Source of the DNA: a virus
Virus record (IMG/VR): IMGVR_UViG_3300048838_000280
Coordinates: 1-39,632 of that record
Reading direction: 5' to 3' (one strand)
Length of the DNA stretch: 39,632 nt
This document shows, one piece after another, positions 1 to 39,632 of this stretch. Position numbers and translations under genes: made by a program. How positions within the stretch are numbered: position 1 is the first letter of the stretch; every line of letters starts with the position of its first letter. The notes beneath the pieces were generated by a model. It was not told where the DNA came from. It saw nothing but the letters and a program-made list of their open reading frames with translations, and ran no database searches.

Positions 1-10
1 GTCAGGAGCC

Positions 11-352
11 CTAAGCCCCCAGACTTTCGACCCCCCCTCCCCCTGCGCGCTCTGCTGCCGTCTTGGCCTTGTGGCAGGTCTCACAGATCGCCTGCAGGTT
101 GCGCTCGGCGTCGGTGCCGCCGTTCGCCTTGCTGACGATGTGGTCGACCGCATGCGCCACGGTCAGGCGGCCGTGCGCCTTGCACGGTTGGCACAGCCCG
201 CAGTCACGTTCTAGGATGCGCTCGCGCAGCCGCTGCCAGGCCCACCCGTAGCCGCGCTCGGTCGTGCTCTTGGTGCTGGTCTCAGCCCAGCCGCGGGCAG
301 GCTTGTGCAGGGGCTGCACTCGCGGCTTCAGCGTCTGGATTCGGGATGCCAT
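11..352 (-). CDS. HNH endonuclease
   Basis: This is a 113-residue HNH nuclease. It has the family pattern: a CxxC pair (CQPC), then AVDHIVSKANGG with the catalytic DH, an Asn in ERNLQ, and a second CxxCH pair (CETCH) that binds the structural zinc. Related phage HNH proteins sit beside terminase genes and help with packaging-linked cleavage. Here the gene is at the left edge of the window, while ParB and terminase are at the right edge in the same orientation, so they would be adjacent if the genome is circular. I chose the ATG at 352 because GAGG lies just upstream; an in-frame TTG at 370 is the alternative. It lies beyond the terminator at 493-525, so it probably belongs to another transcript. 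Confidence 0.88.
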   Translation of the reverse strand: MASRIQTLKPRVQPLHKPARGWAETSTKSTTERGYGWAWQRLRERILERDCGLCQPCKAHGRLTVAHAVDHIVSKANGGTDAERNLQAICETCHKAKTAAERAGGGGVESLGA

Positions 353-370
353 CGCCCGCCGCCTCGTCAA

Positions 371-545
371 AGCCGGGAGCCGGCTCGCAGCTTGTCACCA
401 CGTCGATGGCTGCCGGTGTTGACCACCGCCGGCTGGGTCGCCGCGTGGCCGTAGGCTGGCGCCCGTGTGCTGGCCGTGCTGCGGCTGTGGGTGGAAACGA
501 AAGAGCCCGCGCGGTGGCGGGCTCTGCTGATTGCGTGTTGTAGCT
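371..545. other. Non-coding stretch between HNH and the lipoprotein gene
   Basis: I see no convincing gene here. It contains a leftward terminator (493-525). The remaining bases upstream of the HNH start probably carry its ribosome binding site and perhaps a promoter, but I found no clear -35/-10 pair. Confidence 0.4.
493..525 (-). terminator. Rho-independent terminator at the end of the leftward early operon
   Basis: A 9-bp perfect stem (AGAGCCCGC paired with GCGGGCTCT, loop of about 6 nt) is followed on the minus strand by the T-rich run TTTCGTTTCC. It lies just past the stop of the lipoprotein gene at 546. It has no T tract on the plus strand, so it acts leftward. Confidence 0.75.
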
Positions 546-800
546 CTATGAGGCCGGGCGTTGCTGCTGCCAGCCCTTGGCCCTCATGCAGAGGTCCATC
601 ATCTTGCGGCGCCTGTCGGCCTTCTCATAGGCTGCGATCACGGCATTCGGGTCGCTCGACACCGCCGCCTTCTCTGCCTCGAACTCGCAGGTCGCCGAAT
701 CCTGCGCCAGGTTGCCGCCGTCCTTGACCCACGGCTTGGCAGGCGGCATCGCACACGCTGCGAGCAGCGCGGCCATGGTCAGGATTGCGGCGAGTCTCAT
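546..800 (-). CDS. Small predicted lipoprotein
   Basis: An 84-residue protein with a signal peptide (MRLAAILTMAALLAAC) ending in a lipobox (LLAAC), so it is probably lipidated and anchored in the envelope. The mature part is polar and contains two further cysteines (TCEFEAEK and DLCMRAKGW), which could form a disulfide in the periplasm. It lies at the end of the leftward early operon, away from the lysis genes. It could act in superinfection exclusion or lysogenic conversion, but nothing in the sequence proves this. I chose the ATG at 800 because the signal peptide starts there; an ATG at 830 would add 10 residues before it. Confidence 0.7.
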   Translation of the reverse strand: MRLAAILTMAALLAACAMPPAKPWVKDGGNLAQDSATCEFEAEKAAVSSDPNAVIAAYEKADRRRKMMDLCMRAKGWQQQRPAS

Positions 801-857
801 GCTGATTTTGAGGACGGCCGGGCGCGGCATCAGCCGTCCCGGTTCTCTGACCCCGCG

Positions 858-1280
858 TCAGGTGGGCGCGAGTGTAGCACCATGGGACAGAAGACGGTGA
901 GCGTTCGCAAACATGCGCAACCCGAGCAGATGCCGCTGCTGACTGAGCTGCGGCTGGATGCGAAGGATGCGCAGCTGTGCCTCGGGTGGCATCCGCCGTG
1001 GGATGTAGAGCACGGCCAGCACCACGCGCTCACGATCCGGCACCCTGGCCAGTGCACGCTGGCAGATCAGCGCGTCCTGCAGCGTCAGGCCCGTGCCTCG
1101 CGGTGTGCGGCGATCCTCCAGCGCGTGCCAGCTCTCGGGCCGGTAGTGGCCTTCGGCACTGCCACAGCGGCGCCGGCTCTCTCGATCGGCTGCCCAGCGG
1201 CCGTACAGCGTCAGCGCCTCGTCCGCGTCCGCAAGGTCGAGCGGGATGTCGGCGGCGATGTTCATGCGCGGCCGGCTCAT
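858..1280 (-). CDS. Hypothetical protein with sigma-factor-like helical C terminus
   Basis: A 140-residue protein with no confident family. Residues about 78-130 (VPDRERVVLAVLYI followed by LRILRIQPQLSQQRHLLGL) resemble the arrangement of sigma region 4 or antitermination-type proteins: a hydrophobic helix, then a possible helix-turn-helix. The start overlaps the stop of the zinc-knuckle gene as TGATG, so translation is probably coupled. Its position at the end of the RusA/replication operon is where lambdoid phages often carry a late-gene regulator (Q-like), so a role in switching on the late genes is possible. That role is inferred from position. Confidence 0.6.
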   Translation of the reverse strand: MSRPRMNIAADIPLDLADADEALTLYGRWAADRESRRRCGSAEGHYRPESWHALEDRRTPRGTGLTLQDALICQRALARVPDRERVVLAVLYIPRRMPPEAQLRILRIQPQLSQQRHLLGLRMFANAHRLLSHGATLAPT

Positions 1281-1474
1281 CAGGCCACCAACTCCATCTG
1301 CCTGGATTCCACGCCGCGCCGCGCTGGCCGGCTGACCGTGCGCGGCCGCGCCACCCTCGGCGCCAGCAGCCCGAGCTTCCTCGCGCAGGCCGGCCCGGAG
1401 TACCCCGTGCCGTCCGCGGTCGTCACGGTGGCCGCTGCGCGCAGCAGGAAGCGGCCGCAGGCGATGCAGTGCAT
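1280..1474 (-). CDS. Small zinc-knuckle protein (DUF6011-like)
   Basis: A 64-residue protein. It starts with MHCIACGRFL and later has GYSGPACARKLG. This CxxCGR...GPxCARKLG arrangement matches small phage proteins of the DUF6011 type, which probably bind zinc through the cysteines. The rest is basic and arginine-rich, suggesting nucleic-acid contact. It overlaps the RusA gene upstream and the sigma-like gene downstream as TGATG, inside a tightly coupled operon. Function is unknown. Confidence 0.7.
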   Translation of the reverse strand: MHCIACGRFLLRAAATVTTADGTGYSGPACARKLGLLAPRVARPRTVSRPARRGVESRQMELVA

Positions 1475-1914
1475 CACGTCAGCAGGCCCATCTGACGGGC
1501 GCCGCGCGCAATCGGCCGGATGCGCAGCACCACGCGCGCGTCGCCATCGGGCTCCTTGCGCCGCTTGTGCAGGTCCCAGATCCATCGATCGTCCTCGAAC
1601 ACGATCCCCTGCAGGGCATCGCTGAGCACCTTCTCGGCGTTGCCGAGGTCGATGCAGCGCACATCGTCGTCCCAGCCTTCCGGGTTCAATCGGCTGCGCC
1701 TGGCCCAGTCCTGCGGCCGTTGCGGGTACAGGTCGAGTTCGACGGCCACCCGCCACGGAAACGGCTTGTTCAGGCCGCAGCGGGACGCGATGCGCGCGAC
1801 CTCGGTGCGGTAGGCGCTGGCCTCCTTGGTCGGCGCCATCATCGTGCGGCCTGGGATCGTGATCGCCTTCCAGTACCGGTTCGCGCTGATCGGGTACGGC
1901 AGCACCAGCACCAC
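1474..1914 (-). CDS. rusA: RusA-like Holliday junction resolvase
   Basis: A 146-residue RusA-family endonuclease, which cuts four-way junctions during phage replication and recombination. Family marks: an N-terminal beta strand ending in LPYPISANRYW, the acidic stretch PEGWDDDVRCIDLGNAEKVLSDAL with the catalytic aspartates, and QGIVFEDDRWI near the end. No ATG fits; I chose GTG at 1914, directly after the TGA of the upstream gene, with a purine-rich stretch before it (GTG at 1911 also possible). The stop overlaps the next gene as TGATG. It lies in the leftward early operon downstream of the helicase. Confidence 0.9.
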   Translation of the reverse strand: MVLVLPYPISANRYWKAITIPGRTMMAPTKEASAYRTEVARIASRCGLNKPFPWRVAVELDLYPQRPQDWARRSRLNPEGWDDDVRCIDLGNAEKVLSDALQGIVFEDDRWIWDLHKRRKEPDGDARVVLRIRPIARGARQMGLLT

Positions 1915-1915
1915 C

Positions 1916-2164
1916 TCATCGCCAGTCGCCTGGCTCGCCGCGGTTGCCGCGCCGCCACTGCTCTCGCGCGTCGTCGCGCAGTCGGCCGGCTGCGGCCTGC
2001 CCGCGCACGTCGGCGACGCCCTTGATGCGCCGGCCGCCTGAGTCCGTGCGGCCGTAGAGCCAGCCGTGCACCCAGTCGCCGCCGCGCTCGACCGTCCACG
2101 CGAGGACTTGGCGGACCTCGCAGCGGTGGCGGTGCTGTTCGACGTCACCATCACCGCTCCCCAT
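1916..2164 (-). CDS. Hypothetical phage protein upstream of rusA
   Basis: An 82-residue basic protein I do not recognise with certainty. The central part has a hydrophobic/aromatic segment (DWVHGWLYGRT) followed by IKGVADVRGQAAAGRLRDD. It overlaps the preceding gene by 14 nt and ends one base before the RusA start codon, so it is part of the coupled early operon. A role in DNA metabolism is a guess from position only. Confidence 0.6.
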   Translation of the reverse strand: MGSGDGDVEQHRHRCEVRQVLAWTVERGGDWVHGWLYGRTDSGGRRIKGVADVRGQAAAGRLRDDAREQWRRGNRGEPGDWR

Positions 2165-2645
2165 AGGCCCGAGCCACGCACGATCCGCTGGCGAGCGTGT
2201 ACTGGCCCGGGCGCTGGCCCGAGAAGACGGGGCGCACCTCGGCCGGGTCGACGGTGTAGCGAGTGTCGCGGCGCACCGGCGCCGACACGCGCCGCACCTC
2301 GGCGCCGAGGGTGACGGGCTCGGGCGCGAGAGCTTTGGCGATCGTCGCGCGCTTTGGCGGCGTGCGCTTCTGCGGCGCCTTCGCCCAGCCGATGGGGCCG
2401 GCAGCTGCTGCCTGCTGTGCGTACTGCGGCGCGAACCACAGCTTCGTCTCCCGCCCGCTCGTCACCTCGGGCACGACGCCGATGACGCGGCCCTGGCTCT
2501 GCATTTCGGCCAGGCGGGTAGCGGCGACGCGGCTCGGATTGCTGCCGACCTCGCGCGCGAGGCTCGTCGTCGTGCGCCCGCTGGGCGAGTGATCGAGCGC
2601 GGCTGCCAGCAGGCTGCGCAGGCTCGTCGCGGATCTGCGGCTCAT
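2151..2645 (-). CDS. Winged-helix DNA-binding protein
   Basis: A 164-residue protein with an N-terminal winged helix: TTTSLAREVGSNPSRVAATR reads as helix 2, turn and recognition helix, followed by RLAEMQSQGRVIGVV and a wing. The C-terminal half is low in recognisable motifs and proline-rich, probably flexible. I chose ATG 2645 because it overlaps the upstream stop as TGATG; an open frame to 2879 is read-through of the neighbouring gene in another frame. It probably binds DNA as a regulator or replication accessory. Confidence 0.7.
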   Translation of the reverse strand: MSRRSATSLRSLLAAALDHSPSGRTTTSLAREVGSNPSRVAATRLAEMQSQGRVIGVVPEVTSGRETKLWFAPQYAQQAAAAGPIGWAKAPQKRTPPKRATIAKALAPEPVTLGAEVRRVSAPVRRDTRYTVDPAEVRPVFSGQRPGQYTLASGSCVARAYGER

Positions 2646-2872
2646 CAGAACACCTCCAGCGCCCCACCGCGCAGCGGCTCGGGCAGTTCGTTGTCGGGGA
2701 CGGGCGCGCCGTCGCCCAGGGGCCGGCCCAGCGGCATGACGCCGGCCACGAAGGCGCGCGCCCACGCCAGCGTCTGCGGGTCGACGACGCGGCCGGCATC
2801 GTGGTCGGCATCGTGGTCGGCGATCACGCGCACGGCGCACAGGCGGGTCAGTTCGCGCTGTTCTGCAGTCAT
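2645..2872 (-). CDS. Hypothetical protein, early operon
   Basis: A 75-residue acidic protein starting MTAEQRELTRLCAVRVIADH. No family recognised. The DHDADHD run could bind metal but is not a known motif. It overlaps the helicase stop at its start and the winged-helix gene at its end, so it is translated as part of the operon. Confidence 0.55.
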   Translation of the reverse strand: MTAEQRELTRLCAVRVIADHDADHDAGRVVDPQTLAWARAFVAGVMPLGRPLGDGAPVPDNELPEPLRGGALEVF

Positions 2873-3801
2873 TTCGCATCCCCCAGCACGTACGGCTCGA
2901 CGCGCGTCATCCGTTCGTCGCAGAACCGCATGGACGGCTGGTGAAACCAGAGCTTCACGCGTCCCTCGAATTCGCCGTTGCGCTGCTTCTCGACCGTGAC
3001 CAGCGCGTCAGGCTGCGCCATGTCGGTCTCGTCGGCCTGGCCGCTCTGCACGCGCTGCGCCTTGGGCTTGTTCGTCCACACGGTAACGACGTTGTGGCAC
3101 TGGTCGCTGATCGCTGCCGAGCCGCGGAGGTCGTACTTCGTCGGCGGCTTGTCCTCGCCGGCCTGCGGCTTGCGGCAGTGCGCGACGAGGTGCACGTGCA
3201 GGCCGGTCTCCTGGGCGGCGCGTACGAGGTCCGTCGTGAACTGCTTCTGCTCGTCGAGGTGCTCCTCGCTGGCGCAGACCATCATCATCGAGTCGATGAG
3301 CACGTGCTGCCCCTGCAGCTCGTCGGCGAAGTAGCGCAGCAGCGCCATGCACAGCCGCGGCGTGATGCGGCCCTGGTGATAGAACAGCCATAGCCGGCCA
3401 TCGGACCAGCGCGAGAACGCATCCACCTGGTGGCGCATCGGCACTGCGAGGCCGTAGGCCTGACGCACCATCCGGGCGAGCGTGCGCGTCGGCGACATCT
3501 CGAGCGAGACGATGAGTGTGCGCTGCCGCTGCACGCACAGGTCGAGTGCCGCCTGCCCCGTGAACATCGACTTGCGATGCCCGTTGTACCCGGCCCAGGC
3601 CGTCACCTCGCCGGCGCGGAACTGCAGCACATCGCGCAGCTTGGTCGAGAACATCGACGGGTCGCGCTTGCCGTGCTCGTGCGGCGCGAATGCTGCCGCC
3701 AGGTCATCGGCGAACGCGCTCGCGGCGCGGACCTTGGCGCGGCATTCGGTGCCGCGCTCGTAGGCCCCGAAGTCGATGTCGTCGGGGATCATGCCGGCCA
3801 T
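2869..3801 (-). CDS. DnaB-like replicative helicase (RecA-fold ATPase)
   Basis: A 310-residue RecA-fold ATPase resembling the C-terminal half of DnaB; the N-terminal DnaB domain is absent. The Walker A region reads AGYNGHRKSMFTGQ, the next conserved block TLIVSLEMS matches the DnaB H1a/H2 region, the Walker B strand is HVLIDSMMM, and there is a sensor-like HLVAHCRKP and the motif RGSAAISDQCHNVV typical of phage DnaB/Twinkle-type helicases. The P-loop has Arg where the canonical GxxxxGKS has Gly. I chose ATG 3801 because GGAGGG lies about 8 nt upstream; ATG 3792 overlaps the upstream stop. It probably works with the replication protein at 4121-4849. Confidence 0.85.
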   Translation of the reverse strand: MAGMIPDDIDFGAYERGTECRAKVRAASAFADDLAAAFAPHEHGKRDPSMFSTKLRDVLQFRAGEVTAWAGYNGHRKSMFTGQAALDLCVQRQRTLIVSLEMSPTRTLARMVRQAYGLAVPMRHQVDAFSRWSDGRLWLFYHQGRITPRLCMALLRYFADELQGQHVLIDSMMMVCASEEHLDEQKQFTTDLVRAAQETGLHVHLVAHCRKPQAGEDKPPTKYDLRGSAAISDQCHNVVTVWTNKPKAQRVQSGQADETDMAQPDALVTVEKQRNGEFEGRVKLWFHQPSMRFCDERMTRVEPYVLGDAK

Positions 3802-4121
3802 GCGTGGCCCTCCAAGCTGTCGACGCTGCGCTCGTCGGTGAACGCCAGCACGCGGCTTGCGCCGGCCTGCAGCAGCGCGGCGAACAGGGCCGCGGCGCGC
3901 TCATCGCTGCCGCCCATCACCACGGCCGGCATGCCCACCGCGCAGCGCAGATCGAGCCGGGCAATCGCGTCGGACGGCTGCACCTCGACGAGCGCGGCGT
4001 CGCTCCACTCGGGCCACGTCGACCAGTCGCGCCAAGCCGGCACGGCGTCCAGGTCGAAGCGCGCGAAGCGCGGCCTGACGCCTCGGCGGCGCATGGCGAT
4101 GAGCGGCTCATGGCCCCGCAT
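3789..4121 (-). CDS. Hypothetical protein between replication protein and helicase
   Basis: A 110-residue protein starting MRGHEPLIAMRRRGVRP. No domain recognised. The second half (VGMPAVVMGGSDERAAALFAALLQAG then SRVLAFTD) looks like alternating strands and helices of a small alpha/beta fold. It overlaps the upstream stop as TGATG and is followed directly by the helicase, so it may be a helicase-loading or replication accessory factor. That is inferred from position alone. Confidence 0.6.
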   Translation of the reverse strand: MRGHEPLIAMRRRGVRPRFARFDLDAVPAWRDWSTWPEWSDAALVEVQPSDAIARLDLRCAVGMPAVVMGGSDERAAALFAALLQAGASRVLAFTDERSVDSLEGHAWPA

Positions 4122-4849
4122 CACAGCGCTCCGGCGAAGGGGTCGGCCGAGGAATCGCGTCCGCCATTGGCCCGTTGGGGCCCGCCTTTGTCCTGCTCGC
4201 GGCCAAGCCACCCAACGACGAAGGCGTTCACGCCTCGCCGGGTCTTGCGCCGTGCAGGTTTCGCCACCAGCCAAGCGCGCATGGTGCGCAAGGCCTGGGG
4301 CACATCGACGGCCGGGAACGACTCGGACCACTCGGAGACCATCGCAGCCGTGACTGCGTGCTCTGTGCCGTCGTTCAGCGGCAATGCGACCACCGTCGGA
4401 GCTGCGGCATCGTCGGCGAAAGACGACGGTGCATTACTCCTTCCTTTCCCTTCCCTTCCTCCCTGCGCGTCACTGTCGCGTGTTTCCTTCGTCACTGTCG
4501 CGTGGTGCACGCGTGGCGCACGCGTGACGCACGCGTGAGGGTCCGGCAGCGTCGAGGCTGCTTCTCTCGGGTTCAGGTGCTGGTGCAGCCCGAACTTGGG
4601 TATCCAGGCAAAACCGTCTCCGTAAAGCTTGACCAACTGAGCAGCCACGAGCTCGGAGCACAGCGCCTCGATATCACAATCGTCGGCAGGCAGATAGCGA
4701 ATCTTGAACGTGCGCGGCCTCCAAAGCAGCCGCCCCTCTCGGTCGCTCTCACACCACAGCGCGATGTAGAGCAGTCTGGCCATCGGGGACAGCGAAACGA
4801 TGTCCTCGCTGGTGAAGAACTCGGGCTTGATGGTGCGGATGCGAGCCAT
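4121..4849 (-). CDS. Phage replication initiator-like protein (DnaD/DnaT-type organisation)
   Basis: A 242-residue protein. The N terminus MARIRTIKPEFFTSEDIVSL and the following LSPMARLLYIALWCESDREGRL form the helix-turn-helix found in many phage replication proteins; these are usually followed by a flexible linker (here residues about 115-170, acidic and Ser/Ala-rich) and a C-terminal helicase-recruiting segment (about 180-235, with RTMRAWLVAKPARRKTRRGV). I chose ATG 4849 because GGAGGGATC lies upstream; GTG 4867 is less likely. It probably binds the origin and recruits the DnaB-like helicase. Confidence 0.8.
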   Translation of the reverse strand: MARIRTIKPEFFTSEDIVSLSPMARLLYIALWCESDREGRLLWRPRTFKIRYLPADDCDIEALCSELVAAQLVKLYGDGFAWIPKFGLHQHLNPREAASTLPDPHACVTRAPRVHHATVTKETRDSDAQGGREGKGRSNAPSSFADDAAAPTVVALPLNDGTEHAVTAAMVSEWSESFPAVDVPQALRTMRAWLVAKPARRKTRRGVNAFVVGWLGREQDKGGPQRANGGRDSSADPFAGAL

Positions 4850-4853
4850 GCGT

Positions 4854-4937
4854 CTAGATCCCTCCACCCATCAGCCCATCCATGAGCCGCATCGCCCTGT
4901 GCACCGCCTCTGCCAGCGCGTGGCGGGTGACGCTCAT
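4854..4937 (-). CDS. 27-residue small protein, coupled early gene
   Basis: A 27-residue ORF (MSVTRHALAEAVHRAMRLMD...). It has a strong Shine-Dalgarno (GGGAGG about 9 nt upstream) and its ATG overlaps the stop of the upstream gene as TGATG, so it is probably translated. The peptide is one amphipathic helix with a Met/Gly-rich tail. The ribosome binding site of the replication gene lies inside its 3' end, so one job may be translational coupling. Confidence 0.55.
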   Translation of the reverse strand: MSVTRHALAEAVHRAMRLMDGLMGGGI

Positions 4938-5188
4938 GCCAGCACCTCCCCTGCGAGCCGATTGGCCGCGGCGCGGAACGCCCTGCCTGCCTTATCGCGC
5001 CGGCTCGCCCTTTCCGCCGTCCGACGGACAGCCGGCAGCACGACGGCGAGGTCGGCAAGCAGCTCTTGGATCCGGCCCGCAGCCTCGTAGCAGGTTGCAT
5101 TTGCCACGCCGTCCGGGCTATCCAGCTCGGCGCCTAGGACGTTGAGTGCGCAAATGATGACGGCCGTACTGCTGCGTGGCGTTGTCAT
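4934..5188 (-). CDS. Hypothetical helical protein, early operon
   Basis: An 84-residue mostly helical protein starting MTTPRSSTAVIICALNVLG. Residues about 33-55 (YEAAGRIQELLADLAVVL) look amphipathic and the tail is basic. No family recognised. It sits third in the leftward operon, with a weak Shine-Dalgarno (TGAGG) about 11 nt upstream, and is coupled to the 27-residue ORF downstream. Confidence 0.6.
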   Translation of the reverse strand: MTTPRSSTAVIICALNVLGAELDSPDGVANATCYEAAGRIQELLADLAVVLPAVRRTAERASRRDKAGRAFRAAANRLAGEVLA

Positions 5189-5198
5189 TGGATCGGCC

Positions 5199-5312
5199 TC
5201 AGCTCTGCTGGATCAGCCGGCGGCGCACGAACGCGGCGGTCACCTCAAGGCGCAGCGCCGCGTCTTCACTGCCGGCCCGCCTGCGCGCCATGACGACCCG
5301 CTCACGCCGCAT
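5199..5312 (-). CDS. 37-residue basic small protein
   Basis: A short ORF (MRRERVVMARRRAGSEDAAL...) that fills the gap between the YdaS-like gene and the next gene. AAGGAGG is positioned just upstream of the ATG at 5312, and the start overlaps the regulator's 3' end. It is arginine-rich at the N terminus and ends in LIQQS. I do not recognise it. The strong ribosome binding site and lack of gaps argue that it is real. Confidence 0.5.
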   Translation of the reverse strand: MRRERVVMARRRAGSEDAALRLEVTAAFVRRRLIQQS

Positions 5313-5580
5313 CGCGCGCCTCCTTCCCCGGCGCGGCCACATCCAGCAGCGGCCTGCCCTTGGGGTGCGGCCAGGCGGGGTCGGGGATGCGGTACCAGCG
5401 CCCTGCCAGGTCCGGCCGCAGCTCCTCCACCGTCACTCGGCCGTCGGTGGCGCGTTCGATGGCGGGGCAGCGGTCGGGGGCCATCTGCCGCCGCCCAGTC
5501 ATGCACTGGTACAGGTACTGCTCGTGCAGGCCAGTCAACTCGGCGAGCGAGTGCCTGTCGGCTACGGAAAAGTCATCCAT
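5302..5580 (-). CDS. YdaS/Cro-like DNA-binding regulator
   Basis: A 92-residue protein of the YdaS/Cro type. Residues 13-35 (LAELTGLHEQYLYQCMTGRR) form the helix-turn-helix, and the following APDRCPAIERATDGRVTVEELRPD is the characteristic YdaS tail. It heads the leftward replication operon and is next to three matching palindromes (5592-5606, 5724-5738, 5740-5754), which are its most likely binding sites. I chose the ATG at 5580. The predicted -10 lies so close (5589-5594) that its transcript would be almost leaderless. It probably represses its own promoter, the rightward promoter, or both. Confidence 0.8.
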   Translation of the reverse strand: MDDFSVADRHSLAELTGLHEQYLYQCMTGRRQMAPDRCPAIERATDGRVTVEELRPDLAGRWYRIPDPAWPHPKGRPLLDVAAPGKEARDAA

Positions 5581-5588
5581 GGCGCGGC

Positions 5589-5617
5589 AGTCTAGCCTAA
5601 CGCTAGGCGTTGGTCTA
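5589..5617 (-). promoter_or_regulatory. Leftward early promoter (predicted)
   Basis: On the minus strand, TAGACC (-35, 5612-5617) and TAGACT (-10, 5589-5594) are separated by exactly 17 nt; each matches the sigma70 consensus at 4 of 6 positions. The operator at 5592-5606 covers the -10 and spacer. The start point would fall about 5580-5583, at the ATG of the YdaS-like gene. Confidence 0.5.
5592..5606. promoter_or_regulatory. Operator O1, CTAGC-N5-GCTAG
   Basis: A perfect inverted repeat CTAGC CTAAC GCTAG. It is one of three copies in the divergent control region and lies within the predicted leftward promoter. A further half-site (CTAGC) lies at 5615-5619. Confidence 0.7.
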
Positions 5618-5677
5618 GCCCCGGCGACTTGCTGCGCTACGCGCGCCCGCGCTGACCTTCGCATCCCCCAACCTCCT

Positions 5678-5699
5678 GCCCGCCTCGGCGGGCTTTTTT
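5678..5699 (+). terminator. Rightward Rho-independent terminator in the control region
   Basis: A 7-bp GC stem (GCCCGCC paired with GGCGGGC, tight loop) followed by six T residues on the plus strand. It is oriented rightward but has no gene just upstream in that direction. It would stop plus-strand transcripts from the 5302-5677 side, or a short RNA, before the rightward promoter. Confidence 0.75.
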
Positions 5700-5723
5700 C
5701 GTGGGTGCGATTGTGGCGGCAAA

Positions 5724-5738
5724 CTAGCTTGACGCTAG
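5724..5738. promoter_or_regulatory. Operator O2, CTAGC-N5-GCTAG
   Basis: A perfect inverted repeat CTAGC TTGAC GCTAG. Its centre contains most of the -35 hexamer of the rightward promoter, so protein bound here would block RNA polymerase. Confidence 0.7.
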
Positions 5739-5757
5739 CCTAGCTTCGCGCTAGAGT
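5729..5757 (+). promoter_or_regulatory. Rightward early promoter
   Basis: TTGACG (-35, 5729-5734, 5 of 6 consensus) and TAGAGT (-10, 5752-5757, 4 of 6) are separated by exactly 17 nt. O2 overlaps the -35 and O3 fills the spacer and the start of the -10. The first gene starts at 5796. No other promoter is evident before the cassette array, so this may drive 5796-12362. Confidence 0.7.
5740..5754. promoter_or_regulatory. Operator O3, CTAGC-N5-GCTAG
   Basis: A perfect inverted repeat CTAGC TTCGC GCTAG, 16 bp centre to centre from O2. This is about one and a half helical turns, so the two bound dimers would sit on roughly opposite faces. It covers the spacer and the first bases of the -10. Confidence 0.7.
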
Positions 5758-5795
5758 CTCTCCCCACACCCCACCCCGGGGCGAGGAGAGAAGCG

Positions 5796-6068
5796 ATGCA
5801 CCTGATCCGAACCTACAGCGCCGGTGTCCACGTCGGTACCTTGGAGAGCCACGAGGGCACCGTGGTCACGCTCAGCCACGCCAGCCGCATCTGGCGTTGG
5901 CGTGGCGCCAATACCCTGCACGAGCTGGCGCTGCACGGGCCTGATGATGCGGGGGAGTACACCCGCATCAGCGAGCGGGTGCCGCGCATCACGCTGACCG
6001 AGGCGATCGAGCTGATCCCCGTCGCTGGGGAGGCACAGGACAAGTTCGCGCCGCGGTGGCAGGCATGA
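5796..6068 (+). CDS. DUF6948-like phage protein
   Basis: A 90-residue protein that matches the DUF6948-type phage family as I recall it: MHLIRTYSAGVHVGTL, then SRIWRWRGANTLHELAL and ISERVPRITLTEAIELIPV. It is rich in beta strands. The molecular function of the family is not known to me. It is the first gene of the rightward operon, with GGAGAG about 9 nt upstream of the ATG. Its stop overlaps the start of the Gly-X repeat gene as ATGA. Confidence 0.8.
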   Translation: MHLIRTYSAGVHVGTLESHEGTVVTLSHASRIWRWRGANTLHELALHGPDDAGEYTRISERVPRITLTEAIELIPVAGEAQDKFAPRWQA

Positions 6069-6304
6069 GGCGCGTTGCTGACGGCTACGGCGACGGCTAC
6101 GGCTCCGGCTCCGGCTACGGCTCCGGCGACGGCTCCGGCTACGGCTCCGGCTACGGCTCCGGCGACGGCTCCGGCGACGGCTACGGCTCCGGCTCCGGCG
6201 ACGGCTCCGGCGACGGCTACGGCTCCGGCTCCGGCGACGGCCCCGGCTCCGGCTCCGGCGACGGCTCCGGCTACGGCGACGGCTACGGCGACGGCTACGG
6301 CTGA
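6065..6304 (+). CDS. Gly-X dipeptide repeat protein (low complexity)
   Basis: A 79-residue protein: MRRVA followed by 37 consecutive X-Gly dipeptides, where X is Ser (15), Asp (11), Tyr (10) or Pro (1). Every codon ends in C and every Gly is GGC, so the DNA is an almost pure hexanucleotide-type repeat. The ATG overlaps the upstream stop as ATGA, which supports this frame. The other plus frame and the minus strand are also open, a by-product of the repeat. Such Gly/Tyr/Ser/Asp sequences are intrinsically disordered and can be sticky or phase-separating. The function is unknown. Confidence 0.65.
   Translation: MRRVADGYGDGYGSGSGYGSGDGSGYGSGYGSGDGSGDGYGSGSGDGSGDGYGSGSGDGPGSGSGDGSGYGDGYGDGYG
6077..6302 (+). 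repeat. GGC-NNC hexanucleotide-type tandem repeat
   Basis: About 225 bp built from GGC alternating with TCC, TAC or GAC (one CCC). The pattern suggests expansion by slippage or unequal recombination, with length and order probably variable between relatives. Confidence 0.85.
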
Positions 6305-6317
6305 CAAGGAGGGGCAG

Positions 6318-6518
6318 ATGAACACAGAGACCCGCGACCCCGATCCGAGCACCGTGTCTGCGGTGCGGTCGTGGGGGCGCACCTGGACGTGCTCGTTCGA
6401 CGAGCGCGGGCGGCTCATGGCCGTCCGCCTAAATGGCGGATGGTTCGAAGCGCGCTGGGCGCTGCGCGAGCACGTCTGCTGGGCGCTCGAACTTGCGTAC
6501 GAGAGGATGCCAGCATGA
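6318..6518 (+). CDS. Hypothetical protein, rightward operon
   Basis: A 66-residue protein starting MNTETRDPDPSTVSAVRSWG, rich in Trp and Arg (GRTWTCSFDERGRLMAVRL, GGWFEARWALREHV). It has a strong AAGGAGG just upstream of the ATG. The stop overlaps the next start as ATGA. No family recognised. Confidence 0.65.
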   Translation: MNTETRDPDPSTVSAVRSWGRTWTCSFDERGRLMAVRLNGGWFEARWALREHVCWALELAYERMPA

Positions 6519-6778
6519 GCGCCATCATCGGCAGCGCCGCCGCGATGGCGCTGGAGCCGCGCCTCGATCCGCCCGAGGACGGCGACGAGCACGAGGTCGA
6601 GATCGACTTCGGTGACGCGCCGTGCCATGCCCTCGTCACGCTCGCCGCCGGACAGGTGCACGTCGACGGGCTGCTGCACGGCGGGCTGCTGCTGGACGCC
6701 GACGACCTCAGCGACAGCGCGCAGCAGCGCATCGCCGAGCTGGCGCGCGCGGCGCTGCTGCGGGAGGCCGCCGAATGA
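6515..6778 (+). CDS. Hypothetical acidic protein, rightward operon
   Basis: An 87-residue, very acidic protein (PPEDGDEHEVEIDFGDAP, LLLDADDLSDSAQQR). Charge and size recall DNA-mimic or anti-defence proteins, but there is no motif to prove this. Both ends overlap neighbours as ATGA, so translation is coupled. Confidence 0.6.
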   Translation: MSAIIGSAAAMALEPRLDPPEDGDEHEVEIDFGDAPCHALVTLAAGQVHVDGLLHGGLLLDADDLSDSAQQRIAELARAALLREAAE

Positions 6779-6858
6779 GCGCCGCCGCTTATGACCGGCT
6801 CATCGCAGCCATGTTCGCCGCCGTGCTCATCGGCATCGCCGCGGGGTGGCTGCCATGA
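6775..6858 (+). CDS. 27-residue single-pass membrane peptide
   Basis: MSAAAYDRLIAAMFAAVLIG plus a short tail: one hydrophobic segment that could cross the inner membrane. Both ends overlap neighbours as ATGA, which supports translation. The function is unknown; a toxin-like, holin-like or sensor role is possible. Confidence 0.55.
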   Translation: MSAAAYDRLIAAMFAAVLIGIAAGWLP

Positions 6859-7046
6859 GCGCGCTGCGCCTGCTCACCACGCGGCCCGAGCGCCAGCGCC
6901 AGGAGAGCCTGGTGCAACAGGCCGCGCGCCTGTGGCCTGGCGATTCCGCGATGCAACTGCGCTGGCTGCGCGGCGTGGCGCTGGTGCGCGCCAGCCGGCG
7001 CGGCTGGATCTTGGACGCGCGCGTGCCGCGCAAGGAGTCCGCATGA
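6855..7046 (+). CDS. Hypothetical basic protein, rightward operon
   Basis: A 63-residue basic protein starting MSALRLLTTRPERQRQESLV, with helices at 15-30 (QQAARLWPGDSAMQLRWL). No family recognised. Overlaps both neighbours as ATGA. Confidence 0.55.
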   Translation: MSALRLLTTRPERQRQESLVQQAARLWPGDSAMQLRWLRGVALVRASRRGWILDARVPRKESA

Positions 7047-7177
7047 CCACCGACACCGAAGACCCGCCGCGCGGCGGCGAGCTCGACCCGCTTGACGGCG
7101 CCGGCGCCGTCGTCGTGCCCCTCGTCGTGCTCGGCGCAGTGCTGGTGGCCGCGACGCTGCTGGCGATGGTGCTGTGA
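7043..7177 (+). CDS. 44-residue single-pass membrane protein
   Basis: An acidic N terminus (MTTDTEDPPRGGELDPLDG) followed by one transmembrane helix (AGAVVVPLVVLGAVLVAATL). The start overlaps the upstream stop as ATGA and the stop overlaps the nuclease ATG as TGATG. It is the second tiny membrane protein in this operon. Function unknown. Confidence 0.55.
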   Translation: MTTDTEDPPRGGELDPLDGAGAVVVPLVVLGAVLVAATLLAMVL

Positions 7178-8067
7178 TGCGCGCAGCGCGCCCCATGGGC
7201 GTGTACTACGACATGCCATTCGACGACTACCACGCCGTCGACGCTGTCAGTGCCAGCGGTCTGCGTGTGTTCTCGCGCTCGCCGTGGCACTACAGGCACC
7301 GCATCGCGATCACGCCAACGCGCCCAATGCTGCGCGGCACACTGGCGCACTGCGCGCTGCTGGAGCCGGATGCAATGTCGGCGCGCTACATCGTGGTGCC
7401 GGAGGACGCGCCGCGCCGGCCGACCGAGGCACAGTGGGCGGCCAAGAAGTCCAATGAGAGCAGCGAGGCCGCGAAGGCGTGGTGGCGCGACTGGCAGCAG
7501 AGGGCCGGATCGCGCGAGATCATCAGCGCCGAGGACTTCGCGATCTGCCGGCAGCAGCTCGAAGCCATTGAAGCTGTTCCCGAGCTCGCCGCGCTGCTAT
7601 CCGCCGGCCACGGTGAGGTCTCTGTCTTCTGGATCGACCCCGACGCCAGCCTTTACTGCAAGGCCCGTATCGACTGGCTTCAGGCCAGCGACAAGTCTGC
7701 GCGCATCCTCGAGCTCAAGTCCACGGCCGACGAATCGCCGGCCGCGTTCGGGCGCACGGCGGCGCGCATGAAGTACGAGCTGCAGCGCGCGCACTACATC
7801 GACGCCGTGAAGCTCGGCGCGCGGCTCAAGGTCGAGGATTTCATCTTCGCGGCCGTGACCTCTGCGCCGCCGGTGCTGGCCGTGCCCTACGACCTCACCG
7901 ACGAAATGATCAGCCAGGCCAGCGACGAGCGCGCTGAGCTGATGCAGCGCCTGGCGTGGTGCAAAAAGGAAGACCGCTGGCCCGCCTACGGCGACGGAAA
8001 GCAACTGCTCGACTACCCGGCCTACGCCAAGCGCAGCGCCGAAGTCGAGGTCTCATTCGTGGAGTGA
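7177..8067 (+). CDS. PD-(D/E)XK nuclease, RecE/exonuclease VIII-like
   Basis: A 296-residue nuclease. The N terminus (GVYYDMPFDDYHAVDAVSASGLR) matches the opening of RecE-type exonuclease VIII domains, followed by LRGTLAHCALLEP, the catalytic core DPDASLYCKARIDWL and the (D/E)xK motif in ILELKSTAD, then a helix with ELQRAHYIDAV. Such enzymes resect double-stranded DNA ends to make 3' single strands for annealing-based phage recombination. I chose ATG 7177 because it overlaps the upstream stop as TGATG. The next gene is probably its partner. Confidence 0.85.
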   Translation: MRAARPMGVYYDMPFDDYHAVDAVSASGLRVFSRSPWHYRHRIAITPTRPMLRGTLAHCALLEPDAMSARYIVVPEDAPRRPTEAQWAAKKSNESSEAAKAWWRDWQQRAGSREIISAEDFAICRQQLEAIEAVPELAALLSAGHGEVSVFWIDPDASLYCKARIDWLQASDKSARILELKSTADESPAAFGRTAARMKYELQRAHYIDAVKLGARLKVEDFIFAAVTSAPPVLAVPYDLTDEMISQASDERAELMQRLAWCKKEDRWPAYGDGKQLLDYPAYAKRSAEVEVSFVE

Positions 8068-8071
8068 TCCC

Positions 8072-8776
8072 GTGATCGACGTAACAGACCTGCGGCACAC
8101 CATCGTGCCCAATAGCGACCAGCTCAACGCCGACCAGCTCATCGGCGGTCCGATGACCATCACCGTGACTCGCGTCAGCGCCAGCAGCGGCGACCAGCCG
8201 GTGACCGTCCACTACGAAGGCGACAAGGGCAGGCCCTTCAAGCCGTGCCTCACCATGCGCAAGGTGCTGGTGCTGGCCTGGGGCCACGACGGCGCGCAGT
8301 GGCCCGGCAAGTCCATGCGTGTCTACAACGACCCCGACGTGCGCTTCGGCAAAGACCTGGTGGGCGGGGTGCGCATCTCGCACCTGTCGCACATCGCTGC
8401 GGACATCAAGGTCTCGCTCGCCGTGACCAAGGGGAAGAAGGCGCTCTACGAGATCAAGCGCCTGGCCGATGGAGACGCCGAGTTCACCGCGGCCATCAAG
8501 AGCGCGTCGACCATCGAAGCACTGAAGGAGGTCTTCTCCAAGGCATACAAGGCAACGAAGGACGATGAGCGCCGCGCCGCCTTCAAGGCCGAGTACGACC
8601 GCAGAACGCAGGAGCTGGCGCCGAGCGCGCAGCTCCGGAAGTTCGTCGCCGAGATCAACGAAGCGCCGAACGCTGACGAGGCTGCAGCCATCTTGGACGG
8701 CGCCCGCGAAGCGCTCAACCCCGCCGAACAGGCGGAACTGAACAAGGCCTACGCCGACCGCTTCGGCGATGCCTGA
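8072..8776 (+). CDS. Conserved partner of the phage exonuclease (possible recombination/annealing protein)
   Basis: A 234-residue protein starting with GTG; GGAG lies upstream, overlapping the nuclease stop. Residues about 20-125 resemble a protein often found beside phage exonucleases: MTITVTRVSASSGDQPVTVHY, YKPCLTM-like KPCLTMRKVLVLAWG, RVYNDPDVRFGK and GGVRISHLSHI. The C-terminal half is helical and charged. RecT/ERF-type annealing activity is a guess from gene order; I see no RecT or ERF signature. An SSB-like role is an alternative. Confidence 0.7.
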   Translation: MIDVTDLRHTIVPNSDQLNADQLIGGPMTITVTRVSASSGDQPVTVHYEGDKGRPFKPCLTMRKVLVLAWGHDGAQWPGKSMRVYNDPDVRFGKDLVGGVRISHLSHIAADIKVSLAVTKGKKALYEIKRLADGDAEFTAAIKSASTIEALKEVFSKAYKATKDDERRAAFKAEYDRRTQELAPSAQLRKFVAEINEAPNADEAAAILDGAREALNPAEQAELNKAYADRFGDA

Positions 8777-8788
8777 CCATTCGTCCAC

Positions 8789-9055
8789 GTGACCCCGCTC
8801 CCCGAAATGGAAAACGAACTGGAACACCTGCGCACCGAACTCGGCCGCGCCTACCGCGCATTGCACGCGTTCGCCTATGCCCAGCGCGCGGGCAAGACGC
8901 TCAGCGACACCGCTGTTATATACCACTCGCCAACGATCGGCGCAGCTGCACGATTTGTACACGAGGCTGCGCTGGACGGTGCCGAATACTTCATCGGTAA
9001 GCCGGTGGACGTGCTGCACGCTGCCTTGCGTGGTGACGAGCCCATTGCCGGATAA
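8789..9055 (+). CDS. Hypothetical protein ending at attC1 (possible first cassette gene)
   Basis: An 88-residue protein (GTG 8789; ATG 8807 also possible). Residues 5-30 form a charged coiled-coil-like helix (MENELEHLRTELGRAYRAL), followed by AVIYHSPTIGAAARFVHEAA and YFIGKPVDVLHAALRG. I recall similar small proteins in beta-proteobacterial phages. Its TAA stop lies inside the left core of attC1, exactly as in integron cassettes. No core GTT site is visible at its 5' end, so it may be a backbone gene that gained an attC, or the first cassette of the array. Confidence 0.65.
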   Translation: MTPLPEMENELEHLRTELGRAYRALHAFAYAQRAGKTLSDTAVIYHSPTIGAAARFVHEAALDGAEYFIGKPVDVLHAALRGDEPIAG

Positions 9056-9109
9056 CGATTGAGTTAAGCCGCGCCGCGAAGCGGCGTCGGCTTGGACGAA
9101 TTGTTAGCC
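9050..9109 (+). repeat. attC1
   Basis: Left core GGATAAC (9050-9056), right core GTTAGCC (9103-9109), with a long perfect stem GCCGCGCCGC / GCGGCGTCGGC around a GAA loop. From memory it is very close to the attC of aadA-type cassettes, with only a few differences. Both cores deviate slightly from consensus. Confidence 0.88.
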
Positions 9110-9135
9110 GTCACGCGACGGCATGGAGAAACGAA

Positions 9136-9351
9136 ATGCGATGCAAGTGCGGGAGCTACGCAATAAACCTCAGACACCACGGGCGTGACGACAGCGACAG
9201 CAATCTGTGCGACGTGTGCTATTGGCGCGTGCGCGCAGAGAGATACGCCGCGCTGTTGACGGAGATTGGGAACTACGCTCGTGACCACAGCACAGGCCCT
9301 GCCGTACCGGATGCACTGTGGACGATTCGCGGAATGGCATATGACGGCTAA
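9136..9351 (+). CDS. Cassette 1: small zinc-finger-like protein
   Basis: A 71-residue protein with MRCKCGSYAI and, after DSNLCDVCYWRVRAERYAAL, a possible four-cysteine zinc site (CKC...CDVC). The C-terminal half is helical. The TAA stop is in the left core of attC2. GGAG lies about 10 nt before the ATG. The function is unknown; DNA or protein binding is likely if zinc is bound. Confidence 0.7.
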   Translation: MRCKCGSYAINLRHHGRDDSDSNLCDVCYWRVRAERYAALLTEIGNYARDHSTGPAVPDALWTIRGMAYDG

Positions 9352-9446
9352 CGTGGAGGTAACCGGACATGGCCGGCGCTGATGAAGTAACCGAAGCGGC
9401 ACAAAGCGGCCCGCCGGGCATGGTCCGGTTGACCGCAGGGTTAGGC
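9346..9446 (+). repeat. attC2
   Basis: Left core GGCTAAC (9346-9352), right core GTTAGGC (9440-9446), 101 bp. The arms GGTAACCGGACATG and CATGGTCCGGTTGACC pair with one unpaired base on the L' side, the extrahelical base expected for attC. Confidence 0.9.
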
Positions 9447-9647
9447 ATCAACTGGGACGCTGAACGTGATGCGTTTGAACGCTGGTATCTCAGAACGCAG
9501 TGTGCCCGCAACCGCGTCCGCGTACACCGCGACGAAGTGACCGGCATGTACTTTGACAAGGTGGTAGCCATTGCCTGGAGGGCGTGGCGACAAGCCGCAA
9601 ACCGTCAGGCGAAGGCTGCTGCGAGCAAGGTTGTTGTTGATGCCTAA
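9369..9647 (+). CDS. Cassette 2: hypothetical protein starting inside attC2
   Basis: A 92-residue ORF whose only ATG (9369) lies within attC2, so the first 26 or so residues are attC-encoded (MAGADEVTEAAQSGPPGMVR...). The cassette-encoded part starts near INWDAERDAFERWYLRTQ and continues with DEVTGMYFDKVVAIAWRAWRQ, a Trp-rich helical segment. This resembles phage ead/Ea22-like C-terminal segments with an AW.AW pattern, which is only a suggestion. The stop TAA is in the left core of attC3. Confidence 0.6.
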   Translation: MAGADEVTEAAQSGPPGMVRLTAGLGINWDAERDAFERWYLRTQCARNRVRVHRDEVTGMYFDKVVAIAWRAWRQAANRQAKAAASKVVVDA

Positions 9648-9744
9648 CGTAGAGCTAACCGGGGACCAACGGCCATGAGCCAACCTGTAAGAAACGCTGA
9701 TGAGTTGCCGGCCGTTGGTACTCCGGTTGAGCGACCTGTTGGGC
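9642..9744 (+). repeat. attC3
   Basis: Left core GCCTAAC (9642-9648), right core GTTGGGC (9738-9744), 103 bp. Arms AGAGCTAACCGG and CCGGTTGAGCGACCT pair; the centre contains CCAACGGCC / GGCCGTTGG. Confidence 0.9.
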
Positions 9745-9869
9745 GGCCGGTGCCGGAGCGCACAGAGGATGGCACGCCGATTTGCCCGTGGTGCGAGCAA
9801 CCCATATGGGACTACTGCCGAAGCCAGTACGACACGATGACGTGCGTATGGCGACCGATGGAGGAATGA
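9675..9869 (+). CDS. Cassette 3: CPWC zinc-finger-like ORF beginning in attC3
   Basis: A 64-residue ORF. Residues 1-23 are translated from attC3 (ending ...VERPVGR across the right core); the rest includes PICPWCEQPIWDYC and a final TCVWRPMEE, giving a possible C4 zinc site. The stop overlaps the next ATG as ATGA. Whether the attC-coded leader is really translated is unclear; no in-frame ATG exists after the core before the zinc part. Confidence 0.5.
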   Translation: MSQPVRNADELPAVGTPVERPVGRPVPERTEDGTPICPWCEQPIWDYCRSQYDTMTCVWRPMEE

Positions 9870-10144
9870 CCATGTTTGTACTGACCGACGAGGTTAGGAC
9901 GGCGCGCAAGTTCTACGCCTGCGACGCAAGCGAGCTTTGGTGCAACTACGGCCCGCCGAGCGACGCGGTGACAGCCGATGACCGGCTGGTGTTGGATGGC
10001 GCGAAGGCCGACAAGTGGAAGATCAGGCCGGGCCAGCGCTACCGCTGCGTGGTGTTCCGCGACGGCCGCGAGCTGGTGACGCAACGCGCCCGGCTGGACA
10101 TGGATTCGCTGTGCCAGCGGCACGAGTTGTATGACGACGCCTAA
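9866..10144 (+). CDS. Cassette 3: hypothetical protein
   Basis: A 92-residue protein starting MTMFVLTDEVRTARKFYACD; GGAGGA precedes the ATG. It continues with ELWCNYGPPSDAVTADDRLV, then KIRPGQRYRCVVFRDGREL and DMDSLCQRHELYDDA. Mostly beta strands followed by a helix, with four cysteines. The segments resemble small phage proteins of unknown function. Its stop TAA is within the left core of attC4. ATGA overlap with the upstream ORF makes this a two-gene cassette. Confidence 0.68.
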   Translation: MTMFVLTDEVRTARKFYACDASELWCNYGPPSDAVTADDRLVLDGAKADKWKIRPGQRYRCVVFRDGRELVTQRARLDMDSLCQRHELYDDA

Positions 10145-10240
10145 CGCAGAGCTAAACGGACCGGGCCGGCGCAGATGAACTGTCAAGGAATGCTTGAGCG
10201 TTGCCCGCCGGCCCGGGTCCGCTTGAGCGCACTGTTGGGC
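10139..10240 (+). repeat. attC4
   Basis: Left core GCCTAAC (10139-10145), right core GTTGGGC (10234-10240), 102 bp. Arms AAACGGACCGGGCCGGC and GCCGGCCCGGGTCCGCTT form a long GC stem. Confidence 0.9.
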
Positions 10241-10266
10241 GGCTGCCGCCCGGAGCGAGGAAGACT

Positions 10267-10464
10267 ATGCACACAGCACCGATGTCAGACAGCCAAGGCG
10301 AGTTCGCCGAGTTCAAGACCCAGCCCGACGTGCCTTGCCGCAAGTGCGGCGTGCACGCGGTGAGCATGCGCGAGTGGGAAAGCTCGTGCGGCGGCTGGGA
10401 GGACTACCAGTACAAGTGCCACCACTGCGGGCATGCATGGTGGGTGGAAGGGATCGACGCATGA
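10267..10464 (+). CDS. Cassette 4: zinc-ribbon protein
   Basis: A 65-residue protein with two zinc knuckles: CRKCGVHAVSM and YKCHHCGHAWW. This CxxC...CxxC layout is a zinc ribbon, common in nucleic-acid-binding phage proteins. I chose ATG 10267 (purine-rich GAGCGAGGAAG upstream); a frame open from TTG 10201 runs back into attC4. The next gene starts inside its 3' end as ATGA. Confidence 0.7.
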   Translation: MHTAPMSDSQGEFAEFKTQPDVPCRKCGVHAVSMREWESSCGGWEDYQYKCHHCGHAWWVEGIDA

Positions 10465-10649
10465 CTACCTGGGCTGACGAGTACGTGACCATGCTCGAAG
10501 ACTGCGAGAAGCGCAGCGAGCGGCTGACCGACTGGGAATGCGGGTTCGTGGACTCGCTGCAGCGGCAACTGGCCGAGGGCCGGCGCCCGAGCCAGAAGCA
10601 AGTTGAGACGCTGGACACCATTTGGGAGCGCGCCACCAAGCGCGGATGA
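10461..10649 (+). CDS. Cassette 4: MTTWADEY-family small protein, copy 1
   Basis: A 62-residue helical protein (MTTWADEYVTMLEDCEKRSE, LTDWECGFVDSLQRQLAEG, SQKQVETLDTIWERATKRG). Similar short proteins occur in many phages, but I know no function. It is 48 of 62 residues identical to the ORF at 11686-11874 in cassette 6. Its ATG overlaps the zinc-ribbon stop as ATGA. In both cassettes it follows a cysteine-rich ORF. Confidence 0.75.
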   Translation: MTTWADEYVTMLEDCEKRSERLTDWECGFVDSLQRQLAEGRRPSQKQVETLDTIWERATKRG

Positions 10650-10653
10650 AGCC

Positions 10654-11004
10654 ATGCACGTTGAACTGCAGATGGACATTGCGCTGCTGCAGCGCGCCAT
10701 GAAGGCCGAAACGGAAGCTGCGCTGCTGCGGGCCGCGCTGGACGCCGAGACGGCGCGCTGGGAAGAAGCCCTGCGGCGGACGTGGCAGATGGTGGACCCG
10801 CTGAATCCTGCAGGGGCGCCCGGCAGCTACGCACGCGGCCAGGACAGCGGGATAGTGGCCGCGCTGACCACACTGCGGGCGAACCTGAAGACGCCTAACG
10901 TAGAGGTAACCGGCGCGCGGAGGCGAGGCGCCCTGGCCGCGAGGCGCAGGATAGACAACGAGCGCATCGCGGCCAGGGCGCCTTGCCGTAGTGCGTCCGG
11001 TTGA
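10654..11004 (+). CDS. Cassette 4: coiled-coil ORF reading into attC5
   Basis: A 116-residue ORF. Residues 1-50 (MHVELQMDIALLQRAMKAET, ALLRAALDAETARWEEALRR) form a coiled coil, then PLNPAGAPGSYARGQDSGIV. It has no stop at the left core; the frame continues through attC5 and stops at the TGA of the L' arm, so the last 35 or so residues are attC-encoded. This differs from the usual cassette pattern and may reflect a changed frame near 10890. Confidence 0.5.
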   Translation: MHVELQMDIALLQRAMKAETEAALLRAALDAETARWEEALRRTWQMVDPLNPAGAPGSYARGQDSGIVAALTTLRANLKTPNVEVTGARRRGALAARRRIDNERIAARAPCRSASG

Positions 11005-11018
11005 CCGACATGTTAGGC
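10893..11018 (+). repeat. attC5
   Basis: Left core GCCTAAC (10893-10899), right core GTTAGGC (11012-11018), 126 bp, the longest of the set. Arms GAGGTAACCGG and CCGGTTGACCG pair, and the centre has GGCGCCCTGGCCGC paired with GCGGCCAGGGCGCC. Confidence 0.92.
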
Positions 11019-11045
11019 GGCAACGAAACAATCTAGGAGAGCAAC

Positions 11046-11408
11046 ATGGGAACGATGATTCAGCAATACCAAGGCGCCAAGCGCGAACACGACGAATGCG
11101 CCGCATGGGCTGGGCTGATTGGCAGCAAGTATCACGGCGGCGGCGGCGGGATTGGCGAACTGACGTCGCTGCGCCTGATGAGTGGCGAAGCCGCGCCGAC
11201 CGTGTACCACCAGTACAGCGACGGCGCGAAGAACTACCACCACATGCCGGCCGCGCTGGCGCCGCACCTGGAGGCCGCGATCAAGGCCCGATTCGGCGAA
11301 CTGCTGGCTGACGCGCTGGAGCGCCAGAAAGCCGCGCTGAAGCAGGCTGCGGAGGCGGCCGTGAAGGAGCATGGCGAACTACTGAAGGCGGCTGGTATTG
11401 CTGCCTAA
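11046..11408 (+). CDS. Cassette 5: hypothetical helical protein
   Basis: A 120-residue protein, MGTMIQQYQGAKREHDECAA, a glycine run (HGGGGGIGEL), then a long C-terminal helix (KARFGELLADALERQKAALK followed by QAAEAAVKEHGELLK). GGAGAG is 7 nt upstream of the ATG. Its TAA lies in the left core of attC6. It is the largest simple single-gene cassette. No family recognised. Confidence 0.72.
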   Translation: MGTMIQQYQGAKREHDECAAWAGLIGSKYHGGGGGIGELTSLRLMSGEAAPTVYHQYSDGAKNYHHMPAALAPHLEAAIKARFGELLADALERQKAALKQAAEAAVKEHGELLKAAGIAA

Positions 11409-11514
11409 CGCAAAGCTCACCGGCACGCAACGCGAGGACCGCACATGACAGAAGACACCACCACGCCAGCACCCAGCGAGCCCGTTGCGGGTCCGGTGCA
11501 GCGACCTGTTGGGC
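11403..11514 (+). repeat. attC6
   Basis: Left core GCCTAAC (11403-11409), right core GTTGGGC (11508-11514), 112 bp. The L'' arm is AGCTCACCGGCACGCAACG and the L' arm CGTTGCGGGTCCGGTGCAGC. Confidence 0.88.
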
Positions 11515-11702
11515 GGCTGGAGCCGGAGCGCGACCAAGATGGCCAGCGAGGCAGCTACGGCTGCGCATGCGTGGCCGACTCGGCGCGGCTGTGCACGCTG
11601 ATTCGCTACGGCCGCGACATTGACGGCCACGAGCAGCACGACGACGACGACTGCGAGTGCTTGTGCCACCAGTGGAGAGGCGACGATGACTACCTGGGCT
11701 GA
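11445..11702 (+). CDS. Cassette 6: cysteine-rich ORF beginning in attC6
   Basis: An 85-residue ORF. The first 24 residues come from attC6 (MTEDTTTPAPSEPVAGPVQR...), then VGRLEPERDQDG, a cysteine-rich part (GCACVADSARLC) and an acidic HEQHDDDDCECLCHQW. The frame through the right core is the same as in cassette 3 (PVGR...PER). It overlaps the next gene by 17 nt. Zinc or metal binding through the Cys/His/Asp cluster is possible. Confidence 0.5.
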   Translation: MTEDTTTPAPSEPVAGPVQRPVGRLEPERDQDGQRGSYGCACVADSARLCTLIRYGRDIDGHEQHDDDDCECLCHQWRGDDDYLG

Positions 11703-11874
11703 TGAGTACCTGACGCTGCTGGAAGACTGCGAGCGGCGAAGCGACAAGCTCTCCGATTGGGAGTGCGGCTTCGTGGACAGCCTGCAGCGCCAGCTTTCTG
11801 AGGGCCGGCGCCCCACCGCGAAGCAGATCGAGACGCTCGACCGCGTGTGGGAGAAGGCGACGGCACGAGGATGA
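11686..11874 (+). CDS. Cassette 6: MTTWADEY-family small protein, copy 2
   Basis: A 62-residue paralogue of 10461-10649 (48 of 62 identical; differences are mainly conservative). GGAGAGG lies upstream of the ATG. Its TGA is just before the left core of attC7. The preservation of length and of the DWECGFVDSLQRQL core in both copies suggests selection for function. Confidence 0.75.
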   Translation: MTTWADEYLTLLEDCERRSDKLSDWECGFVDSLQRQLSEGRRPTAKQIETLDRVWEKATARG

Positions 11875-11875
11875 C

Positions 11876-11932
11876 GCCCAACGCAGAGCTGTGCGGCGTG
11901 CGCAGCACGTCCGAACGAGCGCCGGGTTATGC
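11876..11932 (+). repeat. attC7 (short, slightly divergent)
   Basis: Left core GCCCAAC (11876-11882), right core GTTATGC (11926-11932; one mismatch to GTTRRRY), 57 bp. The centre GCGGCGTGCGCAGCACGTCCG folds into a short stem. It is the weakest right core after attC1. Confidence 0.8.
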
Positions 11933-11958
11933 CTCGGCGCCAAATACGGAGGAATGAC

Positions 11959-12120
11959 ATGGACCACCTGATTGACGACAGCGACCGGCTGAAGCCCTGC
12001 CCGTTTTGCGGCGCGGAAGCGGAAATTATCACGCTCGAAGGCGAGACGGACGAGCCGAGCGTCGGCGCTCAGTGCGTGCAATGCACCAGCAGTGCAGCAT
12101 GCAAGACCCGGTGCCAGTGA
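11959..12120 (+). CDS. Cassette 7: Lar-like zinc ribbon (restriction alleviation family)
   Basis: A 53-residue protein with RLKPCPFCGAEAEII and later GAQCVQCTSSAACKTRC. The LKPCPFCG...C..C pattern is typical of the Lar restriction-alleviation family and related small phage zinc ribbons. Lar of Rac prophage modulates type I restriction; function here is inferred from the family only. GGAGGA lies upstream of ATG 11959. The next gene overlaps its 3' end. Confidence 0.75.
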   Translation: MDHLIDDSDRLKPCPFCGAEAEIITLEGETDEPSVGAQCVQCTSSAACKTRCQ

Positions 12121-12362
12121 AGGACAACCACCTGTCGTGCTGCCTGGGCGTGAAGGCGCGCGAGTGCCCGCACCTGCTGGCGCTGGAGAAGATCGAGCGT
12201 TGCACGCCCGAGGACGTGGACGCCGCGAAGGCTTGGACGTGCGCGGCGCACATCGTGAGCAAGGGCGGCGACTTCGCCAACGAGGGGTACATGCTGCGCG
12301 TCGATGACCGCATGTACTGGGACAACGTGTACGAAAGCCTCGCGCAGAGCGATGAGGGCTAA
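12099..12362 (+). CDS. Cassette 7: hypothetical Cys-containing protein
   Basis: An 87-residue protein (MQDPVPVKDNHLSCCLGVKA, ECPHLLALEKIERCTPEDVD, AKAWTCAAHIVSKGGDFANE, ending RMYWDNVYESLAQSDEG). Similar short proteins occur in phages as I recall; function unknown. ATG 12081 would add six residues. Its TAA lies in the left core of attC8. Confidence 0.65.
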   Translation: MQDPVPVKDNHLSCCLGVKARECPHLLALEKIERCTPEDVDAAKAWTCAAHIVSKGGDFANEGYMLRVDDRMYWDNVYESLAQSDEG

Positions 12363-12422
12363 CGCAGAGGTAACCGGCAGACCCGGCTTGCCGGGGCTGT
12401 CCGGTTGAGTGACGGGTTAGGC
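12357..12422 (+). repeat. attC8 (last site of the array)
   Basis: Left core GGCTAAC (12357-12363), right core GTTAGGC (12416-12422), 66 bp, with arms GGTAACCGG and CCGGTTGAGT and a central CCCGGC/GCCGGG stem. The TTA of its right core is also the stop codon (TAA) of the convergent leftward gene 12417-12602. Confidence 0.9.
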
Positions 12423-12602
12423 GCCTGGTGGTAGTCGGAGCTTGGCTCGCCGCAGGTATGGGACAAGGCGCCCGAGCCTGTGCAACGCGCGCAGCGTGGC
12501 CGCGTGCTCTGGATCGAGCCGGATTGTGCAGACCGGCGTTTCCCGCCGCTGCTCGGGCGGCACCGGCGGGCGCCCGATGCGCTTTCCGACGGTCCCGCTC
12601 AC
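12417..12602 (-). CDS. Hypothetical small DNA-binding-like protein, ends in attC8
   Basis: A 61-residue basic protein (GTG start) with MSGTVGKRIGRPPVPPEQRR, then VCTIRLDPEHAATLRAL and RLVPYLRRAKL. The RIGRPPVPPEQRR opening and the strand-helix-helix order recall ribbon-helix-helix proteins such as Arc/CopG. Its stop codon is supplied by the right core of attC8. The GTG overlaps the upstream stop as GTGA. Confidence 0.6.
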   Translation of the reverse strand: MSGTVGKRIGRPPVPPEQRRETPVCTIRLDPEHAATLRALHRLGRLVPYLRRAKLRLPPGA

Positions 12603-12841
12603 GGCTTGCTCGACAGCTTGGCCAGGCCGATGATCGCGTCAGCCAAGTCGGCGGTGCGATCCTCCGGGCTGAGCAGATCGAAGGCCACGGACATGACGCG
12701 GTTGGCGTCGGCGGCGCCGCGCACAGGCAGGCCCATCGCGTGCAGAGCTGGTGCGGGCTTTGTCAGGGCCGCGACGGCGGCTTGGTAGACGACTTGCGCG
12801 CCATGCGCGCGGCACGCGGCGATGATGTCTTGCTCGGTCAT
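12599..12841 (-). CDS. Hypothetical protein
   Basis: An 80-residue protein starting MTEQDIIAACRAHGAQVVYQ, with two predicted helices and LLSPEDRTADLADAIIGLAK at the end. No family recognised. It overlaps the next gene (12417-12602) as GTGA; together with 12857-13138 it forms a three-gene leftward unit. Confidence 0.6.
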   Translation of the reverse strand: MTEQDIIAACRAHGAQVVYQAAVAALTKPAPALHAMGLPVRGAADANRVMSVAFDLLSPEDRTADLADAIIGLAKLSSKP

Positions 12842-12856
12842 GCTGTGCTCCTCGGG

Positions 12857-13138
12857 TCAGCGGTAGACGCCAGTTTCGGCGCCGCGGTAGATGGCGGCAG
12901 TGCGGGCGCGGTATTGATGGTCGGCGATGTCGGCAGCGGACGGCTGCGGCGCATCGACGGTCTTGGTGTGGTTGACGTAGCCCAGCAACTCGCCGCGGCC
13001 GGCGGCGGCTGTGTCGCGCTTGGCCTTGGCAAACAGGCGGTCGTCGAACTTGGCTGGAGACGTGACGGACTCGACGGCGCCGCTCGGGCGACGGACGGTC
13101 AGGACGCTGTGGCTGTGGATTTCGAGGGTTTTGGTCAT
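12857..13138 (-). CDS. Hypothetical protein, first gene of a leftward unit
   Basis: A 93-residue protein starting MTKTLEIHSHSVLTVRRPSG with beta strands, then a basic helix (FDDRLFAKAKRDTAAAGRG), LLGYVNHTKTVDAPQPSAAD and HQYRARTAAIYRGAETGVYR. No family recognised. It begins just past the AT-richer intergenic region at 13139-13251, which probably holds its promoter. Confidence 0.6.
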   Translation of the reverse strand: MTKTLEIHSHSVLTVRRPSGAVESVTSPAKFDDRLFAKAKRDTAAAGRGELLGYVNHTKTVDAPQPSAADIADHQYRARTAAIYRGAETGVYR

Positions 13139-13251
13139 TGCTGGCTCCGCGCTGTCGATGTGTTTACTGTAATACAGCCAAGGGCGCAGCGCAAGCCCGT
13201 ATGCAGATTATTTTGTAACACGCGCAAGGCGCTTAACACGCTTTAGACCAA
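13139..13251. promoter_or_regulatory. Divergent intergenic control region
   Basis: This 113-bp gap lies between the leftward gene 12857-13138 and the rightward gene 13252-13482. It is clearly richer in A/T than its surroundings (GATTATTTTGTAAC). It holds a perfect 11-bp palindrome CTGTAATACAG (13167-13177) and two direct copies of TAACACGC (13216-13223, 13234-13241). A weak leftward promoter (TTGCGC, 17 nt, TACAGT) overlaps the palindrome. Confidence 0.5.
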
Positions 13252-13482
13252 ATGGCCGACCTCGCCCAACACCTGCGCGCCCTTGCGCGCCACGCGCACG
13301 ACGACCTCTCGATCGGCGACGAGGCAGCAGGCGAGATCGAGCGGCTGCAGCGGGCTCTGGCCGCCGAGCGCGAGCGCTGCGCGGCGATCTGCGACGAGAT
13401 CGGAGACCGCGCCTGGGAGCAGTGGCGGACCACAGCCGACCCCCTAGTCGCGCTGACCGAGTGGCTGCGCGAGGTCGGATAG
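13252..13482 (+). CDS. Hypothetical coiled-coil protein (isolated rightward gene)
   Basis: A 76-residue protein MADLAQHLRALARHAHDDLS, then a coiled coil (EIERLQRALAAERERCAAIC) and TTADPLVALTEWLREVG. Similar AGEIERL...ERERCA proteins occur in many phages, function unknown. It is the only rightward gene among leftward ones and overlaps the end of 13444-13776 convergently by 39 bp. Confidence 0.6.
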   Translation: MADLAQHLRALARHAHDDLSIGDEAAGEIERLQRALAAERERCAAICDEIGDRAWEQWRTTADPLVALTEWLREVG

Positions 13483-13776
13483 CACATCACGCGCCGTCTC
13501 TGCCGCGCGCAGCAGCTCCTCGTCGCTGACCGCGCCGCCCAGCGCGCGCGCCTGCAGCGCCTCGACGACGGCCTCGGCTGCGCGCCGGCCGGCGTCGATC
13601 TGGCGCACCAGCCGGTCGCGCTCGGCACGCTCGGCGCGCCGATCGCGCAGCACGTACTGCCGCGCCTCGTGCAGCGCAGCCCAGGCGATCATCAGCCGCG
13701 TGCGCAGGTCACGGCGCTGGCGTGCCCGGCGACGGGCCTGCAGCCAGTAGCGCAGGCGATCCCAGGCGCTGGGCAC
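13444..13776 (-). CDS. Hypothetical basic helical protein
   Basis: A 110-residue, arginine-rich, helical protein (LRYWLQARRRARQRRDLRTR, AWAALHEARQYVLRDRRAER, VRQIDAGRRAAEAVVEALQA). It follows the spanin gene closely and ends convergently into 13252-13482. No family recognised. Confidence 0.55.
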   Translation of the reverse strand: MPSAWDRLRYWLQARRRARQRRDLRTRLMIAWAALHEARQYVLRDRRAERAERDRLVRQIDAGRRAAEAVVEALQARALGGAVSDEELLRAAETARDVLSDLAQPLGQRD

Positions 13777-13778
13777 GC

Positions 13779-14303
13779 CTACGGCCCCGGCGCGCTGGCA
13801 GCGAGCCCTGCGGCCCGCACGTAGGCCTGCAGGCCCTCTAGGCGGGCGCCGTCGTGGTCAGCAGCAGCTGCCACCGTCGATAGAGCTGCCGCACACTCTC
13901 GGACCACGACGGCGAGCCGTCCGGCGACAACGGAGGCGCCATCAGCTCGGCCGGCGGCGGAGGCAGCGTCACCGGACGCACAGGCGTTGGCAGCGTAGTC
14001 GGCGACCGCAGCGCGCAGCCGCTCGCCGTCATCGCGCAGAGCAGCAGCAGCGCGCTCGACGCGCGCGAGGCGGGATCGGGTCTCATCGTAGGCTCTCCTG
14101 ACGGCGGATGCGGTTGCGGCTTCGCTCGCTCGCGCTGCTGCTTCGGCGGCGGCGGTTGCCTCGGCTCGCTCGGCTCGCTGCGTGGCCTGCTCTGCTGCGG
14201 CCCGAGCCTCGCGGGTGTTGCGCCGCTCGGCGATGTTGGCCACGACAGCCAGCGCCAGCAGCAGGGCCAGCACGGCGGCGATGGTGGCGGCGATGCGGGT
14301 CAC
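13779..14303 (-). CDS. Rz-like i-spanin
   Basis: A 174-residue inner-membrane spanin. One N-terminal transmembrane helix (AATIAAVLALLLALAVVANI) is followed by a long charged periplasmic coiled coil (RRNTREARAAAEQATQRAER...). Rz pairs with an outer-membrane lipoprotein to fuse the two membranes at lysis. The Rz1 gene is nested inside in another frame. It starts at GTG 14303, with GGAGGGTGGAGC upstream, overlapping the endolysin stop as GTGA. Confidence 0.82.
   Translation of the reverse strand: MTRIAATIAAVLALLLALAVVANIAERRNTREARAAAEQATQRAERAEATAAAEAAARASEAATASAVRRAYDETRSRLARVERAAAALRDDGERLRAAVADYAANACASGDAASAAGRADGASVVAGRLAVVVRECAAALSTVAAAADHDGARLEGLQAYVRAAGLAASAPGP
13838..14086 (-). CDS. Rz1-like o-spanin lipoprotein (nested)
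   Basis: An 82-residue ORF lying wholly inside the Rz gene in a different frame. It has a signal peptide with a lipobox (LLLLCAMTASGC) and a proline-rich mature part (TLPTPVRPVTLPPPPAEL), the classical Rz1 signature. It would be lipidated and anchored in the outer membrane, where it meets the Rz coiled coil. Confidence 0.82.
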   Translation of the reverse strand: MRPDPASRASSALLLLCAMTASGCALRSPTTLPTPVRPVTLPPPPAELMAPPLSPDGSPSWSESVRQLYRRWQLLLTTTAPA

Positions 14304-14860
14304 GCTCCACCCTCCACGGACAGCGGCGCGCGCTTGCCCAGGCACAGATCGCGCTCGGCCTGCCGGCGCAGCCAGACGCCGTAGCAATTGTTCGCTCGGA
14401 CGCGGCAGTCGGTCAGCACGCCGCGGATGCGGACCTTGCTGTAGGCCGTGATGCGCTCGCAGGCCTGGGCCATCTTGCCGGCGCGGATCAGATCGCCCAG
14501 GCACTCCGAGCGCGGCAGGCACGAGGCGCAGACGTTGGCCGCGCCCACGTTGTAGGCGAGGCTCGCCAGCGCGTCGTACTCGTGTTGCTGCAACTGCACG
14601 CCGGTGCGGCCGTATGTGCAGGCCAGCAGCTCGCGGCCGTGGCGCTCGATTGCCGTGCGCGTCAGCTCGTCGCACTGCGGCCGGGTGTACTGCGTGCCGA
14701 TGGCCACGCCGCGCACGACGACGCCCGCGCAGACCGTGGGCACGCCGCCCACGTCGGCATAGACGCGCGTCTCGTTGCCCTCGCGCTCGACGATCCAGCC
14801 GACGAGGCCGACCGACGCGACGACGACGCCGCCGATGACGGCATTGCGCAGGCCGGGCAT
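14300..14860 (-). CDS. SAR endolysin, GH24 lysozyme
   Basis: A 186-residue lysozyme. The catalytic triad spacing E-x8-D-x5-T is present in REGNETRVYADVGGVPTVC. The N terminus (LRNAVIGGVVVASVGLVGWI) is a weakly hydrophobic, Gly/Ala/Val-rich signal-anchor-release segment, so the enzyme is exported by Sec, held inactive in the membrane and released when the membrane depolarises. LASLAYNVGAANVC matches the GH24 core. The start overlaps the holin stop as TGATG. Confidence 0.88.
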   Translation of the reverse strand: MPGLRNAVIGGVVVASVGLVGWIVEREGNETRVYADVGGVPTVCAGVVVRGVAIGTQYTRPQCDELTRTAIERHGRELLACTYGRTGVQLQQHEYDALASLAYNVGAANVCASCLPRSECLGDLIRAGKMAQACERITAYSKVRIRGVLTDCRVRANNCYGVWLRRQAERDLCLGKRAPLSVEGGA

Positions 14861-15324
14861 CAGTACGGCCCCCCAGGCGGTGGAGGTGGCGGAGGCGGAG
14901 CGTGCCCCGTCATCATCATCTTGACCGCCGCGTAGATCGAGGCGAGCCCCAGCAGCGGCGCCCCGATCCACATGATCACGCGGCGCGTGCGATCCACCCA
15001 GCGCAGCGCCGCGGCAATGTCGTCTGTCACGGCTGCCGACGACTCAAGCCGGGCACCGATGCCGTCCAGACGCTCAACGATGGTCGCCTGCGCGTCGGCC
15101 ACAGCGAGCATTCCCTCGGCGAGCCGGTCGATGCGGTGCTCGATGTCCTGCATGCGTGCCTCCTGGCGTAGCCTGTGCTCGCGCGCTGCGGTCTGCTCGA
15201 CGACGACGGCCGCGAGCTGCTCTGTCAGGTGCCGCTGGCCTGCGGCCACCGCGACGGCGGAGTGCTCCAGCTCGTCGACCCTCGCGCACAAGCCGGCGAA
15301 ATCGGTGTCAAGCCCCATGGTCAT
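14860..15324 (-). CDS. Holin-like membrane protein with coiled coil
   Basis: A 154-residue protein. Residues about 8-110 form a coiled coil (DELEHSAVAVAAGQRHLTEQ; EARMQDIEHRIDRLAEGML), followed by one transmembrane helix (VIMWIGAPLLGLASIYAAV) and a poly-proline tail. This coiled coil plus C-terminal helix layout resembles XhlA-type holin-associated proteins. Its place before the endolysin supports a lysis role, perhaps as a pinholin partner. Confidence 0.6.
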   Translation of the reverse strand: MTMGLDTDFAGLCARVDELEHSAVAVAAGQRHLTEQLAAVVVEQTAAREHRLRQEARMQDIEHRIDRLAEGMLAVADAQATIVERLDGIGARLESSAAVTDDIAAALRWVDRTRRVIMWIGAPLLGLASIYAAVKMMMTGHAPPPPPPPPGGPY

Positions 15325-15593
15325 GCTCCGTCGTCGTCGTCGTGCGTGCCGCCGAACTCGGGCCGCAGCGCGTACTCGGTGCGCCACGTGCCGCGCTGCC
15401 CTGGGACCGGCTGTCGCTCGCGCGAAAGCAGCAGTCCGCAGTCCTCCCACGTGCGCAGCCACGCCGACGCGGTGGCCGTCTGTACGCCCAGCTCTTCGGC
15501 CGCCTCGGCGCGCGTGACCCACTCGGTGCGCGTGCGCTTGAGCAGGTCTGCCGCCATCGCTGCCGCCAGGACGCTCTTGGGGTGCGGCTTCAT
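15321..15593 (-). CDS. HTH DNA-binding protein near the lysis cassette
   Basis: A 90-residue protein with a winged-helix/HTH region: RTEWVTRAEAAEELGVQTAT then SAWLRTWEDCGLLLSRERQP. The C terminus is very acidic (HDDDDGA). ATG 15593 has GAGGAGGG upstream. The same frame is open upstream to 15902, so it could be fused to the preceding gene if that gene is read without a frame change. Confidence 0.62.
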   Translation of the reverse strand: MKPHPKSVLAAAMAADLLKRTRTEWVTRAEAAEELGVQTATASAWLRTWEDCGLLLSRERQPVPGQRGTWRTEYALRPEFGGTHDDDDGA

Positions 15594-15902
15594 CGGTCGC
15601 CCTCCTCGCTCAGCAGCGCCGCGCCCACGTCGGCCGCGGTGCGCGCGGCGATGGCCACGGCGCGCAGGTAGCGCATGCACTCGCGCGTCTGCTTCCGGCG
15701 TCATGTCCGTCCGCGCGCTGTGCGCGAGCTGGTAGTAGGCGACGCCCGCGCCCGGCGCGTAGTCGATCTCGATCAGCCGCCCCAGCGCCAGCAGCACCGG
15801 CGGGCGCTGCGTCAGCTCCACGGTCACGCCGGCATGCTTGGCGATGCCACGGCCTTGCGCGGCACACCACCACAGCCGCGTGCGATGCAGGTCGTCTGAC
15901 AT
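15590..15902 (-). CDS. Hypothetical protein, apparently frameshifted near its 3' end
   Basis: The first part (MSDDLHRTRLWWCAAQGRGI, AGVTVELTQRPPVLLALGRL, YYQLAHSARTDMTPEADAR) is in one frame to about 15685. A natural-looking C terminus (ECMRYLRAVAIAARTAADVG then AALLSEEGDR) continues in another frame and ends at 15590, overlapping the HTH start as ATGA. A 2-nt loss in a GCGCG run would explain this. The unshifted frame runs straight into the HTH gene. Real mutation, sequencing error and recoding are all possible. Confidence 0.45.
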
Positions 15903-15918
15903 TTCATCGCCTCCTCGA

Positions 15919-18900
15919 TCACGGCACGATCAGTTGCAGAGACCCGAAACCGATCACCGCATTGGCCCCGGTGTTGTCGGTAGCGAACAGCACCGTCAGG
16001 TTGGTCAGGTGCGTGCCGCTCGTGGCGTCGCTCAGCACGTATTCGCGGTCGGTGGTCATGGCTAGCCAGGTGTCGGTGGTGCCGCTGTCGAGGCTGTGCC
16101 CCGTGGCGGTTACGCGCAGCCAGAAGCTGGTGTTACTGGCCAGCACGGCGCCGGCCCACTGGCCGGCGTCCTGATAGCTGCCGCCGCTGCCGCGCTTGAC
16201 CTGAAACCGACCATCGCCCAGGAACTTGAGGCCGATCCACGTCGTCGTCGCGCTGATGACGTGAAACGCCCCGCCGACGATCGGACCGGCCGGGATACCG
16301 CCCTTGGCCTTGGCGATGTTGAGCGTGCCCGTGATGTCGGCTTGCCCCGCCTTGGCGCCGCGGAACGTCACCTGCCCGGTGTCGGCCGACATGGCAGTGA
16401 ACGTGGCCGTGGCGCCAGTGCCGCTGCTTGGCGTCATGTTGGTAGCCGTCCACGTCCATGCCCAGTTGGCGCTGTCGTCGGTGCCGTTCTTGTTGGCACG
16501 GGCGGTGATGCTGGCCGATGACCAGTCGGTCACCACGCCGTCGCTGGTGGCCGGAAGCAGCAGGAACCCGGGGTTTGCCTGAAACGTGTAGACGTCGCTC
16601 GCCGCTGTGCCCTTGAGCACCGGCAGCACGCTCTCCAGCGGCAGCTCGCCGGGCTTGGTCAGCCGCAGGCGCACACCGCCCTCGGTGGCGCTGGTGGCCA
16701 GCAGGGGCGCACGGCGGGCAAATCCAGCGCCATCGACCAGCGGCAAGAACCGCTCCGGCAAACTGCCGTCAACAGCCGGCGGGCCACCCGCGGGCGGCGC
16801 CCCGCCACCATCCAGCCATGTCTTGCCGTCCGTGGTGTACAGCAGGTCGCCGCCGCCGCCGGCGGGCAGCATATACAGGACCCCGCTGATCTCCACCAGC
16901 TGGCCCTGCGTGATGGTCGCCGGCAAGGTGACCGCGACCCACACGCCGGCCTCCAGGTAGGCGGCCTTGTTGGTGGCTGACCAGAAGGTGACGACGGTCC
17001 GACCCTGGAAGCCGCGCGCATCCCAGATTTGATAGGGCAGGCCGCTGATGGGCGACCAGCTGCTGCCCGCATTGGTCGACAGATAGTCCACCCCGCTGGC
17101 AGCCCGGCCGACCCAGGTGCCCGGCGTCGTCGGCAGCAAGGTCGTGCTGTTGGCCGGCATCGTGGCGGCGGACCACGTGGCGCCGCCGTCTGTGCTCTGG
17201 CATCCGGCGGTGCTGCCCACTGGAGCTATGAGGATCTTGCCGCCACCGGCGCGCATGCTGTTCCACTGGCCGCTGACGGGCAGCGATACCGAGCCGCTAA
17301 AGGTCAGGCCGCCGTCGGTGCTTCGCCGCAGCTTGTTGGTGCTGCCTACGCTGCCCTCGATCAGGCAGAACGCACCTTGGTCGGATGTGCCAAGCTGCCA
17401 GCGGCCGGCAAGGCCAACGTCCTGATCGGTCCAGACCTTGAAATCGGTACTGCGCTTGACCTTCTGCCAGGTGGTCGACGTGTTGTAGCCCAGCATCAGG
17501 TAGACGCCGTCGCCAACGATCGCCCCGATCGGGTAGCTCCACCCGGCAGCGGCGTAGTCGATGGTCTCGGATTCCGGCGTGCCCAGCGTGCCCAGCGCCA
17601 GCAGCGCCGTCACGTCCACGCGCTGGCCGGTCAGCGTGCTGCTCACGTTGATGTCGGTCTTGCTCGGCGTCCAGTTGACGGTGTCGTCGAGCTTGCCGCC
17701 CTTGATGACCTTGTACTCAGCCCACGCATCGTCATAGCTGGCCACGTCGCCGGTGGCCGTGACGGGCAGGCGGATCTCGCTGCGCGGGGTCCACACCACC
17801 TGGTAGCCGGCGCCGCTGGCCTCGGCCTTGTCGACCACGAAGCTCGCGCTCAGCGTGTCCACGCCGTCGTCGGCCTCCACCAGCACCGCGCCGGTGGGCA
17901 CGGTCATCGCGCTCACGGCCACCAGCACGCTGGTCGGGTTGGCGACCGGGCCCGCGCCGCCGTTGATGGTGGCGGTGACGCCGCTGTCGGGCGTGATGCT
18001 CCAGGTCCAGTCGTCGGTGGTGTCGGTCAGCCCCTCGTACACCGCGGCCTCGGTCTCGGCGCCGCTGTAGTCTCCGTATTCACCGCTCTCGTCGGTGGGC
18101 ACGGCGTGCGTGGGGTTCGACAGATAGAGGTACGGCGCGGTGGTGGTGCTGTCCTGCCGGTAGATGTCGAGCGTGTCGCTGGCGCTGCCCAGCGTGGCCG
18201 TCACGCGCACGCGGCGCACGCTGCCGCTGCTGCCAGGCGCCACGAACTGCGCAGCCGTCATGGTGCGCGCGTTGCCCGTGCCGCCAAGCGTCACGGCGCC
18301 CAGGCTGCTGCCGCCGGTGCGTGCGTCGAATGCCTCGGCCGTGAAGCTGGCCGTGCCGAACAGGTTGATGAGGTTCGCCGTGATCGTCAGCGTCTCGTCG
18401 CCAGGGGCCTGCGCGGTGTGCGTGGTGCCGTCCGCGAAGCTGAAGAACGGGAAGCGGTCGGTCGTGAGCGTCAGCAGCCCGACGGTGCCGATCTGGTCGA
18501 TGCTGTCGTCGACCGTGACGCTGATGCTGGCCGCGTTGGCGCTCGCGTTGCCGGTCGTGTCGACGTGCTTGGCGCGCACGATGTAGGTGCCGTCCGGCGG
18601 ACGCGGGCGCTTGTAATCGCTGCCGGCGACACGCGCGAGGAAGGTGGCGTCAGCCCATCCCGTGCCGCCCTCACGCAGCTCGGTGTAGGCGTAGTCGCCG
18701 TCGGTGCACGGATCCCACGTCGCCCACACCTGCGTCGGCTTGATGGTCGCGTCGAGGTTGGCCACGTCTTGCGGCGGCGCCGCAGCGCCAAGCGCGACGA
18801 GGCTCGTGTGCGCCCAGTTGCTGACCACGCCGGTCGGCGACACAGCGCGCACGCGCGCGATGTACGCCACGCCCTCGACGAGCGGCCCCTGAACCGTGCT

Positions 18901-20787
18901 CGTTGCGTCGCCGGGCAGCAGCACGCCGCCGTACGGCTCGCCTGCGCGCGCGGTCTGCAGCTCGATGCGCCCGGCGCTCAGCACCGCCGCGCTCGTGCTC
19001 GCGTCCCAGCTGATGAGCGCGCGCGTGACGATGGTCCCGTCGGCCAGCATGGATGTGATCTCGCTGGCCGAGAAGTTGGTGAGTGCGCCCGGCTTGCCGA
19101 AGATGTCCGGCAGATCGGTATTCGGCGCGAGGTCGCCGACTGTCGCCTCGCCGTAGTTCCAGTCGTAGACGCCGGCCGCAGTCTCGCGCAGCGTGTATTG
19201 GATCGTGCCCTCTGTCGACAGCGTCCGGTCCAGCACCTCGAACGCCTTGCCGCTCCAGCCGTACGTCGCCAGCGTCAGCAGCACGGTGTCGGTCGGCGCG
19301 AGGTCGTACGCCTGCAGGTTGCAGGCGAGCTTGACTGTGAGCGCCTGGCGCGCGCGCTCCAGCTCGAGCTTGCCGAGGCGCTGCGCACGGTAGGTGTCGG
19401 CCAGCGTCGGCAGATCGATCTGTCGCACGATGCGCACTCCGCCGTCGTCGGTCTCGTATCCGCTGTTGCTCACCAGCGGCGCCTGCACATCGGCGTAGTT
19501 CTGCGCCGCGTCCCGGTGCGTCACGCGCACACAGTTGAACAGTTCGCTGCGGCTGGCGCGCGGCGCGATGCTGATCGGGCCGGCGAGCATGTCGGCCGTG
19601 ATCGTCACCGTCGGCGTGCGGTACGCGCCCGGGCGCACGAGCCAGCGGCCCTGCGTCCACACGGCGCGCCCGCCCATCGCCTGGCACATATCGGCCAGCA
19701 CGTCGCGCGGGCTCTGCTCGCTCGTCCAACTGCTGTTGACGGTGTAGCGCGGCTGCGTCTCGGTGCCAGCGAGATTGAGCGTCACCGTCTCGTCGCAGAT
19801 GTTGGCCGCTGCGCTGATCTCGCTGTCGGGCACCTCGGCGCTGGACGCGCGCATGCCCTCGTCGCTCTCGAGCCAGTCGGCGATGCACAGCGCGGCGTTG
19901 TCGGACCATGCCGTAGTCGCGCTGCGCGGGTCGTACACCCGCTTGCCGCGCACGACGGCGCTGATGTTGGGGACGCCGATGCCGCCGAAGATTTCTTGGT
20001 CGTACTCCAGCCGCACGTACAGGTAGCAGATGCCGCGTCCGCGGTGGTCGCTCGTCCAGTTGCCGCCGCTCTCGGCGATGAGGTCGGAATCTGCTGTCTG
20101 CGTCGGGCTGCCGAGGTGGCGCTTGATGCGCACAGGGTAGGCCCACGAGCCGTTGTACGTGTAATGCACCACGGTCGGCGCGCTGGCCGGCAGGCCGGTG
20201 ATCGTGGGCGTGTTGGGCGTGTGGCTGTAGCCGGTGATCTGCGTCTGCTGGTAGTTTTCGCCGACGCCCGTCTCGGAATAGACGGCGGTGATCTCCACGG
20301 CGTCGTGCGGCAGCGTGATCTCGCCGCCGGCCGAGCTGGTGCCGCTGTGCGTGCCGTCGGTGATCTCGCCCGCCCGCGCGAATTCGCCGCTGGTGATGTA
20401 TCCGCTGCCGTCCTCTGTCGGCAGCGCAACCTCGTTGAAAAAGATCGTCTCGATCGCGTCGCACTCGTGCGCGGCCAGCGCGACGACGAGGTGCAGGTAC
20501 TGGCTCTTGTCGCCCGTCGCCTCCATGTAGACGATGGGGCCGCTCACCTTGTCGCGGCCGTAGATCGTGCGCCGCGGCGCGACGGCGCTGCGGATCATGA
20601 CCTCGCGATCCTTCGCGCTGGCGTTGGCCGCTGCGCGCGCGCGCGCTTCGGCCTTGCGCTTCTGCGCCCGGTTGTACTCGACGGTCCCGGCGATGACGAC
20701 GGTGTAGGCGATCGTGTACGCGGCGCCCCAACCGAACGCCGCCGAGCCGACCGCGGAGACCAGTGCACCTGCAATGGCCTGCGGCAT
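15919..20787 (-). CDS. Tail tip attachment protein (lambda J-like) with Asp-box region
   Basis: A 1622-residue central tail tip protein. It begins MPQAIAGALVSAVGSAAFGW, then IMIRSAVAPRR-like IRSAVAPRRTIYGRDKVSGP, EYDQEIFGGIGVPN and the J-type baseplate hub segments (DVLADMCQAMGGRAVW). The middle has fibronectin III-like repeats (ISWDASTSAAVLSAGRI; DVANLDATIKPTQVWATWDP). Residues about 1070-1330 contain several Asp-box motifs (STDGGLTF, STDGGATW, STNAGSSW, TTDGKTW), as in BNR/sialidase-type beta-propellers. It ends with Ig-like and lectin-like beta segments. It probably recognises the host surface. The start overlaps the NlpC/P60-like gene as TAATG. Confidence 0.88.
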   Translation of the reverse strand: MPQAIAGALVSAVGSAAFGWGAAYTIAYTVVIAGTVEYNRAQKRKAEARARAAANASAKDREVMIRSAVAPRRTIYGRDKVSGPIVYMEATGDKSQYLHLVVALAAHECDAIETIFFNEVALPTEDGSGYITSGEFARAGEITDGTHSGTSSAGGEITLPHDAVEITAVYSETGVGENYQQTQITGYSHTPNTPTITGLPASAPTVVHYTYNGSWAYPVRIKRHLGSPTQTADSDLIAESGGNWTSDHRGRGICYLYVRLEYDQEIFGGIGVPNISAVVRGKRVYDPRSATTAWSDNAALCIADWLESDEGMRASSAEVPDSEISAAANICDETVTLNLAGTETQPRYTVNSSWTSEQSPRDVLADMCQAMGGRAVWTQGRWLVRPGAYRTPTVTITADMLAGPISIAPRASRSELFNCVRVTHRDAAQNYADVQAPLVSNSGYETDDGGVRIVRQIDLPTLADTYRAQRLGKLELERARQALTVKLACNLQAYDLAPTDTVLLTLATYGWSGKAFEVLDRTLSTEGTIQYTLRETAAGVYDWNYGEATVGDLAPNTDLPDIFGKPGALTNFSASEITSMLADGTIVTRALISWDASTSAAVLSAGRIELQTARAGEPYGGVLLPGDATSTVQGPLVEGVAYIARVRAVSPTGVVSNWAHTSLVALGAAAPPQDVANLDATIKPTQVWATWDPCTDGDYAYTELREGGTGWADATFLARVAGSDYKRPRPPDGTYIVRAKHVDTTGNASANAASISVTVDDSIDQIGTVGLLTLTTDRFPFFSFADGTTHTAQAPGDETLTITANLINLFGTASFTAEAFDARTGGSSLGAVTLGGTGNARTMTAAQFVAPGSSGSVRRVRVTATLGSASDTLDIYRQDSTTTAPYLYLSNPTHAVPTDESGEYGDYSGAETEAAVYEGLTDTTDDWTWSITPDSGVTATINGGAGPVANPTSVLVAVSAMTVPTGAVLVEADDGVDTLSASFVVDKAEASGAGYQVVWTPRSEIRLPVTATGDVASYDDAWAEYKVIKGGKLDDTVNWTPSKTDINVSSTLTGQRVDVTALLALGTLGTPESETIDYAAAGWSYPIGAIVGDGVYLMLGYNTSTTWQKVKRSTDFKVWTDQDVGLAGRWQLGTSDQGAFCLIEGSVGSTNKLRRSTDGGLTFSGSVSLPVSGQWNSMRAGGGKILIAPVGSTAGCQSTDGGATWSAATMPANSTTLLPTTPGTWVGRAASGVDYLSTNAGSSWSPISGLPYQIWDARGFQGRTVVTFWSATNKAAYLEAGVWVAVTLPATITQGQLVEISGVLYMLPAGGGGDLLYTTDGKTWLDGGGAPPAGGPPAVDGSLPERFLPLVDGAGFARRAPLLATSATEGGVRLRLTKPGELPLESVLPVLKGTAASDVYTFQANPGFLLLPATSDGVVTDWSSASITARANKNGTDDSANWAWTWTATNMTPSSGTGATATFTAMSADTGQVTFRGAKAGQADITGTLNIAKAKGGIPAGPIVGGAFHVISATTTWIGLKFLGDGRFQVKRGSGGSYQDAGQWAGAVLASNTSFWLRVTATGHSLDSGTTDTWLAMTTDREYVLSDATSGTHLTNLTVLFATDNTGANAVIGFGSLQLIVP

Positions 20788-21191
20788 TACCCGATCCTCC
20801 AAGCCGCGCACGCCTCGGCCATCGGGCCGAACGCGAGGCCGTACAGTCCCGGGGCCGCCCACGCGTGCCCGACGCACACGGCCAACGCGGGCCGACCAGG
20901 CAACTGCTCCAGCAGCACCACGTCGCCGCGCCGCGCGAGCGCGGGCGCAACGGGCGAGCCCAGCACGTCCATCACGGCCACCTGCAGCCCGCCCACCGCG
21001 CGCAGCAGCCGCGCTGCGCTGCGCTGCCCGTCGTAGAGCGGCAGCGGCACGCGCGCGCCGGTGATCACCTCCACGGCGCCCGCGGCCCACGTGCAGCAGT
21101 CGTGCACCGCCCACGCGAACTGCACCGGGCGCGCGACCTCGATGTACGCGGCCAGGCGCAGCGGCCAATCCGGCAGACGGGCGAGTGGCAT
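20787..21191 (-). CDS. Tail assembly NlpC/P60-like protein (DUF6950-like)
   Basis: A 134-residue protein with VQFAWAVHDCCTWAAGAV (likely catalytic Cys), DVVLLEQLPGRPALAVCVGH and AWAAPGLYGLAFGPM. It matches the DUF6950-type tail proteins encoded just before J, possibly peptidoglycan-cleaving or peptidase-like and acting during DNA entry. An ATG three bases upstream (21194) is also possible. Confidence 0.72.
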   Translation of the reverse strand: MPLARLPDWPLRLAAYIEVARPVQFAWAVHDCCTWAAGAVEVITGARVPLPLYDGQRSAARLLRAVGGLQVAVMDVLGSPVAPALARRGDVVLLEQLPGRPALAVCVGHAWAAPGLYGLAFGPMAEACAAWRIG

Positions 21192-21769
21192 CATCGCTTG
21201 AAGAACTCCGCGCTGGGCCACACGATCGTCGCCTCGGCGATCTGCGCCGCGAACTCGCAAAATTTGTCCCCGGCGTACCGCGCCTGCTGCTCGGCGTCGC
21301 TGAGCAGCGCGCCGCTCGGCTGCTGCCACGCGATCATCTGGTGCTCTGCGGTGAGCCGCAGTATCGGGCGCGCGCCGTCGTCCTCGACGTAGATCACGTC
21401 CATCACGCCGCGCCACACGCACGGATCAACGCGCAGCGTGGCGCCGTCGACGATCGCCAGCCGGATCAGGCACTCGCGCCCCTGCGCGTCCTCGGCAATC
21501 GCCGTGCCGATCACGGACGGATCGATGGCCGCCATCGTCAGCGCGATGCCGTGCGCGCCCGCGTCGCTCTCGGTGATGGGCTCGATCGTGCCGATGCCGG
21601 CCGCGCCGGTGTAGGTGTGGCCGTCCCACGAGACGGACATGCCAACGGGGATGTCGGCGAGGTACTGCCGGCCGGCGTCGAAATCCAACTCGACCATCAA
21701 GAACATCGTCACGTTGGCCGCTTGCAGCGCCGTGAGCGTCGCGGCATCGATGTTGGTGCGATTGCTCAC
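21191..21769 (-). CDS. Tail tip assembly protein (DUF2163-like)
   Basis: A 192-residue beta-rich protein starting MSNRTNIDAATLTALQAANV. It has the phage pattern FLMVELDFDAGRQYLADIPV, a HTYTGAAGIGTIEPITESDA stretch and VDPCVWRGVMDVIYVED. Position between the tape measure region and J fits tail tip proteins (lambda L/M-like role). Function is by position and resemblance. Confidence 0.65.
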   Translation of the reverse strand: MSNRTNIDAATLTALQAANVTMFLMVELDFDAGRQYLADIPVGMSVSWDGHTYTGAAGIGTIEPITESDAGAHGIALTMAAIDPSVIGTAIAEDAQGRECLIRLAIVDGATLRVDPCVWRGVMDVIYVEDDGARPILRLTAEHQMIAWQQPSGALLSDAEQQARYAGDKFCEFAAQIAEATIVWPSAEFFKR

Positions 21770-22383
21770 GAGAATACCTCGATCAGGTCGAACGCGAACC
21801 CTGGCTGCGCGAATCCGGGCGCGCGCGGGATGCTGATGTTGGGGTCGGCCAGCACGTACAGCGCCGTGGGCTTATCGAGCACAACTGCTGTGCCGTTGCT
21901 GATCGCGGTGCGCGCGGCCCAACGGAACTCGACGCTCATGTTGCCGCTGCCGTCGGCCGTGGCGTCGGCCGCGACCATGACGAGCTGCCCGCCGCTGCCG
22001 AACTGCAGCCAGTCGCCCGCGAGCAGCGTCTTACCGGCGCCGCAGCCGGCGAGCGTGCCGGTGGTGGCGAACTGCGCGATGGTGCCGCTGACGCTGACGC
22101 CGCTCAGATTGCAGGTGCCGCGCGGGCGCGAGCGCTTCCAGTCGAAGACCTGCGCGCGGTGCTCGTAGCCCGAGAGCCGCTGAACCCACGCCTCCATGCG
22201 CTGCTGCGCGTCCGGGCGCATCGCGGGCAGCACGATGCTCCAGCCCCACTTGCTGCCGACGCGGGTCACAGCCTGCGTCGCGCCGGTCTCGGGGCTGGCG
22301 TTGCTGCGCGCGTTGATGTGCGACTGCAGGTCGGCGCGCTGCGGCACCAGGCGCGGGTCTGAGGGCCACGGGTAGGTCGCCAT
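21766..22383 (-). CDS. Minor tail protein
   Basis: A 205-residue protein starting MATYPWPSDPRLVPQRADLQ, with WIVLPAMRPD-like SIVLPAMRPDAQQRMEAWVQ and GDWLQFGSGGQLVMVAADAT. The pattern resembles tail proteins encoded right after the tape measure in lambdoid siphophages. It overlaps the next gene by 4 nt (ATGA). It probably caps the distal tail. Confidence 0.68.
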   Translation of the reverse strand: MATYPWPSDPRLVPQRADLQSHINARSNASPETGATQAVTRVGSKWGWSIVLPAMRPDAQQRMEAWVQRLSGYEHRAQVFDWKRSRPRGTCNLSGVSVSGTIAQFATTGTLAGCGAGKTLLAGDWLQFGSGGQLVMVAADATADGSGNMSVEFRWAARTAISNGTAVVLDKPTALYVLADPNISIPRAPGFAQPGFAFDLIEVFS

Positions 22384-22386
22384 CGC

Positions 22387-24477
22387 TCACGCCGTCGCCA
22401 GTTGCCCGCGGCGCATTGCGTCGCGGATGTCCGCCATCGTCGCGCGGCGGATCGCCTCGCCGGCCACCATCATCTCGTTGCGGCTCACGCCGGCCTGTAC
22501 GTTGATGGTCTGGTTGACGACGACGCCACCGCCGCCCGCCACGCCGAGCTTGCCGTCGCGGCCACGCTTGAGCGGCATGATGGCCTCAGGGCCGGCCTCG
22601 CCCATGATGCCGAGTTGGCCGCCGCCGTAGGCGAACATCGTCGGGCGGTTGACGACGCCCCCGGAGGCAAACGGCGTCACGCCGCCGGCATCGAACACGT
22701 TGCCGCGCGCGCTCATGAGCCACGTGCCGATCGCCGACCACCAGCCGCCCTTGCCGTCAGCGCCGAACATGAGCTTGCCGAGGTCAGCCGCCACCGCGCG
22801 CGCAGCCATCTCGGTCAACAGACTGGCCCACATCTGACCGATCGAATCAAACTGCCCGCGCATGAGGCGGCTGATGGTGTCGCCGAGGCCCTGTGAGAAC
22901 GTCTGCTGCATCTGCGTGCCGAGGTCGTCGATGTTCTTGGACACCTCGCCGTCGCGCGAGAGCATGTCGGCGAGCTTCTCGTCTGCGTCAAGGATCGCGT
23001 CCGACAATTGCTGCCAGCGCGCCGTGCCCGGCTCGGCGTTGTCGCGCGCCGCCATCAGCAGCGACATGTCGCGCTGCAACTGTGCCACCTTGGCGCCGTC
23101 AGTCTGTTGCAGCAGCTCGTTGACACGGCGCAGCTCGTCGCTGATCGGCGGCCCCATGTCCGCGCCGGCCGGCGGCAGCAGCGCGTCGCGGACCTCCTTG
23201 ATCAGCCGCGGATCGACGCCCGCGCTCGCGAGCGCGTCGAGTTGCGCGAGCTGCATGTTGAGCTCGGTGAGCTTGGCGGTTGGCGTCTGCTCCAGCATGC
23301 CGCCGAGGGCGCGGCCGACACGCGTCGCATAGTCCTCGACTGTGCTCGCGGCCTGCGCCGTCGCGGCGCTACGGCTCCCGCCGCTGCCGGGGAGCTCGGG
23401 CAGCTGACCGAGCGCACCGAAACCCTGGCGCCCGCGGCCCGCGCCCGCGCCCGCCAAGTTGACGATGCGGCGGTACGTTTCCGCGTACCGCGCCATCTCG
23501 TCGCGCTGCGCTTGCAGCGCCTGCACTTGGCGGCGGGTGTTGCCGGCGAGCGCGTCGCCCGCTGCCTCCTGAGCCGCGAGCGTACGCTGCAGATTGCGCA
23601 GTTGAGGGTCGATCTCGCGCAGCTGGTCGTTGTAATGCGCCAGCGCCGCAGCCGCGTCCTCGAATGGGCCGGCGCCACTCAGCGCCTGCTTCGCTGCCGC
23701 GGTCATGGTGCCGCCAAACCCACCAAACACCTCGTTTGCGATGGCGATGCGCTCGATTGCCGCGTTGACGGACGGCAACCAATCCGCGAGCAGCGCGCGA
23801 CCGGCGTCCGTGATCGTCTTGCGCAGGCTGCTCATGGCGTTTTCGAGCCGCTCCGCCTGCTCCGCCTGCTCGCCCGTTACAGTGGCGTTCAGATCACCCG
23901 CATCGGCCAAATCCTTAAGCAGCGGACCGACCTCGCCGACGCTCTTGCCGAACAGCTCGTAGACGTAGCGCGCCTTGGTGCCGTTGTCCTCAAACCGCGC
24001 CAGCGCTTGCGCCAGCGTGTGCATCACCTGCGCCGGGTCTTGTTGCGCGAGCTTTGCAGCGTCCAGACCGAGATTGCGGAACACCTGCGCCGCGCCGCTG
24101 TTGGCGCTGCGTCCGGCGTCGGTAAGCTTGGCGTTGAGCCGCGTCAGCGCGCCGCCCACGGTGTCGAGTGTCGCGCCGGTGCGCGCCGCGACATCCTCCA
24201 GGCCGCTGATGTTCCCGACGGTCGAGCCCGTTGCCTCGGCCAGGTCCTTGATCGCGGCCACGCCGCTCAATGCGGCATTGGTCATGTTCGCGATCGCCGC
24301 GACACTGACTCCGGCGCCGAGGGCCGCGAACGCAGTCGCGATCGAGCGGCCGACCGCTTGCCATCGTCGCTCGATCTGTTGCGCGTGACGCTCGGCGATC
24401 TGCCCAGCGCGCGACAGCCCTTGCTCCAGTGACGCGAGCTTGGCGACGATGTCGATGCTCAGGGTGGCGATCGCCAT
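22387..24477 (-). CDS. Tail tape measure protein
   Basis: A 696-residue protein. It begins MAIATLSIDIVAKLASLEQG with a coiled-coil N terminus, then a hydrophobic Ala/Gly segment (FAALGAGVSVAAIANMTNAA), long helical blocks, and a C terminus with GPEAIMPLKRGRDGKLGVAG, a motif common at tape measure C termini. It sets tail length; at about 0.15 nm per residue the tail would be about 100 nm (inference). It follows the tail chaperone frameshift pair. Confidence 0.88.
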   Translation of the reverse strand: MAIATLSIDIVAKLASLEQGLSRAGQIAERHAQQIERRWQAVGRSIATAFAALGAGVSVAAIANMTNAALSGVAAIKDLAEATGSTVGNISGLEDVAARTGATLDTVGGALTRLNAKLTDAGRSANSGAAQVFRNLGLDAAKLAQQDPAQVMHTLAQALARFEDNGTKARYVYELFGKSVGEVGPLLKDLADAGDLNATVTGEQAEQAERLENAMSSLRKTITDAGRALLADWLPSVNAAIERIAIANEVFGGFGGTMTAAAKQALSGAGPFEDAAAALAHYNDQLREIDPQLRNLQRTLAAQEAAGDALAGNTRRQVQALQAQRDEMARYAETYRRIVNLAGAGAGRGRQGFGALGQLPELPGSGGSRSAATAQAASTVEDYATRVGRALGGMLEQTPTAKLTELNMQLAQLDALASAGVDPRLIKEVRDALLPPAGADMGPPISDELRRVNELLQQTDGAKVAQLQRDMSLLMAARDNAEPGTARWQQLSDAILDADEKLADMLSRDGEVSKNIDDLGTQMQQTFSQGLGDTISRLMRGQFDSIGQMWASLLTEMAARAVAADLGKLMFGADGKGGWWSAIGTWLMSARGNVFDAGGVTPFASGGVVNRPTMFAYGGGQLGIMGEAGPEAIMPLKRGRDGKLGVAGGGGVVVNQTINVQAGVSRNEMMVAGEAIRRATMADIRDAMRRGQLATA

Positions 24478-24480
24478 GCG

Positions 24481-25094
24481 TCAGGCCTCGCGTTGCTCGG
24501 CGGGTTGCGGCTCTTGGCGCAGCGCGTACGCACGGATCACGAGCAGCCGATCGATGAGCGCAGCCACGTCACGCACCCCCAGGTACTCGACGGCCAGCGG
24601 CAAGCCAGCCCAGTCGATGCCGTGATTCGCGTCGGCCAGCATGTCGTAGGCCCTGCGCGCCTGTGCCTGCTCCGGTGTCCACTGCGGCGCCTCCTCGCCC
24701 TCTAGCTGCTGGCCGTCGGCGAGGGCGAGGAGGCGGGTGAGTTTCCCGCGTCGTCGCGCCGGCTCGCCAGATGCCGCTCGATCATGCCGACGAGGGCGCG
24801 CGCGACCACCTGCACGATGTCGGCGCGATCGCGCACCCACTCGGCCCACAGCTCGGGCGCAAACGGCACAGCGTCGTCGCCGCCGACCCCAGCACCCAGC
24901 AGCGCGGCCTCGGTCATGCCGCGCCAGTCGCACACGCTGTTCGCCACGTGATCCACGACGACCCCCTGCGCGAAGCGCGGGAAGTCCGCCTCGTGCGGAC
25001 GGCGCACGCACACCGCGCGCCCGTCGCCGATGTCGACCCACTCCTGCCGCTGCTCGCGCATCTGGCGCAGCAGCGCCTGCATCGCGTCTGCCAC
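24481..25094 (-). CDS. Tail assembly chaperone G-T fusion (by -1 frameshift)
   Basis: If ribosomes slip -1 at GGGAAAC (24741-24747), the first 118 residues of G join a T-type tail (GKLTRLLALADGQQLEGEEA...) that ends at 24481, giving about 204 residues. The T part alone has no good start. The fused form should bind the tape measure and tail tube during assembly, as in lambda GT. Confidence 0.75.
24702..25094 (-). CDS. Tail assembly chaperone G-like protein
   Basis: A 130-residue protein starting MADAMQALLRQMREQRQEWV. A compact alpha/beta domain (VCVRRPHEADFPRFAQGVVV, DWRGMTEAALLG, AELWAEWVRDRADIVQV) is followed by a Ser/Pro tail. It lies between the tail tube and the tape measure, the standard place of the G chaperone. 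The slippery heptamer near its 3' end yields the G-T fusion. Confidence 0.78.
   Translation of the reverse strand: MADAMQALLRQMREQRQEWVDIGDGRAVCVRRPHEADFPRFAQGVVVDHVANSVCDWRGMTEAALLGAGVGGDDAVPFAPELWAEWVRDRADIVQVVARALVGMIERHLASRRDDAGNSPASSPSPTASS
24741..24747 (-). promoter_or_regulatory. Slippery heptamer GGGAAAC for -1 frameshifting
   Basis: On the minus strand the G frame reads GCG GGA AAC, which contains the canonical X-XXY-YYZ heptamer G-GGA-AAC. A -1 slip gives GGG AAA C and enters the open T frame. Lambda uses GGGAAAG at the same place. Confidence 0.82.
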
Positions 25095-25100
25095 GGCGCG

Positions 25101-25745
25101 TCAGGCGGCGAGCTGCAGGACGGTGCCCTTGACGGCGATCTCGAATGAGCCTGTGCCGAGCTGGCCCACGCGCACGTCCTCGCCAGGGAGGCTTGGATCG
25201 CCGCGCAGCAATCGCACCGAACCGTCGGCGTGCGTGATGCGCACAGTTACGAGGCTCTGCGTCTGCACCGCATTGATCAGCACTTGCAGCGCGGCACTCG
25301 GCGTGCCCTGCGCGAAGAGGTCAACGCTCACGCTGTCGGTCGGCAGCTGCACCACCTCTTCCTGCTTTTTCGTGTCGATCAGCCGCGTGGCATCCAGCTT
25401 GTCCGCCGTCCCTCCACCAAAGCGATACGCTGTCGCCTCGCTCATCGTGACCCACGTCGCGACCTTGACGAAGTCGCACGTCCCGCTCTGCGTGCCCATG
25501 TTCGTGGTGTCGATGCCCTGCAATTCAAACGTGTTCGCGGTCTTGTTCTTCGCGCGCACGGCCTGGCCGTCGAGCTGGTCCATGCCGACGATGCCGGTGA
25601 AGTAGCCAATGTCGTTGTTGACGACTGCGTGGCCCGTCTTGGTCGCGACGCCGGGGTTTGCGTTGCTGACGGCCCAGCCTGCATCCGCTGCTGCGTACGT
25701 GGCGGCGATCTCGAGCTTGATGCCGCGGCCCTTGATGTTTGACAT
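25101..25745 (-). CDS. Major tail tube protein
   Basis: A 214-residue beta-rich protein starting MSNIKGRGIKLEIAATYAAA, with DIGYFTGIVGMDQLDGQAVR, ANTFELQGIDTTNMGT and FVKVATWVTMSEATAY. Layout and position (before the G/GT chaperones, after the tail terminator-type protein) fit the tail tube of lambda-like siphophages. AAGGAC lies before the ATG, just past a terminator-like hairpin (25765-25786). Many copies would form the tube. Confidence 0.82.
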   Translation of the reverse strand: MSNIKGRGIKLEIAATYAAADAGWAVSNANPGVATKTGHAVVNNDIGYFTGIVGMDQLDGQAVRAKNKTANTFELQGIDTTNMGTQSGTCDFVKVATWVTMSEATAYRFGGGTADKLDATRLIDTKKQEEVVQLPTDSVSVDLFAQGTPSAALQVLINAVQTQSLVTVRITHADGSVRLLRGDPSLPGEDVRVGQLGTGSFEIAVKGTVLQLAA

Positions 25746-25764
25746 GGTGCGTCCTTTCAGTCAC

Positions 25765-25786
25765 AAAAAAGCCCGCACTAGGCGGG
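25765..25786 (-). terminator. Terminator-like hairpin before the tail tube gene
   Basis: A 5-bp GC stem (CCCGC / GCGGG, loop ACTAG; an extra pair is possible) followed on the minus strand by CTTTTTTGTG. It lies 20 nt upstream of the tail tube start, within the late operon. Confidence 0.68.
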
Positions 25787-25812
25787 ATGGTCGATTCGGC
25801 CGGGCTGCGTCG

Positions 25813-26184
25813 TCATCCGGGCCACCACTGCACTTCGAGCTGCACCCCGTCCAGGCCCAGCTCGGCATCGAAGATCGTCGTCTCGCTCTGCACCACGGCG
25901 CCGTACTGCGGGTCCACCGCGTCCACCGCGTCGCGCACGTGATCGGCCAGCGCGCGGGCCGCCAGCGGCGCATCGGCCCAGCACTGGATGCTCGCGTGCC
26001 CCTCCATCTCGTCGAGGTCGCCCGACAGCGTCATCTGCGCATCCATGCGCGCGGCAAACACCACGCACGGGTACCCGCTGCCCTCGGGGACGGCGTTGAC
26101 GGCGATGCGGTCGCCGACGATGGCCGTGAGCGGCGCGTGCGCCGTCAGCATGGCGCGCACCTGAGCCTCGGCATTGGTGTTCAC
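25813..26184 (-). CDS. Tail terminator/completion protein (DUF3168-like)
   Basis: A 123-residue protein with MNTNAEAQVRAMLTAHAPLT, IAVNAVPEGSGYPCVVFAAR and SIQCWADAPLAARALADHV. This is the DUF3168 layout: helix, strand-rich core, QCWA...A motif, and a final strand. These proteins cap the tail tube at the head side. The start overlaps the upstream stop as ATGA. Confidence 0.78.
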   Translation of the reverse strand: MNTNAEAQVRAMLTAHAPLTAIVGDRIAVNAVPEGSGYPCVVFAARMDAQMTLSGDLDEMEGHASIQCWADAPLAARALADHVRDAVDAVDPQYGAVVQSETTIFDAELGLDGVQLEVQWWPG

Positions 26185-26744
26185 GGGGCTGGCGCTTTCG
26201 GCGTGTTGAGCTTTGCGATCGCGGCCTGCAGCTTCGGCATGATCACGCCCAGCGCCGCACCGAGTTGCGCGGCGCCCGCGCGCAGAAAGCCGATGCCGCC
26301 GCGCGCCTTGGTGGCGCCGATCTGGTTGAGCCGGCGGCGCTCGCGCCGGGCTTTGGCGCTGTTGCGCTGCGGCCCGGCCGCGGGATTCCAGCCGAACTCC
26401 AGCCAGCGCCAGTAGTACGGGTCCGTCGGGCGCTGCGCGCCAGCGTTGCCGCCGCGAGCGGGGCGCACATTGACGAAGACACCCAAGTCACCGCCGCGAC
26501 GTGCCGCCTTGCTCGTGCGCACCGTGATCGCCTTGCGCACGGTGCCGATGCCGCGGCGCCCCGCTCGCACAGACGGCGCCGTCGGCGACAGGTCGTGCGG
26601 CGCAATCTCGCGCCGCGCCGTGTCTCGCACCAGCCGCGCACCAGCCGCGAGCGCGTTGCGCACCGCACGCTTGCGCAGCTTGTCGGGCAGCGCGACCAGT
26701 TCGGCGCGCAGGTCGGGGATGCCGCGCACCCTGGTCTCAAGCAT
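26181..26744 (-). CDS. HK97 gp10-like tail/head-tail joining protein
   Basis: A 187-residue, very basic protein. Features: LRAELVALPDKLRKRAVRNA, GARLVRDTARREIAPHD, VNVRPARGG and YYWRWLEFGWNPAAG, which match the HK97 gp10 family that completes the head-tail junction. ATG 26744 overlaps the preceding gene by 8 nt. Confidence 0.78.
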   Translation of the reverse strand: MLETRVRGIPDLRAELVALPDKLRKRAVRNALAAGARLVRDTARREIAPHDLSPTAPSVRAGRRGIGTVRKAITVRTSKAARRGGDLGVFVNVRPARGGNAGAQRPTDPYYWRWLEFGWNPAAGPQRNSAKARRERRRLNQIGATKARGGIGFLRAGAAQLGAALGVIMPKLQAAIAKLNTPKAPAP

Positions 26745-27084
26745 CGCCGTCCCTCGCGCCGGCCAGCGCCAGCAGATCGAGCGCCGCGCGCTCGCCGCCC
26801 ACGTCGATCGGGTCGCCGACGATGGCGTGCGGCACACCGCGCCACAGCACGCGCCAGCTCGCGCGCACGTCGTCGCGGTACCGAATGCGGAACCGCACCG
26901 TCACCTCGCTGCTGATCTGCCCGGCGCTGAGCTGCTCGCGCGCCGACACCGGCCACGCGGCTCCCCATACCGTGCCCTCCGTGGTCCACGCGCCCGTGCG
27001 CGCGCCAGCGCCGTCCCGGCCGGCGGGGGGCGATTGCAGCGTCAGCCGGTGCCGCAGGTCGCCAGCGTTGATGGCGAGTGTCAT
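26737..27084 (-). CDS. Head-tail adaptor / head closure protein (SPP1 gp16-like)
   Basis: A 115-residue beta-barrel-like protein starting MTLAINAGDLRHRLTLQSPP, with the family pattern AGDLRHRLTLQ, VWGAAWPVSAREQLSAGQ and IRYRDDVRASWRVLWRG. It closes the head after packaging. The start overlaps the connector stop as ATGA. Confidence 0.82.
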   Translation of the reverse strand: MTLAINAGDLRHRLTLQSPPAGRDGAGARTGAWTTEGTVWGAAWPVSAREQLSAGQISSEVTVRFRIRYRDDVRASWRVLWRGVPHAIVGDPIDVGGERAALDLLALAGARDGDA

Positions 27085-27647
27085 GCGCTGTAGATCCGGT
27101 AGCGGTCAAGCAGGCGGTCGGAGAAGCGATCCGGCATGGCCGTGAGCGTCTGCCCGGCGGCGGCGGCTGCGCGGTGCTCGATCAGCGCGCCGATGCGCAG
27201 CAGCATCCAGGCGCGCACGGTTTCTGGCACCGGATCAAGACCGCACGCAATGCGCACGCGCACGGCGTTGGAGGTGTCGTAGGTGGACGGCCATTCGTAG
27301 CCGTCTGCCGGCAGCGCGAAGCACTGAGCACGGTCCATGTTGTCGAGCACATAGGCCGCCGGGTCGAGCGTCTGCAGGACGCCTGACGTGTCGAGGTATT
27401 GGATCGACTGGATACCAGTCACGTCGGGGCCGAGCGCGATTTCGACGGCGGGGAATGCGTCGAAGGTCAGCTGCCACACCTGCGCGGCCAGCAGGCGGCC
27501 AAGCTCATGCTCGGCATCCTCGCGCGCCGCCGCGATGAAGCCGGTGATCAGCGCGTCGTCGGCGTCGTGCTCGACGCGGGCGTGCAGCTTGGCTTGAGCC
27601 AGCGTGATCGGCTCCGTGTCAGGGCCGGAGATGTGGATGCGGGTCAT
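27081..27647 (-). CDS. Head-tail connector (HK97 gp6-like)
   Basis: A 188-residue, helical protein: PITLAQAKLHARVEHDADDA, LITGFIAAAREDAEHELGRL, VEIALGPDVTGIQSIQYLDT, and a C-terminal helix with AWMLLRIGALIEHR. This is the HK97 gp6/DUF3168-neighbour connector pattern that binds below the portal. Overlaps 27644 as ATGA. Confidence 0.82.
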   Translation of the reverse strand: MTRIHISGPDTEPITLAQAKLHARVEHDADDALITGFIAAAREDAEHELGRLLAAQVWQLTFDAFPAVEIALGPDVTGIQSIQYLDTSGVLQTLDPAAYVLDNMDRAQCFALPADGYEWPSTYDTSNAVRVRIACGLDPVPETVRAWMLLRIGALIEHRAAAAAGQTLTAMPDRFSDRLLDRYRIYSA

Positions 27648-28609
27648 CGCGTCCTCGTGCTCAGGCGCGGCTGGCGCGCGGTGGTGGACAGGCGCAGGCC
27701 CAGCGGGGAGACAGTCAGGCCGCCGGCCGCGTAGCCGGTGATCAGATCGACCGCCGCGGCCAGCTCTTCGATTGACACGTCCCAGGTGCTGCCCGGCAGT
27801 GATGCCGTCACCTCGTCGACCGCCGTCGCCTGCTCGGTGATGGCCCGCACCATCGTCGTCGCGGCCTGCAGCGCGTCGTCGGCGCTGCCGGCCTCGAGGA
27901 TCGTCACCAGCAGCGTCGCCGCGGCGGTGAGCGCATCGGTCGCGCTGGTCAACTCCTCGATCGTGGCCGTGCCAGCACCGCTGTAGCTGGCCGCTGGCGT
28001 GTCGACCGCGCTGGCGCTCTCACTGATCGCGCGCAGCATGGTCGTCGCGGACGCGAGCTGGTCATCTGCGCTGGCTGTTTCCGTCAGCGCCCGCAGCATC
28101 GTGGTCGCTGCGTCGAGCGTGTCGGACGCCGACGCCGACTCGGTGACGCTGCCGCTGCCCGTGGCCGAGTAGCTGGCCGTCTGCGTGTCGCTGGCGCTGG
28201 CGGCCTCGGTCAGCGCGACGGCGGCGATGGTGGCCGCGGTGATGATGTCGGCGGCGCTGGCCGATTCGATCAGGCTGACCAGGGCCGTGGTGGCAGCGGC
28301 CAGACTGTCGCTGGCGCTGGCGGATTCGGTGATCGAAGCGCTCCAGCTCAGAGCCGTCGTGTCCCACGCCCCCGACTCGACGACATCCCCATCCGCCCCG
28401 TCCGCATGCGCGAACGCGATCTTGTAGGACGTGCCAGCCGTCAGCCCCGTGGCCGCGCTGCTCCACGTCATCACCCCCGACGTGCCAAGCTCAGCCTCTG
28501 AGCCTGCGGCGACGGCAGATGCGCCGGTGGCGTCCTTGCCGGCCTTGACCTGCGCGGCGCTGGGCTTGGTGCCCGCGGCGGCGTAGATGACGTAGTAGAT
28601 CAGCGCCAT
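27644..28609 (-). CDS. ESASASD-repeat structural protein
   Basis: A 321-residue protein. The N-terminal 90 residues form a fibronectin-like domain (MALIYYVIYAAAGTKPSAAQ, SYKIAFAHADGADGDVVESG). Residues about 90-290 are repeats of a unit with ESASASD or a variant (TESASASDTLDAATTMLRAL is typical), separated by about 20-25 residues. Similar repeats occur in phage structural proteins of unknown role, probably head or fibre decoration. It lies between connectors and capsid genes. Confidence 0.65.
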   Translation of the reverse strand: MALIYYVIYAAAGTKPSAAQVKAGKDATGASAVAAGSEAELGTSGVMTWSSAATGLTAGTSYKIAFAHADGADGDVVESGAWDTTALSWSASITESASASDSLAAATTALVSLIESASAADIITAATIAAVALTEAASASDTQTASYSATGSGSVTESASASDTLDAATTMLRALTETASADDQLASATTMLRAISESASAVDTPAASYSGAGTATIEELTSATDALTAAATLLVTILEAGSADDALQAATTMVRAITEQATAVDEVTASLPGSTWDVSIEELAAAVDLITGYAAGGLTVSPLGLRLSTTARQPRLSTRTR

Positions 28610-28610
28610 G

Positions 28611-28808
28611 TCAGTACGTCAGCGTCACGCGCGGCGTGGCCTGCGTCGCGCCTATTGCCGTCACGGTGGGCAGGGAGAGCGTGGGCATGGCAGGCGCCGA
28701 CCCCGCCTCCACCACGCGCGGCCCCCCCAGCGTCTGCCACGAGCGCGCACCCGCATCCGCGACGACGATGCGCTTGCCGCTCAGGCTTTGCCAGCTTCGT
28801 GCAGCCAC
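28611..28808 (-). CDS. Small structural-region protein
   Basis: A 65-residue protein with an internal repeat: SWQSLSGKRIVVADAGARSW resembles SWQTLGGPRVVEAGSA. No function known to me. It sits between the repeat protein and the beta-rich 28812-30167 protein in the late operon. Confidence 0.58.
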   Translation of the reverse strand: MAARSWQSLSGKRIVVADAGARSWQTLGGPRVVEAGSAPAMPTLSLPTVTAIGATQATPRVTLTY

Positions 28809-28811
28809 GTC

Positions 28812-30167
28812 TCAGCTCACCGTGGGCTGCACGTCCACGTAGACCGTGGTGCTTGGCTTCATGAGCGTCACGACGGCCATGACGACGCCCTCCTGCGCTG
28901 CGGTGAAGCTGACTTCGAGCTTCTGCTTCACCGGGCTGGCCAGCCCGGTCGTGGTCCACGTCACAGAGCTTGAGGGTAGGTTCGTCGCGCTGTCCAATAC
29001 TCCGGGGGCGTTGCTGGTGATCGTGCCAAGCGTCGTGCTCGCGCTGCCCAGGGCCAGCACGTCGAGCCGCATGTCCTGATCGGTGAGCGTCACGCCGTCG
29101 GTGAGCACCTCGACGGTGATGGTTTTCGAGCCCGTCGAGTCGAGCCGCAACTCCATCTCCATCGAGCGCACGCCGCCGAGCGGGTACCGCGCGTTGGAGT
29201 TGCTGACCATCTTGGCCGAGACGGGCGTGTCGCCATCGCTTGCGCCGCCCGTGCGCACGATGGTGGCCTCCTGGATCACGCTGCCGTAGTAGTCGCGCAG
29301 CCAGAACTTGTAATTCGACGCCCCGTCGTCGCAGTTGTACATCGCCAGGCGGTCACACACCGAAAGCGTGCCATTCACCAATTCGCCTGTCCACCCCGAG
29401 GGGAGTGCGCAGTCACGCAGCACCCCGATGCAATTGGCGTTCGTCGCGCGGAAGATGTTCTGCCCGGTTGCCATGTTGCGCAGATCGACTCCGGACACGA
29501 CGATCTCAGTCGTGCGCCCACCCCCGTTGATGCCACCGAAGAGCCCACAGATCGTCGTCGTCCCGCCCGAGAGGATCGCGCCGCCGAGCCATTCGAACCG
29601 CCCGGAGCATTCGATCTGCGGAATCGAGGTTGATGTCCCGTTCACACGCGCGTCGCAGTTAATCCACGTCGTCACGTTATCGATCGCGTTGGAGGCTGCG
29701 CCAATGTTGTTGACGGAGATGCGCGCGCCTATGCCTGTGGGGGGGGCAAGAAACGTGCAGTCCTCGAATGTCTCCTTGATGTTGTATGTGTTAGTATAAT
29801 TGTTGAGCGAGAGCGTTGCGTTGACCGCGCCACTGCCACAACTGAACGTCACGCCGTGTACGTAGGCCGCGCCCTGCGTAGTGATCGCGTTAACGCCCGT
29901 CGTCGTCACGGACGCCCCGGCAGAGAGTGCAGTTGGCGGCTCGGCGGCGTCCGAGACACTGAGCACGCGCACGGGGGTCGCGTTCGTGCCGGCAAACGCG
30001 AAGCTCTTGGCGCTGGCCGCGCTCTCTGCGTGCGACGCGCTGAGGTAGATCGTGTCACCCTGCGCGACGATCGCGGTGGCGCCCGCGAGCGTGGCCTTGG
30101 CGAGCGCCCAGGTGCTGCCGGTGTCGCTGTTGCTGCCGTCGCCGCTGCGGACGTAGATGCTGGCCAT
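28812..30167 (-). CDS. Beta-helix-like structural protein
   Basis: A 451-residue protein with MASIYVRSGDGSNSDTGSTW, LAGATAIVAQGDTIYLSASH and long Asn/Thr/Gly-rich segments typical of right-handed beta-helix proteins. Such proteins often form fibres or decorations. It is in the block between the major capsid gene and the connectors. Confidence 0.65.
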   Translation of the reverse strand: MASIYVRSGDGSNSDTGSTWALAKATLAGATAIVAQGDTIYLSASHAESAASAKSFAFAGTNATPVRVLSVSDAAEPPTALSAGASVTTTGVNAITTQGAAYVHGVTFSCGSGAVNATLSLNNYTNTYNIKETFEDCTFLAPPTGIGARISVNNIGAASNAIDNVTTWINCDARVNGTSTSIPQIECSGRFEWLGGAILSGGTTTICGLFGGINGGGRTTEIVVSGVDLRNMATGQNIFRATNANCIGVLRDCALPSGWTGELVNGTLSVCDRLAMYNCDDGASNYKFWLRDYYGSVIQEATIVRTGGASDGDTPVSAKMVSNSNARYPLGGVRSMEMELRLDSTGSKTITVEVLTDGVTLTDQDMRLDVLALGSASTTLGTITSNAPGVLDSATNLPSSSVTWTTTGLASPVKQKLEVSFTAAQEGVVMAVVTLMKPSTTVYVDVQPTVS

Positions 30168-30170
30168 GCC

Positions 30171-30386
30171 TCACCCGCCGTTGATGATCGCCTCGGCCTC
30201 TTCGAAGGCGAGTTGATCATTGCGGGCTGCAATACGCGCAGCCACGAAGGCGTCCACGTCCGTTGCCGCGGGCAGCTCGCCGACCGACTCCCAGCTATTG
30301 CCGTCCTGGTCGAACATCATCAACGTGTAGCTAATGCGCCCATTGGGCTGCACGATCTGCGAGAGCGTGTGATTGACGATGGACAT
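30171..30386 (-). CDS. Hypothetical structural-region protein (71 aa)
   Basis: MSIVNHTLSQIVQPNGRISY, LMMFDQDGNSWESVGELPAA, then a helix FVAARIAARNDQLAFEEAEA. It is short and mixed beta/alpha. No family recognised. Part of the tightly spaced decoration block. Confidence 0.6.
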   Translation of the reverse strand: MSIVNHTLSQIVQPNGRISYTLMMFDQDGNSWESVGELPAATDVDAFVAARIAARNDQLAFEEAEAIINGG

Positions 30387-30389
30387 GGC

Positions 30390-30644
30390 TCACTCCCCCA
30401 GCGCAGATCGGATGGTGTTGCGCGCAGTGACGAAGGTCTGCATCTTCGCTTTCAGCGCGGCCCACTTGATCGCATTGAGGCCGAACTTCCCGCGCAGCCC
30501 GGCGTCGGTCAGGTCGCCGCGCTGCACAGCGGCGATGACGTAGGCTGCGACGTTGATGGCCTCCTCGCCCTGCGCGCTGCGAAAGCGCTCGCGGACATAG
30601 GACTCGAACTGATCGAGGGTTTGGTGCTTGAGGATGAGGCTCAT
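30390..30644 (-). CDS. Hypothetical structural-region protein (84 aa)
   Basis: An 84-residue helical protein: MSLILKHQTLDQFESYVRER, FRSAQGEEAINVAAYVIAAV, LTDAGLRGKFGLNAIKWAAL. No family recognised. Its ATG overlaps the stop of the 23-residue ORF as ATGA. Confidence 0.6.
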   Translation of the reverse strand: MSLILKHQTLDQFESYVRERFRSAQGEEAINVAAYVIAAVQRGDLTDAGLRGKFGLNAIKWAALKAKMQTFVTARNTIRSALGE

Positions 30645-30712
30645 GGGCGATCCTTTGCGGTGAGTGCGCGCCCCGCGAGGGCTTCGAGGGCGGTTTGTTG
30701 GGTGGGGGTCAT
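30641..30712 (-). CDS. 23-residue ORF, possible remnant
   Basis: MTPTQQTALEALAGRALTAK plus three residues. The sequence resembles the N terminus of small phage proteins of this block (T-P-x-Q-x-A-L-x-A-L-A-G-R-x-L-T), but stops early. The stop overlaps the next start as ATGA. It may be a truncated gene kept for translational coupling. Confidence 0.4.
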   Translation of the reverse strand: MTPTQQTALEALAGRALTAKDRP

Positions 30713-30717
30713 GCTGC

Positions 30718-31455
30718 TCACAGCCCCAGGCTGTACGTTACGTTGAGCGTGCCGCTGCTCGTCACGGCCTGGTCGCCTCCGCTGAAGAGGCCAGCCGACA
30801 GCAGCGCGCCGCTGGTGTTGCCCACCGACGTTGACGGCGCCGTGCCCGCTGCGCTGCGCACGAGCAGGAAGGCGCCCTTGATCGTGTCGGAGGCCAGCGT
30901 CGAGAAAGACACGGCGGCCGACGTGGCAAGCGAGCCGCCCGAGGCCGTGCCGAAGCTCGGCGTGCCGCGCGTGGCAACGGTTGCGCTCGGCGCCTCGTTC
31001 CAGCCGTTGGCCGGGCTGCCGCCGCCTACGGCGGTGATGCTGCCCGCGGTGTTGCCCGCGGCGATGGCGCTGTAGCCGGTGTCCTCGATCAGACCCAGCG
31101 CCTGCGATGCGGTGTACGTGCTGCCCTTGAGCATGTGCGTCAGCGCGGCGTTTTTTCCCTCGGTCGTGACGAGGTTGTGGATCACGTCGCGCCAGACCAG
31201 CTCGCGCGGGATATCGGCCAGCCGCAGCCGGATGGCGTCGATCTCGTCGGCGTGCGCACGGCGCAGCATGGCATCGGCGCTGATCTCGGCCAGGCGCAGG
31301 CGCAGCGCCGTGACCTCGTCGCGCCGCGCTTCGGCCGGCATCCAGTAGTCGGCGAGGTAGATGCCATCGGCGTGCATCTGCTCGACGGCGCGGGCGCCGT
31401 GCACGAAAGCGGCGCCCATGCGGGCGACGGCGTGGGCTCGTTCGATGCTGCTCAT
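30718..31455 (-). CDS. Conserved phage structural protein of the capsid block
   Basis: A 245-residue protein. The first 90 residues are helical with repeats of RLRLAEISADAMLRRAHADE / IRLRLADIPRELVWRDVIHN; the rest is beta-rich (YSAIAAGNTAGSITAVGGGS; ATSAAVSFSTLASDTIKGAF) and ends GGDQAVTSSGTLNVTYSLGL. The C-terminal half resembles proteins often found between capsid and tail genes, perhaps head decoration. Its ATG overlaps the upstream 58-residue gene as ATGA. Confidence 0.65.
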   Translation of the reverse strand: MSSIERAHAVARMGAAFVHGARAVEQMHADGIYLADYWMPAEARRDEVTALRLRLAEISADAMLRRAHADEIDAIRLRLADIPRELVWRDVIHNLVTTEGKNAALTHMLKGSTYTASQALGLIEDTGYSAIAAGNTAGSITAVGGGSPANGWNEAPSATVATRGTPSFGTASGGSLATSAAVSFSTLASDTIKGAFLLVRSAAGTAPSTSVGNTSGALLSAGLFSGGDQAVTSSGTLNVTYSLGL

Positions 31456-31628
31456 GCCTCGACCTCCTCCAGTCGATCTGCGTCCATCCAGCGACGGACG
31501 GGCTCGCCGTCCTCGATCCACTCGACCAGCAGCTCGAGCTCGTCGTTGGGGGTGATGCGGCGCTCGATGACCTCGCCCCGAATCTCGGGCTGGATCAGGC
31601 GCACGGCGCTACCGGTTTTCAGTGCCAT
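31452..31628 (-). CDS. 58-residue small protein
   Basis: MALKTGSAVRLIQPEIRGEV, IERRITPNDELELLVEWIED, GEPVRRWMDADRLEEVEA. It has a strand-rich acidic sequence like a small SH3-type barrel. AAGGAG precedes the ATG at 31628. The stop overlaps the next start as ATGA. Short phage genes of this kind occur between decoration and connector genes. Confidence 0.62.
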   Translation of the reverse strand: MALKTGSAVRLIQPEIRGEVIERRITPNDELELLVEWIEDGEPVRRWMDADRLEEVEA

Positions 31629-31656
31629 CTGGGGGGGCTCCTTGCGGGCAGAAACG

Positions 31657-31681
31657 AAAAGGCCGCCCGGGTGGGGCGGCC
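31657..31681 (-). terminator. Terminator-like hairpin downstream of the decoration protein
   Basis: An 8-bp stem (GGGCGGCC / GGCCGCCC) followed by TTTTCG on the minus strand, between the 31704-32213 gene and the 58-residue gene. Confidence 0.65.
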
Positions 31682-31703
31682 CTTGGTGTTTCGGTCCGGG
31701 GTG

Positions 31704-32213
31704 TCAGTCCGCGATCGCCTGTTCCGGCGTGGCGCCGCTGTAGCGCTTGCCGTACAGGCTGTAAAGGACGATGGCGCCCCGCGGGCTGGTCGCGGCGTGA
31801 CCCGTGCAATCGACGCGGATGCAGTCGTAGCCGTTGGCCTGGTCTAGATCGCTGGCAGCCACGTCGATCACGTACAGCGAGTCCTTGCTGTTCGTTGTTT
31901 GCGTCGTGAAGGTGCTGCTGGTCACTGCGGTTTCGGTCAGGTTCTTCGACGCGCTCAGGTCTGTATTGGCCAGCATGCGCGTGAATGCCAATTCCTTTTC
32001 GCTTCCGCCGCCAGCTACGGTAGTGGCCTGCTTCAACGTCACCGCAGTTCCCGTCACCGTGGTGCCGTCAGCGATGGCGATGATGATCTGGCAGCGGGCA
32101 TAGCCCTTCATCGACACGTAGTCGGTATCGCCGAGCGTGCTGGTGAGCAGCAGGCCAATGGCGCCGACAACCGGGGTCACCTGCTCGTCCAGGCGTGCGT
32201 TCGTTCCGATCAT
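31704..32213 (-). CDS. Head decoration-like structural protein
   Basis: A 169-residue beta-rich protein: MIGTNARLDEQVTPVVGAIG, MKGYARCQIIIAIADGTTVT, FTRMLANTDLSASKNLTETA, YVIDVAASDLDQANGYDCIR. Position directly after the major capsid gene and the fold composition suggest a head decoration or minor capsid protein. AAGGAT lies upstream of the start. Confidence 0.62.
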   Translation of the reverse strand: MIGTNARLDEQVTPVVGAIGLLLTSTLGDTDYVSMKGYARCQIIIAIADGTTVTGTAVTLKQATTVAGGGSEKELAFTRMLANTDLSASKNLTETAVTSSTFTTQTTNSKDSLYVIDVAASDLDQANGYDCIRVDCTGHAATSPRGAIVLYSLYGKRYSGATPEQAIAD

Positions 32214-32243
32214 GGTGGTGATCCTTTCATCAGGTCAGAGGTA

Positions 32244-33557
32244 TCAGCGCGCGCCCAGCGCCACGGCGCACGACAGCGTGTTGCTGCCGTTCTTGCGGCC
32301 GATCGGGGCGCTCAGCCACGGCTGACCGCCGATGCGCAGCACGAAGCGGAAGGCGCGCATGTTCTGGTCGAAAAAGAAGTGCATCGACTCGTCGGCCTTG
32401 ACGCCGCCCTTGGTGATGGCGATGTAGGACTGGAAGTCGATCAGCGCCACGTCGCCGGCCGAAGACAGCGCTGGCGATGCCTCGGTGATGACAATCGGAC
32501 GCCCAAGCAACATGCCGTAGTCATTGCCGTTGGCGCCGGGCGGCGTGTAGATGATCGGCGGCAGCGCGATGCCGCCGACGTTCTCCGACCCGGCCACGTT
32601 CTTGACCTTGATGTTCATCTGCGGCAGCAGCGGCTCGACATCCTGGTTCATCACCCAGGCGGCGCGCTTACGCATGCGCAATGGCATGCGGCTGAACATC
32701 TTCAGGATGTTCTCGGCGTAGAGCGTGCTGGTAGGCTGCGAGGTCTCCTTGGGCACCGTCACCAGGCACGGCGCAGACAACAGGCCCAGCGGCATGCCGG
32801 CGCCGTTCCCGTTGAGGATGGCATCGGTCACCTTGAATGCCATCTTCTCGCCGGCCTCCATCTGAATCCACGCGCCCAGCGCGGCCGAGTCTTCGAGCGA
32901 TTCCTCGGTGACCGGGCACAGCGCGGTCAGACGGTCGAGCTTGATGCTGCCGTTCTTGAACACGGGCTTGGTCTGGTTGATGGTGTCGGCCTCACCGTCC
33001 CAGTAGGCCTGCACGCCGGTGGTGCCGTGTGCCGTGGTCTCGTTGGACGGGTACTTCCACTCGTTGCCAGCCACCGGGATCTGGCGCACACGGGCCAGCA
33101 ACTGCTCATCGGAGTTGATGACGCTGAAGATTTCGGAGGCGTAGCTGGGCGGCACCAGGAATCCGCCGTCTGCGCCGACGGACTCATTGGCGTAGGTGCT
33201 GGCGCTGGCGCCGATCATCAGCCGCTCGTCGACGGCGCTGGGCCGCAGCGCGGCCGCGCGCACGGTGGCCAGGTACTCCCCAAAGTGCGCGAATCCGCGG
33301 GCCGAGTCGTTCTGCACGCGCGGGCCGAGGCTCTCAATGCGGGCGTTGTCCGGCAGCACGAGCGTTCGCTCGGCTTCGATGGCGGCCTGCTCCTGCTCGA
33401 TGGCGGCCTGCACGCGCTCGGCCTCGGCCTTCGCGTCGTTGAATGCCGCGGTTTGCACGTCTGTGAAGATGTCGTCACCGGCTTCGGCGCGGATCGTCTT
33501 CATTCTCTCGACGGCCGCGGCCTTGCGCTTGAGCAGCGCTTGGAGTCGCTTGTTCAT
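32244..33557 (-). CDS. Major capsid protein, HK97 fold
   Basis: A 437-residue HK97-type capsid protein. Residues 1-75 are a coiled-coil scaffold domain (RLQALLKRKAAAVERMKTIR, ERVQAAIEQEQAAIEAERTL), presumably removed by the protease upstream. The capsid domain has LVPPSYASEIFSVINSDEQL, PVTEESLEDSAALGAWIQME (E-loop/spine helix), AILNGNGAGMPLGLLS, AAWVMNQDVEPLLPQMNI, and DFQSYIAITKGGVKADES. AAGGAC precedes ATG 33557. A terminator-like hairpin (33576-33598) lies just upstream. Confidence 0.92.
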   Translation of the reverse strand: MNKRLQALLKRKAAAVERMKTIRAEAGDDIFTDVQTAAFNDAKAEAERVQAAIEQEQAAIEAERTLVLPDNARIESLGPRVQNDSARGFAHFGEYLATVRAAALRPSAVDERLMIGASASTYANESVGADGGFLVPPSYASEIFSVINSDEQLLARVRQIPVAGNEWKYPSNETTAHGTTGVQAYWDGEADTINQTKPVFKNGSIKLDRLTALCPVTEESLEDSAALGAWIQMEAGEKMAFKVTDAILNGNGAGMPLGLLSAPCLVTVPKETSQPTSTLYAENILKMFSRMPLRMRKRAAWVMNQDVEPLLPQMNIKVKNVAGSENVGGIALPPIIYTPPGANGNDYGMLLGRPIVITEASPALSSAGDVALIDFQSYIAITKGGVKADESMHFFFDQNMRAFRFVLRIGGQPWLSAPIGRKNGSNTLSCAVALGAR

Positions 33558-33575
33558 GCTGGTCCTTTCGGATGT

Positions 33576-33598
33576 GAAAAAGCCCGCGCGTGGCGGGC
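33576..33598 (-). terminator. Terminator-like hairpin before the major capsid gene
   Basis: A 6-bp GC stem (GCCCGC / GCGGGC, loop of 5) followed on the minus strand by CTTTTTCAC. It lies 18 nt before the capsid start codon, between protease and capsid. Confidence 0.75.
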
Positions 33599-33665
33599 CG
33601 GGTTGCGGTGACAGGTGCGGCCGTCGGGCCGTTGCGCGCCGTCGGGCACGCATCGCGGAGGTCTG

Positions 33666-34592
33666 TCATGCCTCCAGGATCTGGATATCTCGGTCCGCCA
33701 TCTCGGCTCGCATGCCGGCGCGGCTGGCCCGCCCGCTGGCGTAGCGGGCGATGGTGTCGTCAAGCGTGCCCACGCGGTCGGCCATGCCGGCGGTGACAGC
33801 TTCGGGCGCCAGGCGCATGCGGCCCTCGCCGAAAGCCTCGCCGCGCACGGTGGACACCGGCACGCCGCGTCCCTTGGCCACGGCCTTGGTGAAGGCGCCG
33901 TAGTAGGCGTCGACCATGCCCTGAAGGTGGGCGCGGTGGTCGTCGGTGAGCGGGCCGTCGGCGTGGCCTTCACTCTTGTACCGGCCGGCGGTGATGTACT
34001 CGGTACGCACGCCCAGGCGCTCCTTCATGGCGCTGGTGTCGCTGTGCGGCACGATGACGCCGATGCTGCCGACCATGCCGCTGGGCGTGACGACCAGCTC
34101 GTGCGCCTGGCTGGCGATCCAGTAGCCGCCACTGGCCGCGGTGTTGTTGGCCACGGCCACCAGCTTCTTGCCGCTGTGCTCGCGGATTTCGGCGAGCACA
34201 TCGCCAAGCTCCTGCACGCCGAAGACGCTGCCGCCAGGGCTGTCGACGTCCATGATGATGGTGCCGACCTCGGGGTCGGCCGCGGCGGCGCGGAACTGCG
34301 CGGCAAGCGCTTCGGTGCTGGTGAGCGGGCGGCTCGTGTTGGCCACGGCATAGGCGCGATGGGCCAGCACGCCATAGACTGGCACGACGGCCACGCCGCG
34401 GCCGCTGGCGGCCTGGGCGGCACTGCGGCGGGCGGCTGCGGCCTCGGGCGCATCGCCGATGGCTGCGGCCACCTGTTCGGCGCTCAGCCGCGCGCCCTCG
34501 GCCCAGCGCAGCAGGATCGTCTCGGCGGCGGCGAACACGTCCGGCGCCAACGCCCAGGGGGTCGAGTAGAACGCGGCCAGCAGGTGGATCAT
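33666..34592 (-). CDS. Prohead serine protease (S49/SppA-like)
   Basis: A 308-residue S49-family protease. It has GRGVAVVPVYGVLAHRA, IIMDVDSPGGSVFGVQELGD, the nucleophile in NNTAASGGYWIASQA and the Lys base in TAGRYKSEGHADG, then HLQGMVDAYYGAFTKAVAKG. Such enzymes cut the capsid scaffold domain during head maturation. ATG 34592 is 2 nt after the portal stop. It precedes the capsid gene. Confidence 0.9.
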   Translation of the reverse strand: MIHLLAAFYSTPWALAPDVFAAAETILLRWAEGARLSAEQVAAAIGDAPEAAAARRSAAQAASGRGVAVVPVYGVLAHRAYAVANTSRPLTSTEALAAQFRAAAADPEVGTIIMDVDSPGGSVFGVQELGDVLAEIREHSGKKLVAVANNTAASGGYWIASQAHELVVTPSGMVGSIGVIVPHSDTSAMKERLGVRTEYITAGRYKSEGHADGPLTDDHRAHLQGMVDAYYGAFTKAVAKGRGVPVSTVRGEAFGEGRMRLAPEAVTAGMADRVGTLDDTIARYASGRASRAGMRAEMADRDIQILEA

Positions 34593-34594
34593 GG

Positions 34595-36085
34595 TCAGGG
34601 CTCCAGGCGCAGCAGCGCCGAGGTCTGGACGTCGTGCACGTCGGATTCGAGGACTTTTGCGCCGGCCGCCACCCACGCGCGCGCACGGTCGAGCGTGGCC
34701 TCGAGGTGCTGGCGCGCGCTGTCAGCGGACACGGCCATCACCTGCTGCACGAAGGCTGCATGGCCGTCGAAGAGTTGTGCCAGGTCATCGCCCTGCCGGG
34801 CCGCGCGCGCGATGAGCGCCACCTCCTTGCGGGCGACGCGCTCGGCGGCAGCGGCAAGGATCAGCGCCTGCCGCTCGCCGCTGCCACGCTGCGCGGGTTC
34901 TCCGCGCTCCTGCGCGGCGCGGCGACTGCCGGCGGGCTGCATGTTCAGCGGCTCGAGCGGCACGTCCAGGCCGTCGATGGGGTTCAAGTTCTCCATCGCG
35001 CGCGCTTCGTTGCGCAGCAGCCAGCCGTCCTGGATGCCTTTGCCGTAGGCCTCGTACCGGGTCTTGGTGTCGCCGCGCAGCAGCATGGCGACCTTGTATT
35101 CCGCGAAGTGCTCGTCGCCGAAGTCCAAATCGCGCAGCAGGGCCTGTTCCCACGCGACGCAGCTCGGCAGGATGGCGTCGGTCACGAAATCGAGCTGCTG
35201 GTGTTCGATGTTCCCCCAGGTGGCGCGATCGAGGATGCCGAGCTTGTGCGGCGGCACGCGGAACAGGCCCGCGATGTCGATCTCGTGCATCTTGCGCTGC
35301 TCAATGAACTGCGCATCGGCGTTGCTGACGGCCAGCGCGTGCAGCTCCATGCCCTGGTCCATGACGGGCACGCGGCCGGCGTTGAATCCGCCGTACTGGC
35401 GCGAGAAATCGTCCACCCAGTCGCGCTTAGCCTCTGGCGTCGAGAACTTGCCGGCCATCTTGACCCACACGGGCGGCCGGGCCGAATTGGCGAAGTACCG
35501 CGTGCCGTAGTCGCGCGCGGCGATGGCTGCGGAGAAGGTTTCGCGCTCCAGCTCGATCGGGTTCATTCCGACGTAGCCATCGGCGCTGAGGCCGGCGACG
35601 TGCAGCACCTCACCGAAGACGAGCGTGCGCGCGCTGCCGTCCTTGTCGGTGACGCGGTAGCGCGGCACGCCAGACGGAAGCACTTCAACGACTACGCGAT
35701 CGGGATGCAGCGGCACGAGCATGTCGACGCGACCGGCACCGCTGTAGACGATCTGGCTGTAGGCGTTGCCGCGCAGGTCCAGGTGAGACTGCATCATGCT
35801 GCGCCACTGCATGGCGGTCTGCCAGGGGTTTGGCTGATCGTGCAGCAGGCCAGCAAGCGGGTGGCTGTCGTCGGCCTCCTTGCCGCCGCCAGGCAGGCGC
35901 CGGTACACCTGCATGGGCAGCATGCCGATGGTCTCGGCCCGCACGCGCACGCACTTGTAGACCGTGCTCAGCCGCATGGCCGAATCAGCGCCGACGCGAC
36001 CGGGGCGGCCGGGCGCCGCTTCGTACCAGAAGTCGTGTTCCGGCCCGTATCGGCCGGTGGCGCCAATGTCGTGTGCGATGAACAT
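34595..36085 (-). CDS. Portal protein (HK97 family)
   Basis: A 496-residue portal. The HK97 pattern is visible: STVYKCVRVRAETIGMLPMQ, HPLAGLLHDQPNPWQTAMQW, LDLRGNAYSQIVYSGAG, FGEVLHVAGLSADGYVGMNP, EIDIAGLFRVPPHKLGILDR and SRQYGGFNAGRVPVM. It forms the dodecameric DNA gate at one capsid vertex. The C-terminal 90 residues are helical and poorly conserved. The ATG overlaps the small membrane gene stop as TGATG. Confidence 0.92.
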   Translation of the reverse strand: MFIAHDIGATGRYGPEHDFWYEAAPGRPGRVGADSAMRLSTVYKCVRVRAETIGMLPMQVYRRLPGGGKEADDSHPLAGLLHDQPNPWQTAMQWRSMMQSHLDLRGNAYSQIVYSGAGRVDMLVPLHPDRVVVEVLPSGVPRYRVTDKDGSARTLVFGEVLHVAGLSADGYVGMNPIELERETFSAAIAARDYGTRYFANSARPPVWVKMAGKFSTPEAKRDWVDDFSRQYGGFNAGRVPVMDQGMELHALAVSNADAQFIEQRKMHEIDIAGLFRVPPHKLGILDRATWGNIEHQQLDFVTDAILPSCVAWEQALLRDLDFGDEHFAEYKVAMLLRGDTKTRYEAYGKGIQDGWLLRNEARAMENLNPIDGLDVPLEPLNMQPAGSRRAAQERGEPAQRGSGERQALILAAAAERVARKEVALIARAARQGDDLAQLFDGHAAFVQQVMAVSADSARQHLEATLDRARAWVAAGAKVLESDVHDVQTSALLRLEP

Positions 36086-36243
36086 CAGCCAGCCCGCCCG
36101 GCGATGCGTGCGCCTGTAATGGTGAGCCAGAGGACCAGCGCGCCAGCGGTGATGAGTCCGGCCGGCAGGTACACCATGCCGGCACCAACGCTGATGAGCG
36201 CGGCGCCGCAGGCGACGGCGACGTTGTAGACGCTGGCCTTCAT
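36085..36243 (-). CDS. 52-residue two-helix membrane protein
   Basis: MKASVYNVAVACGAALISVG, AGMVYLPAGLITAGALVLWL, then TITGARIAGRAG. Two short hydrophobic stretches, or one hairpin, would cross the inner membrane. Small membrane proteins often lie between terminase and portal in HK97-like phages; function unknown. It starts 3 nt after the TerL stop and its own stop overlaps portal as TGATG. Confidence 0.68.
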   Translation of the reverse strand: MKASVYNVAVACGAALISVGAGMVYLPAGLITAGALVLWLTITGARIAGRAG

Positions 36244-36246
36244 GTG

Positions 36247-37926
36247 TCAGGCAAAGATGGGCTGCCCGTCGTAGACAGGCACCGCCTGTTGCGGATTGGC
36301 GCTGAGCAGCGCCACCGCGTTGAACATGGCCATCAGCGGGTCGATCTTGGCTGCACCTGCCGCCTGCTTCGTGATGGCGATCGCGTTGCCCTTGGGCTCG
36401 ACCTTGGCGTTGCCGGCGGCCCAGGCCATCAGCCGCGCGCCACCGTGGAACAGGGTTCCCTCGGCCAGCTTTCGCTCGGCGGTCTTGATGCTGCCGGCCA
36501 TCTTCCAGCCCTGGCTGATTGCGACGATGCGGTCGGCCTCGATGCCGCGCTCGACAAGCGCATCGACGATGGCGCCGATACCCACGGCGTCGACGCCGAT
36601 CTTGTCCATCCGGCCGGACTCCTCGACGCGCAGCACGAGGTCGGCAACCTCCTGCACGTCGTCGCCGATGCGCTCGACGATGGTCAGGTCGCCGTCGGCG
36701 GAAAAGTCGCGCAGGCGCGGCGCTTCGGCCTTGCGGCGCTCCATGACGCTGGGGTGCGCCCAGGCATGGCCCCAGTGCAGCCAGTGGCCGGTGGCGCTCT
36801 CGCGGCCCATGACGGCCATGCCCAGCAGGTCGTCCAGGCCGCCGCCGTCGATGCCGACGACGACGACCTCGCAGCGGCGCAGCAGCTCGTCCAGCGTCAG
36901 GCCTGCGGTGCCCTGCTGTTCCCAGTAGTCGGCGCCGGCCCAGCGGCCGGACATCAGCGCCAGGCCGATTTCGACGTTGAGGTGCTGGCTGGCCCAGATG
37001 CGCAGCGAGGCTTCGCCGTTGGCCGCCTCGTCCTCGAACGACCGCTGCAGGGCTTCGAGCCCGATAGACAGGCCCAGGTTCGGCGTGACCATCGCCCAGT
37101 TCGCCGGGTCGCGCCACGGCTTGTCGGGCGCCTGCTGCATCTCCTTCGGGAACTCGTACAGCACCGGCAGCATGGCGCCCTGGCGCTTGCCGTCGCGGAT
37201 GTCGCGCGCGCGCTGCAGGTCTTCGGCGAACACGCCGGCCGGCGGCTCGTCCGACTGCGTGGTGATGATGGCCAAGAAGGCTTCGGGGAACGGCATCATG
37301 CCGCCGCGGAGCTGGATCATGGCCTTCTTCGCCTTCGGCATCCGGCCGAGGACGTGCTCTTCGTCCACCAGCGCGCCCACCACCTTCTTGCCGGTGATGA
37401 TGTCCGGGTCGAAGGTCATGATCTCAAGCTTGGCCTGCGTCTCGCGGTGGATGATGGTCTTGATGTGGTCCCGCACGTGCAGCTTCTTCTGCAGCACCTC
37501 ATCGAGCGCGATGGCGCCGGCCGCCGCGGCGAAGGCGTCGTCGGCGGTCTTCTGCACCGGGCCCGTCAGCAGGAAGGGCGCGCGGGGTCGCTGGTTGAAC
37601 AGCAGCGCCGTCAGCATCAGCAGCGCGCCGCCGGTGGTCTTGTTGTTCTTCTTCGGCACCAGCAGGAACAGCTCGCTGATCAGGCGGCGCTTGGTGGCCG
37701 GGTCGATGGACGCGAACAGCGCCCACACGATGCGGCGGAACCACTCGCCACCGGCATCGGCCATCGTCGGCGTGCCGGGCACGTCGAACAGCCGCAGCCG
37801 GTTGAAGATGGCCACGGCGCGATCGCCCTCAGACGGGTTCGGCAGCTGCAGGTCAGGCACCAGACTGCGGCCGGTCTTCAACCGGTCAACCCAGTCCGGG
37901 CATGAAAGATCCAGGTCGCCAGTCAT
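36247..37926 (-). CDS. terL: Terminase large subunit
   Basis: A 559-residue packaging ATPase and nuclease. The Walker A is LLVPKKNNKTTGG (residues about 88-100), the Walker B/catalytic Glu is VVGALVDEEH (residues about 182-191), with the coupling region LAIITTQSD. The RNase H-like nuclease starts with VVVGIDGGGLDDLLGMAV (metal Asp), then IGVDAVGIGAIVDAL (second Asp). It matches HK97-type (TerL with PKKN P-loop) terminases. ATG 37926 overlaps TerS as ATGA. Confidence 0.93.
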   Translation of the reverse strand: MTGDLDLSCPDWVDRLKTGRSLVPDLQLPNPSEGDRAVAIFNRLRLFDVPGTPTMADAGGEWFRRIVWALFASIDPATKRRLISELFLLVPKKNNKTTGGALLMLTALLFNQRPRAPFLLTGPVQKTADDAFAAAAGAIALDEVLQKKLHVRDHIKTIIHRETQAKLEIMTFDPDIITGKKVVGALVDEEHVLGRMPKAKKAMIQLRGGMMPFPEAFLAIITTQSDEPPAGVFAEDLQRARDIRDGKRQGAMLPVLYEFPKEMQQAPDKPWRDPANWAMVTPNLGLSIGLEALQRSFEDEAANGEASLRIWASQHLNVEIGLALMSGRWAGADYWEQQGTAGLTLDELLRRCEVVVVGIDGGGLDDLLGMAVMGRESATGHWLHWGHAWAHPSVMERRKAEAPRLRDFSADGDLTIVERIGDDVQEVADLVLRVEESGRMDKIGVDAVGIGAIVDALVERGIEADRIVAISQGWKMAGSIKTAERKLAEGTLFHGGARLMAWAAGNAKVEPKGNAIAITKQAAGAAKIDPLMAMFNAVALLSANPQQAVPVYDGQPIFA

Positions 37927-38336
37927 TGCAGGTGACCTGTAGGCCGTAGAAGGCCATCCCATTCGGTGCCAACGTGTGCGGTCTTGGCGTCGGCCTGCGC
38001 CTGTGCACGCTTGCCTGGCGTCTCTGCGGGATTGATGCCTTCGCTTTCGCGCCAACCGGCCCGCACCTTCAGCCAGAAGATGGCCGCGACAACGTTCGGC
38101 TTGCTGGAGTCAGTCGCGGCCCGGAACAGTGAAGCTGCAACCTTGGCGTTCGCCTCGATAGCGCCGACGTCCAACTCGTCTCGGAAATGGACAGTGAGCG
38201 TTGGCCGAGTGATCCCAATCACTCTCGCGATGTCGTCCTGCGGAATGCCCATAGCCGAGAGCATCCGTACCTGCGCGCGGTCTTTCTCGCTGGGCTGATA
38301 TGGCGGGCGGCCGCCCGCCTTTCCTGACTTCCCCAT
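37923..38336 (-). CDS. terS: Terminase small subunit-like HTH protein
   Basis: A 137-residue protein. GGRPPYQPSEKDRAQVRMLS then AMGIPQDDIARVIGITRPTL forms an HTH of the resolvase type, followed by a helical oligomerisation region (AKVAASLFRAATDSSKPNVV). Small HTH proteins directly upstream of TerL usually recognise the packaging site. Starts with a TGATG overlap with the methyltransferase. Confidence 0.8.
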   Translation of the reverse strand: MGKSGKAGGRPPYQPSEKDRAQVRMLSAMGIPQDDIARVIGITRPTLTVHFRDELDVGAIEANAKVAASLFRAATDSSKPNVVAAIFWLKVRAGWRESEGINPAETPGKRAQAQADAKTAHVGTEWDGLLRPTGHLQ

Positions 38337-38938
38337 CAGGCGGCCTCATCCATTGCCATGCAGCCCGCCTCTACTTCGGCGAACGTCCGGCCATCACCTT
38401 CTAGCGTCGCGGCCTGGCCGGTGAAGGCTTGCCAGCGGCGGACGATGACGTCGCAGTAGCGCGGGTCCAACTCCATCAGGCGCGCGATGCGACCGTTCTT
38501 CTCGGCCGCGATCAGCGTCGTGCCACTTCCGCCAAAGCTGTCCAGCACGATGTCACCGCCCTTGGTGTTGTTCAGCATCTGGTACTCGAACAGCGCCACC
38601 GGCTTCATCGTCGGGTGCTCGGCATTGCGACTTGGCCTGTCGAACTCAAGGATGGTCGTCTGCTTGCGGTCGCTCGCCCACAGGTGGCCGGCGCCATCCT
38701 TCCAGCCGTACAGACAAGGCTCGTGGCGCCAGTGGTAGTCCTGACGCCCCATGACGAGCGTTTGCTTCTTCCAGACAAGGCACTGCCGAACCTGCCATCC
38801 GGCGTCGATAGCAGCGCCACGGAAGTTGTAGCCCTCCGAATCGGAGTGCCAGATGTAGAAGACGGCGCCTGGCTTCATCACAGCATCAGCAGCCACGTAG
38901 GCGTCTCGCAGAAACTGCCGGAATGCGTCAGCGCCCAT
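38336..38938 (-). CDS. DNA methyltransferase, C-terminal half (split by in-frame TAA)
   Basis: A 200-residue ORF carrying the rest of a beta-class DNA methyltransferase: FYIWHSDSEGYNFRGAAIDA, PTMKPVALFEYQML and the AdoMet-binding motif DIVLDSFGGSGTTLIAAE. The DPPY catalytic motif is in the upstream ORF. The two are in the same frame, interrupted only by TAA at 38978-38980; after it the frame reads GKTKAKLTIENDAM then this ATG. Re-initiation at 38938 could yield this piece, but alone it lacks DPPY. Confidence 0.8.
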   Translation of the reverse strand: MGADAFRQFLRDAYVAADAVMKPGAVFYIWHSDSEGYNFRGAAIDAGWQVRQCLVWKKQTLVMGRQDYHWRHEPCLYGWKDGAGHLWASDRKQTTILEFDRPSRNAEHPTMKPVALFEYQMLNNTKGGDIVLDSFGGSGTTLIAAEKNGRIARLMELDPRYCDVIVRRWQAFTGQAATLEGDGRTFAEVEAGCMAMDEAA

Positions 38939-38977
38939 CGCGTCGTTCTCGATGGTCAGCTTCGCCTTCGTCTTGCC

Positions 38978-39598
38978 TTAATACGCCACGTTGTACGGCG
39001 GATCGGTCAGCCACATGTCGACCATCTGGCCGGCGCACAACCGCTCCAGTTCGTCGATCCGCGTGCTGTCGCCGCAGAGCAGCCGATGCCACCCCATCAC
39101 CCAGACGTCGCCAGGCTTGGTCACCGGCTCGGGCTGCACCTCGGGCGCATCGTCAGGGTCGGTCAGGCCGGCTGATCCAGTGACGTCCTGGCTCGCCATG
39201 AAAGCGGCAAGTTCGTCCTCGCTGAAGCCGATCAAGCTCAGATCGAAGTCGGCGTCCTGCAGGTCCAGAAGCTCGGCGCGCAGCATCGAAGCATCCCAGC
39301 CTGCAGCAAGGGCGAGGGCGTTGTCAGCCATGACATACGCGCGACGCTGCGCTTCGCTGAGGTGCCGAAGCTCGATTGTTGGCACCTCTTTGATGCCGAG
39401 CTTGCGCGCCGCAAGGACGCGGCCGTGCCCGGCAATGATCCCTCTGTCGCCATCGACCAAGACTGGGTTGGTCCACCCGAACTCCCGGATCGACGCCGCA
39501 ATCTGTGCCACCTGGGCGTCCGAGTGCGTCCGCGAATTGCGTGCATACGGAATCAGCGCGTCAAGTGGCTGGTAGCGGATCTTGAGAGGTTCTGTCAT
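38978..39598 (-). CDS. ParB-like nuclease domain plus DPPY half of methyltransferase
   Basis: A 206-residue ORF. The N-terminal ParB/Srx domain reads YQPLDALIPYARNSRTHSDA, QIAASIREFGWTNPVLVDGD, GIIAGHGRVLAARKLGIKEV and a helical linker. It ends with a methyltransferase entry (GDVWVMGWHRLLCGDSTRID) and catalytic TDPPYNVAY, directly followed by TAA. In related phages ParB and the methyltransferase are one protein of about 420 residues, so the TAA truncates the enzyme. AAGGAAG lies upstream of ATG 39598. Confidence 0.85.
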   Translation of the reverse strand: MTEPLKIRYQPLDALIPYARNSRTHSDAQVAQIAASIREFGWTNPVLVDGDRGIIAGHGRVLAARKLGIKEVPTIELRHLSEAQRRAYVMADNALALAAGWDASMLRAELLDLQDADFDLSLIGFSEDELAAFMASQDVTGSAGLTDPDDAPEVQPEPVTKPGDVWVMGWHRLLCGDSTRIDELERLCAGQMVDMWLTDPPYNVAY

Positions 39599-39632
39599 CT
39601 TCCTTTTTGGGCGAAAAAAACCTACGAATGAG

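Follow-up and report, generated by a model that had tools for sequence, protein, structure and literature searches.

Genes lying antisense to their attC sites recur across dozens of phage contigs. One such array resides in the window, the stretch of 39,632 nucleotides analyzed (positions 1 to 39,632 of IMG/VR virus record IMGVR_UViG_3300048838_000280), and starts at attC1 (9050-9109), a site originally noticed for its resemblance to the attC of aadA resistance cassettes. attC1 is probably one attC of a phage-borne CALIN made up by inverted attC-SD-gene units, which is embedded in an early operon and presumably moved by IntI acting in trans.

The attC1 site and its relatives

The likeness of attC1 to the aadA1 attC extends to the whole site, beyond the level of the stem. 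From 9053 to 9107 (TAAC...GTTAG), 53/55 bases are those of the aadA1 attC of plasmid R100 (two mismatches, 96.4%), and 52/55 those of the aadB attC (three mismatches). The original prediction of a few differing bases holds, as does that of shared inner sequences, both found without mismatch at the places given, GAGTTAAGCCGCGCCGCGAA at 9061-9080 and GCGGCGTCGGCTTG at 9081-9094; the former occurs once in the window, against a chance expectation of 0.01. The other seven sites of the window belong, as also anticipated, to another attC type (GCCTAACGYAGAGSTAACCGG...). The R''/R' and L''/L' arms, the bulged base and a foldable bottom strand, recognized by detector and fold, make attC1 an attC site, in which R' is GTTATCC and departs from GTTRRRY at one base. 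As 60-nt single strands, attC1 folds at -18.9 kcal/mol (z -5.3) and the aadA1 attC at -18.8.

The conserved inner hairpin GAGTTAAGCCG...CGGCTTGRAYGAATTGTTAG identifies attC1, on base identity to known sites, as Xanthomonadales-type, and several class 1 attC sites are assigned to the same type in passages of Qi et al. (PMC9892861). Mismatches were ranked for attC1 against every such site in the loci fetched, and the sites with a single mismatch (54/55) are found in genome contigs of Thermomonas haemolytica (L073), Lysobacter terrigena (L156) and Lampropedia cohaerens (L149). Exact matches to the 47-base hairpin pattern GAGTTAAGCC...CTTGRAYGAATTGTTAG occur in at least 118 bacterial genome stretches, mostly Lysobacteraceae, the genera among the matches listed being mostly Luteimonas, Lysobacter, Thermomonas, Pseudoxanthomonas and Stenotrophomonas; the 31-base core of attC1 is exact in 14 viral stretches. 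Judged by its bases, attC1 is a member of a widespread Xanthomonadales-type attC, not specific to aadA. Because the clinical aadA and aadB sites share this type, the likeness to aadA reflects a common type rather than a proven exchange. The suggestion that phage and clinically circulating integrons exchange cassettes stands in part: a link to the bacterial integron cassette pool is well supported by the type of attC1, while the specific clinical link is unsupported, closer sites being non-clinical. A DNA search of phage records matched only P1 and one Salmonella record, both through attC itself, and nothing in the window reached the gathering threshold of Rfam. The attC types of the window point, as far as sequence types can tell, to Burkholderiales or Lysobacterales as host of the phage.

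An inverted array in a phage early operon

The window carries portal, major head and tape measure genes of a tailed phage (phrog_12 E 1e-107, phrog_10 E 8e-48, tape measure E 1e-15). The array is preceded on the + strand by an early operon (7174-9055) encoding exonuclease VIII (7174-8067), a phrog_11517 protein (8072-8776) and an ORF at 8789-9055, all co-directional with the array. A gene caller trained on the loci predicts + genes only from 7174 to 12362, and both third-position GC and codon composition in the array favor + ORFs and disfavor minus ORFs.

Relative to the match with the window + strand, the genes aadB and aadA1 are encoded on minus; therefore the + strand of the window corresponds to the attC bottom strand. 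The bulged base gives the same polarity for attC2, attC3, attC5 and attC6 (detector), the remaining sites having been read by eye, and the same detector returns the expected polarity for class 1 sites of known polarity. As the bottom strand of attC1 is on +, its cassette lies to its right (9056-9351; unit limits were set by the IntI cut G|TTRRRY, RYYYAA|C on +), and the ORF 8789-9055, originally proposed as the cassette gene of attC1, falls on the wrong side, outside the unit, and is ruled out by polarity. This ORF has no match among phage records; an attG-like insertion at its stop codon (GGATAA|C) was considered, and no close relative with an empty site at this stop was found. Bacterial cassettes feature a gene followed by attC, the gene being on the attC top strand. 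All genes of the window array are on +, as is the bottom strand of all its attC sites, and hence are antisense to their own attC, an arrangement different from that of canonical integron gene cassettes.

The array includes eight attC sites, six found by the detector (one with relaxed settings) and two by eye, all with the top strand on minus and the recombinogenic bottom strand on +; all units are read from the + strand. attC1 is supported by motifs, identity, bulge and fold. Unit 1 (9056-9351) comprises attC1, a leader and a called ORF at 9136-9351 (71 aa), whose TAA stop falls at the unit boundary and whose N-terminal 34 aa are 70.6% identical to a protein of Aeromonas phage AsC4_1. Unit 2 (9352-9647) is made up by attC2 (9346-9446; detector score 14.3, bulge on the + 3' arm, fold z -3.7 for the + strand) and ORF 9369-9647, which starts inside attC2 and stops at the boundary. 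Unit 3 (9648-10144), with attC3 (9642-9744; detector), hosts ORF 9675-9869, also starting inside its attC, and ORF 9872-10144, stopping at the boundary. Unit 4 (10145-10898), with attC4 (10139-10240; relaxed detector), carries a zinc-ribbon-like ORF ending at 10464, ORF 10461-10649 and ORF 10654-11004. This last ORF features no boundary stop and runs through the left half of attC5, a possible trace of past recombination. Unit 5 (10899-11408) starts with attC5 (10893-11018; detector, fold z -10.1), the longest hairpin of the array, and contains ORF 11046-11408, backed by gene call and codon score and stopping at the boundary. Unit 6 (11409-11881), with attC6 (11403-11514; detector), carries ORF 11445-11702, starting inside attC6, and ORF 11689-11874; the latter and 10461-10649 in unit 4 are closely similar small paralogues (TTWADEY...), which would fit a copying event inside the array. 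Unit 7 (11882-12362) features a degenerate attC7 (11876-11932), read from the sequence and missed by the detector at threshold, a Lar-like restriction alleviation ORF at 11929-12120 (phrog_599, E 2e-7) and an ORF ending at the boundary (12362). attC8 (12357-12422), also read from the sequence, is the right end of the array, attI-proximal by polarity, and has no adjacent integrase.

A TAA stop falls exactly at the RYYYAA|C recombination point in 6/8 sites (9055, 9351, 9647, 10144, 11408 and 12362). No match to the integron integrase (TIGR02249) was found in the window. At least two close attC sites with no intI in the window define the array as a CALIN and set it apart from a complete integron, the record being possibly incomplete, and from mobile class 1 integrons, no resistance gene being recognized in the array.

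The leader of unit 1 includes GGAG at 9125 (+ strand), preceded by a small hairpin, GCCGT-N-ACGGC (9107-9122), which lies between attC and the ribosome-binding site and recurs in the contigs L007, L197, L225 and L014. Near copies of the leader GTTAGCCGTCACGCGACGGCATGGAGAAACGAAATG are found ahead of different genes in L007, L197 and L225, and a looser copy in L014. L197 is a related phage contig, encoding homologues of exonuclease VIII and of the phrog_11517 protein (49 and 52%), and carrying, downstream in the same run of genes, an aadA-like attC with a similar leader behind it. The far end of L197 12683-13094 stops within the apparent start of a next attC (GCCTAACG). A near-identical phage contig of 28.8 kb (G001; L054/L039 start), with a 100% identical portal, starts at window position 10887, 6 bases before attC5; its sequence ends at attC5 and offers no alternative neighbor there.

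Orientation of genes in viral and bacterial arrays

Viral contigs were collected by attC motifs carrying no information on genes. After dereplication, and counting the window, genes are mostly antisense in 42 viral arrays and mostly sense in 8; for bacterial arrays, collected by the Xanthomonadales motif, the counts are 0 and 81 (Fisher 1e-26); in arrays with at least three sites the antisense to sense ratio is 27:3 in viral and 0:68 in bacterial DNA. As a safeguard against errors in the calling of polarity and of genes, two simpler tests were added. When only the motif and a gene covering its left flank were scored, antisense to sense ratios were 38:5 in viral contigs vs. 3:20 in bacterial ones for the window-type motif, and 35:5 vs. 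2:87 for the Xanthomonadales-type motif. A test free of both caller and detector, scoring whether a ribosome-binding site and then ATG occur no more than 57 bases past the 3' end of the attC bottom strand, was positive at 39/53 distinct viral sites and at 29/643 bacterial sites (P 1e-33), and at 0/17 sites from two viral contigs with a host-type integron integrase. Sense viral arrays include two contigs with a host-type IntI above cut-off. Where an upstream gene was called, it is co-directional in 38/40 inverted viral arrays. Genes starting inside the attC loop are 21/182 in inverted arrays vs. 22/401, a modest difference only. The few bacterial contigs antisense for the window-type motif (L321, L327 and L313, from Burkholderiales genomes) may be prophages carrying inverted arrays. 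The virulent phage TJE1 shows canonical polarity, and therefore inversion is no law for all phages.

Two temperate phage contigs, G047 (L279/L280; IMG/VR 3300034053_000051) and G053 (L277/L278; 3300042484_003364), encode a genuine integron integrase (428 and 429 bits, respectively, the cut-off being 265), along with tape-measure and phage integrase. In both, inverted cassettes are read towards intI and on the same strand, in the geometry predicted; attC polarity relative to intI is canonical, and only the genes are flipped. This geometry suggests that the integrase/attI side fixes the direction of attC, and that the phage promoter would reside at the far end.

The mobile unit would be the reverse of a bacterial cassette: in the direction of transcription it would comprise attC, a short leader with a ribosome-binding site and one or a few small phage genes, usually terminated by a TAA that coincides with the following recombination point (RYYYAA|C on +). 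Units would be transcribed from the phage operon, transcription entering from the operon side. IntI supplied by a host integron or a co-resident phage would fold and cut the bottom strand of attC, which is the coding strand in this array. Units may be lost, gained or reordered in this way, and possibly moved between phages. Promoter position would be the cause of inversion: with attC polarity presumably set from the integrase/attI side, and the promoter at the opposite end, only flipped genes would be expressed.

Inversion might alternatively have been selected for recombination, since cassettes would gain mobility with their attC bottom strand serving as lagging-strand template or as the displaced non-template strand. 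The bottom strand must be single-stranded to act, and is the coding strand in inverted arrays; yet a co-directional gene run alone explains the pattern, and this possibility is regarded as unlikely. Quite unlikely is that the hairpins, with the more stable strand transcribed, now act in phage mRNA, in termination, processing or control of translation, instead of as recombination sites. In favor of such a role, folding of three window sites was more stable for + than for minus, the hairpin is immediately followed by a ribosome-binding site, a second small hairpin is present at 14/53 viral sites, and most contigs have no integrase. Against it, the sites retain the features of true attC (core boxes, spacers and a single bulged base), stop codons fall at the cut point, two phage contigs carry IntI, and published phage attC sites recombine with attI1 (in the sections of PMC9892861 on phage sites).

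Recent acquisition of the array from a mobile integron, clinical or other, with attC1 brought in together with its cassette as a hybrid aadA site, would account for the 53/55 identity to aadA1 and for thousands of plasmid matches. Bacterial genome sites closer than those of aadA1 and aadB exclude clinical origin as a specific reading of attC1, the type is commonplace in Lysobacteraceae, no resistance gene was recognized, the cassette 1 gene resembles a phage gene, and the class 1 arrays examined are sense whereas the window array is antisense, all of which makes such an acquisition very improbable. Errors in polarity or gene calls are a hardly credible source of the inversion: GC-rich DNA does contain long spurious ORFs on both strands, and the training accuracy of the caller was about 0.87, but the caller- and detector-free test separates viral from bacterial sites, and the same motifs are sense in bacteria.

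Relation to known arrays, cargo and implications

Returning to the phage-borne CALIN of inverted units, CALINs and integrons in phages are described in the pages of Qi et al. 2023 (PMC9892861) dealing with TJE1, PH101, P12002L, MW202573 and Vibrio and Shewanella prophages. There, as in the window, attC clusters without integrase reside in phage genomes. Methyltransferases are found among the cassettes described, and sites described are able to recombine with attI1. Divergent site directions are noted for P12002L, and the genes of TJE1 and PH101 are given in the typical orientation, unlike those of the window array. These pages contain no mention of inverted cassettes as a class, of an attC-SD-ATG unit, or of an integron integrase downstream of an inverted array. 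A limited search of the open-access literature, excluding subscription papers and preprints, retrieved no report of inverted phage cassettes. Phage CALINs are already known; systematic inversion, the attC-SD-ATG unit and the downstream integrase look new.

Bacterial relatives share site types with the window and differ in gene orientation. Class 1 aadA1 and aadB sites are of the same type as attC1 and have a similar predicted fold, but in their cassettes the gene is on the opposite strand relative to attC, and they are not the nearest relatives. Chromosomal integrons of the Xanthomonadales type (Lysobacter, Luteimonas, Thermomonas) carry attC1-type sites with identity up to 54/55, but 83 of these arrays are mostly sense and 0 mostly antisense, and SD plus ATG after the bottom strand is rare (29/643). 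The CTAACGTAGAGCTAACCGG attC type, the motif of the other window sites, is found in Burkholderiales arrays in 25/399 genomes of the order, where genes are sense in 20/23 contigs.

Inverted arrays encode 146 proteins, the recognizable ones being DNA methyltransferases, Mom, Lar, NinX, Gp157, dATP/dGTP diphosphohydrolase and helix-turn-helix proteins. This cargo fits a role in countering host restriction, as likewise proposed for methyltransferases in the corresponding passage of Qi et al. (PMC9892861). Nine contig ends, that of G001 included, are found near attC motifs, against 2.2 expected (P 5e-4); the excess could instead stem from assembly breaks at repeats. In an all-against-all comparison of the viral contigs, no unit bounded by attC at both ends was shared between different settings, beyond near-identical arrays and a host-integron pair.

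It is conceivable, though somewhat short of an even chance, that tailed phages keep a cassette pool of their own, in which inverted attC-SD-gene units, rich in anti-restriction and takeover genes, are shuffled in the early operon by phage or host IntI, with limited exchange with bacterial arrays. Exchange would be limited because transfer in either direction leaves the cassette to be read backwards. Phage attC clusters have previously been treated as borrowed bacterial arrays, and consistent inversion marks a distinct design. A cassette passing from a phage array to a bacterial one, or the reverse, would be antisense to the promoter at its new place, which bears on how readily cassettes could pass between phages and resistance integrons, the concern behind the original prediction. 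An attC with SD and ATG behind it on the bottom strand is a sequence signature usable to find phage cassettes in metagenomes.
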